NCBI GenBank assembly: GCA_015351705.1
Contig: JADIIM010000037.1
Location: 1 to 64,000 of the forward strand
DNA length: 64,000 bases
From: Aeromicrobium sp.
GTDB lineage: Bacteria; Actinomycetota; Coriobacteriia; Anaerosomatales; Anaerosomataceae
Direction: 5' to 3'
Notes under the pieces: generated by a model
Seen by the model: only the letters and a program-made list of their open reading frames with translations
Database searches by the model: none
What the model was told of the DNA's origin: nothing
Shown here: positions 1 through 64,000 of the stretch, one piece after another
Layout of the letters: each line of letters starts with the position of its first letter
Numbering within the stretch: the stretch's first letter is position 1
Translations under genes and position numbers: made by a program

Positions 1-1
1 C

Positions 2-997
2 GGTCCATGTTGTCCTTGGTCACTGTCTCCTCCTCGGTCTCGGGCTTCAACCACCCTCGAGGATGGAGCAGTGGCCGCCTCATGTCAGGCGGCCGGGCCT
101 TCGTACACCACTACCGGGGACGTTAACTCATGGGGCTATGAGTTCGACGTCCAGACCCGCTGGGCATTCTACCCCGCCGACTCACCAAATCTGATCGCGA
201 CGGTGTTTGTGGCCCGTGGGCTTGGAAGTGCTGGGATTGTTCTGACTGACGTGGATCTTCTGGGCGAGATGACGCTGTCCGCGGACTTCCTTCGGCGCCA
301 GTTGCTGCAACAAGGAGACCGGCTGTACTTCCGCTACACACTGACGTCGGATCGCCTGGTGCACAACGCCAACCTGCTGGGCGCCGGTCTTGTTGCTACG
401 GACGGGGCGCTTCGCACTGATGACGGTGCCGTCGAGCTTGCGTGCGCGGCTGCGCAGACGACGATCTCCGCCCAGCGACAAGATGGCTCGTGGCCATATG
501 GTGAGGGAGCTTCACTCGGCTGGTCCGACAACTTCCACACCGCGTACAACCTGGATGGATTGTTGCAGGTCTGGCTGGCATGTGGCGATCAGGGCGTACG
601 TGATTCCCTGGATCGGGGTGTCACGCACTGGGTGGGCGACTTCTTCGGACCAGATGGCGAGCCGAAGTACTATCGGCACAAGGCATATCCGTACGACATC
701 CACAGTGCCGGGACGGCCGTCGATGTCGCTGCGCGGCTGGCGACCTGGGGTTGGGACACAGGAGATCTCGCGGAGCGGGTGGCTCGCTGGACTGAACGCA
801 ACCTCGTGAACCCACGAACCGGGGAAACGTACTACCAGAAGCATCGCTTATGGACAGACAGGCGTCACTTTGTACGGTGGGGCGACGCGCATTGGGCTCT
901 CGGGACGTCGTCTCTGGCGATGCTTCGCGAATCCCGTCGAGACCCGCTCGAGTCCGCAGTGGCCGAGGCAAGCGGGGTGATGGCTCATGCGGGATGA
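2..997 (+). CDS. Cyclase/prenyltransferase-like polysaccharide-cluster protein, 5' end uncertain
   Basis: I cannot name a function. The sequence is Trp/Gly/Tyr-rich with helical-repeat character: WGYEFDVQTRWAFYP early on, then QDGSWPYGEG, and WGDAHWALGTSSLAML near the end. This recalls the alpha/alpha-barrel squalene-cyclase-like proteins often found in exopolysaccharide clusters. The frame is open to the left edge of the window. A GTG at 71 preceded by GAGGATGGAG could be a start, but it would give only 308 residues. The first 40 codons read poorly in this frame, whereas frame 1 looks more codon-like there and stops at 124-126, so an upstream gene overlap or a frameshift is possible. The 3' end overlaps the next gene by 11 bases, so it belongs to the same operon. 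Confidence 0.6.
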   Translation, partial: GPCCPWSLSPPRSRASTTLEDGAVAASCQAAGPSYTTTGDVNSWGYEFDVQTRWAFYPADSPNLIATVFVARGLGSAGIVLTDVDLLGEMTLSADFLRRQLLQQGDRLYFRYTLTSDRLVHNANLLGAGLVATDGALRTDDGAVELACAAAQTTISAQRQDGSWPYGEGASLGWSDNFHTAYNLDGLLQVWLACGDQGVRDSLDRGVTHWVGDFFGPDGEPKYYRHKAYPYDIHSAGTAVDVAARLATWGWDTGDLAERVARWTERNLVNPRTGETYYQKHRLWTDRRHFVRWGDAHWALGTSSLAMLRESRRDPLESAVAEASGVMAHAG

Positions 998-1715
998 GGT
1001 CTTCGGCGTACCCCTCGACCTTCTCACGATGGATGGGACTGTCGTCAGATGCGTCGAACTCATCGAGGAACGGCGCCCTGTCCAGCATGTGGTCATCAAC
1101 GCCGGCAAGGTGGTGATGATGGAGGACGTGGCGGGTCTGCGTGACATCATCGCGTCGTGCGACCTTGTCAGTGCTGACGGACAGTCGATCGTGTGGGCAG
1201 GACGATTCCTCGGGCTGAAGGTCCCGGAACGGGTGGCCGGAATCGACCTGATGCACCTTCTGCTGGATGAGGCAGAGGAGAGGGCGTGGCCGGTCTTCTT
1301 CCTTGGGGCGAAGCCAGAGGTCCTGGAGGCCTGTCTGACGAGGCTCAGATCTGAGCGTCCTCGCCTAGTGGTTGCCGGCTACCGTGATGGCTACTTCGAC
1401 GATGACGCAGGTGTTGCCCGGCTTGTTGGTGCCTCGGGCGCTCGCCTTCTCCTCGTGGGGATCTCCAGCCCGCGCAAGGAGACCTTCCTTGCGCAGCATC
1501 TTGGCGAGATGGGTCCGGTGTTCGCCATGGGAGTGGGTGGCAGCTTCGACGTGGTGGCCGGTTTGACTAAGCGCGCTCCGCGATGGATGCAGAGAGCCGG
1601 GCTAGAGTGGTTCTACCGATTGGCGCAGGAGCCTCGTCGTATGTGGAAGCGGTACCTGGTCGGGAATGCGCGGTTCGCGTGGTTGGTGGTTCGTGAGCGG
1701 TTCCGCGAGCGGTAG
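987..1715 (+). CDS. WecG/TagA/CpsF family glycosyltransferase
   Basis: 242 residues, the usual length for this family, which transfers N-acetylmannosamine (or a related sugar) from its UDP form to a lipid-linked acceptor at the cytoplasmic membrane face. Visible family marks are SADGQSIVWA, RVAGIDLM, FFLGAKPEVLE, SSPRKETFLAQH and GVGGSFDVVAG, followed by the basic C-terminal segment KRAPRWMQRAGLEWFYRL that helps hold the enzyme at the membrane. It starts inside the end of the preceding gene. A UDP-GlcNAc 2-epimerase that could supply UDP-ManNAc is encoded in this window at 21004. The exact donor sugar is inferred from the family. Confidence 0.9.
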   Translation: MRDEVFGVPLDLLTMDGTVVRCVELIEERRPVQHVVINAGKVVMMEDVAGLRDIIASCDLVSADGQSIVWAGRFLGLKVPERVAGIDLMHLLLDEAEERAWPVFFLGAKPEVLEACLTRLRSERPRLVVAGYRDGYFDDDAGVARLVGASGARLLLVGISSPRKETFLAQHLGEMGPVFAMGVGGSFDVVAGLTKRAPRWMQRAGLEWFYRLAQEPRRMWKRYLVGNARFAWLVVRERFRER

Positions 1716-1737
1716 TCTACGTACTGCTATCGGCGGC

Positions 1738-1746
1738 TGTTACCAT
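1738..1746 (+). promoter_or_regulatory. Extended -10 promoter candidate for gmd
   Basis: TGT followed by TACCAT forms an extended -10 element in the 66-base gap ahead of gmd. No good -35 box is seen 16-18 bases upstream. It would give a leader of roughly 30 bases containing GGGAGAA before the start codon. Confidence 0.35.
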
Positions 1747-1781
1747 GTTGGTGCTGCAGACCATCGTGTCGGGAGAATCCC

Positions 1782-2828
1782 ATGAAGAAGGCACTGATCA
1801 CCGGCATCACGGGCCAGGACGGCTCGTACTTAGCCGAGCTGCTGCTCGAGAAGGGCTATGAGGTCCACGGGATCATCCGGCGGGCGTCCACCTTCAACAC
1901 CGACCGCATCGATCACCTGTACCAGGACCCGCACGAGACCGGAGTGCGGCTGTTCCTCCACTACGGCGACCTCACGGATGGCACCGGTCTGCGCCGCATC
2001 CTGGAGCGGGTGCAGCCCGACGAGGTCTACAACCTCGGTGCGCAGTCGCACGTGAAGGTCTCGTTCGACCAGCCCGAATACACGGCCGACGTGGTGGCAA
2101 CCGGCACGCTGCGCCTCTTCGACGCGGTGCGTGACTACTGCGATACCACCGGATGCGGCGTGCGCATCTACCAGGCCGGATCGTCTGAGATGTTCGGCGC
2201 CGCGCCGCCACCACAGCGGCTCGACACGCCGTTCTACCCGCGCAGCCCCTACGCCGTGGCAAAAGTGGCCGGGTACTGGTACGGGGTCAACTACCGTGAG
2301 GCCTACGGGATGTTCATCGCCAATGGCATCCTGTTCAACCACGAGTCCGAGCGCCGCGGAGAGACGTTCGTCACGCGCAAGATCACGCGCGCCGTGGGCC
2401 GCATCAAGCACGGGCTGCAGGACAAGCTCTACCTCGGCAACCTGGACGCCAAGCGCGACTGGGGCCACGCGCGCGACTACGTCGAAGCGATGTGGCTGAT
2501 GCTGCAGCAAGACGAGCCTGGCGACTTCCTGATCGCCACCGGCAAAGCGTATTCGGTGCGCGAGTTCGCCGAGGCCGCGTTTGCCGAGGCCGGGCTGGAC
2601 TGGTCCGAGTACGTGGAGATCGACCCGCGCTACTTCCGCCCCACCGAGGTGGACTACCTGCTCGGCGATGCGAGCCAGACGCGCGAGAAGCTCGGCTGGG
2701 AGCCCAAGGTGGACTTTGGCGAGCTGGTGCGTCGGATGGTGGCCCACGACATGGAGCTCGCCGCTCAGGAGAAGACGCTCAAGGACGCGGGGCACACGGT
2801 GAACATGCGGGGTATCTCCAATGGATAA
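1782..2828 (+). CDS. gmd: GDP-mannose 4,6-dehydratase
   Basis: 348 residues. Converts GDP-D-mannose to GDP-4-keto-6-deoxymannose, the first step to GDP-L-fucose and related deoxysugars, in the cytoplasm. It is an extended short-chain dehydrogenase: the nucleotide-binding loop [14 protein letters not shown] is at the N terminus, followed by [20 protein letters not shown], the SSEMFG catalytic segment and the [11 protein letters not shown] Tyr-x3-Lys motif. Length and motifs are full. ATG start with GGGAGAA upstream. The stop overlaps the start of fcl by 8 bases, so the two consecutive enzymes are translationally coupled. Confidence 0.97.
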
Positions 2829-3765
2829 GTCGAGCCTCATCTACGTCGCCGGTCACCGGGGCCTCGTGGGCAGCGCGATCCTGCGGAGGCTTCAGAGCGC
2901 CGGCTTTGAGAACCTCCTCACGCCGTCACGCACGGAGGTCGACCTGACCGACCAGTACGCGGTTGAAGGCTTCTTCGACTGCGAGCGGCCGGAGTACGTG
3001 TTCCTCGCGGCCGCCAAGGTGGGCGGCATCCTCGCCAACAGCACGTATCCGGCCGACTTCATCCTTCAGAACCTGCAGGTTGAGACCAACGTGTTCGACT
3101 CGGCGCGCCGCGCGGGTGTGAAGAAGCTGCTGTTCCTCGGCAGCAGTTGCATCTACCCCAAGCTGGCGTTGCAGCCGCTGAAGGAGGAGTACCTGCTCAC
3201 CGGTCCACTCGAGCCAACCAACGAGCCGTACGCTGTGGCCAAGATCGCCGGTATCGTGATGGCGCAGAGCTTCCGCCGGCAGTACGGTCTCGACGCGATC
3301 AGCATCATGCCCACCAACCTCTACGGTCCGGGCGACAACTTCGACCTCGAGACGTCGCACGTGTTGCCCGCGCTCATCCGCAAGTTCCATGAAGCGAAGC
3401 TGGCGGGCGAGTGGCGCGTGACGGTGTGGGGCACCGGCACGCCTCGGCGTGAGTTCCTGCACGTCGACGACCTTGCGGATGCTGCGGTGTTCCTCATGGA
3501 ACGCTACAGTAGCGAGAAGATCGTGAACGTGGGCGTGGGCGAGGACGTGAGCATCGGCGAACTTGCGGCACTGATCGCCGACGTGGTCGGCTACGAGGGT
3601 GAGATCGTCTACGACCCGTCCAAGCCTGACGGCACGCCCCGGAAGCTTCTCGACATCACGCGGTTGGCCCGACTCGGCTGGGAGCCCAAGATCGGCCTGC
3701 GTGAGGGGATCGAGCAGACGTACCGGTGGTACGTGGAGACGGGGGGGATGCGCGGGGATGACTGA
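2821..3765 (+). CDS. fcl: GDP-L-fucose synthase
   Basis: 314 residues. NADPH-dependent epimerase/reductase that turns GDP-4-keto-6-deoxymannose into GDP-L-fucose. It shows the Rossmann start [16 protein letters not shown], the SSCIYP segment with catalytic Ser and Cys, and the Tyr-x3-Lys motif YAVAKIAG. The substrate-pocket region [10 protein letters not shown] is also present. It follows gmd directly with overlapping reading frames, and the pair indicates that the surface polymer made here contains fucose (or another GDP-6-deoxysugar). The last 8 bases overlap the next gene. Confidence 0.97.
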
Positions 3766-5212
3766 CGGGGGATTCGTAGACCGCAGCAGCCGCAGGCGGA
3801 TCATCACCGGGTTCCTGGTTGTGGTGGATGCGGTGGCCGTGCTGGCGGCCGGTGGCCTGGCCACGATCATCCGTTTCGGGGCGCAGAACCCCGACGTCGG
3901 CTTTGAGAACATCTCCGATGACGTCACCTTCCTCCAGGTGAGCGTCGCCCTCGCGGCGATCTGGCTCATATCCTTTGCGCTGTCCGGGCTGTACAACCTT
4001 GAGCGGCTCGCGTGGGGACTCGGCGAGTTCTCGCGGCTCGCCCGCGCGCTCGCGATGGGCGTTGTGGCGTTCATCCTGTTCACGTATGCGATCAAGACGC
4101 CGGGCCTATCGCGCGCCTGGACGCTGATCGCGTTCTCGCTCGCGCTCGTCTTCGTCTTCGCCGGCCGCCTTGCGGTGCGTGGGGTGTTGGGCCGCCTGCG
4201 CCGACGGGGGCGGTTCCAGCGGCGCACGCTGGTGGTTGGCTGCAACGAGGAGGCCGCACACCTCATTCGTGCACTTGGACGGCGTCCGGAGCAGGGGCTC
4301 AAGGTGGTCGGCTTCGTGATGTCGGCACAGCACGGGCAGCTCGGGCTCGACCACTGCGGCCCCCTGGCGCCACTGCTCGGGGACGCCCGCGCGGTGACCG
4401 ACATCGTGCACCGCGAGTCCATCGACACTGTGATCATCGCGTCGACGGCCTTCGATCACGCGGTCATGGCCCGCATGATCGCCGAGCTCCGGGGCGTCGA
4501 TGTCAGCATCCACGTGTCCTCGGGGCTCTTCGAGGTGCTTACCACGCGCGTGCTTGTGCGCGAGGTGGCTGGCGTTCCCCTGATCACGGTGCGGCCCGTC
4601 TCCCTCTCGGCGGCCAATCTGCGCACTAAGCGGGCGTTCGACCTGGCCGTCGCTGGCCTGGTCCTGATCGTCGGTCTGCCGGGGTGGCTGTTTCTGATGG
4701 CGGCCATCAAAGCGGAAAGCCCGGGTCCCGTGTTCTATCGGCAGCGTCGAGTGGGCAAGGACCGCGAGCCCTTCGACATGCTGAAGTTCCGCTCGATGCA
4801 CGTGGACGCCGAGGCTCGTCTTGCCGAGCTGCAGGAGCACAACGAGGCCACGGGGCCCCTGTTCAAGATGCGCAACGACCCGCGCGTGACGCGGGTGGGG
4901 CGGTTCATGCGCAAGTTCTCCATCGACGAGTTCCCGCAGCTCATCAACGTGATCAAGGGTGAGATGTCCCTCGTTGGGCCGCGCCCGCCGCTCCCCAATG
5001 AGACCACGCTTTACACCGATCATCACTGGCGTCGCATGGAGGTGCCGCCGGGTCTCACGGGCCTGTGGCAGGTCTCGGGGCGCTCCTCGCTCACCTTCGA
5101 TGAGATGATCAAGCTGGACTTGTTCTACATCGAGAACTGGAGCGTGGGCTTCGACCTCGCCCTGCTCCTGCGGACAGTGCCGGCCGTGGTCTTCGCCCGG
5201 GGGGCGTACTGA
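3758..5212 (+). CDS. Polyprenyl-phosphate sugar phosphotransferase (WbaP/WcaJ-type)
   Basis: 484 residues from the ATG that overlaps the fcl stop. The frame is open further upstream, but that part is out-of-frame fcl sequence. Residues about 1-130 hold several hydrophobic helices, the middle is a nucleotide-binding-like region ([18 protein letters not shown]), and from about 290 the bacterial sugar transferase domain begins with [13 protein letters not shown]. That domain contains [19 protein letters not shown], the catalytic Asp-Glu in [20 protein letters not shown] and [12 protein letters not shown]. Such enzymes move a sugar-1-phosphate onto undecaprenyl phosphate to start a repeat unit. 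A second, smaller initiating enzyme lies immediately downstream. Confidence 0.93.
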
Positions 5213-5214
5213 CC

Positions 5215-5817
5215 GTGCTCAAGCGTGCGTTCGACATCGTGGTCGCTGCGGCGCTGCTGGTGGTGCTCGCGCCGCTGATGGCGATGATCGCGCTCGCGGT
5301 GAGGATCGGCCTCGGCCGGCCGGTTATCTTCGTCCAGGAGCGCCCCGGCAAAGGTGGGCGTGTGTTCCGCCTGTACAAGTTCCGCACGATGCGTGATGCG
5401 CGGGGCCCTGACGGCACGCCGCTTCCTGACGCCGAGCGCCTGACCGGCCTCGGCAGGTTCCTGCGAGCGAGCTCGCTCGACGAGTTGCCCGAGCTGTGGA
5501 ACGTGCTCCGCGGCGACATGAGCCTTGTGGGGCCTCGGCCGCTTCTGGTCGAGTACCTCGACCGCTACAGTCCCCGGCAGGCCAGGCGCCACGAGGTGCG
5601 ACCGGGCATCACGGGGCTGGCGCAGGTGAGCGGGCGCAATGCGCTCCGCTGGGACGAACGGCTCGAGCTCGATGTGCGTTACGTTGACGAGCGGACCTTC
5701 TGGCTCGACCTGAGGATTCTCTTGCTAACATTGGGGACGGTGGTCCGCCGTGAGGGGATCGCCAGTGACGGTCATGCCACGATGCCCGAGTTCACGGGAG
5801 ACGACGGAGACGACTGA
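5215..5817 (+). CDS. Small sugar phosphotransferase, PglC-like
   Basis: 200 residues, essentially only the catalytic phosphoglycosyl transferase domain with one N-terminal membrane-inserted helix ([20 protein letters not shown]). Motifs: [11 protein letters not shown]-type loop, LYKFRTM, the catalytic dyad in [22 protein letters not shown] and [13 protein letters not shown]. PglC-type enzymes attach UDP-diNAc-bacillosamine or a similar sugar phosphate to the polyprenyl carrier. GTG start two bases after the preceding stop. The order with an acetyltransferase and an aminotransferase downstream matches pglC-pglD-pglE, which supports an amino-sugar substrate, though specificity is not provable here. 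Confidence 0.92.
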
Positions 5818-6431
5818 TGCGGTTCGCGGTGTTCGGCGCTGGTGGGCACTCGCGTGAGGTCGCCGACGTCGTGGTGGCATGTGGCCACGAGGTCGCCGGT
5901 TTCGTGGACGACTCGGCAGATGGGCCGCATCGTCCGACCGGGCTTGCGGTGGTGCGTGAAGCAGGTGAGCTGACCGCTGATGCCGCGACGATCGCGATCG
6001 GGGACCCGTCGGCGAGAGCCGCGCTCTATGAGACGCTCCGCGGTGTGATCGCCCTGCCCGCGCTCGTCCATCCCTCGGCCACGGTGAGCATGTACGCACG
6101 CGTTGGCGAGGCGGCGCAGGTCATGCAGAACGTGGTGATCAGCTCAACAGCCGAGGTGGGCGAGAACGTGATCGTGAACGTCGGGGCGTTCGTCGCTCAC
6201 GACTGCGTGGTCGGTGCGCACACGCACCTCGCGCCGGGCTCGGTGCTGAGCGGAGGTGCGCGGGTGGGGGAGCGTGTGGTCATCGGCGCGAACGCTACCG
6301 TGCTGCCCGGCGTCACGGTGGGCGACGGCGCCACGGTGGGCGCTGGCGCGGTGGTGACCAAGGACGTGCCCGCCGGAGCGGTGGTCGCCGGGGTTCCCGC
6401 GCGGGACGTGAACGAACGGCCGGAGCGATGA
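5817..6431 (+). CDS. PglD/NeuD-like sugar N/O-acetyltransferase
   Basis: 204 residues. An N-terminal Rossmann-like nucleotide-sugar binding part begins [16 protein letters not shown] left-handed beta-helix of hexapeptide repeats follows (for example [19 protein letters not shown] and [19 protein letters not shown]), ending with the usual VPARDVNER tail. The His in AHDCVVG is the family catalytic base. Such enzymes acetylate a 4-amino-6-deoxy sugar nucleotide using acetyl-CoA, normally after the DegT aminotransferase encoded just downstream. Start and stop overlap both neighbours by a few bases. Confidence 0.9.
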
Positions 6432-7600
6432 CGCGCTGGCCGCAGTTCGCCGACGACGAGCAGGCGGCCGTTCTCCGGGTGCTGGCGTCGGGCCGGGTGA
6501 ACTACTGGACGGGCGAACAGGGCCGCGCATTCGAGAGCGAGTTCGCCTCGTACGTGGGCGCGTCGCACGCGGTCGCATGCGCCAACGGCACCGTGGCGCT
6601 GGAGCTGGGTCTCCGCGCACTCGGCGTCGGGGCGGGCGATGATGTGGTCGTCCCCGCACGCACGTTCATCGCCACGGCGAGCGCCGTGGTGGCCGTGGGC
6701 GCTCGGCCGGTGGTGGCCGACGTCGACCGTGACTCCGGTGGGCTCACTGCCGAGACGATCCGCTCGGCACTCACCCCGGCAACCCGTGCGGTGGTCCCCG
6801 TGCATGTGGGTGGCTGGCCGTGCGACATGGACGGCATCATGGCGCTCGCCGACGAGCGGAGGCTGTTGGTCATCGAGGACTGCGCCCAGGCACATGGCGC
6901 ACGGTGGCGTGGGAGGCACGTGGGGACGTTCGGGCACGTGGGCGCGTTCTCGTTCTGCCAGGACAAGATCATGACGACCGCCGGTGAGGGCGGCATGCTC
7001 GTGACGTCTGATGAGGTGCTCTGGCGACGCGCGTGGGAGTACAAGGACCACGGACGAGGCATCGACGCACTCGAGCGCGCCCGGAGCACCGGCGGTCACG
7101 AGTTCAAGTGGACGGTCGAGGGGTTCGGGACCAACTGGCGCATGACCGAGGTCCAGGCCGCTGTGGGGCGCGTCCAACTCGGCAAGGTGGACGACTGGGT
7201 GACGGTGCGGCGGCGCAATGCCGCGATCCTCGACGAGGCCCTCGATGCGGTGCCCGGAGTGCGCGTGGTCAGGCCACCAGCGGAGGCGTACCACTCCTAC
7301 TACAAGTACTACGCGTTCCTGGAGCCGGGCGCTCTGGCCGAGGGCTGGACGCGCGCCCGCGTGCTGGACGAGGTGAACGCGCGCGGTGTGGTCTGCATGA
7401 GTGGCGTGTGCCCGGAGATCCACCGCGAGGAGGCGTTCTCATCCGCTGGCCTTGCGCCGACCCGCCCGTTGCCGGTGGCACATGAACTCGGCGAGACGTC
7501 GCTGATGTTGCTTGTGGACCCTGCCCACACCGTCGCCGATATCGAGCGTGCCGCTGAGGTCCTGTCGCAGGTGCTGCACGTGGCGGTTGCCGCACGCTGA
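6428..7600 (+). CDS. DegT/DnrJ/EryC1/StrS sugar-nucleotide aminotransferase
   Basis: 390 residues, the normal length. PLP-dependent transfer of an amino group to a keto-sugar nucleotide, with glutamate as probable donor. Seen: the cofactor-binding [18 protein letters not shown], the aspartate in [11 protein letters not shown], and the Schiff-base lysine (about residue 180) in [17 protein letters not shown]. The substrate loop [19 protein letters not shown] and a late [12 protein letters not shown] are also visible. It would act with the acetyltransferase upstream to make an N-acetylated amino-deoxysugar. The 4,6-dehydratase that must provide the keto-sugar is not in this window. It is the last gene of the cluster; a 140-base gap follows. 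Confidence 0.92.
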
Positions 7601-7652
7601 GTCGCCGTGGCGGAGTGCCCTCAGCATCCGGGCGTTCGATGTCATCCCGCGG

Positions 7653-7661
7653 TGGTACATT
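7653..7661 (+). promoter_or_regulatory. Extended -10 promoter candidate for the large CWB2 protein
   Basis: TGG-TACATT is an extended -10 element about 80 bases before the start codon. A weak TTCGAT lies upstream with too short a spacer. A leader of about 70 bases with G-rich hairpins would follow. Confidence 0.35.
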
Positions 7662-7705
7662 CGTTATGACGCGCGCTGGGGGGCGCGCGGGGTGATGCAG
7701 GGGGG

Positions 7706-7723
7706 ACGCCCGTCTCAGGGCGT
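7706..7723 (+). promoter_or_regulatory. Leader hairpin next to the ribosome binding site
   Basis: ACGCCC, six loop bases, GGGCGT make a perfect 6-bp stem that ends five bases before the strong GGGGGAGG ribosome binding site (7728-7735) of the CWB2 protein gene. It may stabilise the leader or tune translation. No known riboswitch core was recognised. Confidence 0.35.
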
Positions 7724-7740
7724 GAACGGGGGAGGCGTCA

Positions 7741-10700
7741 ATGATGCTGTCGGCTGCATCGTTCAGCGCTCGGGCCGTGGGAATCTCTGCAGGAGTGCGT
7801 AGCTTCGTCGCGCGCGTGCTGATCCTGGCGATGCTGTTCGCGTTCCCGGTGTTCCCGCAGGCGGCGTATGCCGTCGGAGATGAGTGGGAGCCTGACGACA
7901 CGAAGGAGACCGCCAATCCGATCGTGCCCGACGGTGTGCCGCAGTTCCACACGTTCGACCACGAGGGTGACGTGGATTACGTGTACTTCGACGCCGTAGG
8001 CGGCGTGGAGTACGTGATCCGCACGTGCGCCTCCGGGAACGAGTATCCCAACGCGGCGCTCACTGCGTATCACGAGGCTGGCGGCATCATCGCAACCGCC
8101 GATCTGAACGTGGGTAGCGGCACCATCTCACGGATCGTGTATACGCCCTCGGCCAACGAGCGCGTGTACGTGAAGGCGTTCGAGTCGTACACGGCCCTGC
8201 GGCCGTACGGCATCATCGTCGGCCAACAGCAGACGCTCTCGGGCAGCGTGACCGATGAGGTGACGGGCGACCCGCTCTCTCCGGTATCGGTGCGCGTGTG
8301 GGAGAGAGTCGCGTCCCTTGTGTACAACCCCGCGAGCACCGCCAGCGTGGCTGACGGCTCCTGGAGCGTGCTGGTGGACCCGGGCACGTACATGGTGAGC
8401 TTCAATCCTGTCGGGTTGGACGCCGGGTACCTCATCGAGTACTTCGATGGCGTCAGGTCGAGTGTGGATGCCGATGCGATTCCCGTGACGGATACGGCTG
8501 TCGGCTCGATCGACGCGACGCTGCTCAAGGGCGGCTCAATCGCGGGCGTCGTCACTGCCCAGTCTGACGCCTCCCCGCTGACTGGCATCCATGTGCGGCC
8601 GTACATCTGGAACGGCTCGGCATGGGAGTGGTCGGGGAGTGAGACGGCCACCGGCGCCGACGGCAGCTACTTGCTCATCAACCTCTGGCCGGGGCTATAC
8701 CGGGTCGGCTTCTCCGATGTGGGCGGCGTCTATGCCGCCGAGTACTATGAGGACTCGGCAACACTCGCAGGTGCGGACACCGTCTCGGTCAGCGGCGGGG
8801 TGACCACCTCCGGGGTCGCAGTGGCGCTCAGTCGCAAGGGCATCATCACGGGCACGGTCACGCAGGCGGTGGGCGGAGGGGTGCTCGAGGGCATCGAGGT
8901 CGCGGTGCGGGATGTCTCGCTTGGAGGCGGCTGGGGCGGCGCGCAGGTGGTCAGCACCAACGCGAGCGGCGTGTTCACGGCGTACGTGGATGCGGGTACG
9001 TACGAGGTTCGCTACAGCGATCCGTCGGCCACCTACGCCACCGAGTACTGGAGCGACACCTACATCGACATGCAAGCCACGTCGTTTGCCGTGACGCGCG
9101 ACCAGACCGTGACGCGGGATGCCTCACTCGCGCTCGCCGGTACGATCCAGGGCGTCGTGACGAGTGAGCAGGGTGTCGCGGGCACGTTCCAGGTGACCGC
9201 GTGGATGGAGGGCGCAACCGGCTGGCGGCCGCTCGCCTACGACACCGCCGACCCCGACACGGGCGCATACTCGCTCACGGTGCCGCCGGGGACGCTGCGC
9301 GTGACCTTCTCCGACGAGGAGGGCAAACATCTGACCGAGGTCTACGACGACATCCTGTTGGAGGGCAGCGGCATCGAGTCGGGGGATGACATCACGGTCG
9401 CCGCCGGAGGCGTGGTAACACTCGAGGACACGGAACTGAGCGCATTCGCCAGAATTTCAGGCGTGGTGACCGCTGCCGATGGCGGAGCGGTTCTTGAGGA
9501 CGTGCGAGTGGACGTCCGCCGCTGGAACGGCATGTGGTGGGACTACGCGTACAGCACGCGCACGGCGTGGAACGGAACCTACAGCGTCAACGTCTCACCG
9601 GGCACATACGCGGTGCTCTTTGCCTGGGAGACATCCGCCCCCCAGAGTCCATACGTGTGGGAGTGGTACGACGGCATCTGGAGCGGGTACGGCCTACCGA
9701 CGTCGATCCCGCTTGAGGCGGGAGACGTGCGAAGCGACATCGATGTCGCGCTTGACGAACTCGGCTACATCACGGGGACCGTCACCGATGCGGTGAGCGG
9801 GGAGCCGGTGGATGGCATCCAGGTCAACGCCTACATGGAGGACCCTCCGGGCGTCTGGGGCTCCCGGTATGCCGCTTCCAGAAGCGGTACTGACGGCACC
9901 TACACCATCGGGCTGCCGGAGGGTGAGTGGCGTCTGGAGTTCTGGGACCAGATGGGCCAGTACGCAGCGGAGTTCACCGGCGACGTGTGGTTTGTGGATG
10001 AGGGCACATCCCTGGACGTCAGTCCTGGTGAGACGGTCTCCACCGGCGCGGATGCGGAGCTGGAGCGCTACGCGCAGATCCGGGGTACCGTTACCGCCGC
10101 CGCCGACGGTGCGCCGCTCGGTGCGGTCTCGGTGCACTTCCACATCCTTGACGCGCAGGGCAACCCGCGCCACTACCAGATGACCGACCGTGAGTCGGCC
10201 TCCGGCAGCGGAACCTACGTGAGCGACGTGCCTCCCGGCGATTACCTGATCGAGTTCGACGCCTGGAGCCGCCCATGGCTCGCGAAGCAGTACTACTCCG
10301 AGGCGTACGACGTCTCGCGTGCCACGACGGTCACCGCCCCGGCAGGCGGTCTTGTGACCGGGATCGACGGGCTGCTGTACGAGCTCACCACCGCGCCGGT
10401 GACCGAGCTTACGACGCAGACGGCCGACGCGGACATGCTTGAGGTGACACTTGCCGCCCACGGGACCGTAGCGGACGTCGCCACCACGTACTACGCCGTG
10501 AACGGCGCGGACCAGGGCGAGTACGCGGCGCCGTTCCTGCTTGCGCGCGACGCGAAGCATCTCGTGTCGTTCGCCTCGGTCGACGTGCTCGGCAATCGTG
10601 AGGAGACGCAGACGGTCCTGCTCCAGGATCACGTGGCTCCGGCGGCGCCTTCCGCGTGGTCCACGAGTCATCCCGATGACGACACCTGGTATGGCGACCG

Positions 10701-12162
10701 CGTCGGCGTCTGGCAGTGGGACGCGGTGACCGACGGTAGTGGCATCGCGCGCTACTGGACATCGGTGGACCAGTCGGCCGACACCGTCACTGGGCCGGCT
10801 GACGACGAGGTGACGGGTCTGACCAAGACCTACGAGTCGCTCGCCAACGGCGTGTGGTACTTCCACGTTCGCGCTGAGGACGGCGAGGGCAACCTCGGCG
10901 CGATGGCGCACGTCAAGGTGCGTGTGGACGGTACGGCGCCGACGGGCACGATGGTGGTGGCTGGTGGAGCGGAGAGCACGTCGCAACGCGATGTGACGAT
11001 CGACTCGGCTGTTTCCGACGCGCACTCGGGAGTCGATGCGATGCGCATCTCGGTAGACGGCGGAAGTACCTGGGGTCCTTGGGTTGCGTACGCTGCACAG
11101 AAGACGGCCACGCTGCCTGAGGGTGACGGCGTGAAGACCGTGGTGGTGCAGTACCGTGACGCAGCGGTGCCTGCCAACGTGCGGCAGCTCACCGATACGA
11201 TCACCCTGACAACGCTTCCCGGTGATGACCTGGTGGAACGATGGGCCGGAGGCGACCGCTACAGCACGGCGTGTACGATCGCACGTGAGAGCTTCGACTC
11301 GGCCGATGTGGTGGTCCTGGCCACTGGCGCGGCGTTCGCCGATGCCCTCTCGGCTTCCGGGCTGGCCGGAGTCTACGATGCTCCACTGCTCCTCACCTCG
11401 CCGACAGCACTGCCCGACGTCGTCCGGCGCACGATCGTTGACCTCGGGGCGGACACGGTCATCATCGTGGGCGGGCCCAGTGCGGTCTCGACCGAGGTGC
11501 AGAGCGCGGTCGACGCCATCCCGGGTGTGGGCGTCCAGCGGATCGCGGGCGATGACCGCTACAAGACCGCGGCTGCCGTGTGCGACCGGGTGGCGCAGGT
11601 CGCCGGCCCCGGATTCATCAAGAAGGCTTTCGTCGCGCGGGGCGACGCCTTCGCTGACGCTCTTGCAGTCTCCCCGTTCGCATACAGCCAGGGCATTCCC
11701 GTGCTCCTCACGCCGTCCACCTCGCTTGCGGCGGCCACCCGCTCGGCGATCGGTCGGCATGGGATCACTGAGTGCGTCATCGCGGGCGGGGTATCGGCGG
11801 TGTCTTCAGGCGTGCAAGCCGAGGTCGACGAGCTGCCCGGCGTGAGCGTGGTCCGGTGGAGCGGGAACGACCGGTACGCCACCGCCGTGGATGTCGCGAC
11901 CAAGGGAATCGCGCGCGGATGGGGGAGCTGGCGGCTGGTGGGTGTGGCCACAGGTGTGTCGTTCCCCGATGCGCTGGGCGGCGGAGTCGCGTGCGGCGCC
12001 TACAACGGCGTGCTCCTCATGACGCGCCAGGATGTGCTCTCGGAGGTGACACGTGGAGCACTGGTAGCCAACAAGTCGCGCATCGAGCGGTGTCGGGTGT
12101 TCGGTGGTGACTCGGCGGTATCGACTGCCGTGGACACAGGAGTCACGAGCGCTTTGAAGTGA
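7741..12162 (+). CDS. Giant secreted protein with seven tandem repeats and three CWB2 repeats
   Basis: 1473 residues. N terminus: signal peptide with a hydrophobic core (VLILAMLFAFPVF) and likely cleavage near PQAAYA-V. Residues about 45-160 resemble a pre-peptidase C-terminal domain (DEWEPDDTKETANPI). About 166-882 are seven copies of a roughly 100-residue carboxypeptidase-regulatory-like beta-sandwich, each opening with a G-x-V-T motif and holding a DGxY...PGxY core. About 883-1160 are Ig/fibronectin-like segments (DGTAPTGTMVV). About 1161-1473 are three cell-wall-binding type 2 repeats (ERWAGGDRYSTA, FADALSASGLAG, VIIVGGPSAVS). CWB2 triplets bind anionic wall polymers, so this is probably an adhesin or S-layer-associated protein. 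Strong ribosome binding site. Confidence 0.93.
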   Translation: MMLSAASFSARAVGISAGVRSFVARVLILAMLFAFPVFPQAAYAVGDEWEPDDTKETANPIVPDGVPQFHTFDHEGDVDYVYFDAVGGVEYVIRTCASGNEYPNAALTAYHEAGGIIATADLNVGSGTISRIVYTPSANERVYVKAFESYTALRPYGIIVGQQQTLSGSVTDEVTGDPLSPVSVRVWERVASLVYNPASTASVADGSWSVLVDPGTYMVSFNPVGLDAGYLIEYFDGVRSSVDADAIPVTDTAVGSIDATLLKGGSIAGVVTAQSDASPLTGIHVRPYIWNGSAWEWSGSETATGADGSYLLINLWPGLYRVGFSDVGGVYAAEYYEDSATLAGADTVSVSGGVTTSGVAVALSRKGIITGTVTQAVGGGVLEGIEVAVRDVSLGGGWGGAQVVSTNASGVFTAYVDAGTYEVRYSDPSATYATEYWSDTYIDMQATSFAVTRDQTVTRDASLALAGTIQGVVTSEQGVAGTFQVTAWMEGATGWRPLAYDTADPDTGAYSLTVPPGTLRVTFSDEEGKHLTEVYDDILLEGSGIESGDDITVAAGGVVTLEDTELSAFARISGVVTAADGGAVLEDVRVDVRRWNGMWWDYAYSTRTAWNGTYSVNVSPGTYAVLFAWETSAPQSPYVWEWYDGIWSGYGLPTSIPLEAGDVRSDIDVALDELGYITGTVTDAVSGEPVDGIQVNAYMEDPPGVWGSRYAASRSGTDGTYTIGLPEGEWRLEFWDQMGQYAAEFTGDVWFVDEGTSLDVSPGETVSTGADAELERYAQIRGTVTAAADGAPLGAVSVHFHILDAQGNPRHYQMTDRESASGSGTYVSDVPPGDYLIEFDAWSRPWLAKQYYSEAYDVSRATTVTAPAGGLVTGIDGLLYELTTAPVTELTTQTADADMLEVTLAAHGTVADVATTYYAVNGADQGEYAAPFLLARDAKHLVSFASVDVLGNREETQTVLLQDHVAPAAPSAWSTSHPDDDTWYGDRVGVWQWDAVTDGSGIARYWTSVDQSADTVTGPADDEVTGLTKTYESLANGVWYFHVRAEDGEGNLGAMAHVKVRVDGTAPTGTMVVAGGAESTSQRDVTIDSAVSDAHSGVDAMRISVDGGSTWGPWVAYAAQKTATLPEGDGVKTVVVQYRDAAVPANVRQLTDTITLTTLPGDDLVERWAGGDRYSTACTIARESFDSADVVVLATGAAFADALSASGLAGVYDAPLLLTSPTALPDVVRRTIVDLGADTVIIVGGPSAVSTEVQSAVDAIPGVGVQRIAGDDRYKTAAAVCDRVAQVAGPGFIKKAFVARGDAFADALAVSPFAYSQGIPVLLTPSTSLAAATRSAIGRHGITECVIAGGVSAVSSGVQAEVDELPGVSVVRWSGNDRYATAVDVATKGIARGWGSWRLVGVATGVSFPDALGGGVACGAYNGVLLMTRQDVLSEVTRGALVANKSRIERCRVFGGDSAVSTAVDTGVTSALK
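8236..10386 (+). repeat. Seven tandem coding repeats of about 300 bp
   Basis: Consecutive copies begin at LSGSVTDEV, SIAGVVTAQ, IITGTVTQA, TIQGVVTSE, RISGVVTAA, YITGTVTDA and QIRGTVTAA. They share register but have diverged in sequence, so the repeats are old and not a recent slippage product. Each has a variable insert followed by a Y-x-E/K-Y/F aromatic segment (EYFDG, EYYED, EYWSD, EVYDD, EWYDG, EFTGD, QYYSE). Confidence 0.85.
11221..12159 (+). repeat. Three CWB2 (cell wall binding 2) repeats
   Basis: The three units start at ERWAGGDRYSTA, QRIAGDDRYKTA and VRWSGNDRYATA, each about 100 residues with a Gly-Asp/Asn-Asp-Arg-Tyr signature, an F-x-DAL core and a terminal GG-x-x-AVS turn. A trimer is the known functional unit in clostridial S-layer and cell-wall proteins. 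Confidence 0.9.
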
Positions 12163-12406
12163 GATCGGGCACGTCTAGCGCGGTGAATCTCGCCGTCGCT
12201 GCGTGCCGGATCGTGTCGGCGAGTTGCGTTCTCCTTACCTTAGGTTTGCTGTGGCACCGTTGGTCGTCGTTCGGTTATTCTTTGCGAAACGAAACGGCAA
12301 CAGAACGACCGGAAGATCGAACCACACGCACGGAGCAAGGCACGTCCCGCTGACCGGTGAACGATTGCGCGGGCACGTGTCGAAAACGACGACGGAGGGT
12401 GATCGA

Positions 12407-13621
12407 ATGAAACGGTTGGCAAGTCTGCTCGTTCTCGTACTGATGGTTGCACTGGTGGTGCCCGGGTGCGCAGGTACCGATGATGGCACCGACAGCGGCA
12501 CCGACAACGGCGCTGCGGCCGGCGATGAGATCATCATCGGTGCGGCTCTGTGCCAGACCGGCATCCAGGCGCCGCTGGATGAGCCCGCGCTTCGCGGTGC
12601 ACAGCTTGCGGTCGACGACCTGAACGCCGCTGGCGGCATCCTCGGCAAGCAGGTCAAGCTCGTTGCGATGGACGGCAAGAGCGACCCGGTGACCGTGGGT
12701 AACGTCGCCAAGCAGCTCGTCGAGCAGGGCGCGGCCGCGATCATCGCGCCGTCGGACTTCGACTTCGGTGGCCCGGCCTCCCGTGAGGCCCAGAAGGCCG
12801 GTCTCGTCGGCATCTCGCCGTGCGCGTCCTCGCCGCTCTACGGCTCGGCCGCACTCGGCGACAAGCAGTTCACGATGTCGATGTGGAACACCACCATGGG
12901 CGCCGTGACCGCTGAGTATGCGTACAACGAGAAGGGTTGGCGCACGACGTACGTCATCACCGACGACTTCATCGACTACACCAAGAGCCTCTCGCGCTAC
13001 TTCATCGCGCACTTCGAGACCCTCGGCGGCGAAGTCTACCGTGAGGACATGTACACCCAGGGCCAGCAGGACATCTCGGCCCAGCTCGCCCGCATCAAGG
13101 CGCTGCCCGAGGAGCCCGACTTCATCTACATCTCGTCGTACATGCCCGACCTCGCTCTCATGATCCGCACCCTGCGTGAGTCCGGCGTGAACGTGCCGAT
13201 CGTCGGCGGCGACGCGTACGACGATCCGGGCCTGTTCGAGGCGCTCGGCGAGGAGTACGGCAGCGACATCTACTTCGACACCCACGGCTTCCTCTCCGAT
13301 GAGGCCAACCCCGAGTACTCGGCCTGGGCCGAGCGCTACGAGGCCAAGTTCGGCGAGGCTCCGGATGCCGTCTGGATCATGCCGGGCTACGACGTCGTGA
13401 TGCTGCTGGCCGAGGCTATGGAGATCGCCGGCACCACCGATGGCGCCGAGGTTGCCAAGGCCATGGAGGAGAACACGTTCGAGCTCTTCACCGGCACGCT
13501 CGAGTGGTCTGACGCGGCTTCCGGGCACGAGCCCAACAAGGCCGCTGCGATGGTCGAGCTCGTCAAGGGCGAGCCGAAGTTCCTGGGCTGGGTCATCCCT
13601 GACAGCATCCCCGCCCCGTAG
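12407..13621 (+). CDS. Branched-chain amino acid/amide ABC transporter substrate-binding lipoprotein
   Basis: 404 residues from the ATG with GGAGGG upstream; the frame is open further 5' but that part has no signal. A basic start and hydrophobic stretch lead to a lipobox ending VVPGC (Cys 21), followed by an Asp/Thr/Gly linker, so it is a membrane-anchored receptor. The body is a type I periplasmic binding fold (GAALCQTGIQAPLDEPALRG, AAGGILGKQVKLVAMDGKSD). It heads an operon with LivG, LivF, LivH, LivM homologues and an acetamidase/formamidase, so the ligand may be a short amide or urea-like compound, not necessarily an amino acid. Confidence 0.93.
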   Translation: MKRLASLLVLVLMVALVVPGCAGTDDGTDSGTDNGAAAGDEIIIGAALCQTGIQAPLDEPALRGAQLAVDDLNAAGGILGKQVKLVAMDGKSDPVTVGNVAKQLVEQGAAAIIAPSDFDFGGPASREAQKAGLVGISPCASSPLYGSAALGDKQFTMSMWNTTMGAVTAEYAYNEKGWRTTYVITDDFIDYTKSLSRYFIAHFETLGGEVYREDMYTQGQQDISAQLARIKALPEEPDFIYISSYMPDLALMIRTLRESGVNVPIVGGDAYDDPGLFEALGEEYGSDIYFDTHGFLSDEANPEYSAWAERYEAKFGEAPDAVWIMPGYDVVMLLAEAMEIAGTTDGAEVAKAMEENTFELFTGTLEWSDAASGHEPNKAAAMVELVKGEPKFLGWVIPDSIPAP

Positions 13622-13651
13622 CACCACCGCTTCGATCCGATGAGGTGACGA

Positions 13652-13687
13652 CCAGGGGAGGGTCCGAATATCCGGACTCTCCCCTGG
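13652..13687 (+). terminator. Intercistronic hairpin after the binding-protein gene
   Basis: A 15-bp stem (CCAGGGGAGGGTCCG against CGGACTCTCCCCTGG, one G-U pair) with a 6-base loop and no T-run. Such hairpins after a binding-protein gene typically protect its mRNA and reduce read-through, keeping receptor levels above those of the membrane components. Confidence 0.7.
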
Positions 13688-13736
13688 CGCTGCCCGAGCC
13701 GACGATGGCGGCCTGTGGGCCGTCGCTGGAGAACTG

Positions 13737-14480
13737 ATGGAATCGAACGATCCGCAGCATGTAAGCACGCTGGCGCTCAAGAGTCTCAGCAAGTCGTTCG
13801 CGGGCCTGAAGGCCCTGAGCGACGTGAGCTTCACCCTGAGGACCGGGGAGATCCTGGGCCTCATCGGGCCGAACGGGTCCGGGAAGACCACGCTCATCAA
13901 CGTGGTCACCGGTCTGCTCAAGCCCACGAGTGGGGTGGTCACCATCGACGGCGTCGAGACCACCAAGCTGCCGCCCCACCGCATCGCCCGCGCCGGACTG
14001 GCGCGCACCTTCCAGACCATCCGCCTGTTCCGCGAGCTCACCGTGCTTGAGAACGTCGAGGTGGGAGCGGTCAGCCAGGGCATGTCCCGTCGGCAGGCCG
14101 TGCACGTCGCACGGGACCTGCTGGAGGAGATGGGACTGTCCGAGTGGAGTGGCAAGCTCGGCGGCGAAGTGCCGTTCGGCCACCAGCGCAGGCTGGAGAT
14201 CGCACGCGCTCTGGCCATGAAACCGAAGTTCCTGCTGCTCGACGAGCCCGCTGCGGGCCTGAACGAAGAGGAGAGCGACGAGCTCCTCGAGCAGTTGCGT
14301 GGCATACCGGCAAGCAAGCATGTGGGGTTGCTCGTCGTCGAGCACGACATGCGCCTGATGATGAACCTGTGCGCGCGCCTGCACGTGCTCAACTACGGCA
14401 AGACGATCGCCGAGGGCACGCCGGCCGAAGTCCGCTCCAACCACGAGGTCGTGACCGCGTACCTCGGCTCGACGGCGTAA
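13737..14480 (+). CDS. livG: ABC transporter ATP-binding protein, LivG type
   Basis: 247 residues. One of two ATPases driving the importer. Walker A GPNGSGKTT, the LivG-typical sequence GLARTFQTIRLFRELTVLENVEVG, and Walker B LLLDEPAAGLNEEE are present; the signature motif is degenerate (GGEVPFGHQRRLEIARAL in place of LSYGxQRRLEIARAL). The C terminus NYGKTIAEGTPAEVRSN is standard. The altered signature is worth noting because LSGGQ contacts ATP of the partner subunit, but the rest of the protein looks intact. Confidence 0.93.
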   Translation: MESNDPQHVSTLALKSLSKSFAGLKALSDVSFTLRTGEILGLIGPNGSGKTTLINVVTGLLKPTSGVVTIDGVETTKLPPHRIARAGLARTFQTIRLFRELTVLENVEVGAVSQGMSRRQAVHVARDLLEEMGLSEWSGKLGGEVPFGHQRRLEIARALAMKPKFLLLDEPAAGLNEEESDELLEQLRGIPASKHVGLLVVEHDMRLMMNLCARLHVLNYGKTIAEGTPAEVRSNHEVVTAYLGSTA

Positions 14481-14493
14481 GGGAGGCGTACAC

Positions 14494-15228
14494 ATGCTCA
14501 AAGTCGAGAACCTCTACGCCTCCTATGGCGCGATCCGTGCGGTCCACGGCATCTCGCTTGAGGTAGCCGAGGGCGAACTGGTCGCCCTTCTCGGCATCAA
14601 CGGTGCCGGCAAGTCCACGACCCTCAAGGCGATATCAGGCGTCCTGCGGCCCATCCAGGGCTCAGTGATGCTTTACGGCGAGGAGATCGGTAATCGCAAG
14701 CCCGAGGCTATCGTGAAGAAGGGGATCTCGCTCGTGCCCGAAGGCCGGGACATCTTCGGCGGCCTTACCGTGGAGGAGAACCTGCGCCTTGGTGCGTTCG
14801 CCTCGTACGACCGCGCCCGGTACAAAGAAGACCTCGAGGAGATGTTCGGTCTCTTCCCGATCCTCAAGGAGCGGTTCCACCAGGCCGGCGGGCTGCTGTC
14901 CGGCGGTGAACAGCAGATGCTCGCTATCGCCCGTGCGCTCATGAGCCGGCCCAAGCTGCTGATGCTCGATGAGCCGTCGCTCGGTCTGTCGCCTGCGATG
15001 ACCGACCAGATATTCGAGCTCATCGTCACCCTGCGGGAACGCGGGACGACGATCCTGCTCGTCGAGCAGAACGCCGAGCGCGCACTGGAGATCGTCGACC
15101 GTGCTTACCTGCTTGCCACCGGCTCGCTCGAGTTCGCCGGCACGCCAGATGAGATGAAGCGCAAGGTCGACCTCACCTCGGTCTACCTCGGCGGAGACGA
15201 AGACGAGACCTGCGAGGTGCGCCTGTGA
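14494..15228 (+). CDS. livF: ABC transporter ATP-binding protein, LivF type
   Basis: 244 residues. Second ATPase of the importer. Walker A GINGAGKST, the LivF hallmark SLVPEGRDIFGGLTVEENL, signature LLSGGEQQMLAIARALM, Walker B LLMLDEPSLGLSP and the switch region LLVEQNAERALEI are all present. GGGAGGCG precedes the ATG. Its stop overlaps the GTG start of livH. Confidence 0.95.
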   Translation: MLKVENLYASYGAIRAVHGISLEVAEGELVALLGINGAGKSTTLKAISGVLRPIQGSVMLYGEEIGNRKPEAIVKKGISLVPEGRDIFGGLTVEENLRLGAFASYDRARYKEDLEEMFGLFPILKERFHQAGGLLSGGEQQMLAIARALMSRPKLLMLDEPSLGLSPAMTDQIFELIVTLRERGTTILLVEQNAERALEIVDRAYLLATGSLEFAGTPDEMKRKVDLTSVYLGGDEDETCEVRL

Positions 15229-16118
15229 TCGATCTCGAGTTCGCTATCAACACGATCAGCCTGGGCAGCCTCTATGCGCTGCTCGCGCTTGGTCTGGTGT
15301 TCGTCTACGGCATCCTGAAGCTGATCAACTTCGCCTACGGTGAGTACATCATGATCGCCGGGTACGCGATGTACGTGCTCGGCGGCTTCGGTTACGTGCC
15401 CTGGTACGTGACGCTGCTCGCAGCGGTGCTCTTCGCGGCGCTCGTGAGCTACACCACCGAGCTGGTCGCGTTCCGGCCGGTTCGGACGAAGTCCATGACG
15501 GCTATGCTCGTGACCTCGTTCGCAGTGAGCATCTTCCTGCAGAACTTCGTGCTCATCACCGTCTCCCCGCGTGCGCGCGCCGTGAAGTTCCCCCCGGTGT
15601 TCTCGCAGACGCTGACCATCGCGGGCGCGACCGTTCCGGTGCGCAACCTGCTGATCATCGGGAGCACGGTGGTACTGCTCACGCTGTTGACGATCGTCAT
15701 GAAGAAGACCGTGCTGGGCATCGCGATGCGGGCCGCGGCCGACAAGTTCACCACAACGCGCCTGATGGGCGTGCCGGCGAACCTCGTCATCTCGGCCACG
15801 TTCATCATCAGCGGCTTCCTTGCCGGCGTCGTGTCCGTGTTCTGGGTGAGTCGCTCGGCGTCGGTCGATCCGCTCACTGGGTCGATGCCGCTGCTGATCG
15901 CCTTCATCGCGACCGTGCTCGGCGGCATGCACAGCCTTCAGGGTGCGGTGATCGGTGGGTTCGTCTACGGATTGCTGTTCAACCTGCTGAGCATCATGCT
16001 TCCTGCCACGATGATCAGCTACCGTGACGCGTTCATGTTCGTGATCGTGATCCTCTTCTTGCTGTTCAGGCCCGAGGGCATCTGGCGCAAGGGTTATACC
16101 GAGGAGCGTGTGGGATGA
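15225..16118 (+). CDS. livH: ABC transporter permease, LivH type
   Basis: 297 residues, very hydrophobic with about eight membrane segments. Begins IDLEFAINTISLGSLYALLALGL and contains the LivH loop LKLINFAYGEYIMIAGY. The coupling region includes GIAMRAAADKFTTTRLMGV. It forms the transmembrane channel with LivM. GTG start in a GTGA overlap with livF, and an ATGA overlap with livM at the end. Confidence 0.94.
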   Translation: MIDLEFAINTISLGSLYALLALGLVFVYGILKLINFAYGEYIMIAGYAMYVLGGFGYVPWYVTLLAAVLFAALVSYTTELVAFRPVRTKSMTAMLVTSFAVSIFLQNFVLITVSPRARAVKFPPVFSQTLTIAGATVPVRNLLIIGSTVVLLTLLTIVMKKTVLGIAMRAAADKFTTTRLMGVPANLVISATFIISGFLAGVVSVFWVSRSASVDPLTGSMPLLIAFIATVLGGMHSLQGAVIGGFVYGLLFNLLSIMLPATMISYRDAFMFVIVILFLLFRPEGIWRKGYTEERVG

Positions 16119-17155
16119 CGGGAGCCGGTACAGTGTCCGAGTTCTTGAGGCGGCGTTCCACCACGTGGATCCTGCTCGTGCCGATGCTCGCCATCGGCGT
16201 GCTGCTGCACTTCTTCGGAACGTCGCTGCAGGTCAACATCTACACCTACTTCTGCGTGAACCTGATGATCGTTCTGGGGCTCCAGATCTTCATGGGCAAC
16301 TCCGGCATCCTCGCGTGGACGCACGTGGGCTGGATGGGGATCGGCGCGTACGTGTCGGGCATCCTGTCGATGGCGCCGATGGTCAAGAGCCTCGGCGTGC
16401 CCAACATGTATCCCTTCCTCGTGCAGCTGCAGGTGCCGCACCCGCTCATCGCCATCGCGATCGGCGGTGTGGTCGCGGCGATGGTCGCTGCGGTGATCGG
16501 GTGGCCGTTGATGCGCCTGTCCGACGCCGCCGGCGTCATCACGTTGTTCGCGACGCTGATCGTCATCCACGTCATCCTCACGCAGTGGGACAACGTCACC
16601 AACGGCCCGCGGACGTTCTTCGGCCTGGAGGAGTTCACCACTCTGCCGGTCGCGCTGGTCGGGGCGACCCTGGTGTTGCTGGTAGCCCGCTGGTACCGGG
16701 AGTCATCGCTGGGGCTACGCCTGCGTGCCTCTCGTGACGACCGGTACGCCGCCGCAGCCATCGGTGTGAGCGTGGTCCAGGTGCGGTACGTCTCCTTCGT
16801 GCTCTCGGCCCTCATCGCCGGATTGGCGGGCGGGACCTGGGCGCATTTCATCACGTCGTTCCAGCCGAAGGCCTTCTACATCGTTGAGACGTTCATGTTG
16901 CTGTCGATGATCGTGATCGGCGGTCAGGGATCGATCTCCGGTGCGTTCGCGGGTACCGCGCTCGTCACCGCTGCTCGTGAGGGCCTGCGACAGGTCGAGG
17001 CGGGTATCAACAACGCGGGCGTGTTCACGTTCGAGGTTTACGGCTTGACCGAGCTTGTGATGGCCGTACTCATGGTGATCGTGCTCATCTGGCGCCCCAA
17101 CGGGGTCATCGGCGGGCAGGAGATCACCTGGCCGATCATCAAACGGCGTCGATAG
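16115..17155 (+). CDS. livM: ABC transporter permease, LivM type
   Basis: 346 residues with about eight to ten membrane segments. The LivM-typical regions are present: MIVLGLQIFMGNSGILAWTH and the cytoplasmic coupling loop LGLRLRASRDDRYAAAAIGV. GGQGSISGAFAGTALVT lies near the end. Pairs with LivH. The stop lies within the AGGAGG ribosome binding site of the following amidase gene, so the two are likely co-transcribed. Confidence 0.94.
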   Translation: MTGAGTVSEFLRRRSTTWILLVPMLAIGVLLHFFGTSLQVNIYTYFCVNLMIVLGLQIFMGNSGILAWTHVGWMGIGAYVSGILSMAPMVKSLGVPNMYPFLVQLQVPHPLIAIAIGGVVAAMVAAVIGWPLMRLSDAAGVITLFATLIVIHVILTQWDNVTNGPRTFFGLEEFTTLPVALVGATLVLLVARWYRESSLGLRLRASRDDRYAAAAIGVSVVQVRYVSFVLSALIAGLAGGTWAHFITSFQPKAFYIVETFMLLSMIVIGGQGSISGAFAGTALVTAAREGLRQVEAGINNAGVFTFEVYGLTELVMAVLMVIVLIWRPNGVIGGQEITWPIIKRRR

Positions 17156-17167
17156 GAGGTCCGGACC

Positions 17168-18073
17168 ATGGCGTATGACCTGACCCGCGACAAGGCGTTC
17201 TTCGGGTTCTCACCGGAGGTGGAGCCCGTGCTTCGTGCCGCTCAGGGCGTGGAGCTCAAGCTCACCACCCACGACTGCTTCTCGGGGCAGCTCAAGACCA
17301 CCGCGGACACGCTTCAGACGCTCGACTGGTCGATCACCAACCCCGCCACCGGGCCGATCTACATCGAGGGGGCCAAGCCCGGGGACATCCTCCGTGTCGA
17401 CCTGCATGAGGTCGTCGCGCACGGACCATCAGTCATGGTGGCCGTTCCCGAGGTGGGCGCACTCGGCCACCTCATCACCGAGGAAGAGACCGTCATCGTC
17501 GAGCACGATGGAGACTCCGTGGTCTTCAAGGACAAGGTGCGGGTGAAGCAGAAGCCGATGCTTGGCGTCATCGGTGTCGCACCGGCCGAGGGCACCATCC
17601 CCAACAGCACGCCGGGCGGGCATGGCGGCAACATGGACTGCACGCTCGTCACGTCCGGCGCGAGCCTGTACTTCACCGTTGCGGTGGACGGGGCACTCTT
17701 CGGTTGCGGGGATATGCATGCCGTGATGGGCGACGGCGAGGTCGTCATCTGTGGCGCCGAGACACCCGGAGAGGTCCGCCTCACGCCGCAGGTGGTCGAT
17801 ATCCCGGATCTTCCCACCCCGTTCCTGGAGAACGACGAGATCGTGGCCGTCATCGCCTCGGCGGAGACCACCGACGCCGCGTACAAGATGGCGCTCGACA
17901 TGATGCACGGCTTCCTCACCAAGGTCGCAGGCCTTCCGGCCAACGATGCGGCGTTGCTGATGAGCCTGGTGGGCAACCTGAAGTTCTGCCAGGTGGTCGA
18001 CCCGCTGCTCACCGTGCGGTTCGAGTTCCCCAAGTCGGTGCTTGCCGACTACGGGTTCACCATGCCGCGGTAG
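17168..18073 (+). CDS. Acetamidase/formamidase family protein
   Basis: 301 residues. Hydrolyses short aliphatic amides (formamide, acetamide) to the acid and ammonia. Family features seen are the N-terminal DWSITNPATGPIYIEGAKPGD, VIGVAPAEG followed by NSTPGGHGGNMDC, and the metal-side segment LFGCGDMHAVMGDGEVVICGAE. Perfect AGGAGG ribosome binding site. Its position at the end of a Liv-like importer operon suggests imported amides are used for nitrogen or carbon, as in the fmd-type operons of methylotrophs. Confidence 0.93.
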   Translation: MAYDLTRDKAFFGFSPEVEPVLRAAQGVELKLTTHDCFSGQLKTTADTLQTLDWSITNPATGPIYIEGAKPGDILRVDLHEVVAHGPSVMVAVPEVGALGHLITEEETVIVEHDGDSVVFKDKVRVKQKPMLGVIGVAPAEGTIPNSTPGGHGGNMDCTLVTSGASLYFTVAVDGALFGCGDMHAVMGDGEVVICGAETPGEVRLTPQVVDIPDLPTPFLENDEIVAVIASAETTDAAYKMALDMMHGFLTKVAGLPANDAALLMSLVGNLKFCQVVDPLLTVRFEFPKSVLADYGFTMPR

Positions 18074-18083
18074 TCGTGCCGAT

Positions 18084-18133
18084 GCCGGCCGGGCCCGTTG
18101 GGGCCGGCCGGCTCTGCGCCCGCTCCGGGCGCA
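18084..18133 (+). terminator. Tandem GC-rich hairpins after the amidase gene
   Basis: First, GCCGGCCGGGCCC pairs with GGGCCGGCCGGC (one bulge, GTTG loop). Second, TGCGCCCG pairs perfectly with CGGGCGCA around a 3-base loop. No T-run follows either stem, so termination may be incomplete or factor-dependent. They end the importer operon. Confidence 0.5.
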
Positions 18134-18202
18134 GCGCACGCACGTACACGTGTGCCCGGTGGCGCGGCCGTGGGGGCCGTGGCCCCGGAGAGAGGGGGGG
18201 AC

Positions 18203-18685
18203 GTGGCAAGACCGACGAAGTACGCGACACCCATCTGCGCGGCGGCGACCGTGATCGCCGCTATCGGACTGCTCGTTTCGCTGCTCACCAAGCAGCCGCT
18301 GTGGGCGATCATCCTGCTCATACCGGCGGCGGCGTACGAGGCGTATCGGACCGAGGGGGAGTCCACCCGCTGGGCGTCGTGGGCGCTCCTGGTGCTCCTG
18401 GTCGCTTCGGTCGCGCTCATCGTGTTCGGGGTGTCGTTCGATCTGGCCACGTTCTTCGGCGCCGAGGAGCGCTACGTGGGCGGCCAGGTGGTTCCGCTCG
18501 GCGACATCAAGGTGGTCGCGCCGACACTGATGGGGATCTGCGCCGTCATCCTGTTCACGCGCACGCGCGGCAAGTACACGCGCTGGCTGGCCGCGGTGAT
18601 CTTCATCGCATCGGCGGGGATCGTGTACACGATCAGCCCCGAGGCGGTCGCGGACCTGCTCGGCATCGCTCTGGACGGCCTCTAG
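18203..18685 (+). CDS. Small integral membrane protein of unknown function
   Basis: 160 residues from a GTG directly behind GAGAGGGGGGG; the open frame continues upstream through the terminator hairpins, which is unlikely to be coding. Five hydrophobic helices are visible (ICAAATVIAAIGLLVSLL, PLWAIILLIPAAAYEAY, WALLVLLVASVALIVFGV, VVAPTLMGICAVILF, WLAAVIFIASAGIVYTI) with short charged loops. I recognise no family. It stands alone between two terminator-like regions. Confidence 0.7.
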   Translation: MARPTKYATPICAAATVIAAIGLLVSLLTKQPLWAIILLIPAAAYEAYRTEGESTRWASWALLVLLVASVALIVFGVSFDLATFFGAEERYVGGQVVPLGDIKVVAPTLMGICAVILFTRTRGKYTRWLAAVIFIASAGIVYTISPEAVADLLGIALDGL

Positions 18686-18745
18686 CAGGAGCACCCGGAC
18701 GCGTCTGCGGCACGAGCGCGTCGTGGCCGGCGCGTCAGGAGGTCA

Positions 18746-18754
18746 TGATAGACT
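18746..18754 (+). promoter_or_regulatory. Extended -10 promoter for the second CWB2 protein
   Basis: TGA-TAGACT forms an extended -10 hexamer about 50 bases upstream of the start. The -35 region is poor. The same TAGACT hexamer recurs before the ABC-F gene and near the rib leader. Confidence 0.45.
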
Positions 18755-18805
18755 CGGCTCGAGGGCAGGGGCCGTGTTTCGACACGCTCATCTGAAGGGG
18801 TCTGG

Positions 18806-21004
18806 ATGGCTACCACGCACCGCGGGGTTCGAGCGATCGCACTGGTGTGCGCGATCGCAGTGTCGTGCTCGATGCTGGCCCAACCCGGTGCGGAGGCATC
18901 AGGAGTCGCTCTCGGCCTCGATCCCCGGGTGACGAAGGTCCTGCGGTCGCTCGCGGGTCACGGTGGAGACGTCTCCATCGCCGAGTCGCCGGATGTGGGC
19001 GACACGCCGGGCTCGGCCACGCCGTTGCCGGTAGGCCCGGTCGACGGTGCTCTCTCGCGTGATGCGGACCCCGTGGACGTCTACAGCGTCACGCTCGCCG
19101 ACGGTGACCGGATCGGTGTCACGCTCATCGGAGACGCCACACTCAATGCGGACGTGTTCCTGTTCGCGCCGGGAACGACCGACATCCTGACGAGCGCCGC
19201 GGTCTCCGCCACGATCGGTGACGGGTACCCGAGGAGCCTCACCTACCGGGTCGAGGAGGGCGGGACGTACTACCTTGCCGTTGCAGCTGCGGCCGGGGCA
19301 GGGGAGTACACCTTCAGCTGGTACGCACAACCCTGGAACGCGGACGGAGACAGCGACATACCCGGACAGGTGGCAGCGTCTCCCGTGGCCGGCACGCTGG
19401 ATGCCACCGCCGACCCCGACGATGTCTACGCGATCACGGTGGCCGAGGGCCAGCGGCTCGTAGCTACGCTCGACAGCTGGGATCTGGCGCTTACCCCGGA
19501 GCTCTATGTGTTCGGCCCAACGGCCGAGAGCGTTCTCACGGCGGTGCCGCTCGCGGCGGCGGTCGGTGGCGCTGCGCGGACGGTCTCGATCGACGTCCCG
19601 GTCGGCTCCGGTGCTGCGGGAACCTACTACGTTGACGTGCGCGCTGGCGCTGACGCGGGCGCATATCAGTTGTCGTGGTCGGTCGGCGCGATCCCTGCTG
19701 GCGCGTGGAAGAACGTGGGGGACGCGGTCGCACTGCCGCCGTCTTCGGTGACCGATTCGCTCGATGGCGTGACTGCCGTGAACCGCGTGTATCGCATCGA
19801 CCTGTCGGCCGGTCAGCGCCTCACGCTCGACCTGACGAGTCCTACCGGTGCCGATTTCGACCTGTACGTCTATCCCATCGGTACCACCAACATCCATACA
19901 GCGCTGCCGGTCTCGTGGTCGGATCTCTCTATGGGAGTCGACTCGGTGATCGTGGACGCGCTGGTGAGTGGACGGTACTGGGTCGAAGTCCGCCAGTACC
20001 AGGGAAGTGGGCAGTACGCGCTCGACTGGGCGGTCGGGTCGAGCCCGCAGCTTGGTGCTGTGGAGCGGTTGTGGGGCAACGACCGCTACGCCACGGCGAT
20101 GGACATCTCACGGCAGACGTTCCCCCCGGGCGCCTGCCCCACGGTGGTGCTCGCCACGGGTGCGGACTTCGCCGATGCGCTGGCCGCGTCCGGGCTTGCG
20201 GGCGCGTACCGCTCACCGGTCCTGCTCACCAAGCCCACAAGCCTGCCGGTGGGGCTCGTCACCGAGATGAGGCGGCTCGGGGCTAGCACGGTCGTCATCG
20301 TCGGCGGGCCGAAGGCCGTGAGTGACGGTGTGGAGTCGGCGCTTCGCTCGGCAGGCTTCGCGACGAACCGCGTGCCAGGCGACGACCGGTACGCGACGGC
20401 CGCGGCCGTCGCCGGTCGGATCCGCACAGTCATGGGACCGCGGGAGGAGCTGCCCGGATTCATCGTCCGTGGCGACCTGTACCCCGACGCGTTGGCGGCT
20501 GCGCCGATCGCGTATCGCGGCGCGTATCCGGTCTTGCTGAGCCGCTCCACGTCACTCCCGGACGCGACACGTCAGGCAATCACCGCAAGCGGGGTGGACG
20601 AGATCGTGATCGCCGGTGGGGAGGTCGCGGTCTCCAGCGGGGTCGCCGAGGCCCTAGAGGGCGTTGCCGGCACGCGGACGGTTCATCGGGAGTCGGGCGG
20701 TGACCGGTACGGGACGGCGGTGGCACTCGCCGCGTACGCGACCCGCATGTGGTGGTCGGACAACTCCTACGTCGGCGTGGCGACAGGCATGGACTTCCCG
20801 GACGCTCTCGGCGGCGGTGCCGCTGCCGGTTACGAAGGCGGCGTCATCCTGCTCACGAAGCCCACGTCGCTGCCATCGCAGACGACGGGCTACCTCTCAG
20901 CGCACAAGAGCGAGGTGCGCACGGCCCGGGTATACGGTGGCGTAAGTGCCGTCACCGATTCTGTGAGACAGGCGGTCACTCAGGCACTGGCGGGAGACAA
21001 CTGA
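18806..21004 (+). CDS. Secreted CWB2 cell-wall-binding protein with pre-peptidase-like domains
   Basis: 732 residues. Signal peptide (GVRAIALVCAIAVSCSMLAQ, cleavage near AEA-SG). Residues about 65-410 are three PPC-like beta domains, each with a DxDDVYxI/V-type strand (DADPVDVYSVTLADGDR, DPDDVYAITVAEGQR, VNRVYRIDLSAGQR). From about 419 there are three CWB2 repeats (ERLWGNDRYATA, NRVPGDDRYATA and HRESGGDRYGTA). GAAGGGG precedes the ATG. The stop overlaps the start of the UDP-GlcNAc 2-epimerase, an unusual direct coupling of a surface protein with a cell-wall sugar enzyme. No enzymatic domain is seen. Confidence 0.92.
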   Translation: MATTHRGVRAIALVCAIAVSCSMLAQPGAEASGVALGLDPRVTKVLRSLAGHGGDVSIAESPDVGDTPGSATPLPVGPVDGALSRDADPVDVYSVTLADGDRIGVTLIGDATLNADVFLFAPGTTDILTSAAVSATIGDGYPRSLTYRVEEGGTYYLAVAAAAGAGEYTFSWYAQPWNADGDSDIPGQVAASPVAGTLDATADPDDVYAITVAEGQRLVATLDSWDLALTPELYVFGPTAESVLTAVPLAAAVGGAARTVSIDVPVGSGAAGTYYVDVRAGADAGAYQLSWSVGAIPAGAWKNVGDAVALPPSSVTDSLDGVTAVNRVYRIDLSAGQRLTLDLTSPTGADFDLYVYPIGTTNIHTALPVSWSDLSMGVDSVIVDALVSGRYWVEVRQYQGSGQYALDWAVGSSPQLGAVERLWGNDRYATAMDISRQTFPPGACPTVVLATGADFADALAASGLAGAYRSPVLLTKPTSLPVGLVTEMRRLGASTVVIVGGPKAVSDGVESALRSAGFATNRVPGDDRYATAAAVAGRIRTVMGPREELPGFIVRGDLYPDALAAAPIAYRGAYPVLLSRSTSLPDATRQAITASGVDEIVIAGGEVAVSSGVAEALEGVAGTRTVHRESGGDRYGTAVALAAYATRMWWSDNSYVGVATGMDFPDALGGGAAAGYEGGVILLTKPTSLPSQTTGYLSAHKSEVRTARVYGGVSAVTDSVRQAVTQALAGDN

Positions 21005-22098
21005 TGCGACTCATCGTGGTTGTAGGTGCACGGCCGAACTTCATCAAGGTGGGCCCGCTCATGCCCGCTTTGGCCGAGGGCGGCATCGACGCGGCCCTGG
21101 CACACACGGGGCAACACTACGACGCCACGATGTCGGACGTGTTCTTCGCTGACCTGGACATCCCCCAGCCCGCGTGGTTCCTCGGCGTAGGAAGCGGGAC
21201 GCATGCGGTGCAGACCGGCACCGCCATGATGCGCCTTGAGGAGCTGTTCGCCGCCGAGCGACCCGACGCGGTCATGGTGGTCGGGGACGTGAACTCCACG
21301 CTCGCCGGTGCGTTGGCCGCGGCCAAGCTGCACATCCCGGTGGTACACCTGGAGGCCGGTCTGCGCTCGCGCGACATGTCGATGCCCGAGGAGGTCAACC
21401 GCCTGGTGACCGACCAGCTCTCGGCCATGTTGTTGACCCCGGTGCGTGAGGGCGATGACAACCTGATCGCCGAGGGCGTGGACCCGGAGCGGATCCACTT
21501 CGTGGGCAACATCATGGCCGAGTCGGTGCTGCGCAATCTGCCGCGTATCGAGGACCGCACAGTTGCTGCCGCGTACGATCTGAAGCCGGGTGGGTACGTG
21601 CTTGCGACGATCCACCGCCCGGAGAACACCGACCACCCCGAGCGTCTCAGCGCGGTGGCCACTTCGCTGAGCGCCTCGCCGCTCCCGGTGCTGTTCCCCA
21701 CACACCCGCGTACGCGCCCTAAACTCGGGGCCGCGGGTCTCGAGCAGGAGTCCGGAGCGGTGCGGATGGTGGACCCGGTCGGGTATCTCGACATGCTCGC
21801 ACTTCAGCGTGACGCGGCCGCGATCGTGACGGACTCCGGCGGCGTGCAGGAGGAGGCGTGCATGGTGGGAACGCCATGCGTGACCGTGCGTCGCAACACC
21901 GAACGCGGGATCACTGTCGGCGTGGGCGCCAACCGTCTCGTCCTTGCATCGTCTGAGGCGATATCGGCCGCGCTCGCCGATGCGCTCACGTCCACGCTTG
22001 CGTGGGACGTCCCCGAGCGCTGGGACACGGAGGTGTCGGCGCGGGTCGTGACCGCGCTTGCCGGCGGTGTCCGCCCACTCTCCGGTTACGAGGGCTGA
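21004..22098 (+). CDS. wecB: UDP-N-acetylglucosamine 2-epimerase (non-hydrolysing)
   Basis: 364 residues from the ATG in an ATGA overlap. Interconverts UDP-GlcNAc and UDP-ManNAc. Motifs: GARPNFIKVGPLMPAL, TGQHYDATMSDVFF, VVGDVNSTLAGALAA, HLEAGLRSRDMSMPEEVNR, THPRTR and the UDP-binding TDSGGVQEEACMVGTPCVT. UDP-ManNAc would be the donor for a WecG/TagA enzyme such as that at 987. Linkage to a CWB2 protein suggests the product goes into the wall polymer recognised by CWB2 repeats. Confidence 0.95.
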   Translation: MRLIVVVGARPNFIKVGPLMPALAEGGIDAALAHTGQHYDATMSDVFFADLDIPQPAWFLGVGSGTHAVQTGTAMMRLEELFAAERPDAVMVVGDVNSTLAGALAAAKLHIPVVHLEAGLRSRDMSMPEEVNRLVTDQLSAMLLTPVREGDDNLIAEGVDPERIHFVGNIMAESVLRNLPRIEDRTVAAAYDLKPGGYVLATIHRPENTDHPERLSAVATSLSASPLPVLFPTHPRTRPKLGAAGLEQESGAVRMVDPVGYLDMLALQRDAAAIVTDSGGVQEEACMVGTPCVTVRRNTERGITVGVGANRLVLASSEAISAALADALTSTLAWDVPERWDTEVSARVVTALAGGVRPLSGYEG

Positions 22099-22132
22099 TC
22101 GTCAGCCGGTCCGTCGTCCCTGCATACGGGGG

Positions 22133-22161
22133 CTGGCGTAACGGGAGCGGACTGCTACAAT
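22133..22161 (+). promoter_or_regulatory. Promoter of tRNA-Val
   Basis: CTGGCG, 17 bp, TACAAT, positioned about 25 bases before the tRNA 5' end. The -10 box is strong, the -35 fair. Confidence 0.55.
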
Positions 22162-22186
22162 AGGCGACGCCGCCGAGGCGGCATGA

Positions 22187-22261
22187 GGGCGATTAGCTCA
22201 GTGGGAGAGCGCTTCCTTCACACGGAAGAAGTCACAGGTTCAAATCCTGTATCGCCCACCA
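22187..22261 (+). tRNA. tRNA-Val (anticodon CAC)
   Basis: 75 bases including an encoded CCA. Acceptor GGGCGAT pairs with ATCGCCC, D-stem GCTC/GAGC, anticodon stem CTTCC/GGAAG with loop TTCACAC giving anticodon CAC for GUG codons, and T-arm ACAGG-TTCAAAT-CCTGT. All stems are perfectly paired. No integrase or att-like repeat is seen next to it. Confidence 0.98.
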
Positions 22262-22268
22262 ACGACTT

Positions 22269-22302
22269 ACGAAGGCCCCGGTCGAACGACCGGGGCCTTC
22301 GT
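22269..22302 (+). terminator. Hairpin terminator after tRNA-Val
   Basis: Perfect 15-bp inverted repeat (ACGAAGGCCCCGGTC and its complement) with a GAAC loop, starting 8 bases after the tRNA. Only weak T content follows (TTCGTCTG). Confidence 0.8.
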
Positions 22303-22358
22303 CTGCACCCGGCGAGTGGCCGGTATTCCTGCAAGAAGCAACAGAAACTTCACAACTC

Positions 22359-22374
22359 TGTGACCGGACTCACA
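22359..22374 (+). promoter_or_regulatory. Crp/Fnr-family (or Rex-like) operator
   Basis: TGTGA-CCGGAC-TCACA matches the Crp-type core TGTGA-N6-TCACA without mismatch. Its centre is about 43-45 bases upstream of the start site predicted from the GATACT -10 box, the class II activator position. Read as a Rex box it scores less well. Confidence 0.5.
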
Positions 22375-22396
22375 AACTTCCGGTGGACCTTCGGGC

Positions 22397-22402
22397 GATA
22401 CT
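22397..22402 (+). promoter_or_regulatory. -10 box of the orphan gene
   Basis: GATACT with no recognisable -35, consistent with activator dependence on the TGTGA/TCACA site upstream. Transcription would begin close to the GTG at 22412, giving little or no leader. Confidence 0.4.
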
Positions 22403-22411
22403 GACAGTGAA

Positions 22412-22831
22412 GTGCCTCCGACGTTCGGAGCGCCTGTGGCACGGCAGCCCGACAGCATGCGAGAACCACGCTGCCTCTTGAGCGAGGATCGCTTCCGTGG
22501 TCATCTCACCTCCTCTGAGGTCCGCGACCTGGTCGTGGACTGCTTCACCGACACCCATCGCGTGCGCTTCAGTTCCAGCCGGGGCGAGCTCGGGATGGAC
22601 GCCGGGTCGCGAGCGGTCAGAGGGAGCATGGAGCGACTCGTTCGTCTGGCGTTCTCCCAGGTCGGCGGCGACTACGATCTCCCAACGCGCCATCATCTCG
22701 CGCGCGTGATCGACCTGCTCGCCGAGCGTTCACTGGACTGGGGCATCGAGCCGGACGTGGTCTTCGAGCGCCACTCACTGATGACGCGCGCGATGGGCCG
22801 GGTTCCTGACCGTCCAAACTGGAAGAACTGA
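22412..22831 (+). CDS. Conserved-looking hypothetical protein
   Basis: Up to 139 residues; an ATG at 22457 would give 124. I do not recognise it. Third codon positions are strongly G/C, as in neighbouring genes. The C-terminal half looks like a compact helical domain ([49 protein letters not shown]). No signal peptide, membrane helix or metal motif is seen. There is no clear ribosome binding site before either start. The upstream Crp-like site suggests conditional expression. Confidence 0.6.
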
Positions 22832-22858
22832 CCTCGGTCGTGTCTGCTCCGTCGCTGG

Positions 22859-22864
22859 TAGACT
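22859..22864 (+). promoter_or_regulatory. -10 box of a probable leaderless ABC-F message
   Basis: TAGACT ends 7 bases before the GTG start codon, and there is no Shine-Dalgarno sequence in between. This spacing puts the transcription start at or next to the start codon. Confidence 0.5.
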
Positions 22865-22871
22865 GGTCTGC

Positions 22872-24872
22872 GTGATACTCACCGTAGACCACATCACCAA
22901 GAGCATCGGAGAGCGCGTCTTGTTCGCGGACGCGTTCCTTCGCGTGGGCGCGCGGGACCGGATCGCACTCGTCGGCGCCAACGGCACCGGCAAGACCACC
23001 CTCCTGGAGATCATCGTGGGGGAACAGGAGCCGGATGCCGGGTCGGTCATCAGGGCCAAGGACGCTACGGTCGGCTACCTCCGCCAGGAAGCCATCGAGA
23101 TGCGTGGCCGCCCGGTCCTCGACGAAGTCATCACCGAGGCCTCGGGCGTGCGCGGCCTCGAGCACCGCATGTCGATGCTCGAGAGCGAGATGGAGTCGGC
23201 CGAGGGCTCCTCGCTCGAGGAGCTGCTTGAGGAGTACGGCAGGCTCCGTGAGCGGTACGAGCATCTCGGCGGCTACACGGTGGAGGCGGAGGCGCGCGCT
23301 GTACTGACCGGCCTCGGCTTCCGTGAGCGGGACATGGCGCGCGACGTCGCCGAGCTCTCCGGGGGGTGGCTCATGCGTGTCGCGCTCGCCAAGCTGCTAC
23401 TGGCCGAGCCGGACGTCTTGCTGCTCGACGAGCCCACCAACCACCTGGACCTCGAGAGCGTGACGTGGCTCGAGGGCTTCCTGCGCGGCTATGAGGGTGC
23501 GGTGCTGCTTGTCAGCCACGACCGCTCGTTCATGGATGCGCTCGTCACACGTGTGGCCGAGCTCGATCTGCGCAAGCTCACCGTCTTCCATGGCACCTAC
23601 TCGGCGTACGTCCAGACCAAAGCGGCGGACCGCGAGCGCACCATCGCCGCCCACAAGCAGCAGGAGCGTTACATCGCCCAGCAGGAGCGCTTCATCGAGC
23701 GGTTCCGGTACAAGAACACCAAGGCCAAGGCGGTCCAGAGCCGGATCAAGGCGCTCGACCGTCTTGAGAGGATAGAAGTCCCCGAGGAGCGTCAGTCCGT
23801 CAGGTTCTCGTTTCCCCAGCCGCAGCGCACCGGCGCTGAGGTGATCTCGCTTGCGGGCGTGAGCAAGGCGTACGGGGACAACGTGGTCTACGACAGCCTT
23901 GATGTCACGCTTTACCGGGGTGACAAGGTGGCGCTCGTCGGACCGAACGGTGCAGGTAAGTCAACACTCCTGCGGATGCTGGCCGGCGTGCTCGACGCCG
24001 ATGCAGGCGTGCGACGGCTCGGCGAGCACGTAAGCGTGGCCTACTTCGCGCAGCATCAGCTTGAGGCGCTGAACGGACGCAACACGGTGCTCGCCGAGCT
24101 GATGGGCGCGGCACCCGGCTGGACCCAGGAGCAGGCGCGCACGCTGCTCGGAACGTTCCTCTTCCACGGGGACGACGTCACGAAGCTGGTGCGGGTCTTG
24201 TCGGGAGGGGAGCGTGCACGTCTGGCGCTCGCCAAGATGCTGGTCAGGCCGGCATCGCTGCTGTGCCTGGACGAGCCCACCAACCACCTCGATATCCAGG
24301 GACGCGACGTGTTGGAGGCCGCGCTCAGGCAGTATACGGGGACGATCGCGCTCATCACCCACGACCGTCATCTCATCAGGGCGGTGGCCAGCCGGATCGC
24401 CGACGTGCGCGACGGCACCGTGCGGATATACGAGGGCGACTACGACTACTACTCGGAGAAGCGTGCGGCGCTCGAGGCGGGCGGAGCGCCGTCACCGGAC
24501 GGCGGGCGCGCCCATCCGGGGCTTCGTGCGGCCGCAGGCGAATCACCGGTCACGCCGGACTCCGCGCGCGGGCGCAAGTCGAAGAGCGAGCGTCGTGCCG
24601 AGGCTGAGGAGCGTAACCGTCTGTACCGGGGGACGAAAGACGACAAGCGGAGGCGCGGGGCCATCGAACGTGAGCTTGGCACGGTCCAGCGGCGGCATGA
24701 CGCGCTTCTGGAGGTGCTTGCGGACACCGGACTCTACCAGGACAAGGAGCGGTTCTCGGAGACGATGGGGGAGTACACTGGGGTGAAGCGCAGGCTTGAA
24801 GAGCTCGAACGCGAGTGGCTGGAGGTGTCGGAGCGGATCGAGTGTGCCGAGGCCGATCCGGGAACATTGTAA
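22872..24872 (+). CDS. ABC-F family ATPase
   Basis: 666 residues with two ATP-binding cassettes and no membrane segments. First cassette: Walker [10 protein letters not shown], signature [17 protein letters not shown], Walker [12 protein letters not shown]. Second: [36 protein letters not shown]. Between them is the basic ABC-F linker ([20 protein letters not shown], then [16 protein letters not shown]). A charged coiled-coil-like C-terminal domain follows a Pro/Gly-rich spacer. ABC-F proteins act on ribosomes (translation factor or antibiotic protection). GTG start without a ribosome binding site. The Rex-like operator of the nuo operon overlaps the stop codon. Confidence 0.93.
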
Positions 24873-24884
24873 CAATGTTTACAA
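24867..24884 (+). promoter_or_regulatory. Rex-like redox operator at the nuo promoter
   Basis: TTGTAAC-AATG-TTTACAA, an 18-base imperfect palindrome with TTGT/ACAA ends spaced as in the Rex consensus TTGTGAA-N4-TTCACAA (11 of 14 defined positions). It covers the -35 box of the nuo promoter and the stop codon of the ABC-F gene. A bound protein would block RNA polymerase. Confidence 0.5.
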
Positions 24885-24906
24885 GCCTCGGAGTATCTGC
24901 TATAAA
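24878..24906 (+). promoter_or_regulatory. Promoter of the nuo operon
   Basis: TTTACA, exactly 17 bp, TATAAA: the best -35/-10 pair in the window. Predicted transcription start is near 24913, giving a leader of about 120 bases before nuoA. Confidence 0.75.
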
Positions 24907-24989
24907 CCGACACCAATGGGGGCGCGCGGCCGTACCCGGCATCGGCGGTGGTTGCCCTGACGAGGACGATCGGACCAGTCGATCTCGCG

Positions 24990-25006
24990 CGTAACACGGT
25001 GTTACG
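24990..25006 (+). promoter_or_regulatory. Perfect palindrome in the nuo leader
   Basis: CGTAACAC-G-GTGTTACG: 8-bp arms around one central base, in the untranslated leader about 30 bases before nuoA. It is too tight for an RNA hairpin with a normal loop, so a DNA operator is more likely. The binding protein is unknown. Confidence 0.45.
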
Positions 25007-25033
25007 AAGCACGCTGCGCTGAAGGGGGTAGGG

Positions 25034-25396
25034 ATGGCATCTGCCGAGAGTCTACTGTTCGTGATAGGCCTGGCCCTGGGGCCGATCCTGTTCCTGGTGG
25101 TCATGCTCGGAGCGAACGCCATCCTTGCGCCTAAGCGACCCAACGACATCAAGTCCTCTGCCTACGAGTGCGGCATCGAGCAGGCGTCGAGCCCCTGGAA
25201 GCCGGTGAACATCAGGTTCTCCACGGTCGCGCTCCTCTTCGTGATCTTCGATGCCGAGACCGTGTTGCTCTTCGCTGCGGGTACGCGCATCCGCGGGTCT
25301 GTCACTGACGGCCTGGCGGTCGCGCTGTTCGGGGCGTTCCTGACCCTCGGCCTCTTCTACGAGTGGAAGAAGGGGGGCCTCAAGTGGCCGGCGTAG
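25034..25396 (+). CDS. nuoA: NADH-quinone oxidoreductase subunit A
   Basis: 120 residues with three membrane helices. Small membrane subunit of complex I at the junction with the peripheral arm. Seen: PILFLVVMLGANAILAPKRP, the conserved loop YECGIEQ with its Cys, and RFSTVALLFVIFDAETVLLF. GAAGGGGG precedes the ATG. First gene of an operon in which nearly every junction overlaps; its end overlaps nuoB by 13 bases. Confidence 0.96.
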   Translation: MASAESLLFVIGLALGPILFLVVMLGANAILAPKRPNDIKSSAYECGIEQASSPWKPVNIRFSTVALLFVIFDAETVLLFAAGTRIRGSVTDGLAVALFGAFLTLGLFYEWKKGGLKWPA

Positions 25397-25974
25397 ACGA
25401 TCTGGCCCGTGCTCTCGAGCGCACGCCCGGCGGCGGGATCATCCTCACCAGCGTAGACGCCATCGCCGACTGGGCGCGCGGCTACTCGCTGTGGATGATG
25501 CCGATGGGCACCGCGTGTTGTGCGATGGAGCTCATCGCCGCCTCGTTCTCGAAGTTCGACTTCGACCGGCACGGCTCCATCCCGCGTCCCGACCCGCGGC
25601 ACACCGATGTCATGGTTGTCGCCGGCACGATCACCCACAAGATGGCGCCTGCGGTGAAGAGGCTCTGGGAGCAGATGCCCGATCCCAAGTGGTGCATCGC
25701 GATGGGCAACTGCGCCGTCTCGGGCGGCATCTTCTACTACGACACCTACTCGGTGGTGCGTGGTGTGGACACGTTCCTGCCGGTCGACGTCTACATCGCG
25801 GGTTGTCCACCGCGGCCCGAGGCGCTGCAGGACGCCGTGCTCCGACTGCGCGACAAGGTGCGTGCCGAGTCGATCTCGCCCGCGCGTGTGCGTGAGGTGG
25901 AGGGGATCCTGCCGCTGCCGTCGGACCCGCCGAAAGGCGAGGTGGCTGCGGAGTCCACAGGGGGTGGGTCGTAG
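25384..25974 (+). CDS. nuoB: NADH-quinone oxidoreductase subunit B
   Basis: 196 residues from the GTG placed after GAAGGGGGG; the frame is open a little further upstream. Carries the terminal [4Fe-4S] cluster N2 that hands electrons to quinone. The four ligands are seen: adjacent Cys pair in GTACCAMELIA, GNCAVSGG and AGCPPRPEAL. The stretch DVMVVAGTITHKMAPAVKRL is typical. C-terminal tail is Pro/Gly-rich. Confidence 0.97.
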   Translation: MAGVDDLARALERTPGGGIILTSVDAIADWARGYSLWMMPMGTACCAMELIAASFSKFDFDRHGSIPRPDPRHTDVMVVAGTITHKMAPAVKRLWEQMPDPKWCIAMGNCAVSGGIFYYDTYSVVRGVDTFLPVDVYIAGCPPRPEALQDAVLRLRDKVRAESISPARVREVEGILPLPSDPPKGEVAAESTGGGS

Positions 25975-26436
25975 ATGGACATCAAGGAACTGCGCGAGCA
26001 TCTGTGTGCGACGTATCCGGACCTGTGTCCGCTGTTCTCGATCGAGTTCGGCGACGGCGTCCTTTCCGTGGACCGCTCGCGCTTCCACGATGCGGCGGCC
26101 GACCTGAAGAGCCTCGGCTTCGACCGGCTCGGCATGGTGACGGCCGTCGACTTCGGCGATGAGTTGGAGATGGTCTACCGGCTTCAGTCGCGCGAGATGC
26201 GGGCCGGCATCTTCGTGAAGACCCGGCTGCCGCGTGAAGAGGCCGTCATCGAGACCGTCGTGGACCTGTGGGACGCCGCGGACTGGCAGGAGCGTGAGGT
26301 CTACGACATGTTCGGCATCGTCTTCACCGGTCACCCCGACCTGCGACGCATCCTGCTCACGGACGACTGGGTGGGCTGGCCGCTGCGCAAGGACTACGAC
26401 GACCCCACGATCATCAGGAGGCCTGATTACCTGTGA
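25975..26436 (+). CDS. nuoC: NADH-quinone oxidoreductase subunit C
   Basis: 153 residues, the 30-kDa peripheral-arm subunit. Typical segments are LGFDRLGMVTAVDF, the acidic turn ETVVDLWDAADWQEREVYDMFGI and the C-terminal LTDDWVGWPLRKDYD. It is a separate gene, not fused to nuoD. It starts immediately after the nuoB stop. Confidence 0.96.
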   Translation: MDIKELREHLCATYPDLCPLFSIEFGDGVLSVDRSRFHDAAADLKSLGFDRLGMVTAVDFGDELEMVYRLQSREMRAGIFVKTRLPREEAVIETVVDLWDAADWQEREVYDMFGIVFTGHPDLRRILLTDDWVGWPLRKDYDDPTIIRRPDYL

Positions 26437-27668
26437 TCGGACACGACGAGACACCCATGGCGTCCCCGGCCGACGGAGCCGCGTGCGGGCCCACGGCTGA
26501 TGTTGCCGCTCCGGTGATGACCGATGAGATGGGCGACCCCGCTCCGGCGCCCGAGATCGTCGCCGAAGACGATCGCCTGGTCGTCAACATCGGCCCGTCC
26601 CACCCGTCCACGCACGGCGTGTGCCGGGTGCTGGTGGAGCTTGACGGCGAGATCGTCACGAAGGCCGAGCCGATCATCGGCCACCTTCACCGCGGCATCG
26701 AGAAGATGGCCGAGAACCGCACGTACCTTCAGGTGGTCCCGCTCACCGACCGCCTCGACTACGTGGGCAGCATGTACGCGAACTGGGCGTACTGCAGGGC
26801 GGTCGAGCGCCTCGCCGGCATCCGGGTGCCCGAGCGCGCCGAGTACATCCGCGTGATCGTCTGCGAGCTGCAGCGCATCGCGAGCCACATGATGGCGATC
26901 GGTCCCGCAGGCGCAGACACCGGTGCGACGAGCCTGTTCATGTACACGTTCTGGCAGCGCGAACTCATCCTCGACCTGTTCGAGTCGCTGTGTGGCGCGC
27001 GCCTGACGTACAACTACGTTCGTCCAGGCGGGGTGGCATTCGATCTCCCTGACGGCTGGGCCGAGCAGTGCCGCACGTTCATCGATCAGCATCCCTCGGC
27101 GATCCTGGAGATCGACCGCTTCCTCTTCGGGAACGTCATCTTCCGGGTCCGCACCAAGGGCCTCGGCGTCCTTTCGCCAGAAGACGCCGTCTCATGGGGC
27201 GCGTCGGGTCCCGTCGCCCGTGGTTCGGGCGTGGACTGGGACCTCAGGCGCGACGACCCCTACTCGGTCTACCCGCGTCTGGACTTCTCAGTCCCGGTCG
27301 GTGAGCGCGGCGACTGCTACGATCGCGCGCGCGTCCGTCTCTGGGAGTGCGTGGAGAGCTGCCGCATCATAGCCCAGGCACTCGATGCGCTCGAGGAGTT
27401 CGAGCCGGGCGTCATCAAGGCCGAGGGACTGCCGAGACTGCTCGCGCCGCGTCCCGGTGATGCGTACGACCATATCGAGAGCGCGCGGGGCTCGCTCGGC
27501 GTGTATCTGGTCAGTGACGGCACGGTGCGGCCGTACCGGATGAAGGTCCGGTCGCCTGCGTTCGTGAACCTCGCGCTCCTGCCGCTCGTGTCCGTGGGCC
27601 ATACGCTGGCCGATCTCGTGGTCATCCTGGGGTCGCTCGACCCGGTGTTCGGGGAGGTGGACCGGTGA
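26433..27668 (+). CDS. nuoD: NADH-quinone oxidoreductase subunit D
   Basis: 411 residues. The 49-kDa subunit that forms the quinone pocket with NuoB. Seen: NIGPSHPSTHGVCRVLVELDG, IGHLHRGIEKMAE, YVGSMYANWAYCRAVERL and the late SARGSLGVYLVSDGT followed by PYRMKVRSPAF. An extra Ala/Pro-rich N terminus of about 45 residues precedes the conserved part; an ATG at residue 9 is an alternative start. GTGA overlap with nuoC. Confidence 0.97.
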   Translation: MIGHDETPMASPADGAACGPTADVAAPVMTDEMGDPAPAPEIVAEDDRLVVNIGPSHPSTHGVCRVLVELDGEIVTKAEPIIGHLHRGIEKMAENRTYLQVVPLTDRLDYVGSMYANWAYCRAVERLAGIRVPERAEYIRVIVCELQRIASHMMAIGPAGADTGATSLFMYTFWQRELILDLFESLCGARLTYNYVRPGGVAFDLPDGWAEQCRTFIDQHPSAILEIDRFLFGNVIFRVRTKGLGVLSPEDAVSWGASGPVARGSGVDWDLRRDDPYSVYPRLDFSVPVGERGDCYDRARVRLWECVESCRIIAQALDALEEFEPGVIKAEGLPRLLAPRPGDAYDHIESARGSLGVYLVSDGTVRPYRMKVRSPAFVNLALLPLVSVGHTLADLVVILGSLDPVFGEVDR

Positions 27669-28612
27669 CCTTCGTATGGGGACTGCTGTGGGGCTTGGCC
27701 GCGGTCATGCTGATCGCCGGTGGCGCCGTTGTCGGTGTGTGGTGGGAGCGCAAGGTGGCGGGACGCATCCAGATGCGGCTCGGCCCGCAACAGATCGGGC
27801 CCGCCGGTGTGCTTCAGATGATCGCCGACGTGCCTAAGCTGCTGTTCAAAGAGGACATCGTCCCGACCGGCGCGGACAAGCCGGTGTTCCGCTACGCACC
27901 GCTCGCGGTGTTCGCGCCGGTGGCCATGTCGGTCGCTGTGATCCCGTTCTGGGCCGGCTGGGCGCCGCTCGACTCCACGGTGGGCATGGTCTTCTACCTG
28001 GCCATCCCGTCGATCGGTGTGCTGGGCATCCTGCTCTCGGCGTGGGGGTCGCACAACACGCTTGCGACCATCGGCGGACTGCGCGCCGCGGCCCAGATGA
28101 TCAGCTACGAGGTGCCGCGCTCGCTCGCGGTGCTGTCCGTCATCATCCTGGCCGGGTCGCTGCAGCCCACCAAGGTGATGGATGCGTGGCAGTGGTGGTG
28201 GGTCCCGCTCACGTTCGTGGGGTTCCTCGTGTATCTGATCGCATCCATCGCCGAGATGAACCGCGGCCCGTTCGACCTGCCCGAGGCGGAGTCCGAGCTG
28301 GTGGCCGGGTACTTCTCCGACTACTCAGGGTTCCGCTGGGCGATCTTCATGATGGGTGAGTACGGCGCGATGATCTCTGCCGCGCTCTTCGGGGCCGCGG
28401 TCTTCCTGGGCGGCTACCGGTGGCTCCCGGGCGTTCCCGGGCTGGTGCTGTTCCTTGTGATCGCGATGCTGATCATCACCGTGGTCATGTGGGTCAAGTG
28501 GACGTTCCCCAGGCTGAGGCAGGACCATCTCATGACCTTCTGTTGGACCGTGCTCACACCGCTTGCGATCGTGCAGGTCGTCGTCGCGGGGGTGGTGGCA
28601 CTGTGGCTGTGA
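27665..28612 (+). CDS. nuoH: NADH-quinone oxidoreductase subunit H
   Basis: 315 residues, eight or so membrane helices. Links the quinone site to the proton-pumping arm. Conserved RIQMRLGPQQIGPAGVLQ, the loop ISYEVPRSLAVLSV and the acidic EMNRGPFDLPEAESELVAGY are present. GGGGAGG precedes the GTG start. Ends over the start of the NuoI fusion gene. Confidence 0.97.
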   Translation: MTFVWGLLWGLAAVMLIAGGAVVGVWWERKVAGRIQMRLGPQQIGPAGVLQMIADVPKLLFKEDIVPTGADKPVFRYAPLAVFAPVAMSVAVIPFWAGWAPLDSTVGMVFYLAIPSIGVLGILLSAWGSHNTLATIGGLRAAAQMISYEVPRSLAVLSVIILAGSLQPTKVMDAWQWWWVPLTFVGFLVYLIASIAEMNRGPFDLPEAESELVAGYFSDYSGFRWAIFMMGEYGAMISAALFGAAVFLGGYRWLPGVPGLVLFLVIAMLIITVVMWVKWTFPRLRQDHLMTFCWTVLTPLAIVQVVVAGVVALWL

Positions 28613-30654
28613 AGAGAGATGACGTGGTGACGCCGGCCTCGGTCACCGACGAGTACGCGCCGGGACTGAAGGGTGTCCTCCAGGGTGCCCGTTCGCTCCT
28701 GACCGGGTTCGCCGTGACCATCGGGAAGGTCAAGGAAGGCCCCAAGACCGTCAGGTACCCCGCCGAGAAGGTCACCGTGAGCGACCGCTGGCGTGGCGCG
28801 CTGCACCTGGAGGGCGTGCTCGGCCGGGACGAGATCCCGCTGCTGAGCACTGCGCCGGACGCGTACAACGCGGCCATCGACGGGCTGTACCGCTCGGACA
28901 GACTGCCGCCGTGTGTGGGCAACTGCCCGGCCAACGTCGACGCACGGGCGCAGTCGTTCCTGCTGGCCGACGGACGCATCGCCGAGGCGTATGAGACCGT
29001 ACGCGAGCGCAACATCCTGCCCGGCGTGCTCGGGCGCATCTGCCATCACCCGTGCGAGACGGCGTGTCGACGCAACTTCTACGATGAGCCGATCGCGATC
29101 CGCCCGCTGCACCGTTTCGCGTACGAGGAGTTCCAGAACGTCAGGGCCGAGGCGCTCACGCGCCTCGAGAACACCCGTGGCCAGCGTGTGGCGATCGTCG
29201 GCTCCGGCCCTTCGGGGCTTGCCGCTGCTCTCGACCTCATGCGGCTCGGGTACGGCGTGGTTATGTACGAGCGCGAGGAGCGTGCGGGTGGCGCTCTGTT
29301 CACCGGCGTCCCCTCGTACCGTCTCCCGCGTGATGTGCTCCAGCGTGAGATCGACGACCTTGTGGAGATGGGTCTCGAGCTGCACTGCGGTGTGGAGGTG
29401 GGCAAGGACCTGCCGCTCGCCAAGCTGCATCGGGAGTTCGACGCCGTGCTGCTGGCGGTCGGACTCCAGGAGAGCCGCATCCTGCCGATCCCGGGCGCGG
29501 ACGCTGCCGGGGTCGTCGGTGCGCTCGAGTTCCTCTGGTCGGTCAACATGAAGCGGGAGGCCGACGTCCGCAACAAGCGCGTGTTCGTGATCGGCGGTGG
29601 CAACGTGGCCGTCGACGTTGCACGCTGCGCGCTTCGGGTGGGCGCCTCGGAGGTGCGGCTGGCCTGCCTTGAGGGTGAGGACGAGATGCCCTGCCACCCG
29701 TGGGAGATCGAGGAGGCCCTCGATGAGGGCGTCATCGCGATGTGCTCGCTCGGCCCTGACCAGGTGCTCGCCGAGCACGGCCATGTGACCGGCATGCGCA
29801 TGCGCGCGTGTCTCTCGGTCTTCGACGAGACGGGACGCTTCGCCCCGCAGTTCGGTGACGACTACACCGAGGTCCCCACCGACGTGGTGGTCTTCGCCAT
29901 CGGGCAGGGGTCGAAACTCGACGGACTCATCGCCGGCACGGACCTGCAGCTCTCGGGTCGTGGGCAACTCGTCGTAGACGGTGCGGAGCACACCACGACC
30001 GTGCCGGGCATCTTCGCGTGCGGTGAGGTGATCACCGGACCGGGCAGCGCGATCGGGTCGATCGCGACCGGTCACGAGGCGGCCGTCTCGGTGCACCGCT
30101 ATCTCGAGGGTGTTCCCACCACCGAGGAGCGGATGCGCCGCCCGGTGCCGGTCTACGAGAAGTTCGCCGTGGCCGACGTGGCCGGCGTGGAGCCGTCCCG
30201 CCGCCGTGCGTACATGCCGATGGCCAAGCCCGAGGAGCGCGCCACCGACTTCAGGCAGGTCGAGCTCGGCCTGACGCGTCAGGAAGCCATGGCCGAGGCG
30301 ATGCGCTGCCTGCGCTGTGACTCGGAGGTATGCGTCGGATGCACGTTCTGCGCGCGGACGTGCCCGGACTTCGCGATCACTGTCGAGCGTGTGGACGAGC
30401 CGGGCGCGCGGTGTCTGACCCGCTACGACCTCGACCTGACGAAGTGCTGCTTCTGCGGTCTGTGTGCCGAGCAGTGTCCCACCGGGGCGCTGCGTCACAC
30501 CGGTCAGTACGAGCTGTCGTTCTACCACCGCGAGCTGATGACCTTCGACAAGGGAGAGATGCTTCGTGACCCCTCCGGCGATCGCGCGACCGGACGCGAC
30601 GGCATCGCTCCGCCGCCATGTCCCGTACCCCGCATGCCGAGGGAGGACCGATGA
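28603..30654 (+). CDS. NuoI split by an inserted GltD-like FAD/NAD(P) oxidoreductase
   Basis: 683 residues (a GTG at 28609 is an alternative). Residues about 20-65 match the NuoI N terminus (LLTGFAVTIGKV, TVRYPAEK, DRWRGALHL). Residues about 85-550 are a glutamate-synthase-small-subunit-like module: Cys 104, 108, 147, 151 and 155 (PPCVGNCP, GRICHHPCETAC), FAD loop GSGPSG (200-205), NAD(P) loop GGGNVA (331-336) and a closing ACGEVITGPGSAIGSIATGHEAA-type FAD motif. Residues 560-683 hold CLRC, then two ferredoxin motifs (Cys 577/580/583/587 and 615/618/621/625) and the NuoI-type tail RYDLDLTKC, YELSFYHREL, FDKGEML. No nuoE, nuoF or nuoG exists in the operon, so this may bring electrons from NAD(P)H straight into complex I. 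The basic residues usual for NADPH after GGGNVA strand 2 are not obvious (ACLEGEDEMP). The function is inferred from domain order. Confidence 0.93.
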   Translation: MAVKRDDVVTPASVTDEYAPGLKGVLQGARSLLTGFAVTIGKVKEGPKTVRYPAEKVTVSDRWRGALHLEGVLGRDEIPLLSTAPDAYNAAIDGLYRSDRLPPCVGNCPANVDARAQSFLLADGRIAEAYETVRERNILPGVLGRICHHPCETACRRNFYDEPIAIRPLHRFAYEEFQNVRAEALTRLENTRGQRVAIVGSGPSGLAAALDLMRLGYGVVMYEREERAGGALFTGVPSYRLPRDVLQREIDDLVEMGLELHCGVEVGKDLPLAKLHREFDAVLLAVGLQESRILPIPGADAAGVVGALEFLWSVNMKREADVRNKRVFVIGGGNVAVDVARCALRVGASEVRLACLEGEDEMPCHPWEIEEALDEGVIAMCSLGPDQVLAEHGHVTGMRMRACLSVFDETGRFAPQFGDDYTEVPTDVVVFAIGQGSKLDGLIAGTDLQLSGRGQLVVDGAEHTTTVPGIFACGEVITGPGSAIGSIATGHEAAVSVHRYLEGVPTTEERMRRPVPVYEKFAVADVAGVEPSRRRAYMPMAKPEERATDFRQVELGLTRQEAMAEAMRCLRCDSEVCVGCTFCARTCPDFAITVERVDEPGARCLTRYDLDLTKCCFCGLCAEQCPTGALRHTGQYELSFYHRELMTFDKGEMLRDPSGDRATGRDGIAPPPCPVPRMPREDR

Positions 30655-31142
30655 GCGCCAATGACCTCGCACTGGGCGCGGCGATGGCCGCGATGGTGGC
30701 CGGCGCCGCCGGGACGGTGTTCGTCGCCGACGTCCCGCGCCTCGTGATCTCACTCGGCGTGTTCCTGCTCGGAGTGGCCGCCGCGTTCCTGGTGATGGGG
30801 AGCCCGCTCTTGGCGGTGTCCCAGGTCTTCGTGTACGTAGGCGGAGTCCTCGTCCTCGTACTGTTCGCGTTGATGCTGTCACGCAGGGGCGGCGGTGAGC
30901 GGCCGCGCGTGGAGTCGCGTCACGACATCGGGGCAGCGGTGATAGCGCTCGGCGTGTTCCTGCTGCTGACCGTCGTGCTGTGGCCATCAGCCATCGATCC
31001 CGAGCCGGTCGTGGTCGCTCCTGAGGCGATCGGGGCGGCGCTGCTGGGCGAGAGCCTGGTGGCGTTCGAGTTGGTGGGCGTGCTCCTCCTGGCCGCGCTT
31101 CTCGCGGTGCTCGTCATCGTGAAGGGGGGTGCGGACCGATGA
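30651..31142 (+). CDS. nuoJ: NADH-quinone oxidoreductase subunit J
   Basis: 163 residues with about five membrane helices. Membrane-arm subunit carrying the pi-bulge helix involved in proton coupling (FLVMGSPLLAVSQVFVYVGG). ATG in an ATGA overlap with the fusion gene, preceded by GGGAGG. Ends VLVIVKGGADR over the nuoK start. Confidence 0.95.
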   Translation: MSANDLALGAAMAAMVAGAAGTVFVADVPRLVISLGVFLLGVAAAFLVMGSPLLAVSQVFVYVGGVLVLVLFALMLSRRGGGERPRVESRHDIGAAVIALGVFLLLTVVLWPSAIDPEPVVVAPEAIGAALLGESLVAFELVGVLLLAALLAVLVIVKGGADR

Positions 31143-31435
31143 TCGTCGCTGTCGGTTGCGCCGCAGCCTTCTCACTCGGCCTGTACGCCGTGCTCACACG
31201 ACGCGATCTGATCGCGATACTCGCCGGTGCGGAGCTGATGCTCGGCGCCGCCAACGTCCATCTCGTCGCGCTCGTCCTGGCGAACGGGGGAGACGCGGCA
31301 CGGGTCTCGGTCTTCGCGCTCGTGATCCTCGTGATCGCTGCGGCCGAGGCCGCGGTGGGTATGGCCATCGCGGTGACCGCGTATCGCGCCACCAAGCGCA
31401 CGTACATCGACGAGTTCGGGGAGGTGTCGGGCTAG
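31139..31435 (+). CDS. nuoK: NADH-quinone oxidoreductase subunit K
   Basis: 98 residues, three membrane helices, normal length. The functional glutamates are in ILAGAELMLGAANVHLVAL and LVILVIAAAEAAVGMAIAV. ATGA overlap with nuoJ. Confidence 0.96.
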   Translation: MIVAVGCAAAFSLGLYAVLTRRDLIAILAGAELMLGAANVHLVALVLANGGDAARVSVFALVILVIAAAEAAVGMAIAVTAYRATKRTYIDEFGEVSG

Positions 31436-31437
31436 TG

Positions 31438-33252
31438 ATGCCTCTGTGGCTTGTCGTCGTCGCACCGGTTGCGATCGCCGTTCTCATCGCGGGTGCGGGC
31501 AGCCGTCCGGTGAGGTTCACCCGTTGGCTCGCTGCCGCCGGTCCGGTGCTGGCGCTCTGGGCGGGCATGGAGCGGTTGCTCGCCGGTCACGGCGAGTCGG
31601 CTGCGTCGACCGCGGGGTCGCTTTCCGCCGAGTGGCTCGTGACCGCTGTCGGCCCGCTCGGCATCGGGCTTGCCGCCGATGCCCTCGCGTCGGTCATGCT
31701 GGTGGTCGTCGGCGTGGTCGCCACGATGGTGGTCGTGTTCTCGACCGGCTACATGGCCGACGACCCCGCCCAGCCCCGGTATTTCGCGCTCATCTCGGCG
31801 TTCAGCGCCGCGATGACCGGACTGGTGCTCTCAACGTCGCTCCTTGGGCTGTTCGTGTTCTGGGAGCTCGTGGGCGCGTGCAGCTACCTCCTGATCGGCT
31901 TCTGGTTCACCAGGCCGAGCGCCGCTCGCGCGGCGGTCAAGGCGTTCCTCGTCACCCGCGTGGGTGACGTGGGCTTGCTGTTCGCACTCGCGGTGCTGTG
32001 GAGCCAGACCGGTACCGTTTCGATCGAGGGCGCGCTTGCCGCGGCCGCCGGACTTGGGACGGGGCTGGCGACCACCGTCGCGCTGCTGCTGTTCCTCGGC
32101 GCCGTGGGCAAGTCCGCGCAGTTCCCGCTGCACATCTGGCTGCCTGATGCGATGGAAGGCCCCACGCCGGTATCGGCGCTCATCCACGCGGCGACCATGG
32201 TCGCCGCGGGTGTCTTCCTCGTCGCCCGGATGTGGCCGGTGTTCGAGGCGTCGCCGACAGCGCAGCTGGTCGTGCTGGTCATCGGCTGCATCACCGCGCT
32301 GGGCGCCGCCATCGCGGCGGTTCCGCAGACCGACATCAAGCGCGTGCTGGCGTACTCGACGATCTCACAGCTCGGCTTCATGTTCGCGGCGCTCGGATCG
32401 GGCGCCTGGATCGCCGCGATCTTCCATCTCACCACCCATGCGGCGTTCAAGGCGCTTCTGTTCCTCGCATCGGGCAGTGTCATCCACGGCTCCGGCACGC
32501 AGGATCTGCGCGAGATGGGGGGCCTGGGTCGGGTGATGCCGGTGACGACGGCCACGTGGGTCATCGGCGTCGCGGCGCTCGCCGGCCTGCCGCCGCTGGC
32601 CGGCTTCTTCTCCAAAGACGGCGTGCTCGATGCCGTGTGGGTCCATGCGCCCGCAGCCGGGGTGGTCCTGTTCATCGCTAGCGCGCTCACGGCGTTCTAC
32701 TCGTTCCGCGCCACGCGGCTCGCCTTCGGCGGCACATGGCGTGGGCAGGGACACGCGCACGAGTCCCCACTCTCCATGACCGCGCCACTGGTGGTGCTTG
32801 CCACGCTCGCTGCCGCTCTGGGCGCTGCCACGTGGTGGTTCGCCGAGGCGCTGGGCGGCCACGGTCACCTTGCGCTGCCGATCGCGATCGCGTCGAGCGT
32901 GGTCGCCGCAGGCGGCGCTGCGCTCGGGTGGAGCGCCTACGGGGCGGGCCCTGCCACCGATGACGCTCTTGCCGCACGCCTCGGCGCGCTGTGGGGCTCG
33001 GCCCGCTCGGGCTTCGGTGTGGACGCAGCAGTCGTCGCATTCGCTGGGGCCGCCGAGCGCGCCTCGGCGGCGGCCTCGTCGGTGCTGGACGGCACGGTGG
33101 TGGACGGGGTGGTCCACGGAGTCGTGAAGGTCGCCCGTTGGGCCGGCCGCGAGCTCAACTCGCTGCAGTCCGGCGAGGGCCAGTTGTACGCCGCACTTGT
33201 CGGTGCGGGCGCTGTTCTGCTCGCGAGTCTCGCACTGTGGCTGGGGAGGTGA
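31438..33252 (+). CDS. nuoL: NADH-quinone oxidoreductase subunit L
   Basis: 604 residues. Antiporter-like proton-pumping subunit at the far end of the membrane arm. The conserved core includes VFWELVGACSYLLIGFWFT (glutamate), LGAVGKSAQFPLHIWLPDAM (lysine), EGPTPVSALIHAATMV and DIKRVLAYSTISQLGFM. The C terminus carries the long lateral region and a last helix. ATG chosen; the GTG three bases earlier overlaps the nuoK stop. Confidence 0.96.
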   Translation: MPLWLVVVAPVAIAVLIAGAGSRPVRFTRWLAAAGPVLALWAGMERLLAGHGESAASTAGSLSAEWLVTAVGPLGIGLAADALASVMLVVVGVVATMVVVFSTGYMADDPAQPRYFALISAFSAAMTGLVLSTSLLGLFVFWELVGACSYLLIGFWFTRPSAARAAVKAFLVTRVGDVGLLFALAVLWSQTGTVSIEGALAAAAGLGTGLATTVALLLFLGAVGKSAQFPLHIWLPDAMEGPTPVSALIHAATMVAAGVFLVARMWPVFEASPTAQLVVLVIGCITALGAAIAAVPQTDIKRVLAYSTISQLGFMFAALGSGAWIAAIFHLTTHAAFKALLFLASGSVIHGSGTQDLREMGGLGRVMPVTTATWVIGVAALAGLPPLAGFFSKDGVLDAVWVHAPAAGVVLFIASALTAFYSFRATRLAFGGTWRGQGHAHESPLSMTAPLVVLATLAAALGAATWWFAEALGGHGHLALPIAIASSVVAAGGAALGWSAYGAGPATDDALAARLGALWGSARSGFGVDAAVVAFAGAAERASAAASSVLDGTVVDGVVHGVVKVARWAGRELNSLQSGEGQLYAALVGAGAVLLASLALWLGR

Positions 33253-33256
33253 CGGC

Positions 33257-34750
33257 ATGACCCTTGCCGGACTCATCGTCGTGCCGCTCGCCGGCGCGCT
33301 GCTGACAGCTCTTGTGGGGAGACGCGTCCCCCTAGCGCGCGCTGTGGCGCTCGTCAGCGCTCTCGGGACCGCCGGTCTCGCTGCCGCCGCGTGGAGCGAG
33401 TACGCTCAGACGGGCGAGCGGATGGCATTCGACATCCCGATGATCGGCGCGGGCGCGTTCTTCCGGCTCGCCGCCGACGGGCTGGCGCTACCGCTCGTGG
33501 CCCTCACGGCCGTTCTCGGTGTGATGGCGGTGCTGACGGGTTGGAACGCCGAGCGCGCCGGCGGCCACCTGGCGCTTCTGCTCGGGCTTGAAGCGGCGGT
33601 CATGGGCGTGTTCCTTGCCGCCGATCTCGTGCTCTTCTATGTCGCGTGGGAGGCCGTGCTCATCCCGATGTTCTTCCTGATCGGCGGGTGGGGGCATGAG
33701 AACCGACGGTACGCCGCGATGAAGTTCTTCATCTACACGTTCGCCGGCAGCGCATTGATGCTGGTTGGGCTCGTATTGTTGATCCTGTGGAGTGGCGGCA
33801 CCGCGATCGTCGACACGCCGGGGGCGCTGGCAGGCTCCGAGCACCTGGTGTTCTGGCTCCTGGCTGCAGGCTTCCTCGTGAAGGTCCCTGTCGTGCCGCT
33901 GCACACGTGGCTTCCTGACGCACACGTGGAGGCGCCCACGGCCGGGTCGATCATGCTTGCGGGCGTACTGCTCAAGATGGGTGGCTACGGCATGATGCGC
34001 CTGTGCGCCCCGTATACGCCCGGTGCGATGGCCGATGCCGCATGGGTCCTGGCGGTCCTCGGCGTCGCGGGGATCGTCTACGGCGCCGTCATGGCACTGG
34101 GGCAGTCGGACCTGAAGCGTCTGGTCGCGTACTCGTCCGTTGCGCACATGGGTTTCGTGGTCCTGGGGATCTCGGCGGGAAGTGAGCTTGGCTACCAGGG
34201 CGCCATGCTCGGCATGGTGAGCCACGGCCTTGTCGCGGGACTCCTCTTCTTCCTGGTGGGCGCGCTCTACGATCGTGCGCACACGCGCGAGATGGCGGCG
34301 TTCGGAGGGCTGGGGCGCACGATGCCGCGATGGGCGACGGTGTTCGTGTTCGCCTCGCTCGCAAGCCTCGGACTGCCGGGCCTCTCGGGCTTCCCGGGAG
34401 AGTTCGCCGCGGTGGTGTCCTCGTTCGGTACGTTCGGCTGGCCGATCGTCGTGGCGGGCGTTGGTGTCGTGCTCGCTGGCGCCTACACGCTGCGTGCTGT
34501 CCGCGCGGTTGTGCACGGAGAGCCGGCTGGCTCGGCGGGGATCGAGGGCGTGGACGCGCACGGCGCCACGCACGACCTTGCGGGTAGTGCTCATGGCCCG
34601 GCCTGGCCTGACCTTGACCTCCGCGAATACCTGGTGGCGGTCCCTCTGGTCGTGCTGATCGTGGCACTCGGCCTGTGGCCGCGTCTGGTGACCGATATCG
34701 CCTCGGCGACGCTCCAAGCGCTCGCTTTCTTGTCGGGGACGGTGAGCTGA
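33257..34750 (+). CDS. nuoM: NADH-quinone oxidoreductase subunit M
   Basis: 497 residues, about fourteen helices. Second antiporter-like subunit. Seen: LFYVAWEAVLIPMFFLIGGW, VKVPVVPLHTWLPDAHVEAP, DLKRLVAYSSVAHMGFVVLG. A hydrophilic insert rich in Ala, Gly and His lies between the last helices near the C terminus. GGGGAGG stands before the ATG; the stop overlaps the nuoN start. Confidence 0.96.
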   Translation: MTLAGLIVVPLAGALLTALVGRRVPLARAVALVSALGTAGLAAAAWSEYAQTGERMAFDIPMIGAGAFFRLAADGLALPLVALTAVLGVMAVLTGWNAERAGGHLALLLGLEAAVMGVFLAADLVLFYVAWEAVLIPMFFLIGGWGHENRRYAAMKFFIYTFAGSALMLVGLVLLILWSGGTAIVDTPGALAGSEHLVFWLLAAGFLVKVPVVPLHTWLPDAHVEAPTAGSIMLAGVLLKMGGYGMMRLCAPYTPGAMADAAWVLAVLGVAGIVYGAVMALGQSDLKRLVAYSSVAHMGFVVLGISAGSELGYQGAMLGMVSHGLVAGLLFFLVGALYDRAHTREMAAFGGLGRTMPRWATVFVFASLASLGLPGLSGFPGEFAAVVSSFGTFGWPIVVAGVGVVLAGAYTLRAVRAVVHGEPAGSAGIEGVDAHGATHDLAGSAHGPAWPDLDLREYLVAVPLVVLIVALGLWPRLVTDIASATLQALAFLSGTVS

Positions 34751-36231
34751 TGGACTTCGCCATGCCGCTCGTACTATGGCTGCCGCCTGCGCTTGCAGCA
34801 GGCGGGGTGGTGTTGGGCCTCGTGGCCGACGCGCTGGAGCGTCGTGCGGGGTCCGTGGTGCTGATGGCACTCGGGCTTCTCGGCGCGGCGGGCGCGGGCG
34901 CCTGGCTCTACGCGTCCACTCCCGTGGAGCTCGTCGGAGGCTACCTCGCGGTAGGTGGGGGCTTCACGACCCTTCCCGCACTCGTCTACGCACTGGCGGC
35001 GTGTTCGCTCGTTGCGGGGTATCGCACGTACGCCGGCCTCGACCGGGGCCCTGCGATGGCCGCACTCGTCGCCTTCGGTGCGGTCTTCGCGCACACGCTG
35101 ATCGCGGCTCTGGACCTCATCGTGCTGTTCGTGTCCCTCTCGGGTCTTGCCGTCGTCGCCTATGGCCTGGTCTCCGGGGCCGGCACGCGTCGTGCCGAGG
35201 AGTCGGTCGTCCGCTACGTGGTCCAGGGTGTCGTCGCTACCGGCCTGACCGTGTACGGACTTGCGCTGGTGGTTGGTCTTTCCGGTGGAGAGACCCGTTT
35301 CGTCGGCGCGGCGCTGTCCCTTGCGGGCGCGCAGGCCCGCCCTGCTCTGCTCGCGCTCGGGTTCGTGGTCTCGGCCTTCGCGTTCAAGCTCGGCGCATTC
35401 CCGTTCCATGCGTGGGTGCCTGACGTCTACGAGACAGCTGACCGCGCGTCGACCGCCTTCATCGCATCAGGGATGAAAGTCGCTGCCACCGTGGCGCTCC
35501 TGCTGGTGGTCCGCGGGACGGTCTTCCAGGCCGGTGTGTTCGCGCCTGCGACCAACCTGTTGATGGCGGTCGGACTCGGTTCGCTCGTGTTCGGGGCGCT
35601 CGGGATGCTGCGGCAGAAGAACGTCGGACGTCTCCTCGGATACTCGGGCATCGCACAGGTGGGATACGCCCTACTCGCGATCGCCGCGGGCGAGAGCGGG
35701 GTGCGTGCGACCGTGGTCTTCATAGTGACGTACGCGGTCGCGGCCGCGGCTTCGTTTATCACGCTTGCGGCGATCGGCCGCGTCCGTCCCGCCTGGGACG
35801 GCACGATCGTGGGGCTCGGCGGACTGTCCCGGCGTGCGCCGCTGCTGTCCGCCGCGCTCGCCGTGACGATGCTGTCGCTCACGGGGATCCCGCTCTTCGC
35901 CGGCTTCTGGGGCAAGCTGTACGTGTTCCTGGGTCTCATCGACGCGGGGCACCTGTGGATCGCGCTGGCTGCCGGTGTTGCAGCCGTCGTCTCCTTCGGC
36001 GGTTATGGCGCGGTGGTGAAGGCTGCGTACTTCGATGACGCTACCGCTCATCCGGCCGGACCCGAGCCGGTGGGGGACTCGGGCGGATCGGTCGATGTGG
36101 AGCCGGAAACCGCAGAGCGTGGCGGGTCGCCGGCGGTCATGGCGGTCGTGCTCGCACTCGTGATCATTGCCGGTGGTGTGGCGCCCCTCGTGGCAGGAGT
36201 GGGTCCCGTGTATTCGGTCTTCGGTCTGTGA
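34750..36231 (+). CDS. nuoN: NADH-quinone oxidoreductase subunit N
   Basis: 493 residues, third antiporter-like subunit. Core motifs FAFKLGAFPFHAWVPDVYE, RQKNVGRLLGYSGIAQVGY and LTGIPLFAGFWGKLYVF. A polar Pro/Gly/Glu-rich linker precedes the final helix. Last gene of the operon; a terminator candidate stands 120 bases downstream. Confidence 0.96.
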   Translation: MDFAMPLVLWLPPALAAGGVVLGLVADALERRAGSVVLMALGLLGAAGAGAWLYASTPVELVGGYLAVGGGFTTLPALVYALAACSLVAGYRTYAGLDRGPAMAALVAFGAVFAHTLIAALDLIVLFVSLSGLAVVAYGLVSGAGTRRAEESVVRYVVQGVVATGLTVYGLALVVGLSGGETRFVGAALSLAGAQARPALLALGFVVSAFAFKLGAFPFHAWVPDVYETADRASTAFIASGMKVAATVALLLVVRGTVFQAGVFAPATNLLMAVGLGSLVFGALGMLRQKNVGRLLGYSGIAQVGYALLAIAAGESGVRATVVFIVTYAVAAAASFITLAAIGRVRPAWDGTIVGLGGLSRRAPLLSAALAVTMLSLTGIPLFAGFWGKLYVFLGLIDAGHLWIALAAGVAAVVSFGGYGAVVKAAYFDDATAHPAGPEPVGDSGGSVDVEPETAERGGSPAVMAVVLALVIIAGGVAPLVAGVGPVYSVFGL

Positions 36232-36270
36232 TGTGCGGTAGGGCCGCACGGCGTATACGTTTCGTTACTA

Positions 36271-36288
36271 TTGTGAACCCATTCACGC
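36271..36288 (+). promoter_or_regulatory. Rex/Crp-like operator downstream of nuoN
   Basis: TTGTGAA-CCCA-TTCACGC agrees with the Rex consensus TTGTGAA-N4-TTCACAA at 12 of 14 positions, and with the Crp core TGTGA-N6-TCACA at 9 of 10. It overlaps a second palindrome, TTCACGC-TT-GCGTGAA (36282-36297), so three GTGAA/TTCAC half-sites stand in a row ahead of a promoter. Confidence 0.5.
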
Positions 36289-36317
36289 TTGCGTGAACGA
36301 TTCTGATGCTCTACACT
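36289..36317 (+). promoter_or_regulatory. Promoter candidate between nuoN and the FlgM-like gene
   Basis: TTGCGT, 17 bp, TACACT. The -35 box lies inside the palindrome TTCACGC-TT-GCGTGAA. The predicted start is near 36324. The 311-base gap 36232-36542 holds this promoter, the operators and the terminator hairpin; no coding sequence is convincing there. Confidence 0.5.
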
Positions 36318-36323
36318 CTGCTT

Positions 36324-36390
36324 GTGTCGCTTCGGCAACCCCTTACCCCTGAGCCTCAAGGTGCCGGCCTTGAGGCTCCCCTCTTTTCTT
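36324..36390 (+). ncRNA. Candidate short transcript (small RNA or attenuated leader)
   Basis: A roughly 67-base transcript is predicted from the promoter just upstream to the terminator hairpin. No reading frame or known RNA family is recognised in it. It may equally be only the leader of the downstream gene. Confidence 0.25.
36351..36390 (+). terminator. Intrinsic terminator downstream of nuoN
   Basis: GAGCCTCAAG and CTTGAGGCTC form a perfect 10-bp stem around an 8-base loop, followed by CCCTCTTTTCTT, the only hairpin in the window with a real T-rich tail. It can end nuo read-through and the short transcript started at about 36324. Confidence 0.85.
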
Positions 36391-36529
36391 GGGCACCGTT
36401 CCCCCGGTGACGCGTAGGGCGTGTGCCGTACATCCGGGGATTCCGACCGTTGGGCCGAGGCGAGACCGTCGAGGTGCCGTTCATCTCCCTGGTTCGAGAG
36501 CGGCTCAAGGAGTGGTCCGCCGCGGCCGA

Positions 36530-36535
36530 TAGTCT
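36530..36535 (+). promoter_or_regulatory. -10 box of the FlgM-like gene, probably leaderless
   Basis: TAGTCT ends 7 bases before the ATG, with no Shine-Dalgarno sequence, so the message may start at the start codon. No -35 box is evident. Confidence 0.4.
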
Positions 36536-36542
36536 AGGCAAC

Positions 36543-36800
36543 ATGATCATCTCAGACGAGCAGGTCCGGCGCGCTGTCGAGTACCTGCGTACACCAAATG
36601 GACATACCGGGCAGCATCAGGGCAGGGCTGCCGTCGCGGAAGGGTTGTTGCGACGCATCTCCGAGGAGCTGGACCGCCTGCCGGACGTTCGCGAGGACCG
36701 CATCCGTGAGGCCCAGGAGCGCTGCATGGCCTGCCCGCCCGACGCGACTCTCGTTGCCGAGAAGCTGATCGGGCGCGTGCTGTCCGACGCGATCCGGTAG
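36543..36800 (+). CDS. FlgM-like anti-sigma factor domain protein
   Basis: 85 residues from the ATG; the open frame runs on upstream but lacks a sensible start. The C-terminal half, LDRLPDVREDRIREAQERC followed by DATLVAEKLIGRVL, matches the sigma-28-binding helices of FlgM (LPDVREDKV...AEKLL). FlgM binds and silences FliA until export. No flagellar genes are in the window; the neighbour is a type IV pilus ATPase, so it may serve a motility or other sigma-28-type factor encoded elsewhere. Family call is by motif only. Confidence 0.6.
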   Translation: MIISDEQVRRAVEYLRTPNGHTGQHQGRAAVAEGLLRRISEELDRLPDVREDRIREAQERCMACPPDATLVAEKLIGRVLSDAIR

Positions 36801-36839
36801 GCGTCGGCCTTCCAGGCGCATCCCGTTCCTGCACGCGTT

Positions 36840-36848
36840 TGCTACCAT
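36840..36848 (+). promoter_or_regulatory. Extended -10 promoter candidate for pilB
   Basis: TGC-TACCAT in the 126-base gap before the ATPase gene; -35 weak. Confidence 0.35.
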
Positions 36849-36926
36849 CGACGGTGAACGACGGTGGCCGCATCTGAGCGAGCCCATCGGTGTCCTGCCG
36901 TGCGTCCCTTTCCAGCGGAGGCGTCG

Positions 36927-38594
36927 ATGCCCTACACGCGAGACCGACTTGGTGAGCTGCTTGTACGCACGGGCGTCATCAGCGAGGACCAACTTCTTGA
37001 GATCCTTGACCGGCAGTCGCTCGAGGGCGGGAAGCTCGGCGCACTGCTGATACGGACCGGACTGGTCGACGAGGAGACGATCGCTCGTACGCTTGCGGAG
37101 CAGAAGTCGCTCGAGTACGTGAATCTCCATACGTACGCCATCGATCGGGGAGCGGCCGCACAGGTTCCCGAGCGAGTGGCACGCCGGTCGCACATCATCC
37201 CGATCGACTATCGCGACGAACACATCGTTCTGGCGATGGCCGACCCGCTCGATGTGGAGGCGATCGACGACGTCAGTCTGCGCTCCGGGCACCCAGTCCT
37301 CCCGGTCGTAGCGACCGCGTCGCAGATCCAGTATGCGATCGAGAAGTTCATCACCTCGGCAGATGCATTCGAAGGCATCGCACAGGCCGCCGAGGACGAA
37401 GAGGAGCAGGCTGTCGCTGTCGGTGATGAGGACGTCCCGATCGTCAGGCTGGTGAATCAGATCATCCGTGAAGCCGTACTCGATGACGCGAGCGACATCC
37501 ACTTCGAGCCAGGCGAGCATTCAGTTCGCGTGCGTTTCCGGGTTGACGGCGTCCTCCACGAGGTCATGCAGATCCCGTCAAGTGCGCGTCCCGGGCTGAT
37601 CAGCCGGATGAAGGTGATGGCCGAGATGGACATCGCCGAGCGCCGCAGGCCCCAGGACGGCCGCATCGGCCTGGCCGTGAACGACCGGCCGATCGACATG
37701 CGTGTGGCCACGCTTCCCACGCCGTACGGGGAGAACATCGTCATCCGCATCCTCAATCACGACGCCGTGCAGCCGACCCTGACCGACCTGGGCATGCGGT
37801 CGGCCGATCTTGCGCTGGTGGAGCGCCTCCTGTCCCGCCCGTACGGCGAGATCCTCGTGTCGGGACCTACCGGCTCGGGCAAGTCGACCACGCTGTATGC
37901 CGCGCTCCGGCACCTGAACGAGGTGACCCGGAAGATCATCACGATCGAGGACCCGATCGAGCTGCGTCTGCCCGGTGTCACGCAGATGGCCGTCAACCCG
38001 CATATCGGACTGTCATTCGCGCAGCTGCTGAGGACCGTGCTGCGATCCGACCCCGACGTGGTGATGGTCGGTGAGATCCGTGATGCCGAGACGGCCCAGA
38101 TCGCCACACGAGCCGCGCTCACGGGCCACCTCGTGCTGTCGTCGATCCACACCAACGACGCGCCCTCGGCGCTGACGCGGCTGGTGGACATGGACGTCGC
38201 CCCGTTCATCACGTCGAGCGCCCTCCTCGGCGTGGTGGCCCAGCGTCTGGTGCGCAAGCTCTGTCCGTCGTGCAGGACCCGCGTGCGGTACACGAAGCCG
38301 TTCCTTGCCGAGCGGCATGTGGACCCCGCCGAGGTTCCGGTGGGGTCCGGTTATGGTGCGGCGGACGGGGGGTGCGACGACTGTCACGGCACGGGATACC
38401 GCGGGCGCGTGGGTGTCTTCGAGATTCTTGCGATGGATGAGGAGATCGAGCACCTCTTCCTGTCGAGCGCGCCGTCCGAGGAGATCCGGGCCGCGGCGAT
38501 CAGGGCCGGGATGCGGACCTTGAGAGACGATGCCATGGAGAAGGTCGCCGAGGGGATCACGAGCCTCGACGAGGTCATACGGGTCATCGTCTGA
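36927..38594 (+). CDS. pilB: PilB/GspE type IV pilus assembly ATPase
   Basis: 555 residues from the ATG after GGAGG. N-terminal MshEN/T2SSE_N domain (LGELLVRTGVISEDQLLEIL). The secretion ATPase core has Walker A GPTGSGKST (about 313-321), the Asp box ITIEDPIEL, Walker B VVMVGEIRDAETA and the His box TGHLVLSSIHTNDA. A zinc-binding tetracysteine unit follows (CPSC and CDDCHGTGYRG). It powers pilus extension or a related secretion system. No pilC, pilT or pilin gene is adjacent, so it acts with partners encoded elsewhere. Confidence 0.92.
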   Translation: MPYTRDRLGELLVRTGVISEDQLLEILDRQSLEGGKLGALLIRTGLVDEETIARTLAEQKSLEYVNLHTYAIDRGAAAQVPERVARRSHIIPIDYRDEHIVLAMADPLDVEAIDDVSLRSGHPVLPVVATASQIQYAIEKFITSADAFEGIAQAAEDEEEQAVAVGDEDVPIVRLVNQIIREAVLDDASDIHFEPGEHSVRVRFRVDGVLHEVMQIPSSARPGLISRMKVMAEMDIAERRRPQDGRIGLAVNDRPIDMRVATLPTPYGENIVIRILNHDAVQPTLTDLGMRSADLALVERLLSRPYGEILVSGPTGSGKSTTLYAALRHLNEVTRKIITIEDPIELRLPGVTQMAVNPHIGLSFAQLLRTVLRSDPDVVMVGEIRDAETAQIATRAALTGHLVLSSIHTNDAPSALTRLVDMDVAPFITSSALLGVVAQRLVRKLCPSCRTRVRYTKPFLAERHVDPAEVPVGSGYGAADGGCDDCHGTGYRGRVGVFEILAMDEEIEHLFLSSAPSEEIRAAAIRAGMRTLRDDAMEKVAEGITSLDEVIRVIV

Positions 38595-38628
38595 TGCGTC
38601 CGTCCTACGTGCGAGAAGAGGTCCGGGG

Positions 38629-39834
38629 ATGAGTGGAGCCATGCGCGACCCACGTGCGATCGTGCTCGTGCTGGACAGCGTCGGGGCGGGAGCGCTGCCC
38701 GATGCCGCTGAGTACGGCGATGAGGGGTCCAACACCCTCGGTAACACCTCGCGGGCGGTCGGCGGGCTCACGATGCCGGTGCTCGGCGGCATGGGGCTGG
38801 GCAACATCACGCCGATCGAGGGCGTCCCGCCTACCGAGGAGCCTACGGCGTCGTGGGGCAAGAACGCCGAGCGCTCGGCAGGAAAGGACACGACCACCGG
38901 GCACTGGGAGATGATGGGCCTCGTACTGGAGCGGCCGTTTCCCACGTATCCGCGCGGGTTCCCACCCGAGATCATCGAGGACTTCTGTCGCCGCACCGGA
39001 CACGATGCGGTGCTGGGGAACACGGTCGCAAGCGGCACGGTCATCATCAACGAGCTCGGCGATGAGCACGTGAGGACCGGTCTTCCGATCGTGTACACGT
39101 CGGCGGACTCGGTGTTCCAGATCGCGGCACACGAGGAGCATTACGGACTGGAGCGTCTGTACGAGGTATCGGAGATCGCGCGTGAGATGCTCTCCGGGGA
39201 GCACTGCGTGGGCCGCGTCATTGCGCGCCCGTTCGTCGGCCCTGACGATACCGGTACGTACGTCCGGACGCACCGGCGTCGCGACTACGCGGTCACCCCG
39301 TTCGAACCGACGGTGCTGGACCTGCTGCAGGACAGCGGTGTCCCGGTGTTCGGGGTGGGGAAGATCGGCGACATCTTCGCCTGGCAGGGGGTCACGTCCT
39401 CCCCGCACGTGACCGACAACATGGACGGCTTCGACCACCTTCTCGAGGAGGTCGCGCGGGCGGAGCAGGGGTTCGTCTTCTGCAACCTGGTGGACTTCGA
39501 CATGCTGTGGGGGCACCGCAACGACGCGCGCGCCTATGCGGACGGTCTGGAGGCGGTCGACCGCCGGATGCCGGAGCTGCTCGATGCGATGATCGAGGGC
39601 GACCTGCTCATCATCACCGCTGACCACGGCTGTGACCCTACCACGGCCTCAACGGACCACAGCCGCGAGCACACACCGCTCATCGCGAAGGTGAAAGGCG
39701 TAGACGTGGGTGTCCCACTGGGTATCAGGAGCACGTTCGGAGATATCGGCGAGACGGTGCTCGACTTCTACGGGCTTCGCGACCGGTGCGGACGGGGAAC
39801 ATCGTTCCTGGACGACGTGCGCTCGGCCGGGTAG
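38629..39834 (+). CDS. deoB: Phosphopentomutase
   Basis: 401 residues. Interconverts (deoxy)ribose-1-phosphate and -5-phosphate in nucleoside salvage; manganese enzyme of the alkaline phosphatase superfamily. Metal-site motifs LDSVGAGALPDAAEYGDEGS, TTGHWEMMG and the late TADHGCDPTTASTDHSREH with its HTPL follow-up are present. An ATG at 38641 is an alternative start. Followed by thymidine phosphorylase, its usual partner. Confidence 0.96.
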   Translation: MSGAMRDPRAIVLVLDSVGAGALPDAAEYGDEGSNTLGNTSRAVGGLTMPVLGGMGLGNITPIEGVPPTEEPTASWGKNAERSAGKDTTTGHWEMMGLVLERPFPTYPRGFPPEIIEDFCRRTGHDAVLGNTVASGTVIINELGDEHVRTGLPIVYTSADSVFQIAAHEEHYGLERLYEVSEIAREMLSGEHCVGRVIARPFVGPDDTGTYVRTHRRRDYAVTPFEPTVLDLLQDSGVPVFGVGKIGDIFAWQGVTSSPHVTDNMDGFDHLLEEVARAEQGFVFCNLVDFDMLWGHRNDARAYADGLEAVDRRMPELLDAMIEGDLLIITADHGCDPTTASTDHSREHTPLIAKVKGVDVGVPLGIRSTFGDIGETVLDFYGLRDRCGRGTSFLDDVRSAG

Positions 39835-39875
39835 GTCGCTGCAGTGTGTGCTGACCAGGCGAGGAGGGCTGCCCG

Positions 39876-41177
39876 GTGAGGTCTATCGAGGAGATCATCG
39901 AGATCAAGCGCGACGGCGGCGTGCACGATGTCGCCGACATCCGACGCCTCGTGGACGCGTTCGTGTCGGGCGAGATGCCCGACTACCAGATGGCCGCCTG
40001 GCTGATGGCGGCGTTCATCCGCGGCCTGGACAGCGACGAGACAGCGGCGTTGACCGAGGCGATGGCGCACTCCGGCCGAACGGTCGATCTGTCCTCGATA
40101 CCGGGGGTCAAGGTGGACAAGCACTCCACGGGGGGCGTCGGCGATACCACGACGCTCGTGCTCGCTCCGCTGGTCGCCAGCTGCGGTGTCCCCGTGGCGA
40201 AGATGAGTGGCCGAGGGCTCGGGTTCACCGGCGGCACGCTCGACAAGCTGGAGTCCATACCGGGCTTCACCGTCGTGCTCGACCCCGATGCGTTCCTCGC
40301 CCAGGTCCGGGACATCGGCGTGGGCGTGATCGCTCAGAGCGCGGACGTGGACCCGGCGGACAAGAAGATGTACGCGCTTCGCGATGTGACGGCGACAGTC
40401 CCGTCGCTGCCGCTCATCGTGGGCTCGATCATCTCGAAGAAGGTGGCGGGGGGCGCCGATGCGATCGTGCTCGACGTGAAGGTCGGGTCCGGCGCGTTCA
40501 TGAAATCCGAGGACGATGCGCGTGCACTCGCCGCCGAGCTCACGCGTGTGGGCGCGCTGCTCGGCAAGGAGGTGACCGCGGTCCTCACGGACATGGACCA
40601 GCCGCTCGGCCACGCGGTGGGAAACGCGCTCGAGGTCCGCGAGGCCATCGATACCCTCGCCGGACGCGGGCCGGCCGACCTGACGGAGCTCTGTCTCGTG
40701 CTCGGCGCGAAGATGCTGGTCGCCGGCAGGGTGGCTGCCGATGAGTCGGAGGCGCGATCGGCGCTCGAGGACGCGATCGCCACCGGTGCGGCGATCGAGA
40801 AGTTCCGCCAGTGGGTGGCTGCTCAAGGCGGCGACGCCCGTGTGGCCGATGAGCCCGAACTCCTCGCGACCGCCACGTTCACAGAGGCCGTCGTGGCAGA
40901 GCACGCGGGATGGGTGACCGGCTTCGACGCCGAGGGCGTGGGCCGGGCCGCGATGGCCCTGGGCGCCGGCCGGGCGCGCCAGGAGGATGCCATCGACCCG
41001 GCGGCGGGGCTGCTGCTCGCCGTGAAGACCGGGGACCGGGTGGAGGCGGGTGACACGCTGGCGGTGCTCCACACCAACATGCCTGAGTCGATCGCCGAGG
41101 CCCGCGAGCGGCTGTCCGCTGCAGTCAGGCTCGGAGACGCTCCGGCCGCGCCGCCACCGCTGTTCCACGAGGTCTGA
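39876..41177 (+). CDS. deoA: Thymidine/pyrimidine-nucleoside phosphorylase
   Basis: 433 residues. Phosphorolysis of thymidine, deoxyuridine (and uridine in the broad type) to base and sugar-1-phosphate, feeding DeoB. Signature VDKHSTGGVGDTTTLVLAPL, MSGRGLGFTGGTLDKLESIPGF-type loop and the K-rich pocket VGSIISKKVAGGADAIVLD are seen. GTG start behind GAGGAGGG. C-terminal lipoyl-like domain intact. Confidence 0.96.
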   Translation: MRSIEEIIEIKRDGGVHDVADIRRLVDAFVSGEMPDYQMAAWLMAAFIRGLDSDETAALTEAMAHSGRTVDLSSIPGVKVDKHSTGGVGDTTTLVLAPLVASCGVPVAKMSGRGLGFTGGTLDKLESIPGFTVVLDPDAFLAQVRDIGVGVIAQSADVDPADKKMYALRDVTATVPSLPLIVGSIISKKVAGGADAIVLDVKVGSGAFMKSEDDARALAAELTRVGALLGKEVTAVLTDMDQPLGHAVGNALEVREAIDTLAGRGPADLTELCLVLGAKMLVAGRVAADESEARSALEDAIATGAAIEKFRQWVAAQGGDARVADEPELLATATFTEAVVAEHAGWVTGFDAEGVGRAAMALGAGRARQEDAIDPAAGLLLAVKTGDRVEAGDTLAVLHTNMPESIAEARERLSAAVRLGDAPAAPPPLFHEV

Positions 41178-41178
41178 G

Positions 41179-43824
41179 ATGAGCAGGCGTCCGTCGCGTC
41201 CGGCACCGAAGGTGACCACCGTGACGGTGGGGCATGCGAACCCGGACTTCGACGCGTACGCGGCGATGGTCGCGGCCACCAAGCTTTACGAGGGTGCGCA
41301 CGCTGTCTTCCTCGGGACGCAGAATGCCAACGTCCGCGAGTTCCACAACCTGCACGAGGACTTCGTCGCGTTCGCCGACCTGAAGGCGCTTGACCTGGAC
41401 GGCATCGAGCGGGTGATCATGGTCGACACGCGCGACCCGGGCCGCATCGGTGAGATCGGGGCGGTGATCGGGCGCCCCGGCGTCGAGGTCATCGTCTACG
41501 ACCACCATCCGCGCCAGTCCGGAGACATCGAGGTGCCGCGGGACCACTCGATGGCGGTTGGCGCCACCACCTCGATCCTCGTGCACGAGATCCGCGACCG
41601 CGGCATCCCGATGACGCCCCTCGAGGCGACGGTGATGCTCCTCGGCATCCACGAGGACACCGGCTCGCTCACGTATCCGGGAACGACCGCATACGATGCC
41701 GAGGCAGTGACCTTCTTGATGGGCGCCGGCGCGGAGATGGAGGTCCTGAACCAGTTCCTGTCACGCGCGCTCACCGCCGAACAGCGGCACATCCTCGACA
41801 TGCTGCTCGACTCGCTCGAGGTCTGGAACATCCACGGGCAGGAGGTGGCGGTGGGCTCGGCGGTCGCCGAGGAGTACGTCGACTCGGCTTCGGTGCTCAC
41901 GCACTACATCTGCGAGGACCTTGGTTACCGTGTCGCGATCGCACTCATCGACATGCCCGAGCGGCTGCACGTGGTCGGGCGGAGCCGGCTGAGCGACGTG
42001 GACATCGCGGCGGTGCTCAAGCACATCGGCGGTGGCGGTCATCCGCAGGCAGCCTCTGCCGCGCTGCGAGAGGCCACGCTGCCCGACGTCCTCACGCGTC
42101 TTCGCGCCGCGCTTGAAGCCGAGGTGGCGCCGCCGCTCACGGCATCGGATATCGCCTCGGCGCCGGTGCGCTCGGTGGACACCACCGTCACCATGGCCGA
42201 GGCCGGCCGGATCATGGCGACGTGGGGGCATGGCGGGCTTCCGGTGATCGAGGACGGCGAGCTTGTGGGGATCGTGACGCGCAAGGACGTGGACAAGGCC
42301 GTCCGCCACGGCCTGGACCACGCGCCGGTGACCGGCTTCATGGCGCGCGATCCGGTGACCGTGTCGCTGTCCGCCGACCTTTCGGAACTCGAACGGCTGC
42401 TCGTTCGCACCGGCATCGGACGCTTGCCTGTCGTTGAAGATGGGCGCGTCGTAGGCATCGTCACCCGGAAGGACCTGCTGCGCGCCGAGCACGGTGAGTC
42501 GTACCTCGACCGTAAGATCAGCCTGCAGCGCTCGGAGGCCTCGCGCCGGTTCCTGGACTCCCTCGCGCTCCTGCCCGCAGACGCGCGGGAGGCCGTGCGG
42601 GAGATCGGCCGTCATGCCGACGAGCACGGCCTGCGGGCGCACGTGGTGGGCGGCTTCGTCCGGGACATGCTGCTCGGCATGCCCAACCTGGACCTGGACA
42701 TCGTGGTGGAAGGGGACGGTCTGGCATTCGCGCTTGATGTGGCGAGCCGCCTCGGCAAGCGGGTGAAGGTCCACCGGCGGTTCGGCACGGCCGTCATCGT
42801 GTGGTCGCGGCGTCTGCATGTCGACGTCACGAGCGCCCGAACCGAGTACTACCAGCGACCGGGGGCGCTTCCCACGGTGGAGCGGTCGTCGCTACGGCAG
42901 GACCTGTTCCGCCGCGACTTCTCGATCAACGCGATGGCCGTCTGCGTGAACCCCGGCTCGTTCGGCGCCATCGCAGACCCGTTCGGCGGCCTCTACGACC
43001 TCGAGCGTGGGGTGGTGCGCACACTGCACTCCCTGTCGTTCGTGGAGGACCCCACGCGCGTGCTCCGGGCTGCACGGTTCGCCGTGCGCTTCGGGTTCAG
43101 CATCGACCCGTCGACCGAGGCGCTCCTCGGGCAGGCCGTGGAGATGGGAATGCTCGGCGAAGTCAGTGGCGCCCGCATCCGGGAGGAGTTGCTGGACATC
43201 GTGGATGAGGACGGCGTGGCCGATGTGCTCGAGCGGCTGCTCGCCTCCGGAGCGCTTCAGGTGGTGTTGCCCGACGATGCCGACACCGGAGCCGTCCTTG
43301 CCGATGTCCGTGCGTGTGAGGCCGCCTACGGTGAGATCGCCACCGCTTTCGAGCGCCAGCCCCGCCGGCGGACCACGCTGATCACCGCGGTCGCCGCTTC
43401 CGCGGGACGCTCCGCCGCCGAGAAGTGGTGCCGGTGGCTCCGATTCGGCCGCGAGTACGCCGAGCCTGCCGTGGCCACTGCCGAGCGTGCGCCGGGACTC
43501 GCGCAGCGTCTTCGCGATCGCCGCGGCATGCGCCCGAGCCGACTGTTCTTCCTGCTCGAGGGGCTACCCAGCGAGACGCTCGTGTACCTGTGGGCCACCG
43601 GCGGGAAGCACGTGGCGCGTCGGGTCGAGGAGTACATCCGTGTGCTCGCTCCCACCAAAGCGGCCGTCAGCGGGGCGGACCTCATCGAACTCGGCATGGA
43701 ACCGGGGCCGGCGTTCTCTGGTATCCTTGCGCAGGCCCGCGCCGACCGACTGGACGCCAAGGCGGTGGGCCGTGAGGCGGAGCTTGCCAACCTCAAGCGG
43801 CTGGTGAGGCGCCACCGCGCATAA
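41179..43824 (+). CDS. DHH phosphoesterase - CBS pair - tRNA nucleotidyltransferase fusion
   Basis: 881 residues. About 1-310: DHH/DHHA1 phosphoesterase (VGHANPDFDAYAAMVAATKL, VDTRDPGR, YDHHPRQ, GGGGHPQAASA). About 320-438: two CBS domains (GHGGLPVIEDGELVGIVTRK, GRLPVVEDGRVVGIVTRKD). About 475 onward: poly(A) polymerase/CCA-adding head with GGFVRDMLLGMPNLDLDIVV (catalytic D-x-D), then the RNA-binding helices (DPTRVLRAARFAVRFGF). The family occurs in several phyla and is thought to add C or A to tRNA 3' ends or act on RNA; nucleotide sensing by the CBS pair is inferred. ATG overlaps the deoA stop region. Confidence 0.93.
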   Translation: MSRRPSRPAPKVTTVTVGHANPDFDAYAAMVAATKLYEGAHAVFLGTQNANVREFHNLHEDFVAFADLKALDLDGIERVIMVDTRDPGRIGEIGAVIGRPGVEVIVYDHHPRQSGDIEVPRDHSMAVGATTSILVHEIRDRGIPMTPLEATVMLLGIHEDTGSLTYPGTTAYDAEAVTFLMGAGAEMEVLNQFLSRALTAEQRHILDMLLDSLEVWNIHGQEVAVGSAVAEEYVDSASVLTHYICEDLGYRVAIALIDMPERLHVVGRSRLSDVDIAAVLKHIGGGGHPQAASAALREATLPDVLTRLRAALEAEVAPPLTASDIASAPVRSVDTTVTMAEAGRIMATWGHGGLPVIEDGELVGIVTRKDVDKAVRHGLDHAPVTGFMARDPVTVSLSADLSELERLLVRTGIGRLPVVEDGRVVGIVTRKDLLRAEHGESYLDRKISLQRSEASRRFLDSLALLPADAREAVREIGRHADEHGLRAHVVGGFVRDMLLGMPNLDLDIVVEGDGLAFALDVASRLGKRVKVHRRFGTAVIVWSRRLHVDVTSARTEYYQRPGALPTVERSSLRQDLFRRDFSINAMAVCVNPGSFGAIADPFGGLYDLERGVVRTLHSLSFVEDPTRVLRAARFAVRFGFSIDPSTEALLGQAVEMGMLGEVSGARIREELLDIVDEDGVADVLERLLASGALQVVLPDDADTGAVLADVRACEAAYGEIATAFERQPRRRTTLITAVAASAGRSAAEKWCRWLRFGREYAEPAVATAERAPGLAQRLRDRRGMRPSRLFFLLEGLPSETLVYLWATGGKHVARRVEEYIRVLAPTKAAVSGADLIELGMEPGPAFSGILAQARADRLDAKAVGREAELANLKRLVRRHRA

Positions 43825-43833
43825 GGGAGCACC

Positions 43834-44535
43834 ATGAGTGAGATCTGGATCCGCGCGCTTCAACTCGCGCTCTTCGTCCCCGCTATCGTCCTGCATGAGG
43901 TCGCACACGGCTACGTGTCGTACCGGCTCGGGGACCCCACGGCCAAGATGGCCGGCCGCCTGACCCTCAACCCCATCAAGCACATGGACCTGTTCGGAAC
44001 GGTGCTCCTGCCGGTCCTGCTCGCGCTGAGCGGGCTTCCGGTCTTCGGGTACGCCAAGCCGGTGCCGATCAACCCCAACTACTACCGCGACTACCGTAAG
44101 GGCATGACGCTGTCGGGGCTTGCCGGGCCGGCCACCAACCTCACGCTCGCTGCGATCGCAGGTGTGCTGGTACGCGCGCTGACCGGCGGGGGAACGATGT
44201 TCGGCGGTCTGCTGAGCGACGGCGCGTTCTCCGTGCTCGTGTGGGTCATCTACGCGCTGTTCTACTTCGCGCTGATCAACCTCGTGCTGATGTTCTTCAA
44301 CCTGATCCCGATACCGCCGCTCGACGGCTCGCGGGTGCTGCCGCTGTTCCTGTCCGACCGGGCGCTGCACGCGTACCACCGGTTCGAGCAGTACGGACTG
44401 CTCGTGTTCTTCGGCTTCATGTTCCTCGGTCCCCGCCTGCTCGGGGTGGACATCATCGGCTCGTACCTCTCGGTCACGGTCTACCCGATCCTGCGGTTCT
44501 TCACCGGTCCGGTCTTCGGCGTGTTCGTCGGCTGA
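43834..44535 (+). CDS. Site-2 protease family (M50) membrane metalloprotease
   Basis: 233 residues with five or so membrane helices. Zinc site HEVAHGYVSYRLGD (HExxH) in the first part and the third ligand in NLIPIPPLDGSRV. The segment RLTLNPIKHMDLFGT is typical of the short rseP-like M50B group without PDZ domain. Substrate unknown. Preceded by AGGGAG; often found beside trpS-scpAB in Gram-positives, as here. Confidence 0.93.
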   Translation: MSEIWIRALQLALFVPAIVLHEVAHGYVSYRLGDPTAKMAGRLTLNPIKHMDLFGTVLLPVLLALSGLPVFGYAKPVPINPNYYRDYRKGMTLSGLAGPATNLTLAAIAGVLVRALTGGGTMFGGLLSDGAFSVLVWVIYALFYFALINLVLMFFNLIPIPPLDGSRVLPLFLSDRALHAYHRFEQYGLLVFFGFMFLGPRLLGVDIIGSYLSVTVYPILRFFTGPVFGVFVG

Positions 44536-44547
44536 CGCCTGCCGCGC

Positions 44548-44556
44548 TGCGATAAG
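44548..44556 (+). promoter_or_regulatory. Extended -10 promoter candidate for trpS
   Basis: TGC-GATAAG (overlapping TAAGAT) about 40 bases before the start. No T-box or attenuator structure fits in the short gap. Confidence 0.3.
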
Positions 44557-44592
44557 ATACCTGCATCTGATCCGCGACTCCGAGGAGAACCG

Positions 44593-45603
44593 TTGGCGAC
44601 TGCTAAGAAGCGCGTACTGACCGGCTACCGTCCCACGGGGCGCCTGACCCTCGGCCACTGGTTTGGCAACCTGCTGAACATGCGAGAGATGCAAGACGAC
44701 TTCGAGGCGTACTACTTCGTTGCCGACTGGCACGCGCTCACGAGCGACTGGCAGGACACGCATGCGATCCGGCAGTACACCGAGGAGATGGTGCTCGACT
44801 GGGTGGCGGCGGGCATCGACCCCGAGAAGTCCGTCATCTACCGCCAGTCCGACGTGCCGGAGGTCGCCGAGCTCACGATGTACCTCTCGATGGTCACGCC
44901 GATGACGTGGCTCGAGCGCGTACCGAGCTACAAGGAGCAGCGCGAGCAGATCACCGACAAGGACCTCGGCAACGCGGGCTTCTTCCTCTACCCGCTCATG
45001 CAGGCGGCCGACATCACGATCGTCCGTGGCGACGTGGTCCCGGTGGGCGAGGACCAGCTCCCGCACCTTGAGCTCACGCGCGAGGTGGTACGCCGGTTCA
45101 ACGGCCAGTACGGGGACCTGCTCCCTGAACCGCAGGCGCTCATCGCCAAGGCCGGCGCGCGCGTGCCGGGGACCGACGGCCGGAAGATGTCCAAGAGCTA
45201 CGGCAACGCGATCTACCTGTCCGAGTCCGAGGAAGAGACCGCCAAGAAGGTCATGGGGATGATCACCGACCCCGCACGCAAGCTGAAGACCGATCCGGGA
45301 AACCCCGACATCTGCCCGCTGCACCAGATCCACAAGCTCGTGTCACCGGACCCTGCGGCCATCGCCGAGTGGGACCGCTGTTGCCGTGCCGCCGACTGCG
45401 GATGCGTTGCGCACAAGCGCGCGCTTGTCGAGGACCTGAACGCCTACCTGCGTCCGTTCCGGGAGCGCCGCGCCGAGATCGCGGCCGAGCCGGGGTATGC
45501 GTGGGACGTGCTCGCTGCAGGCGCTGCGCGCGTCCGTCCGGCCGTCGAGGAGCTCATGGCCGCGGTGCGTGAGGCGATGCATATCGACGCAGGGCGCGCC
45601 TGA
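44593..45603 (+). CDS. trpS: Tryptophan-tRNA ligase
   Basis: 336 residues. Class I synthetase charging tRNA-Trp. HIGH-type motif in GYRPTGRLTLGHWFGNLLN and KMSKS in DGRKMSKSYGNAIYL. TTG start behind GAGGAG. Contains a Cys-rich short stretch CCRAADCGCVAHK near the C terminus, also seen in some other bacterial TrpRS. Confidence 0.97.
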   Translation: MATAKKRVLTGYRPTGRLTLGHWFGNLLNMREMQDDFEAYYFVADWHALTSDWQDTHAIRQYTEEMVLDWVAAGIDPEKSVIYRQSDVPEVAELTMYLSMVTPMTWLERVPSYKEQREQITDKDLGNAGFFLYPLMQAADITIVRGDVVPVGEDQLPHLELTREVVRRFNGQYGDLLPEPQALIAKAGARVPGTDGRKMSKSYGNAIYLSESEEETAKKVMGMITDPARKLKTDPGNPDICPLHQIHKLVSPDPAAIAEWDRCCRAADCGCVAHKRALVEDLNAYLRPFRERRAEIAAEPGYAWDVLAAGAARVRPAVEELMAAVREAMHIDAGRA

Positions 45604-45605
45604 CG

Positions 45606-46349
45606 ATGGCCTACCGGGTCCGGATAGAGGCCTTCGAGGGCCCGTTCGACCTGCTTCTGCGGCTCGTCGCGAAGCAGAAGGTGGCCATCGCCGAGCTCTC
45701 AATCGCTGAGATCGCCGACCAGTACCTCGAGCACCTCGAACGCATGGAGGACCTCGACCTGGACGTTGCGAGCGACTTCCTGCTTGTCGCGGCCACCTTA
45801 CTTGAGCTCAAGGCCGCATCGCTGCTTCCGCGGGACGAGCCCGTGCTCGCACCCGAGTTCGAGGACATGACCCCTGAGGAGGCCCGGGAGCTGCTCATCG
45901 CGCGTCTCCTGGCGTACAAGCAGTTCAAGAACGCCGCCGGGGAGCTCGCCGCGCGCTACGAGAGCGAGTCACGCACGCACGCGCGGGCCGCGGGGCTTGA
46001 GGAGTCGTTCCTACAGCTCATGCCGGACTACCTCGAGGGCGTGACGCTCCACGGGCTCGCGGTCGTGTGCGCCGACCTCGTGCATCGCCGTGAGGTGTTC
46101 CTGCTGGAGGCGGACCACGTCGCCTCGGCGCCTATCAGCCTCGAACTTCACGTTGAGGGCGTCGCCCGGACCATAACCGCACGCCGCCGCGCGACGTTCC
46201 GCGAGCTGGTGGCCCGTGGCGCGCCGGTCGAGGAGCTGGTGGTGACGTTCCTGGCGATCCTCGAACTGTACAAGCGAGGGCTGGTCGAACTGGTCCAGGA
46301 CGCCGAGTTCGGCGACATCGAGATCGTGAGAGCTGGTGATGACGCATGA
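45606..46349 (+). CDS. scpA: Segregation and condensation protein A
   Basis: 247 residues. Kleisin that bridges SMC heads for chromosome compaction and segregation. Typical N terminus EAFEGPFDLLLRLVAKQKV and SDFLLVAATLLELKAASLLP; the C-terminal winged helix has ELVVTFLAILELYKRGLVEL. Overlaps scpB by 4 bases. Confidence 0.96.
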   Translation: MAYRVRIEAFEGPFDLLLRLVAKQKVAIAELSIAEIADQYLEHLERMEDLDLDVASDFLLVAATLLELKAASLLPRDEPVLAPEFEDMTPEEARELLIARLLAYKQFKNAAGELAARYESESRTHARAAGLEESFLQLMPDYLEGVTLHGLAVVCADLVHRREVFLLEADHVASAPISLELHVEGVARTITARRRATFRELVARGAPVEELVVTFLAILELYKRGLVELVQDAEFGDIEIVRAGDDA

Positions 46350-47047
46350 CGCGCGAGAACGCCGCGCTTCTCGGCGCGATAGAGGCGCTGCTGTTCGTGT
46401 CCGACGAGCCGGTGACGCCCTCCCGGCTGGCCCGCATCGTCGAGGCGGAGCAGGGCGAGATCACTGCCGCCTTGAAGCTGCTCGCGCAGGAGTATGCGTC
46501 CGATGAGCGTGGCTTCCAGCTGCGTGAGGTAGCCGGAGGGTGGCGCCTGTACACGCACCCCGCATACCACCAGCAGATCGAGGAGTACGTGCTGTCGTGG
46601 GACACGCGCAGGCTTTCGCAGGCCGCGCTCGAAGCGCTCGCGGTCATCGCGTATCACCAACCCGTCACGAGGCAAGGCGTCAACGCGGTGCGCGGCGTGA
46701 ACAGCGAGGCGGTCATCTCCTCGCTCATCGAGAAGGGGCTCGTGCGTGAGACGGGGCGTGACCGCAACGCCGGCAACGCCATCCTCTACGGGACGACGCG
46801 CACGTTCCTCGAGCGCTTCGGCCTGAAGGACCTCGCCGAGCTGCCACCGCTTGAGGAGTTCGCGCCGGACCCGGAGACCGAGCGCGCCATCCGGGAGCGT
46901 CTCAATGCGCTCGAGGGCTCCACGCTCGATATCGATGAGGACGTGGACACCGAGGATGACGAGGGCCTCGAGGATGACGACGACCTCGATGGCGCCCACG
47001 ACTGGCAGAAGGCCGAACACGATGACCCCGACGACGATGAGCGGTGA
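46346..47047 (+). CDS. scpB: Segregation and condensation protein B
   Basis: 233 residues. Two winged-helix domains that clamp ScpA: IEALLFVSDEPVTPSRLARI and QAALEALAVIAYHQPVTR, then RGVNSEAVISSLIEKGLV. A highly acidic C-terminal tail (Asp/Glu-rich, about 45 residues) follows, longer than usual. The tail region overlaps the start of rluB. Confidence 0.96.
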   Translation: MTRENAALLGAIEALLFVSDEPVTPSRLARIVEAEQGEITAALKLLAQEYASDERGFQLREVAGGWRLYTHPAYHQQIEEYVLSWDTRRLSQAALEALAVIAYHQPVTRQGVNAVRGVNSEAVISSLIEKGLVRETGRDRNAGNAILYGTTRTFLERFGLKDLAELPPLEEFAPDPETERAIRERLNALEGSTLDIDEDVDTEDDEGLEDDDDLDGAHDWQKAEHDDPDDDER

Positions 47048-47810
47048 GCCGGACGGCGGCACCGGAGGCGGTTCCCCGGAGGCTGAGCGCCTTCAGAAGT
47101 ACGTCGCCCGCTGCGGCGTGACCTCCCGGCGGGGCGCGGAGGCGATGATCGCTGAGGGGCGGGTAGCGGTCGACGGCGTGACGGTCACTGAGGCCGGCAT
47201 CAAGGTGGACCCGGGGCGGCAGACCGTGACCGTCGATGGCGTCGCCATCGCACCTCCTTCGGAGCACTGGTACGTCATGCTGAACAAGCCCGCCGGCGTG
47301 GTGACGACGCTCGACGACCCGCAGGGTCGTCCCACCGTTGCCACGTTCATCCCGCCTGGTGCGCCGCGGATGTTCCCCATCGGGCGCCTCGATGCGGCCA
47401 CCACCGGCCTGCTCCTGCTGACCAATGACGGCGCGCTCGCTCACAGCCTCATGCACCCGCGCTTCCACGTGCCAAAGGTCTACATCGCCGAGGTGGACGG
47501 CGTGCCCGACGCGGCAGACGTGCGTCGACTACGCGAGGGAGTGGAGCTCGACGACGGCCTGACGTCTCCTGCCGGGGCGCGCACTCTCGCGACGTTGCCG
47601 GACGGTGGCGCTCGCGTGGAGCTCGTCTTGCGCGAAGGCCGCAAACGGCAAGTCCGGCGGATGCTCTCGGCGGTCGGCCACCCGGTGCGCACACTGGAGC
47701 GCATCGGCTATGGCCCGCTGGAACTCGGTGGGCTCGCTCGCGGCCAGACGCGCATCCTGACACCGGACGAGGTCGCCGGCCTGCATGCCGCGGCGAAAGG
47801 GGAGACGTGA
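47037..47810 (+). CDS. rluB: Ribosomal large subunit pseudouridine synthase B
   Basis: 257 residues from the ATG at the end of scpB. S4 RNA-binding domain (ERLQKYVARCGVTSRRGAE) followed by the RsuA-type catalytic domain with GRLDAATTGLLLLTNDG (catalytic Asp) and REGRKRQVRRMLSAVGHPV. Isomerises uridine in 23S rRNA. scpA-scpB-rluB is a common gene order. Confidence 0.95.
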   Translation: MSGEPDGGTGGGSPEAERLQKYVARCGVTSRRGAEAMIAEGRVAVDGVTVTEAGIKVDPGRQTVTVDGVAIAPPSEHWYVMLNKPAGVVTTLDDPQGRPTVATFIPPGAPRMFPIGRLDAATTGLLLLTNDGALAHSLMHPRFHVPKVYIAEVDGVPDAADVRRLREGVELDDGLTSPAGARTLATLPDGGARVELVLREGRKRQVRRMLSAVGHPVRTLERIGYGPLELGGLARGQTRILTPDEVAGLHAAAKGET

Positions 47811-48370
47811 TGCTCGCCGTCGTCACTGGACCGGTGCGCAGCGGCAAGTCCCGCGTGGCACTCGGGCTTGCGCTCGCCTCCCGGCGGGACGTCGTCATAG
47901 CGGTAGGCGGGTTGCCCGACGACCCTGAGATGGCCGAGCGGATCGCGCGCCACCAGGCCGAGCGGCCATCCGGCCTCACGGTGATCGAAACGGCCGCCGA
48001 TCCCGTATGGATCGAGCGTGTTCCTGCCGAAGCGTGTCTGCTCGTGGACTGCCTCGGCACCGTGCTCGGTACGCAGATCTCCGGTCACGTCCCGCCCGAC
48101 GCCGACCTGCTGCCGCCGGGTGCCGAGACGGCCGCCTCGGCCGATGCCGAAACGCTCGTCGAGTGGCTGTGCGCGCGCAGCGCGCCGACCGTGATCGTCA
48201 CGAACGAGGTGGGATGGGGCCTCGTCCCGGCGTATCCGCTCGGCAGGCTGTTCAGGGACGTCATGGGGCGCGCGACGAGGTCGCTCGTGTCGCGTGCCGA
48301 CCGGGCGTGGCTCGTGGTGGGTGGACGATGCATCGACCTGACAGGACTTCCCGAGGAGGCGACGTGGTAG
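47810..48370 (+). CDS. cobU: Adenosylcobinamide kinase / guanylyltransferase
   Basis: 186 residues. Phosphorylates adenosylcobinamide and transfers GMP to it. P-loop GPVRSGKSRVALGLAL, VDCLGTVLGTQI and TNEVGWGLVP are family marks. ATG in a TGATG overlap; GTG three bases earlier is possible. First of four cobalamin lower-ligand genes in a row. Confidence 0.95.
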   Translation: MLAVVTGPVRSGKSRVALGLALASRRDVVIAVGGLPDDPEMAERIARHQAERPSGLTVIETAADPVWIERVPAEACLLVDCLGTVLGTQISGHVPPDADLLPPGAETAASADAETLVEWLCARSAPTVIVTNEVGWGLVPAYPLGRLFRDVMGRATRSLVSRADRAWLVVGGRCIDLTGLPEEATW

Positions 48371-49455
48371 GACATGCGGCAGCTGGGCCGCGAGAGCGAG
48401 AGCTCGCGTCGGCGCTCGGCGCGATCGACGCGGTGGCGGCCGGGTTCGAGGAGCGCGCGTGGGCGCGGCTCGATGCGCTCACCAAGCCGCCGAGGAGCCT
48501 CGGCCGTCTCGAGCAGATCGCTGCCCGCATCGCGATCGTCCAGCGTTCCGAGCGGCCCGTGGCGGCGCCCTCGGCCATCGTGCTTCTCGCCGGAGACCAC
48601 GGCGTGGTGGCACAGGGCGTCACGCCGTGGCCGCAGGAGGTCACGTATCAGATGGTCGCGAACCTCGCCGGTGGTGGCGCTGCGATCAACCAGCTCGCGG
48701 CTCATGCCGGGTCCCGTCTCGTGCTGGTGGACATCGGAGTCGCGGCGGACACCACGGCACTCGGTGGTGTCGTCCAGGAGAAGGTGCGGCCCGGCACGCG
48801 CGATCTTTCGGTGGAGCCCGCTATGACGCGCGAGGAGGCCGCCGCAGCGGTGCTCGTAGGCTTCACGCAGGCCCGCGCGCTCGCGGAAGGCGGGGTCCGG
48901 ATCATCGGCACCGGTGAGATGGGCATCGGCAACACCACGCCCGCATCGGCGCTGGTCGCCGCCTTCACTGGCGCCGCTCCCTCGGCCGTCACGGGGCGGG
49001 GCACCGGTCTGGACGACGGGGGGCTGCGCCACAAGACCGAGGTCATCGCCGGTGCGCTGGCGCTCCACGAGCCCGACGCACAGGACCCCCTGGGGACGTT
49101 GGCCGCCCTCGGCGGGCTGGAGATTGCGGGCATGGCCGGCGTACTGCTGGGCGCGGCATCGACGGGCGTGTGCTGCGTCGCCGACGGCTTCATCTCCGGC
49201 GCCGCCGCGCTTGCCGCCGTACGGCTGTGTCCCGCGTGCAGTGGATACCTGTTCCCGTCGCACCTCTCGGCAGAGCCGGGGCATCGGATCGCCTGCGAGG
49301 CGCTCGGACTGGAGCCGGTCCTGGACCTGGACATGCGTCTCGGCGAGGGGACCGGCGCGGCGCTCGCGATCGGGATCATGGGCGCAGCGTGTGCGGTGAT
49401 GAGCGGCATGGCCACGTTTGCCGAGGCGGGGATCGGGGGACCGGAGACGCCGTGA
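48364..49455 (+). CDS. cobT: Nicotinate-nucleotide-dimethylbenzimidazole phosphoribosyltransferase
   Basis: 363 residues from a GTG after GAGGAGG. Makes alpha-ribazole phosphate, the lower ligand of cobalamin. Typical LTKPPRSLGRLEQIAARIA, LAGDHGVVAQGVTPWPQEVT, GEMGIGNTTPASAL and the C-terminal VLDLDMRLGEGTGAALA with the catalytic Glu. GTGA overlap with cobS. Confidence 0.96.
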   Translation: MVGHAAAGPRERELASALGAIDAVAAGFEERAWARLDALTKPPRSLGRLEQIAARIAIVQRSERPVAAPSAIVLLAGDHGVVAQGVTPWPQEVTYQMVANLAGGGAAINQLAAHAGSRLVLVDIGVAADTTALGGVVQEKVRPGTRDLSVEPAMTREEAAAAVLVGFTQARALAEGGVRIIGTGEMGIGNTTPASALVAAFTGAAPSAVTGRGTGLDDGGLRHKTEVIAGALALHEPDAQDPLGTLAALGGLEIAGMAGVLLGAASTGVCCVADGFISGAAALAAVRLCPACSGYLFPSHLSAEPGHRIACEALGLEPVLDLDMRLGEGTGAALAIGIMGAACAVMSGMATFAEAGIGGPETP

Positions 49456-50201
49456 ACGCGCTGCGCGACATGGGGACCGCGCTCCGGCTCCTGACGGTGC
49501 TGCCGGCCGGGAGTCATGAGGGCCTGCGACCTGCTCGCTACTTCCCCTGGGTCGGGGTCGTCTTCTCACTCACGGGCCTCGGCATCGCCTGGACCACCGC
49601 CCGAGTGCTCCCTGCCGAGGGAGCCGCAAGCCTGATGGCGGGCACGCTGATCGTCGGCGTGTGGGCGCTGCTCTCCGGTGGCATGCATTGGGACGGACTC
49701 GCCGACAGCCTCGATGGCCTCGGTGTGCGCGGGGACAGCGCGCGCAGGTTGACCGTCATGCGCGAGAGCGGGATCGGCGCCTACGGCGCGCTCGGATTGG
49801 TCGTCTGCCTGGTGGCCCAGGTGAGCGCGATCGCAGTGCTTCTGGAGGTCGGGGCACTGTGGCCGATCGCGGCCGCTCCGGTGCTCGGCCGACTCGGCGC
49901 GTCTGCGGCTCTCGTGTGGCGGCGGCCTGCTCGCCCCGACGGTCTGGGAGCTCGCTACGCGGTTGATGAGGGACCGTTCGGCGCGGTCATCATGGCGCTG
50001 CCGATTCTTGCGCTTGTGGGACTCTGGTATACGCACGGTCACGCAGGGTCGGCCGTAGCGGGGCTTGTCACGGCCGTTGTCGCACCTTCGCCGTTCGCCC
50101 GCCGGCTCGGTGGCGTCACCGGTGATGTCGCGGGAGCCTCGGTCATCATCACCGAGACGGTCGTGTTGATCGCGGGCGTGCTTGCGGGGACTGCGCTGTG
50201 A
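49452..50201 (+). CDS. cobS: Adenosylcobinamide-GDP ribazoletransferase (cobalamin synthase)
   Basis: 249 residues, several membrane helices. Joins adenosylcobinamide-GDP and alpha-ribazole (phosphate). Conserved RLLTVLPAG and the active segment GGMHWDGLADSLDGLG, with downstream MRESGIGAYGALGLV. GTG start in a GTGA overlap. Confidence 0.95.
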   Translation: MNALRDMGTALRLLTVLPAGSHEGLRPARYFPWVGVVFSLTGLGIAWTTARVLPAEGAASLMAGTLIVGVWALLSGGMHWDGLADSLDGLGVRGDSARRLTVMRESGIGAYGALGLVVCLVAQVSAIAVLLEVGALWPIAAAPVLGRLGASAALVWRRPARPDGLGARYAVDEGPFGAVIMALPILALVGLWYTHGHAGSAVAGLVTAVVAPSPFARRLGGVTGDVAGASVIITETVVLIAGVLAGTAL

Positions 50202-50788
50202 GCGGCGACGGGCGCCTCATCGTGCTGGTCCGTCACCCGGAGACGCGGGCCAACGTCGAGCACCGGTTCATCGGGCGTGAGGACTCGCCGCTCACGGCGC
50301 GCGGGTACGCCCAGATACCGTGGATCACCGAGGTGGTGCGGGCCTCATCACCTGCCGTCGTGTACAGCTCGCCGCTTGCGCGGGCACACGTGACCGCCGA
50401 GGCGATCGCCGGGTCGTCTCACGGTGTACGACTGATGGACGAGCTTGCCGAGGTGGACTTCGGGCGTGCGGCGGGACACACCTGGCAGGAACTCGAGGCC
50501 ACGGGGATGACGCCTGACTACTCCGGGTCAGGACCGATCGCGCCCGGTGGTGAGACCGCTGATGCGTTCGACGCCCGGGTGAGGGCCGCTGCCGCCCTCA
50601 TCGGTCATGAGCGCGGGCCGGTGGTCGTCGTGACGCACGGCGGTGTGCTGCGGCGTCTGCTCGTGGTGTTCCTCGAGCTTCCCACGGAGGCCGGGTGGCG
50701 CTTCGATCTGCCTAACGCCGTCATCGCTCGCGTGCGGCTCCACTCCCATGGCGGCGTGCTGGAGGCCCTCGTACCACCCACCGTGTGA
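50198..50788 (+). CDS. cobC: Histidine phosphatase, probable alpha-ribazole phosphatase
   Basis: 196 residues. Phosphoglycerate-mutase-like fold with the catalytic His in LVRHPETRANVE (RHP instead of the commoner RHG) and the second His in VVVTHGGVLRRL. Position after cobU-cobT-cobS supports a role in removing the phosphate of alpha-ribazole phosphate or cobalamin phosphate. Function depends on context, since the superfamily is broad. Confidence 0.85.
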   Translation: MSGDGRLIVLVRHPETRANVEHRFIGREDSPLTARGYAQIPWITEVVRASSPAVVYSSPLARAHVTAEAIAGSSHGVRLMDELAEVDFGRAAGHTWQELEATGMTPDYSGSGPIAPGGETADAFDARVRAAAALIGHERGPVVVVTHGGVLRRLLVVFLELPTEAGWRFDLPNAVIARVRLHSHGGVLEALVPPTV

Positions 50789-50850
50789 CGCTTGCGTACC
50801 GTGCGCGCGTGGGGGACAATGCTCCCCACATCCGCGCCGGAGGGAGCGCT

Positions 50851-51951
50851 GTGTCCTGGGACCGACTCATCCGTGAAGAGCTCGAGGGGCTGTCGCCGTA
50901 CACCCCCGGGCTGCGCGAGGAGCAGGTCCGTGAGCGCGCCGGGCGCGATGACATCTGCAAGCTCTCCAGCAACGAGCACCCCGACGGCCCCGTGCCGTCG
51001 GCGATCGAGGCGATGCGGGCCGAGCTCGGCGGACTGAACCGCTATCCGGAAGGTGCGGCAGTCGCACTACGCGAGAAGCTGGCCACCCGGTTCGATGTGT
51101 CATCGGATCAGGTGCTCGTTGGTGCCGGGAGCAACGAGCTGCTTCGGCTGCTCGCGCAGGTGGTCCTGCGTCCCGGCGACGAGGTGGTCTACGCGTGGCC
51201 GTCGTTCGTGGTCTACCCGATGGTCACCAACATCTTCCAGGCCGCACACGTCAAGGTTCCGCTTGCCCCGGGCGAGGTCCACGACCTCTCCGCTATGGCC
51301 GCGGCGATCACCGGGCGCACCCGCATAGTGTTCCTGTGCAATCCCAACAATCCCACTGGCACCATCTACCATCGCGCCGAGTTCGAGGAGTTCCTCGCGG
51401 CCGTGCCGCCGCACGTGCTCGTGGTCGTCGATGAGGCGTACTACGAGTTCGTGACCGACGCCGGGTATCCCGACGGCCTGGACTACTTCGACGGCGTGCG
51501 TCCGCTCGTGGTCCTGCGGACGTTCTCGAAGATCTACTCGCTTGCCGGGCTTCGCGTCGGCTACGGATTCGCGCCCGCGGCGCTTGTCCGTGCCGTCGAC
51601 TGCGTGCGCGAGCCGTTCAACGTCAACACGCTCGCGCAGGTGGCCGCGCTGGCATCACTGGACGACGAGGCCGAGGTCTCCCGCAGACGTGCCGAGAACC
51701 AGGAACAGAAGACGTACCTCCATTCGAGCTTCGACCGGCTCGGTATCACGTGGGTACCGTCGGAAGCGAACTTCGTCTACGTCATGACGGAGCGGCCGGT
51801 CGAAGTGTTCGACGCCTTGCTCGAGCAGGGCGTGATCGTCCGTGACTTCGGGACGGCTCCGGCGCTGCGTGTGGGCATCGGAAGCCCCGAGGAGACCCGG
51901 CGGACGGTCGAAGCGTTCGAGGCGGTCGTCTCCCGCCTCGGGAGCGTCTAG
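50851..51951 (+). CDS. hisC: Histidinol-phosphate/aromatic aminotransferase
   Basis: 366 residues from the GTG after GGAGGGAG; the frame continues 66 bases upstream to overlap cobC. PLP type I fold: SSNEHPDGPVPSAIEAMRAE, GAGSNELLRLLAQV, NPNNPTGTIY, VDEAYYEF and the lysine in RTFSKIYSLAGLRVGYG. No other his gene is nearby; the genes after it make prephenate and its products, so it may work mainly as the tyrosine/phenylalanine aminotransferase. Confidence 0.9.
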   Translation: MSWDRLIREELEGLSPYTPGLREEQVRERAGRDDICKLSSNEHPDGPVPSAIEAMRAELGGLNRYPEGAAVALREKLATRFDVSSDQVLVGAGSNELLRLLAQVVLRPGDEVVYAWPSFVVYPMVTNIFQAAHVKVPLAPGEVHDLSAMAAAITGRTRIVFLCNPNNPTGTIYHRAEFEEFLAAVPPHVLVVVDEAYYEFVTDAGYPDGLDYFDGVRPLVVLRTFSKIYSLAGLRVGYGFAPAALVRAVDCVREPFNVNTLAQVAALASLDDEAEVSRRRAENQEQKTYLHSSFDRLGITWVPSEANFVYVMTERPVEVFDALLEQGVIVRDFGTAPALRVGIGSPEETRRTVEAFEAVVSRLGSV

Positions 51952-52026
51952 GCGCTTCCGGGGGCTGTGGCGGCCGCGGCAGACCGTCACAGCGCACGCG
52001 ATGCGTGCATGAAGGGGTGATGCGCC

Positions 52027-53052
52027 ATGTTGGTGATCATGAAGGACCACGCCTCGTCAGCCGAGGTCCAGCACGTCGTCGATCTCCTCACCGAGGCCGG
52101 TGCCGAGGCCCATCTGTCTCGTGGTGAGGTCAAGACCATCATCGGCGTGATCGGAGACCGCGAGGTCATCTACACGCTCGAGCTTGAGGGCCTGGCCGGC
52201 GTCGAGCAGGTCATCCGGGTGCTCAAGCCGTACAAGCTCGTGGGTCGCGACTTCCAGCCGCAGGACACGGTGGTTCGTGTAGGGGGGACCGCCATCGGCG
52301 GGGGAGCGTTCGGTGTCATCGCCGGACCGTGTTCGATCGAGTCCGAGGACCAGATGCTCACCACCGCGCGTGCCGCGCGCGACTCGGGCGCCACGATGCT
52401 CCGCGGCGGCGCGTACAAGCCGCGTTCCAGCCCGTATGCGTTCCAAGGGATGGGCGTGGAGGGCCTGCGGCTGCTGCGTGCCGCTGGCGACGAGGTGGGC
52501 CTGCCAGTGGTGACCGAGGTCCTCGACGTCCGCGATACCGGGACCGTGGCCGAGTACGCAGACATCCTCCAGGTCGGCGCTCGCAACATGCAGAACTTCC
52601 GGATGCTCGATGAGCTCGGCGAGACGAGGAAGCCGGTGCTGCTCAAGCGCGGCCTCTCGGCCACCATCGAGGAGCTGTTGTCCGCCGCCGAGTACGTCAT
52701 CAAGGGCGGCAACCGCGACGTCATCCTGTGCGAGCGGGGCATCCGGACGTTCGAGACGCACACGCGCAACACGCTCGACCTTGCCGCGGTGGCTGCGCTC
52801 AAGATCCTCACTCATCTGCCGGTCGTAGTGGACCCCTCGCATGCCACTGGCCGTCGCGATCTCATCGCGCCGATGGCGCGGGCTTCGGTTGCTGCCGGTG
52901 CCGACGGGCTGATGATCGAGGTCCACCCCGATCCCGAACGCGCACGCTGCGACGGTCCGCAGTCGCTCACGCCGACGGACTTCGACGCGCTCATGCGCGA
53001 TATCGCGCCCCGTGTGGCGCTTGAGGGCAAGTCGCTCGGTGAGTCGTCGTGA
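52027..53052 (+). CDS. aroF: 3-deoxy-7-phosphoheptulonate synthase
   Basis: 341 residues. Condenses phosphoenolpyruvate and erythrose-4-phosphate, the entry to the shikimate pathway. N-terminal ferredoxin-like regulatory domain ([20 protein letters not shown]) as in Thermotoga-type enzymes, then the KDO8P-like barrel: [30 protein letters not shown] and [22 protein letters not shown] before the ATG. GTGA overlap with tyrA. Confidence 0.96.
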
Positions 53053-54175
53053 GCATCAGGAGCGTGACGATCGTCGGACTCGGCCTGATCGGCGGCTCGG
53101 TCGCGCGGGCCGCCCGGCGCAAGAACCGCCGGACGATCCGGGCCGTCGACCCTTCGGAGACGTCGCGCGCCTTCGCGCGTGCGAACGGCATCGCCGATGA
53201 AGTCGCGTCGCCTGATGAAGCACAGGCCGCCGGGTGGTTCGCTCCCGGGGCGTCGGACCTGGTCGTGCTCGGCACGCCGGTGCCCGCCACCATCGAGTGG
53301 CTCGAGCGGCTGCGCGCCCTCGGGTACGACGGCATCGTCACCGACGTGGCGTCCACCAAGCAGGCGGTCGCGGCGTTCGCGGACTCACTTCAGGCGCCCT
53401 ACCGTTTCGTGGGTGGGCACCCGATGACCGGCTCGGAGCGCAGCGGTGTCGAGGCGGCCGCCGAGACACTGTTCGACGGCGCGTACTACATCCTCACGCC
53501 CACCGCGCACACGGACACCGACGCCTACCGTCGCGTGCATGCGTTCGTCACGTCCCTCGGGGCGCGTGTGATCTCCATCGATGCGACTGCCCACGACGAA
53601 GCGGTCGCCGTGGTGAGCCACGTGCCGCACGTGGCAGCGGCCGCACTGGTGGAGCTTGCCAGCGAGCGGGCCGAGTCCGGTGGCGCCGACGTGCTGCGCC
53701 TCGCGGCGGGCGGCTTCAAGGACACGACGCGCGTCGCCGCCGGCAGCCCTGAGCTGTGGACGTCCATCTGCCTGGACAACGCCGACGCGCTCGCCAGCGG
53801 CATCGCCGACCTCGAACGCCTGCTCGAGGAGTTCCGTATCCGCGTTCTGGCGCGTGACGCCGAGGCGGTGCGCGCATGGTTCGAGCGGCCCGCCGAGGTC
53901 CGCAGGTCGTTGCCCGCGCAGTGGGTCCCGGAGACAGCGCGGCTCACCCAGCTCTCGGTCCCGGTGACCGACCGTCCCGGTGTGGTCGGCGCGGTGACCA
54001 CCGCCGCCAGCCGCGCGGGATGCAACATCGAGGACATCGAGATCGACCATCGCTCGGAGGCAAGCGCCGTGTTGCGGCTGGTGCTCACCGATGAGGGTGA
54101 CATCGACGCGCTCGTGCGCGACCTGGCAGAGGCCGGGTTCGAGCCGGTCGTCTCGCCGCTCGAGGAGGGGGCGTC

Positions 54176-54179
<4 letters not shown>
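53049..54179 (+). CDS. tyrA: Prephenate dehydrogenase with ACT domain
   Basis: 376 residues. NAD-dependent oxidation of prephenate to 4-hydroxyphenylpyruvate for tyrosine. Rossmann start [18 protein letters not shown], then [12 protein letters not shown] and the [17 protein letters not shown] active-site region. From about residue 300 an ACT domain ([20 protein letters not shown]) likely senses tyrosine. Overlaps aroA by 4 bases. Confidence 0.95.
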
Positions 54180-55501
<1,322 letters not shown>

Positions 55502-55503
55502 CG

Positions 55504-55512
55504 TGCTAGAAT
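55504..55512 (+). promoter_or_regulatory. Extended -10 promoter for the cmk group
   Basis: TGC-TAGAAT just after the aroA stop codon; -35 poor. The leader would be about 25 bases and contain GGGAG ahead of the GTG. Confidence 0.5.
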
Positions 55513-55545
55513 CCCTATGCCTGTCGTCTCACCGGGAGTCCGCCC

Positions 55546-56214
55546 GTGATCATCGCTATCGACGGACCCGCGGCCAGCGGTAAGTCCACCGTCGCCAAGG
55601 CTGTCGCTTCACGTCTCGGCATCCACTATCTCGACACCGGTGCCATGTATCGCGCCGTCGCCTGGCTCGCACTGGACCGAGGTGTGGCTCCTGACGATGC
55701 AGAGGCGGTCACGCTGCTCGCGCTCCGTCACCCCGTGACCTTCGCGTACGGTCAGGACGGTGGCCTGCCCACCGGGGTGTTCATCGCCGGCAACGACGTG
55801 ACGGCCGCGATCCGTCTGCCTGAGGTGGACGCTTCGGTGAGCGCCGTCGCCGCCGTGCCGGCGGTGCGCGCTGAGATGGTGCGGCAGCAGCGGGAGCTCG
55901 CACGTGACCGCGACGCGGTGCTCGAGGGCCGCGACATCGGCACCACGGTGTTCCCGGACGCCGAGGTCAAGATCTTCCTGACGGCATCCAACGCCGAGCG
56001 TGCCCGCCGGCGTCAGATCGACCTCACCCGGGCCGGCCACGAGGTCACGGCCGATGAGGTCCAGCAGCGCCTTGAACTCCGAGATCACCTGGATTCCTCG
56101 CGCGAGTCCAGTCCGCTCGAGCGTGCGGCGGACGCCGAGTTGCTCGACACCACCGGGATGTCCGTCGACCAGGTGGTCGACGCCGTCGTCATTCGCGCAG
56201 AGGCCCGCCGATGA
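55546..56214 (+). CDS. cmk: Cytidylate kinase
   Basis: 222 residues. Phosphorylates CMP and dCMP. P-loop IDGPAASGKSTVAKAVA, YLDTGAMYRAVAWLAL, EGRDIGTTVFPDAEVKIFL and the LID segment NAERARRRQ are present. GTG start. Overlaps plsC by 4 bases. Confidence 0.97.
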   Translation: MIIAIDGPAASGKSTVAKAVASRLGIHYLDTGAMYRAVAWLALDRGVAPDDAEAVTLLALRHPVTFAYGQDGGLPTGVFIAGNDVTAAIRLPEVDASVSAVAAVPAVRAEMVRQQRELARDRDAVLEGRDIGTTVFPDAEVKIFLTASNAERARRRQIDLTRAGHEVTADEVQQRLELRDHLDSSRESSPLERAADAELLDTTGMSVDQVVDAVVIRAEARR

Positions 56215-56879
56215 CTGCGCCGGCCACAGGGGACGCTCCCAGGCCCTCACGGCACGTAGGTGCGCGTATCGTCCGGGCAACGATCGGACGGCTCGTGCTC
56301 GCGTTGTTCAGGACCCGACTCTACGGTTCGGAGAACCTGCCCGAGGGGGGCGCACTCCTGGCCGGGAACCACGTCTCGTACATGGACCCTGTGCTTCTGT
56401 GGTGTGCCGCGCCCCGGCCGGTCCACTTCATGGCCAAACGCGAGTTGTGGAGCGTACCCGTCGTCGGGTGGGCGCTGCCGCGGCTCTGGAGCTTCCCCGT
56501 CACGCGCGGGGAGCCTGACCGCGCGGCGATCGCCACGGCCACCCACCTCCTTACTGAGGGCGCGCTCGTCGGCGTGTTTCCTGAAGGCAGCAGGGCCGCC
56601 GAGGACAGTGACGGTCTCGGCGAAGCCCACGGTGGTGCCGCGTTCATCGCGCTCCGGGCTGGGGCGCCCGTGGTCCCCGTGGCATTCGTGGGCACCGAGC
56701 GTGTCTGGCCGCGCGGCGCGCGCTTCCCGCGTCTTGCGCGCACGTCCATCCATTTCGGCGTGCCGATCGACACCAACGCCGTCGCACCGGAGGCTGGACG
56801 CAGAGAGCGGGTGGCCCGACTCACGGAGGTCATGATGAGCCGGATCGCGGAGGAACTCGAGCGCGCGAGGAGTGCATGA
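56211..56879 (+). CDS. plsC: 1-acyl-glycerol-3-phosphate acyltransferase family protein
   Basis: 222 residues. Makes phosphatidic acid from lysophosphatidic acid at the membrane. HX4D motif in AGNHVSYMDPVLL, then the substrate motif FPEGSRAAED (usual FPEGTRS) and VPVAFVGTERV. Works in series with PlsY encoded downstream. GAGGAG for the next gene lies in its last codons. Confidence 0.93.
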   Translation: MTAPATGDAPRPSRHVGARIVRATIGRLVLALFRTRLYGSENLPEGGALLAGNHVSYMDPVLLWCAAPRPVHFMAKRELWSVPVVGWALPRLWSFPVTRGEPDRAAIATATHLLTEGALVGVFPEGSRAAEDSDGLGEAHGGAAFIALRAGAPVVPVAFVGTERVWPRGARFPRLARTSIHFGVPIDTNAVAPEAGRRERVARLTEVMMSRIAEELERARSA

Positions 56880-56880
56880 C

Positions 56881-57720
56881 ATGCGTGTCGTAGTGGCCAA
56901 GCACGCGGGTGTGTGTTACGGCGTCGAACGTGCACTGAAGCTCGCGGGGCAGGCCGCCGAGGGCGGCGGCACCGTACGCACCCTCGGCCCGCTCATCCAC
57001 AATCCACAGGCGGTCGCCGCACTCGAGGACGCAGGTGTCCGGGTGGCGTCATCCCTTGATGACGTCGCGGAGGGCACGCTCGTGATCCGCTCCCACGGCG
57101 TCGATCCCGCGGTCATCACCGCAGCCGAGGAACGCGGTCTCGACGTCGTCGACGCCACGTGCCCGTTCGTCCGCGCCGCGCACCGCTGTGCCGGCGAGTT
57201 GCGTGATGCCGGCTACGCCGTGGTCATCGTCGGCGAGGCGGACCACCCCGAGGTCGAGGGCATCCTGGCGCACGCGGGCGGGGAGGCTCACATCGTGCAG
57301 CGCGCCGCGGACCTGCCTGCGCGCATCAAGCGACGTGTGGGCGTGGTGGTTCAGACGACACAGCCGCCCGCGGTGCTCGCCGAGGTCGTCGCCGCCCTGC
57401 TCCCGCGTGTGAACGAGCTTCGGGTCTGCAACACGATCTGCAGCGCGACCGAACAGCGGCAGGCGTCCGCGGCCGAGCTTGCCGATGAGGTCGACGTCAT
57501 CATCGTCGTCGGCGGACACAACTCGGGCAACACCACCCGGCTCGCCGAGATCTGTGCGGCGCGCAATCCCCGCACCCACCATGTCGAGACCGCCGAGGAG
57601 CTGGACGAACGCTGGTTCGACGGCGCGTCTGTCGTGGGTGTCACCGCAGGCGCGTCCACACCCGACGAGCAGATCCGCGGCGTCATCGAGACGGTCGAGT
57701 CGTTGACCGGCGATGAGTGA
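56881..57720 (+). CDS. ispH: 4-hydroxy-3-methylbut-2-enyl diphosphate reductase
   Basis: 279 residues from the ATG placed 8 bases after GAGGAG. Last step of the MEP isoprenoid pathway, an iron-sulfur enzyme. Cluster ligands: Cys in HAGVCYGVERAL, DATCPFVRAAH and NTICSATEQRQ; active-site His/Glu in SHG and the TEQRQ region. C terminus GVTAGASTPDEQI is typical. Overlaps the DUF512 gene by 8 bases. Confidence 0.97.
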   Translation: MRVVVAKHAGVCYGVERALKLAGQAAEGGGTVRTLGPLIHNPQAVAALEDAGVRVASSLDDVAEGTLVIRSHGVDPAVITAAEERGLDVVDATCPFVRAAHRCAGELRDAGYAVVIVGEADHPEVEGILAHAGGEAHIVQRAADLPARIKRRVGVVVQTTQPPAVLAEVVAALLPRVNELRVCNTICSATEQRQASAAELADEVDVIIVVGGHNSGNTTRLAEICAARNPRTHHVETAEELDERWFDGASVVGVTAGASTPDEQIRGVIETVESLTGDE

Positions 57721-59056
57721 CGCCTCTCACGTGACCGTGCATGACGACGCGTGTGGCGGACGTGTCACCGTGGTCGGTCCGGGCGCCGCCTTCGAGTCCG
57801 GTCTACGTGCGGGGGACGTCGTCTGTGCTGTGGACGGAGTCCCTGTCCGCGATGTGATCGACTGGTGGTGGGCGACCGATGCCCCGGCCTTCGTGCTTCG
57901 AGTGATGCGTGCCGCCGAGCCTGTTGAGCTCCGCATCGAGCGGAAGGACGCCAACCCCCTCGGCGTGCAGTTCCATGACGTGCTCTTCGACGGTGTGCGC
58001 CAGTGCGACAACGCCTGTACGTTCTGCTTCATAAGCGGGCTGCCGCCCGGTCTCAGACCCGCGCTCTACGTCCGTGATGACGACTTCCGGCTGTCGTTCC
58101 TGAGCGGCAACTTCGTGACACTCACCAATGTCACGGATGACGACCTCGGCAGGATCGTCGAACAGCGGCTTTCCCCGCTGCACGTGTCGATCCACGCGGT
58201 CGACCCCGACGTGCGATCGCGGCTCATCTGCCCCACCGCGAACGACGACGCCCTCGCGCATCTCGAGACGCTGCTTGACGCGGGTATCGAGGTGCACGTG
58301 CAGATCGTCCTGGTGCCCGGCGTCAACGACGGCCCGGTCCTCGCCGAGACGCTTGCGTACCTCTTCGAGCGGCCCGGGGTCGTCTCGGTCGGATGTGTGC
58401 CGATGGGCTACACGCGTCACCAGCACCGATGGACCGGCTCGTACACGCCCGATCAGGCCCGCCGCGTGTTGGACGCCCTCGACACCTGGCAGTCCCGTGC
58501 ACGGAAGGCACGCGGCTCCGGCTGGGTGTACGCTGCAGACGAGTTCTACCTGCTCGCCGGAGTCGCGATCCCGCCTGTCGGGCACTACGACGACTTCCCC
58601 CAGTACGAGAACGGCATCGGGATGACCGCTGCGTTCCTCGACGAACTCCCGGCCATCCGAGCCGCAGGCTCATCGACCAGGATCACGGTCGTGACCGGCG
58701 AGCTCTTCGCGCCGGTCATGTCAACGGCGCTCGCGTCACGCGGACTGAGCGACATCGGGGTGCTTGCGGTACCCAACCACCTCTTCGGCGGGAACGTCTC
58801 GGTCACGGGCCTCCTGTCGGGCCAGGACATCGGTCGGACCGTTCGCGAAGCCGAGGGGCTTGCGGCTCGGGAGGGCCGGGCGGGGGGTACCTACCTCGTA
58901 CCGGACGTTGTAGTAAACTCCGACGGGCTGCTCATCGATGACGTTCCGGCTGACTCGCTTGGCGAGGTGTGCGGCGCCGACGTCCGGATCATCGAGAGCC
59001 ACGCGGGAGCGCTCGCCTCCGCGCTCACCTCCGGAGAGGAACCTGGCGGACCATGA
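57713..59056 (+). CDS. DUF512 protein: PDZ-like plus radical-SAM-like domain
   Basis: 447 residues. An N-terminal PDZ-like domain (GLRAGDVVCAVDGVPVRDVI) precedes the Cys-x3-Cys-x2-Cys signature RQCDNACTFCFISGLPPGLR of radical-SAM-type iron-sulfur proteins, SFLSGNFVTLTN and a DUF512 C-terminal domain (TGELFAPVM, VPNHLFGGNVSVTGLLSGQD). The biochemical role of the family is not established. Adjacent to der, as in many clostridia and related taxa. Confidence 0.93.
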   Translation: MSDASHVTVHDDACGGRVTVVGPGAAFESGLRAGDVVCAVDGVPVRDVIDWWWATDAPAFVLRVMRAAEPVELRIERKDANPLGVQFHDVLFDGVRQCDNACTFCFISGLPPGLRPALYVRDDDFRLSFLSGNFVTLTNVTDDDLGRIVEQRLSPLHVSIHAVDPDVRSRLICPTANDDALAHLETLLDAGIEVHVQIVLVPGVNDGPVLAETLAYLFERPGVVSVGCVPMGYTRHQHRWTGSYTPDQARRVLDALDTWQSRARKARGSGWVYAADEFYLLAGVAIPPVGHYDDFPQYENGIGMTAAFLDELPAIRAAGSSTRITVVTGELFAPVMSTALASRGLSDIGVLAVPNHLFGGNVSVTGLLSGQDIGRTVREAEGLAAREGRAGGTYLVPDVVVNSDGLLIDDVPADSLGEVCGADVRIIESHAGALASALTSGEEPGGP

Positions 59057-60363
59057 CCCTTCCCATCGTCGCAGTCGTCGGCAGGCCCAACGTGGGCAAG
59101 TCGACGTTCGTGAATCGTCTCATCCAGTCGCAGGACGCGATCGTGCACGCCGCAAGCGGTGTCACGCGCGACCGGAGCTATCATCGCGCCGACTGGAACG
59201 GCCGTGAGTTCATGCTCGTGGACACGGGCGGGATCGAGTTCTCCACCGACGACGCGTTCGGCGCGTCGATCCGCGAGCAGGCGGTCCAGGCGGCTCGTGA
59301 GGCCGACGTCGTCGTACTGCTCGTGGACGGCTCGGTCGGTATCGCGCCTGGCGATGAGGAGGTCGCGTCGCTCCTCAGGCGCCAGGACACGCCGGTCTTC
59401 CTGGCTGTGAACAAGCTCGACACGCCCGGCAGGGAAGACGCGATCCACGACTTCTGGGCGCTCGGACTCGGCGATCCGTGGCCGGTCTCGGCGCTTCACG
59501 GGCACGGCAGCGGTGACCTGCTGGACGCGATCGTGCAGGCCCTCCCCGAGGCCGAGTCCTTCGAGGACGGCGAGGGCGCGATCGGCGTCGCTATCATCGG
59601 CAAGCCCAACGCGGGAAAGTCGTCCCTGTACAACCGGCTGCTCAAGCGCGACAGGGCGATCGTCTCGGACGTGGCCGGGACCACGCGTGACGCGATCGAC
59701 ACCCTCATCGAGGCCGAGGGTGTCTCGTACCGCCTGGTGGACACCGCAGGCCTGCGCCGCAAGTCGCAGATCGACGAGTCGGTCGAGTACTACGGGTTCG
59801 TGCGCGCCATGCGCGCCATCGACCGCGCCGACGTCGCCGTGCTGGTGGTGGACGCTGCCGCCGGCGTGACCGACCAGGACCAGCGGGTGGCGCGCTTCGC
59901 CGCCGAGCGCGGGTGCGGGATCGTCGTGGCGGTGAACAAGTGGGACCTCATGGAAGGGCCTGAGGCCAAAGAGGACGTCATGGGCCGCCTGCACGACAAG
60001 CTCGGTTTCATCGGGTACGCGCCGGTCATACGGGTGAGCGCGCTCACCAACGCCGGTGTGCACAAGGTGCTTCCCACGGTAAGCGCGGTCTACGACGCCT
60101 ACGCCGGTTCGATCTCCACGAGCGCGCTCAATCGCATGCTGACGGACCTGCGGGCCAGTGGACATACCATCTCCAAGGGTGGCGCGATCCTGCGTCTTCA
60201 CTACATGACACAGACCGGCTCGAAGCCCCCGGTGTTCACGTTCTTCGCCAATCATCCCCGACTGGTGGACGCCAACTACGAGCGGTACCTCGAGAACCGT
60301 CTGCGCGAGACGTTCGACCTCGTCGGCACCCCGGTCCGTCTGCGCTTCCGCCAGAAGGGCTGA
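59053..60363 (+). CDS. der: Ribosome biogenesis GTPase Der (EngA)
   Basis: 436 residues. Two consecutive GTPase domains: GRPNVGKST and DTGGIE with NKLD in the first, GKPNAGKSS and DTAGLRR with NKWD in the second, then a KH-like domain (TGSKPPVFTFFANHPRLV). Needed for 50S assembly. ATG start in an ATGA overlap with the DUF512 gene. Confidence 0.97.
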   Translation: MTLPIVAVVGRPNVGKSTFVNRLIQSQDAIVHAASGVTRDRSYHRADWNGREFMLVDTGGIEFSTDDAFGASIREQAVQAAREADVVVLLVDGSVGIAPGDEEVASLLRRQDTPVFLAVNKLDTPGREDAIHDFWALGLGDPWPVSALHGHGSGDLLDAIVQALPEAESFEDGEGAIGVAIIGKPNAGKSSLYNRLLKRDRAIVSDVAGTTRDAIDTLIEAEGVSYRLVDTAGLRRKSQIDESVEYYGFVRAMRAIDRADVAVLVVDAAAGVTDQDQRVARFAAERGCGIVVAVNKWDLMEGPEAKEDVMGRLHDKLGFIGYAPVIRVSALTNAGVHKVLPTVSAVYDAYAGSISTSALNRMLTDLRASGHTISKGGAILRLHYMTQTGSKPPVFTFFANHPRLVDANYERYLENRLRETFDLVGTPVRLRFRQKG

Positions 60364-60364
60364 G

Positions 60365-61036
60365 ATGGAGACGGCACTGCGCATCCTCGGCGCCGTGGTG
60401 TGCGGCTACCTCATCGGTTCGATCCCCTGGGCGGTGATCGTCGTAAGGGTCTTCTGGAGACAGGACATCCGTTCGCTCGGCTCGGGCAACACCGGAGCCA
60501 CGAACGTCCTGCGCGTCTTCGGCACGGTGCCCGGGCTTGCGGTGCTCGCGCTCGACGCGCTCAAAGGTGCGGTAGGCGTGTGGCTGGCCATGCAGTTCGC
60601 ACCAGCCGCCTGGGGTGTGGCAGGTCCCGACTGGCTCGGCGTCGCCGGGGCCTTCGCGGCGATCGGCGGGCACTCGTTCTCGCCGTTCATCGGCTTCTCG
60701 GGCGGTAAGGGTGTGGCGACCGCAGCGGGCGCCATCACGATGCTGGCCCCGCGCGTCGCGGCCGTCCTCGTGGTGGTGTTCATCGTCGTGGTCGCTCTCG
60801 GGCGGATGGTGTCGCTCGGCTCGGTGGTCATCGCCGTGCTGTTTCCCGTTGTATCCTGGATAGCGTATCCGGGCCGGACGGCACTGGTGCTGTTCGCGGT
60901 GATTGCGGCTGCGCTCGTCATCTGGCGTCATCGCGCGAACCTCGGCCGGATCGCACGGGCAGAAGAATCGAAGATCACCTTCAAGCGGCGCATGTGGGAC
61001 GAGCTCAAGTCCCGCTCGCGCGAGGGGAGTGAGTGA
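60365..61036 (+). CDS. plsY: Acyl-phosphate glycerol-3-phosphate acyltransferase
   Basis: 223 residues, about five to six membrane helices. Adds the first acyl chain to glycerol-3-phosphate from acyl phosphate. Conserved LGSGNTGATNVLRVFG, GHSFSPFIGFSGGKGVATAAG. The following gene makes its glycerol-3-phosphate substrate. Confidence 0.96.
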   Translation: METALRILGAVVCGYLIGSIPWAVIVVRVFWRQDIRSLGSGNTGATNVLRVFGTVPGLAVLALDALKGAVGVWLAMQFAPAAWGVAGPDWLGVAGAFAAIGGHSFSPFIGFSGGKGVATAAGAITMLAPRVAAVLVVVFIVVVALGRMVSLGSVVIAVLFPVVSWIAYPGRTALVLFAVIAAALVIWRHRANLGRIARAEESKITFKRRMWDELKSRSREGSE

Positions 61037-61039
61037 CCG

Positions 61040-62062
61040 ATGCGTGTGGCGGTTATCGGAGCGGGGTCGTGGGGCACGGCCGTGTCATGGCTTCTCGGCG
61101 GCACGGGGGTCGACGTCACGCTATGGGCGCGCGAACCAGAGATCGCGGAGGGCATCAACACCACTCACCGCAACCCGATGTTCATGACCGATGTGGTACT
61201 CGGTGAGCGCGTCACCGCCACGCCGGACATCGCTCAGGCCGTCACCGGGGCCGAGGCCGTCATCGTGGTCACGCCCAGTCACGGCGTGCGGGGTACCGCC
61301 GAGGCGATGGCGCCGTTCCTCGCGCAGTCCACTCCGGTCGTCAACCTCTCCAAGGGCGTCGAGCAGGGCACGCTCATGCGCATGACCGAGGTGCTCGAAG
61401 ACGTGCTCGGCAACCGCGACCGTCTCGGGGCGCTCTCAGGACCGAACCACGCCGAGGAGGTCTCCAAGGGCGTGCCGTCGGCCGCCGTGATCGCCGCCTA
61501 CGACCCGGACGTTGCACGAACCATCCAGCAGTTGTTCATGGCGCCGACGTTCCGCGTTTACACGAACGCTGACGTGGTGGGCGTGGAGCTCGGTGCCGCC
61601 TCGAAGAACGTCATCGCGGTCGCAGCCGGCATGAGCGACGGGCTCGGTTATGGCGACAACACCAAGGCGACGCTCATGACGCGCGGTCTGGCCGAGATGA
61701 GCCGCCTCGGCGTACACCTCGGCGCGAACCCGCTCACGTACATGGGCCTCGCGGGGATGGGCGACCTGATCGCAACGTGCACCTCGCGCCACAGCCGCAA
61801 CCGCGCGCTCGGTGAGTGGGTTGCCCGCGGCGGCACGGTCGAGAGCTACGCCGCCGAGACGCACATGGTGGCCGAGGGAGCGGCGAGCGCGATCTCGCTC
61901 TCGGACCTCGGGGACTCGATCGGGGTCGAGCTCCCGATCACGCATCAGGTCCGCGGCATCCTGCACGAGGGACAGCCACCGAGCGCTGCCGTGGCGAGCC
62001 TGATGGGCCGCTCGGCGGCCGATGAGCTGCACGGACTCGGGCTGATCGAGGACGGGGAGTGA
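61040..62062 (+). CDS. gpsA: Glycerol-3-phosphate dehydrogenase [NAD(P)+]
   Basis: 340 residues. Reduces dihydroxyacetone phosphate to sn-glycerol-3-phosphate for phospholipids. GAGSWGTAVSWLLG at the N terminus, LSGPNHAEEV, the lysine in GAASKNVIAVAAGMSDGL and GMGDLIATCTSRHSRNR. Strong GAGGGGAG ribosome binding site. Confidence 0.97.
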   Translation: MRVAVIGAGSWGTAVSWLLGGTGVDVTLWAREPEIAEGINTTHRNPMFMTDVVLGERVTATPDIAQAVTGAEAVIVVTPSHGVRGTAEAMAPFLAQSTPVVNLSKGVEQGTLMRMTEVLEDVLGNRDRLGALSGPNHAEEVSKGVPSAAVIAAYDPDVARTIQQLFMAPTFRVYTNADVVGVELGAASKNVIAVAAGMSDGLGYGDNTKATLMTRGLAEMSRLGVHLGANPLTYMGLAGMGDLIATCTSRHSRNRALGEWVARGGTVESYAAETHMVAEGAASAISLSDLGDSIGVELPITHQVRGILHEGQPPSAAVASLMGRSAADELHGLGLIEDGE

Positions 62063-62067
62063 GCGCA

Positions 62068-62742
62068 ATGGCGAACGAACTGTACATTGCGCCCTCGATC
62101 CTCTCGGCGGACTTCACCCGTCTTGCCGAGGAGGTCGCGCTCGTCGAGGCGGCCGGTGCTGACTTCGTCCACGTCGACGTCATGGACGGCCACTTCGTGC
62201 CCAACCTCACCATCGGCCCGCCGGTCGTCCGCGCGCTCAAGCGGATCGCGACGCGGCCACTGGACGTGCACCTGATGGTTTCGGACCCCGACCGCACCGC
62301 ACAGTGGTACGTCGAAGCCGGGGCCGACGTGGTGACCGTCCACGTGGAGGCTGCCACCCACCTGCACCGCACCGTCCAGGCCATCCGCGACGGCGGCGTG
62401 AGCCCGGGCGTCACGTTGAACCCGGCCACCCCGGCGAGTGCCATCGCCGAGATCGTCCCGTACGTCGATCTGATCCTTGTGATGAGCGTGAACCCGGGAT
62501 TCGGCGGACAGGCGTTCATCGAGTCGTCGGTCGCCAAGATCGCCGAGATCAGACGGATGTGCTCGGAGCGTGGGGTCTGTCCCCGCATCGAGGTCGACGG
62601 CGGCATCGACCCGTCCACCGCGCCTCGCGTGGTCGCGGCGGGAGCAGACACGCTCGTTGCCGGCAACGCGATCTTCGGCCATGACGATCCGGCATCGGCG
62701 CTTGCCGAGCTCAGGAGGAGCGCGCAGGCGCGCATGGTGTAG
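62068..62742 (+). CDS. rpe: Ribulose-phosphate 3-epimerase
   Basis: 224 residues from the ATG 9 bases after GGGGAG; the GTG at 62059 overlaps the ribosome binding site and is less likely. Pentose phosphate pathway enzyme with TIM barrel: APSILSADFTRLAEEV, VDVMDGHFVPNLTIGPPVV, HLMV, LVMSVNPGFGGQAFI and EVDGGIDPST. The catalytic Asp pair and metal His residues are present. Confidence 0.96.
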   Translation: MANELYIAPSILSADFTRLAEEVALVEAAGADFVHVDVMDGHFVPNLTIGPPVVRALKRIATRPLDVHLMVSDPDRTAQWYVEAGADVVTVHVEAATHLHRTVQAIRDGGVSPGVTLNPATPASAIAEIVPYVDLILVMSVNPGFGGQAFIESSVAKIAEIRRMCSERGVCPRIEVDGGIDPSTAPRVVAAGADTLVAGNAIFGHDDPASALAELRRSAQARMV

Positions 62743-62745
62743 ACT
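62740..62745 (+). promoter_or_regulatory. -10 candidate for the riboflavin transcript
   Basis: TAGACT overlaps the rpe stop codon and lies 12 bases before the riboswitch. No -35 box is obvious. Confidence 0.35.
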
Positions 62746-62756
62746 ACGCAGAGCGA

Positions 62757-62872
62757 CTTTCTTCAGGGCGGGGTGCGATTCCCCACCGGCGGTGACAGCC
62801 CGCGAACCCCGACAGGGGCCGATCCGGTGAGATCCCGGAGCCGACAGTGACAGTCTGGATGGGAGAAGGAAG
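62757..62872 (+). promoter_or_regulatory. FMN riboswitch (RFN element)
   Basis: Conserved RFN core pieces are read in order: AGGGCGGGGTG, ATTCCCCACCGGCGGT, AGCCCGCGA, GATCCGGTGAGATCCCGGAG, CCGACAGT, AGTCTGGATGGGAGAAGGAA. The closing stem pairs CTTTCTTC with GAAGGAAG. The 3' strand of that stem overlaps the AAGGAAGGG ribosome binding site of ribD, so FMN binding probably represses translation. Confidence 0.97.
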
Positions 62873-62881
62873 GGTACGTCC

Positions 62882-64000
62882 ATGCCGCTGTTCTCCGACC
62901 CCTCGGTCGGGATAGCCGATCCGCTGCTGCGCCGCGCATACATCGTGGCCGAGCGCGGACGTGGCACCGTCAGCCCCAACCCGCTCGTGGGCTGTGTCGT
63001 CGCGCGCGACGGGCGCGTGGTCGCCGAGGGCCATCACGCCCGCGCCGGTGGCCCGCATGCCGAGGTGGTCGCGCTTGACGCCGCCGGTCCCGGGGCCCGT
63101 GGCGCCGACGTCTACGTCACGCTCGAGCCTTGCGACCACCATGGCCGCACCCCCCCGTGCACGGAGCGACTGCTCGCCGAGGGCGTCGCGAGTGTCACGA
63201 TCGGCATGCGAGACCCCGACACCTCGGTCTCCGGCGGTGGAGCGGAGCGCCTGGCCGCGGGAGGCGTCCGCGTGCGGTTCGCCGATGACCCCGGCCCGTT
63301 CCGCGCCCAGAACGAGGCGTGGCTCACGCGTCTCGTTCACCGGCGCCCGTTCGTGCGCGTCAAAGCGGCGCTCACCCTCGACGCCCGCCCGGCCCTGTCT
63401 GCAGGCACGCGCTCGGCGATCACCTCATCGGGCGGTCGCGACGTCACCATGCGTCTGCGTGCCGAGTCGACCGCGATCATGGTCGGTGCCGGCACGGTCG
63501 ACGTCGACGACCCGATCCTGACGGCACGAGGCCCCTTAGAAGAGCACGCCGCACGCACTCCGCGCCGGTACGTGCTCGCCCGCACGTCGCTACCCGCGCC
63601 CGGGGCCCGTGTGTTCCAGACACCTCCCGAGTGCGCGGCGGTGATCGCCTCGGGCGCCGCAGACCCAGACGCACTCGAGACCCTTCGCAACGCCGGGGTC
63701 CGGGTCATCGGGTATCCTGCCGATGGCGGCATCCTGGCCGCGCTCGAGGCGCTTGCGGCCGACGGCGTGGACGACGTCCTCGTCGAGCCCGGCCCCAGAC
63801 TCATGACGGCGCTGGTGGAGTCTGAAGTGATCGACGAACTCGTGACCATCACCGCCGGCGGGCTGGGCGGTGATGAGGCGCCTGCGTGGTACACGGGGCC
63901 GATCACCGGGGCTGCCGAGCGGCTCGTGCCGCTGTTCGTGCCGATCGAGTCCGGCATCGTCGGGACCGACGTCGTCACGGTGTGGCGCACGGTCGTCGGC
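62882..64000 (+). CDS. ribD: Riboflavin biosynthesis deaminase/reductase RibD, 3' partial
   Basis: 373 codons are visible and the frame is open at the window edge. N-terminal deaminase domain: zinc site His 59-Ala-Glu 61 (GGPHAEVVALDAAG), Cys 84 and Cys 93 in LEPCDHHGRTPPCTE. C-terminal reductase domain: VRVKAALTLDARPAL, the NADPH loop MVGAGTVDVDDPILTARG and VLVEPGPRLMTALVE. Performs the second and third steps of riboflavin synthesis from GTP. Directly controlled by the FMN riboswitch. Confidence 0.96.
   Translation, partial: MPLFSDPSVGIADPLLRRAYIVAERGRGTVSPNPLVGCVVARDGRVVAEGHHARAGGPHAEVVALDAAGPGARGADVYVTLEPCDHHGRTPPCTERLLAEGVASVTIGMRDPDTSVSGGGAERLAAGGVRVRFADDPGPFRAQNEAWLTRLVHRRPFVRVKAALTLDARPALSAGTRSAITSSGGRDVTMRLRAESTAIMVGAGTVDVDDPILTARGPLEEHAARTPRRYVLARTSLPAPGARVFQTPPECAAVIASGAADPDALETLRNAGVRVIGYPADGGILAALEALAADGVDDVLVEPGPRLMTALVESEVIDELVTITAGGLGGDEAPAWYTGPITGAAERLVPLFVPIESGIVGTDVVTVWRTVVG

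Follow-up and report, generated by a model that had tools for sequence, protein, structure and literature searches.

The segment at positions 36271 to 36390 of the window (the whole stretch of 64,000 nucleotides that was analysed) very probably holds an autonomous gene for a small RNA (sRNA) of about 65 nt, and we consider, with a probability of roughly 0.6, that this RNA acts by pairing with the leader of formate dehydrogenase mRNAs. The initial annotation of the site had left two alternatives standing, a redox- or Crp-controlled sRNA gene of about 65-70 bases and an attenuated leader of the FlgM-like gene downstream. Sequence comparison supported the former through conservation across the order, a promoter and a terminator belonging to the RNA, a covarying 5′ hairpin and the unpaired CCCUUACCCCU between two hairpins, together with a Rex-type operator. 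What is new here is the complementarity of the linker to an element in the riboswitch leaders of formate dehydrogenase genes. The features to which the text refers are as follows.

24867..24884, no strand: second Rex-like site 159 bp ahead of nuoA, TTGTAACAATGTTTACAA, with 3 mismatches
36271..36288, no strand: Rex-type (or Crp-type) operator TTGTGAACCCATTCACGC, agreeing with TTGTGAANNNNTTCACAA at 12 of 14 fixed positions
36289..36294, plus strand: -35 box TTGCGT, read directly and compared across copies
36293..36297, no strand: third half-site, GTGAA, which overlaps the -35 box and has no partner at palindromic spacing
36312..36317, plus strand: -10 box TACACT, read directly and compared across copies
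36324..36388, plus strand: putative small RNA gene of about 65 nt, the -10 box and the terminator serving to place its two ends; no Rfam match
36326..36339, plus strand: 5′ hairpin GUCGC-UUCG-GCAAC, with one C-A mismatch here, intact and covarying in relatives
36340..36350, plus strand: C-rich linker CCCUUACCCCU, unpaired according to the fold and the comparison of copies, the proposed pairing region
36351..36388, plus strand: terminator hairpin GAGCCUCAAGGU-GCCG-GCCUUGAGGCUC with a C/U-rich tail, almost invariant
36505..36532, plus strand: sigma-28-like promoter TCAAG-N15-GCCGATAG of the FlgM-like gene, from its sequence and a scan across loci
36543..36800, plus strand: FlgM-like gene, the most frequent neighbour downstream (E 0.025 for Pfam FlgM, short of the cut-off)

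Promoter, terminator and RNA structure

Direct reading of the sequence placed the three GTGAA/TTCAC half-sites where the initial annotation had put them (GTGAA at 36273-36277, TTCAC at 36282-36286 and GTGAA at 36293-36297), and the same was true of the promoter, TTGCGT (36289-36294) and TACACT (36312-36317) separated by a spacer of 17 bases, and of the terminator, a stem of 12 pairs (36351-36378) followed by the tail CCCTCTTTTC. The -10 box and the terminator stem are 33 bases apart. A terminator scan of the site detected one terminator, compared with a mean of 0.4 in shuffled sequences, and a promoter scan listed none at the site, because its threshold is stricter. All 62 RNA copies examined were preceded by a TTG -35 box and an AT-rich -10 box at a spacing of 16-19 nt, a count that is partly by construction, since a scoring script picked the boxes by their score. 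Loss of the -10 box among relatives, which had been named beforehand as evidence against the gene, occurred in none of the 62 copies.

The 70-nt fold had a z-score of -2.66, and none of 200 shuffles was as good. The 5′ hairpin was found in two main forms, mostly with five pairs and a UUCG-type loop or with seven pairs and a GCGA/GCAA-type loop. The covariation in relatives that the initial annotation had asked about was counted on the 25 long-form copies among the 62 (18 of them distinct); two-sided changes were present in three of the seven pairs, the covariation score was reached by none of 500 shuffles, and slid versions of the helix scored far lower. RNAalifold recovered the terminator hairpin alone and was blind to the 5′ hairpin because MAFFT misaligned its two forms, and the terminator helix is uninformative on pairing because it hardly varies. 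A short coding ORF was rejected, as one-base changes in length ahead of the invariant part would break the reading frame. With its own promoter and intrinsic terminator and without coding content, the unit has the make-up of a trans-acting, base-pairing sRNA.

Distribution and autonomy of the RNA gene

The segment 36090-36560 was compared with 99 genomes, of which 60 gave matches, all of them among the 69 genomes of the order Anaerosomatales; the same query did not find the RNA in the 30 genomes that belong to other orders of this class. The RNA part itself (36326-36390) lay inside the matches of 60 of the 69 order genomes. Many of these matches spanned the RNA alone and were about 89-98% identical, compared with mostly 35-64% identity for NuoN across the order. 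A covariance model likewise placed the RNA in 60 of the 69 genomes, including 47 of the 51 near-complete ones, as a single copy except in G024 and G032; the flanking bases displayed differ between the two copies of G024 (L008, L067) and are identical for those of G032 (L063, L064), perhaps an assembly repeat. The alignment of 60 distinct copies has 76 columns, of which 34 were invariant. A scan of genome_contigs (84,980 species) with a 20-base pattern returned 46 stretches, all labelled actinobacterial, and phage-borne copies were rejected because the same kind of scan of viral_contigs gave 0 stretches. This conservation across the order is decisive for the site being real. No Rfam family matched the RNA at its gathering score, and with E up to 10 the only match was a chance lncRNA, so that a known Rfam RNA was rejected as well. 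Elsewhere in the window, at 62755-62874, an FMN riboswitch was found at 110.8 bits, above its gathering score of 66.2.

The position of the RNA, after nuoN in most genomes and ahead of a FlgM-like gene that starts 113-291 nt past the first base of the RNA part, invites two other readings. The first is the leader reading of the initial annotation, in which readthrough of the attenuator would feed flgM. In 48 of 61 loci, compared with 5 of 1220 shuffles, the RNA is followed by a sigma-28-like promoter, which would serve the FlgM-like gene, so that the RNA forms a separate unit. In G038 (L039), the RNA gene runs opposite to both nuoN and flgM, at variance with the shared orientation and transcript that a leader entails, and a recognisable flgM is missing in L031, L032, L042, L046, L050, L060 and L066. 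In addition, nuoN was unmatched in the roughly 1.5 kb read upstream in nine loci (L011, L016, L018, L022, L032, L033, L036, L064 and L066). The flgM promoter, these nine loci and the inversion in G038 remove the leader reading, which we rejected as very improbable. The second reading, that the site is a mere terminator of the nuo operon beside a chance promoter-like stretch, was rejected as more improbable still, because the RNA persists in the nine loci without a nuoN match and because a plain terminator would not keep the linker and the loop invariant. Despite its sub-cut-off Pfam score, the FlgM-like gene has this conserved promoter ahead of it and mostly precedes a gspE-type ATPase gene across the order.

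Operator and candidate regulator

The half-sites of the initial annotation are present, with two corrections to the picture: the third lacks a palindromic partner at the right spacing, and a recognisable operator, defined as one equalled by at most 5% of shuffles, was found in only 28 of 61 loci, leaving 33 of 61 without one. The distance from the operator centre to the -35 box was 9.5 bp in 8 loci and 14.5-15.5 bp in 18 loci. Exact copies of the operator palindrome, GTGAANNNNTTCAC, occurred at just two places in the 2.07 Mb genome. The palindrome near the promoter was scored against TTGTGAANNNNTTCACAA, the consensus of Streptomyces Rex as given in the part of PMC5355995 used here. Sixteen sites in the same genome matched this consensus with up to 3 mismatches, compared with 3 for the reversed control; one of them precedes nuoA and one precedes an aldehyde ferredoxin oxidoreductase-like gene, so named from its sequence. 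The genome also encodes Rex, in that three proteins scored above the cut-off for the Rex N-terminal domain (PF06971) and two of these also above the cut-off for CoA_binding (PF02629). The third of these Rex-like proteins (L001, L002 and L003) is weakly alike in the nucleotide-binding domain.

On this evidence, Rex is predicted to be the regulator of the sRNA gene, an assignment that we hold to be probable. The sites in L042, L043 and L057 match TGTGAN6TCACA, the Crp consensus, equally well, and the operator precedes the -35 box, a position that activators bind too, so that it may belong to a regulator of the Crp/Fnr family instead of Rex. We regard this as less likely, given that most sites retain the inner A and T that the Rex consensus has beside the N4, that the protein search, run for Rex domains, found Rex genes in the genome, and that the weaker site stands before nuoA, a known Rex target in Streptomyces (PMC5355995, in part).

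Rex as the predicted regulator calls to mind two known systems. According to the portions of PMC5355995 used here, Streptomyces Rex binds the nuo promoter and also half-sites, and the Rex regulon of Streptomyces avermitilis comprises the nuo, cyd and atp operons. The operator consensus and the connection with nuo are alike; the regulated unit here is a small RNA, whereas none is mentioned in those portions. RoxS, as described in the part of PMC5419742 consulted, is a C-rich sRNA that is repressed by Rex and adjusts NADH-linked metabolism. The present RNA resembles RoxS/RsaE of Bacillus subtilis and staphylococci in being C-rich, and in a Rex control that here is predicted only. It differs in having one linker in place of four C-rich regions, in an operator upstream of the -35 box, whereas that of RoxS lies just downstream of the start, and in its phylum, with both regulator and target at the stage of prediction. 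Homology to RoxS/RsaE in sequence or structure was not found, as no Rfam family matched the RNA at its gathering score. If the assignment is true, Rex-driven C-rich sRNAs would have arisen in another phylum independently of RoxS.

Proposed target in formate dehydrogenase leaders

The linker is complementary to the 8-mer GGGUAAGG, which lies between the aptamer and the terminator of formate dehydrogenase leaders carrying the molybdenum/tungsten (Moco) riboswitch RF01055. The best match to the linker complement in the same genome other than the RNA gene was TCAGGGGTAAGGG, perfect over 13 nt, and it lies in a formate dehydrogenase leader, again between the molybdenum riboswitch aptamer and the terminator. 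Counted without anchoring, GGGTAAGG was the commonest 8-mer among the 36 formate dehydrogenase leaders of the order (30 of 36), while an 8-mer from the complement of the linker was present in 1 of the 57 other Moco leaders of the order. The order genomes contained 123 Moco places, of which 93 were analysed (L206 was fetched and dropped, its contig ending after the aptamer); GGGTAAGG stood within 110 nt in 31 of these 93, and 30 of the 31 precede the frame of an oxidoreductase with a Tat signal. Outside the order, we examined 9 of 10 places in the class (one below the cut-off was dropped) and 30 more places having loci in the phylum; GGGTAAGG was found in 0 of the 9 and 0 of the 30 leaders, and in no case does a Tat-type formate dehydrogenase frame follow the leader. 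Allowing one mismatch raised the counts to 43 of 93 in the order, 1 of 9 in the class and 6 of 30 in the phylum (7 of 39 outside the order). The GGGUAAGGG element is not part of the RF01055 aptamer model, and its exact form was confined to the order among the leaders examined.

The best duplex of the linker fell on the element in all 36 leaders, on the exact form in 30 and on a variant in 6. In this test, which used the RNA of G000 for three genomes where none had been detected, 21 of the 36 leaders were equalled by no more than 5 of 100 shuffles, compared with 8 of 66 other leaders. The remaining 15 of 36 failed to beat 95% of shuffles, and the duplex was near chance in G035 (45 of 100 shuffles), G003 (23) and G036 (21). 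Ten leaders were folded and gave no consistent state of the element, the mean unpaired fraction ranging from 0.28 to 0.71. The surroundings of the element were not conserved, except for an AG directly following it, two bases past the complement, in 34 of 36 leaders; in the alignment anchored on the element, which left out two of the 36 leaders for want of a recognisable element, the conservation of the element itself is partly by construction. A base-pairing sRNA is expected to carry an unpaired seed that matches a conserved site in an mRNA; the linker appears to be such a seed, and the formate dehydrogenase leader is predicted to be the target, which we think probable.

Several controls limit this prediction. 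Among permutations of the linker, 34 of 1319 matched at least 10 leaders; the ten shown all contain the core CCTTACCC, so that for a linker of this composition chance amounts to about 3%, through the shared core. The 15-mer complement with up to 3 mismatches gave 35 sites in its own genome, the gene itself included, compared with 38 for the reversed control, and loose matches are therefore meaningless. The exact 12-mer TCAGGGGTAAGG was not enriched in 71 genomes, with 9 places outside the RNA (four formate dehydrogenase leaders and five unrelated) compared with 6 for the reversed control; nor was GGGGTAAGGG in ten genomes, with 14 outside the RNA compared with 20 for the reversed control, its 23 places in all being the RNA itself (nine), formate dehydrogenase leaders (three) and scattered positions (eleven). 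As the complement is not enriched genome-wide over the reversed control, there is no sign here of a large set of additional long-match targets. Compensatory changes between RNA and target were looked for in G035, G036, G037 and G038, and none was convincing, the seed being nearly invariant; those in G038 and G035 are suggestive at most. As to co-occurrence, the element or a one-base variant was present without a detected RNA in G048 (96% complete) and in G041 and G065 (73-74%), and the near-complete genomes G014, G051 and G062, which lack the RNA, had no element in their 1, 3 and 2 leaders, too few for a test. Because of these limits of permutation, enrichment and co-occurrence, of the pairing in cis described below, and of a control set outside the order that consisted of other leaders, the formate dehydrogenase leader is strongly predicted as the target rather than demonstrated; chance, a cis-acting element and a Crp-type regulator are the live rivals for target and regulator.

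The main alternative, less probable in our view though a serious one, is that the sRNA is real and the match to formate dehydrogenase is not its function, the RNA having other targets or a protein reading its near-invariant terminator hairpin. That hairpin is indeed invariant beyond the needs of termination, and several genomes have the RNA while the element is missing from the leaders fetched. Under the same alternative, GGGUAAGGGAG would be an element acting in cis, whether as part of the riboswitch expression platform, as an SD-like sequence serving a leader peptide or as a protein site. The extension of its conservation to the AG fits this idea, but the commonest 8-mer of the leaders is the complement of the linker. 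GGGAGGC could pair with the conserved aptamer segment GCCUCCC in 18 of 36 leaders; however, GGGUAAGG is retained where GGGAGGC is lost (GGGAGAC, GGGAGCG, GGGACA), and the UAA is not covered by any of the longest complements in cis. An ATG follows within about 25 nt of the element in 18 of the 36 leaders and is missing in the other half.

In the favoured explanation, a Rex-type repressor would hold transcription of the sRNA gene and release it at high NADH, and the linker would then pair with the conserved GGG(G)UAAGGG between the Moco riboswitch aptamer and the terminator of the formate dehydrogenase leader. Pairing would most likely reduce formate dehydrogenase expression once the NADH pool is reduced, possibly by favouring termination, by blocking the SD-like UAAGGGAG or by recruiting an RNase. 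An RNA that rises with NADH and turns down formate oxidation is suggested by analogy with RoxS, and we rate lower expression, as the direction of the effect, at even odds. More tentatively, one leader might integrate two signals, the Moco riboswitch reporting the cofactor and the Rex-controlled sRNA, paired between aptamer and terminator, reporting the NADH pool. If this two-signal reading is true, formate dehydrogenase would be made only when cofactor and electron demand coincide, in an actinobacterial order of the deep subsurface. Growth on formate, with a molybdenum formate dehydrogenase, is described for cultured members of the order (PMC9686372), and the existence of such cultures makes the question directly addressable.

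The combination of sRNA and riboswitch on one mRNA has precedents in OmrA and btuB of E. coli and in the sibling sRNAs at gonococcal gcvT (PMC11162775 and PMC13104608, each in part). The present case is like them in that an sRNA and a riboswitch would share one mRNA; it is unlike them in the Mo/W riboswitch and formate dehydrogenase concerned, in a predicted pairing site between aptamer and terminator, and in its order-wide occurrence. If true, a single leader would be the meeting point of control by sRNA and by riboswitch, an arrangement retained throughout the order. Among the papers listed by our literature searches, none showed an sRNA acting on a Moco riboswitch leader and, among the open-licence papers listed, none described an sRNA for this lineage. 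We likewise know of no report of an sRNA that acts on a leader of this riboswitch class. The analysis thus offers a specific, testable pair of sRNA and target in a lineage for which the open-licence papers listed showed no described sRNA.

Two minor observations concern GGGGTAAGGG. A stretch with GGGGTAAGGG and CTCCCAAGGAGGTG is shared by G007 and G006 (L298 at about 1500; L300 at about 1500, minus strand) at 72% identity over 96 bases and had no Rfam match; no formate dehydrogenase riboswitch leader was among the leaders fetched from these two genomes. In the genome that harbours the site described here, GGGGTAAGGG also occurs (L297, at about 1500) some 60-70 nt upstream of a gene for an ABC-type substrate-binding protein, so named from its sequence, which is a possible further target.
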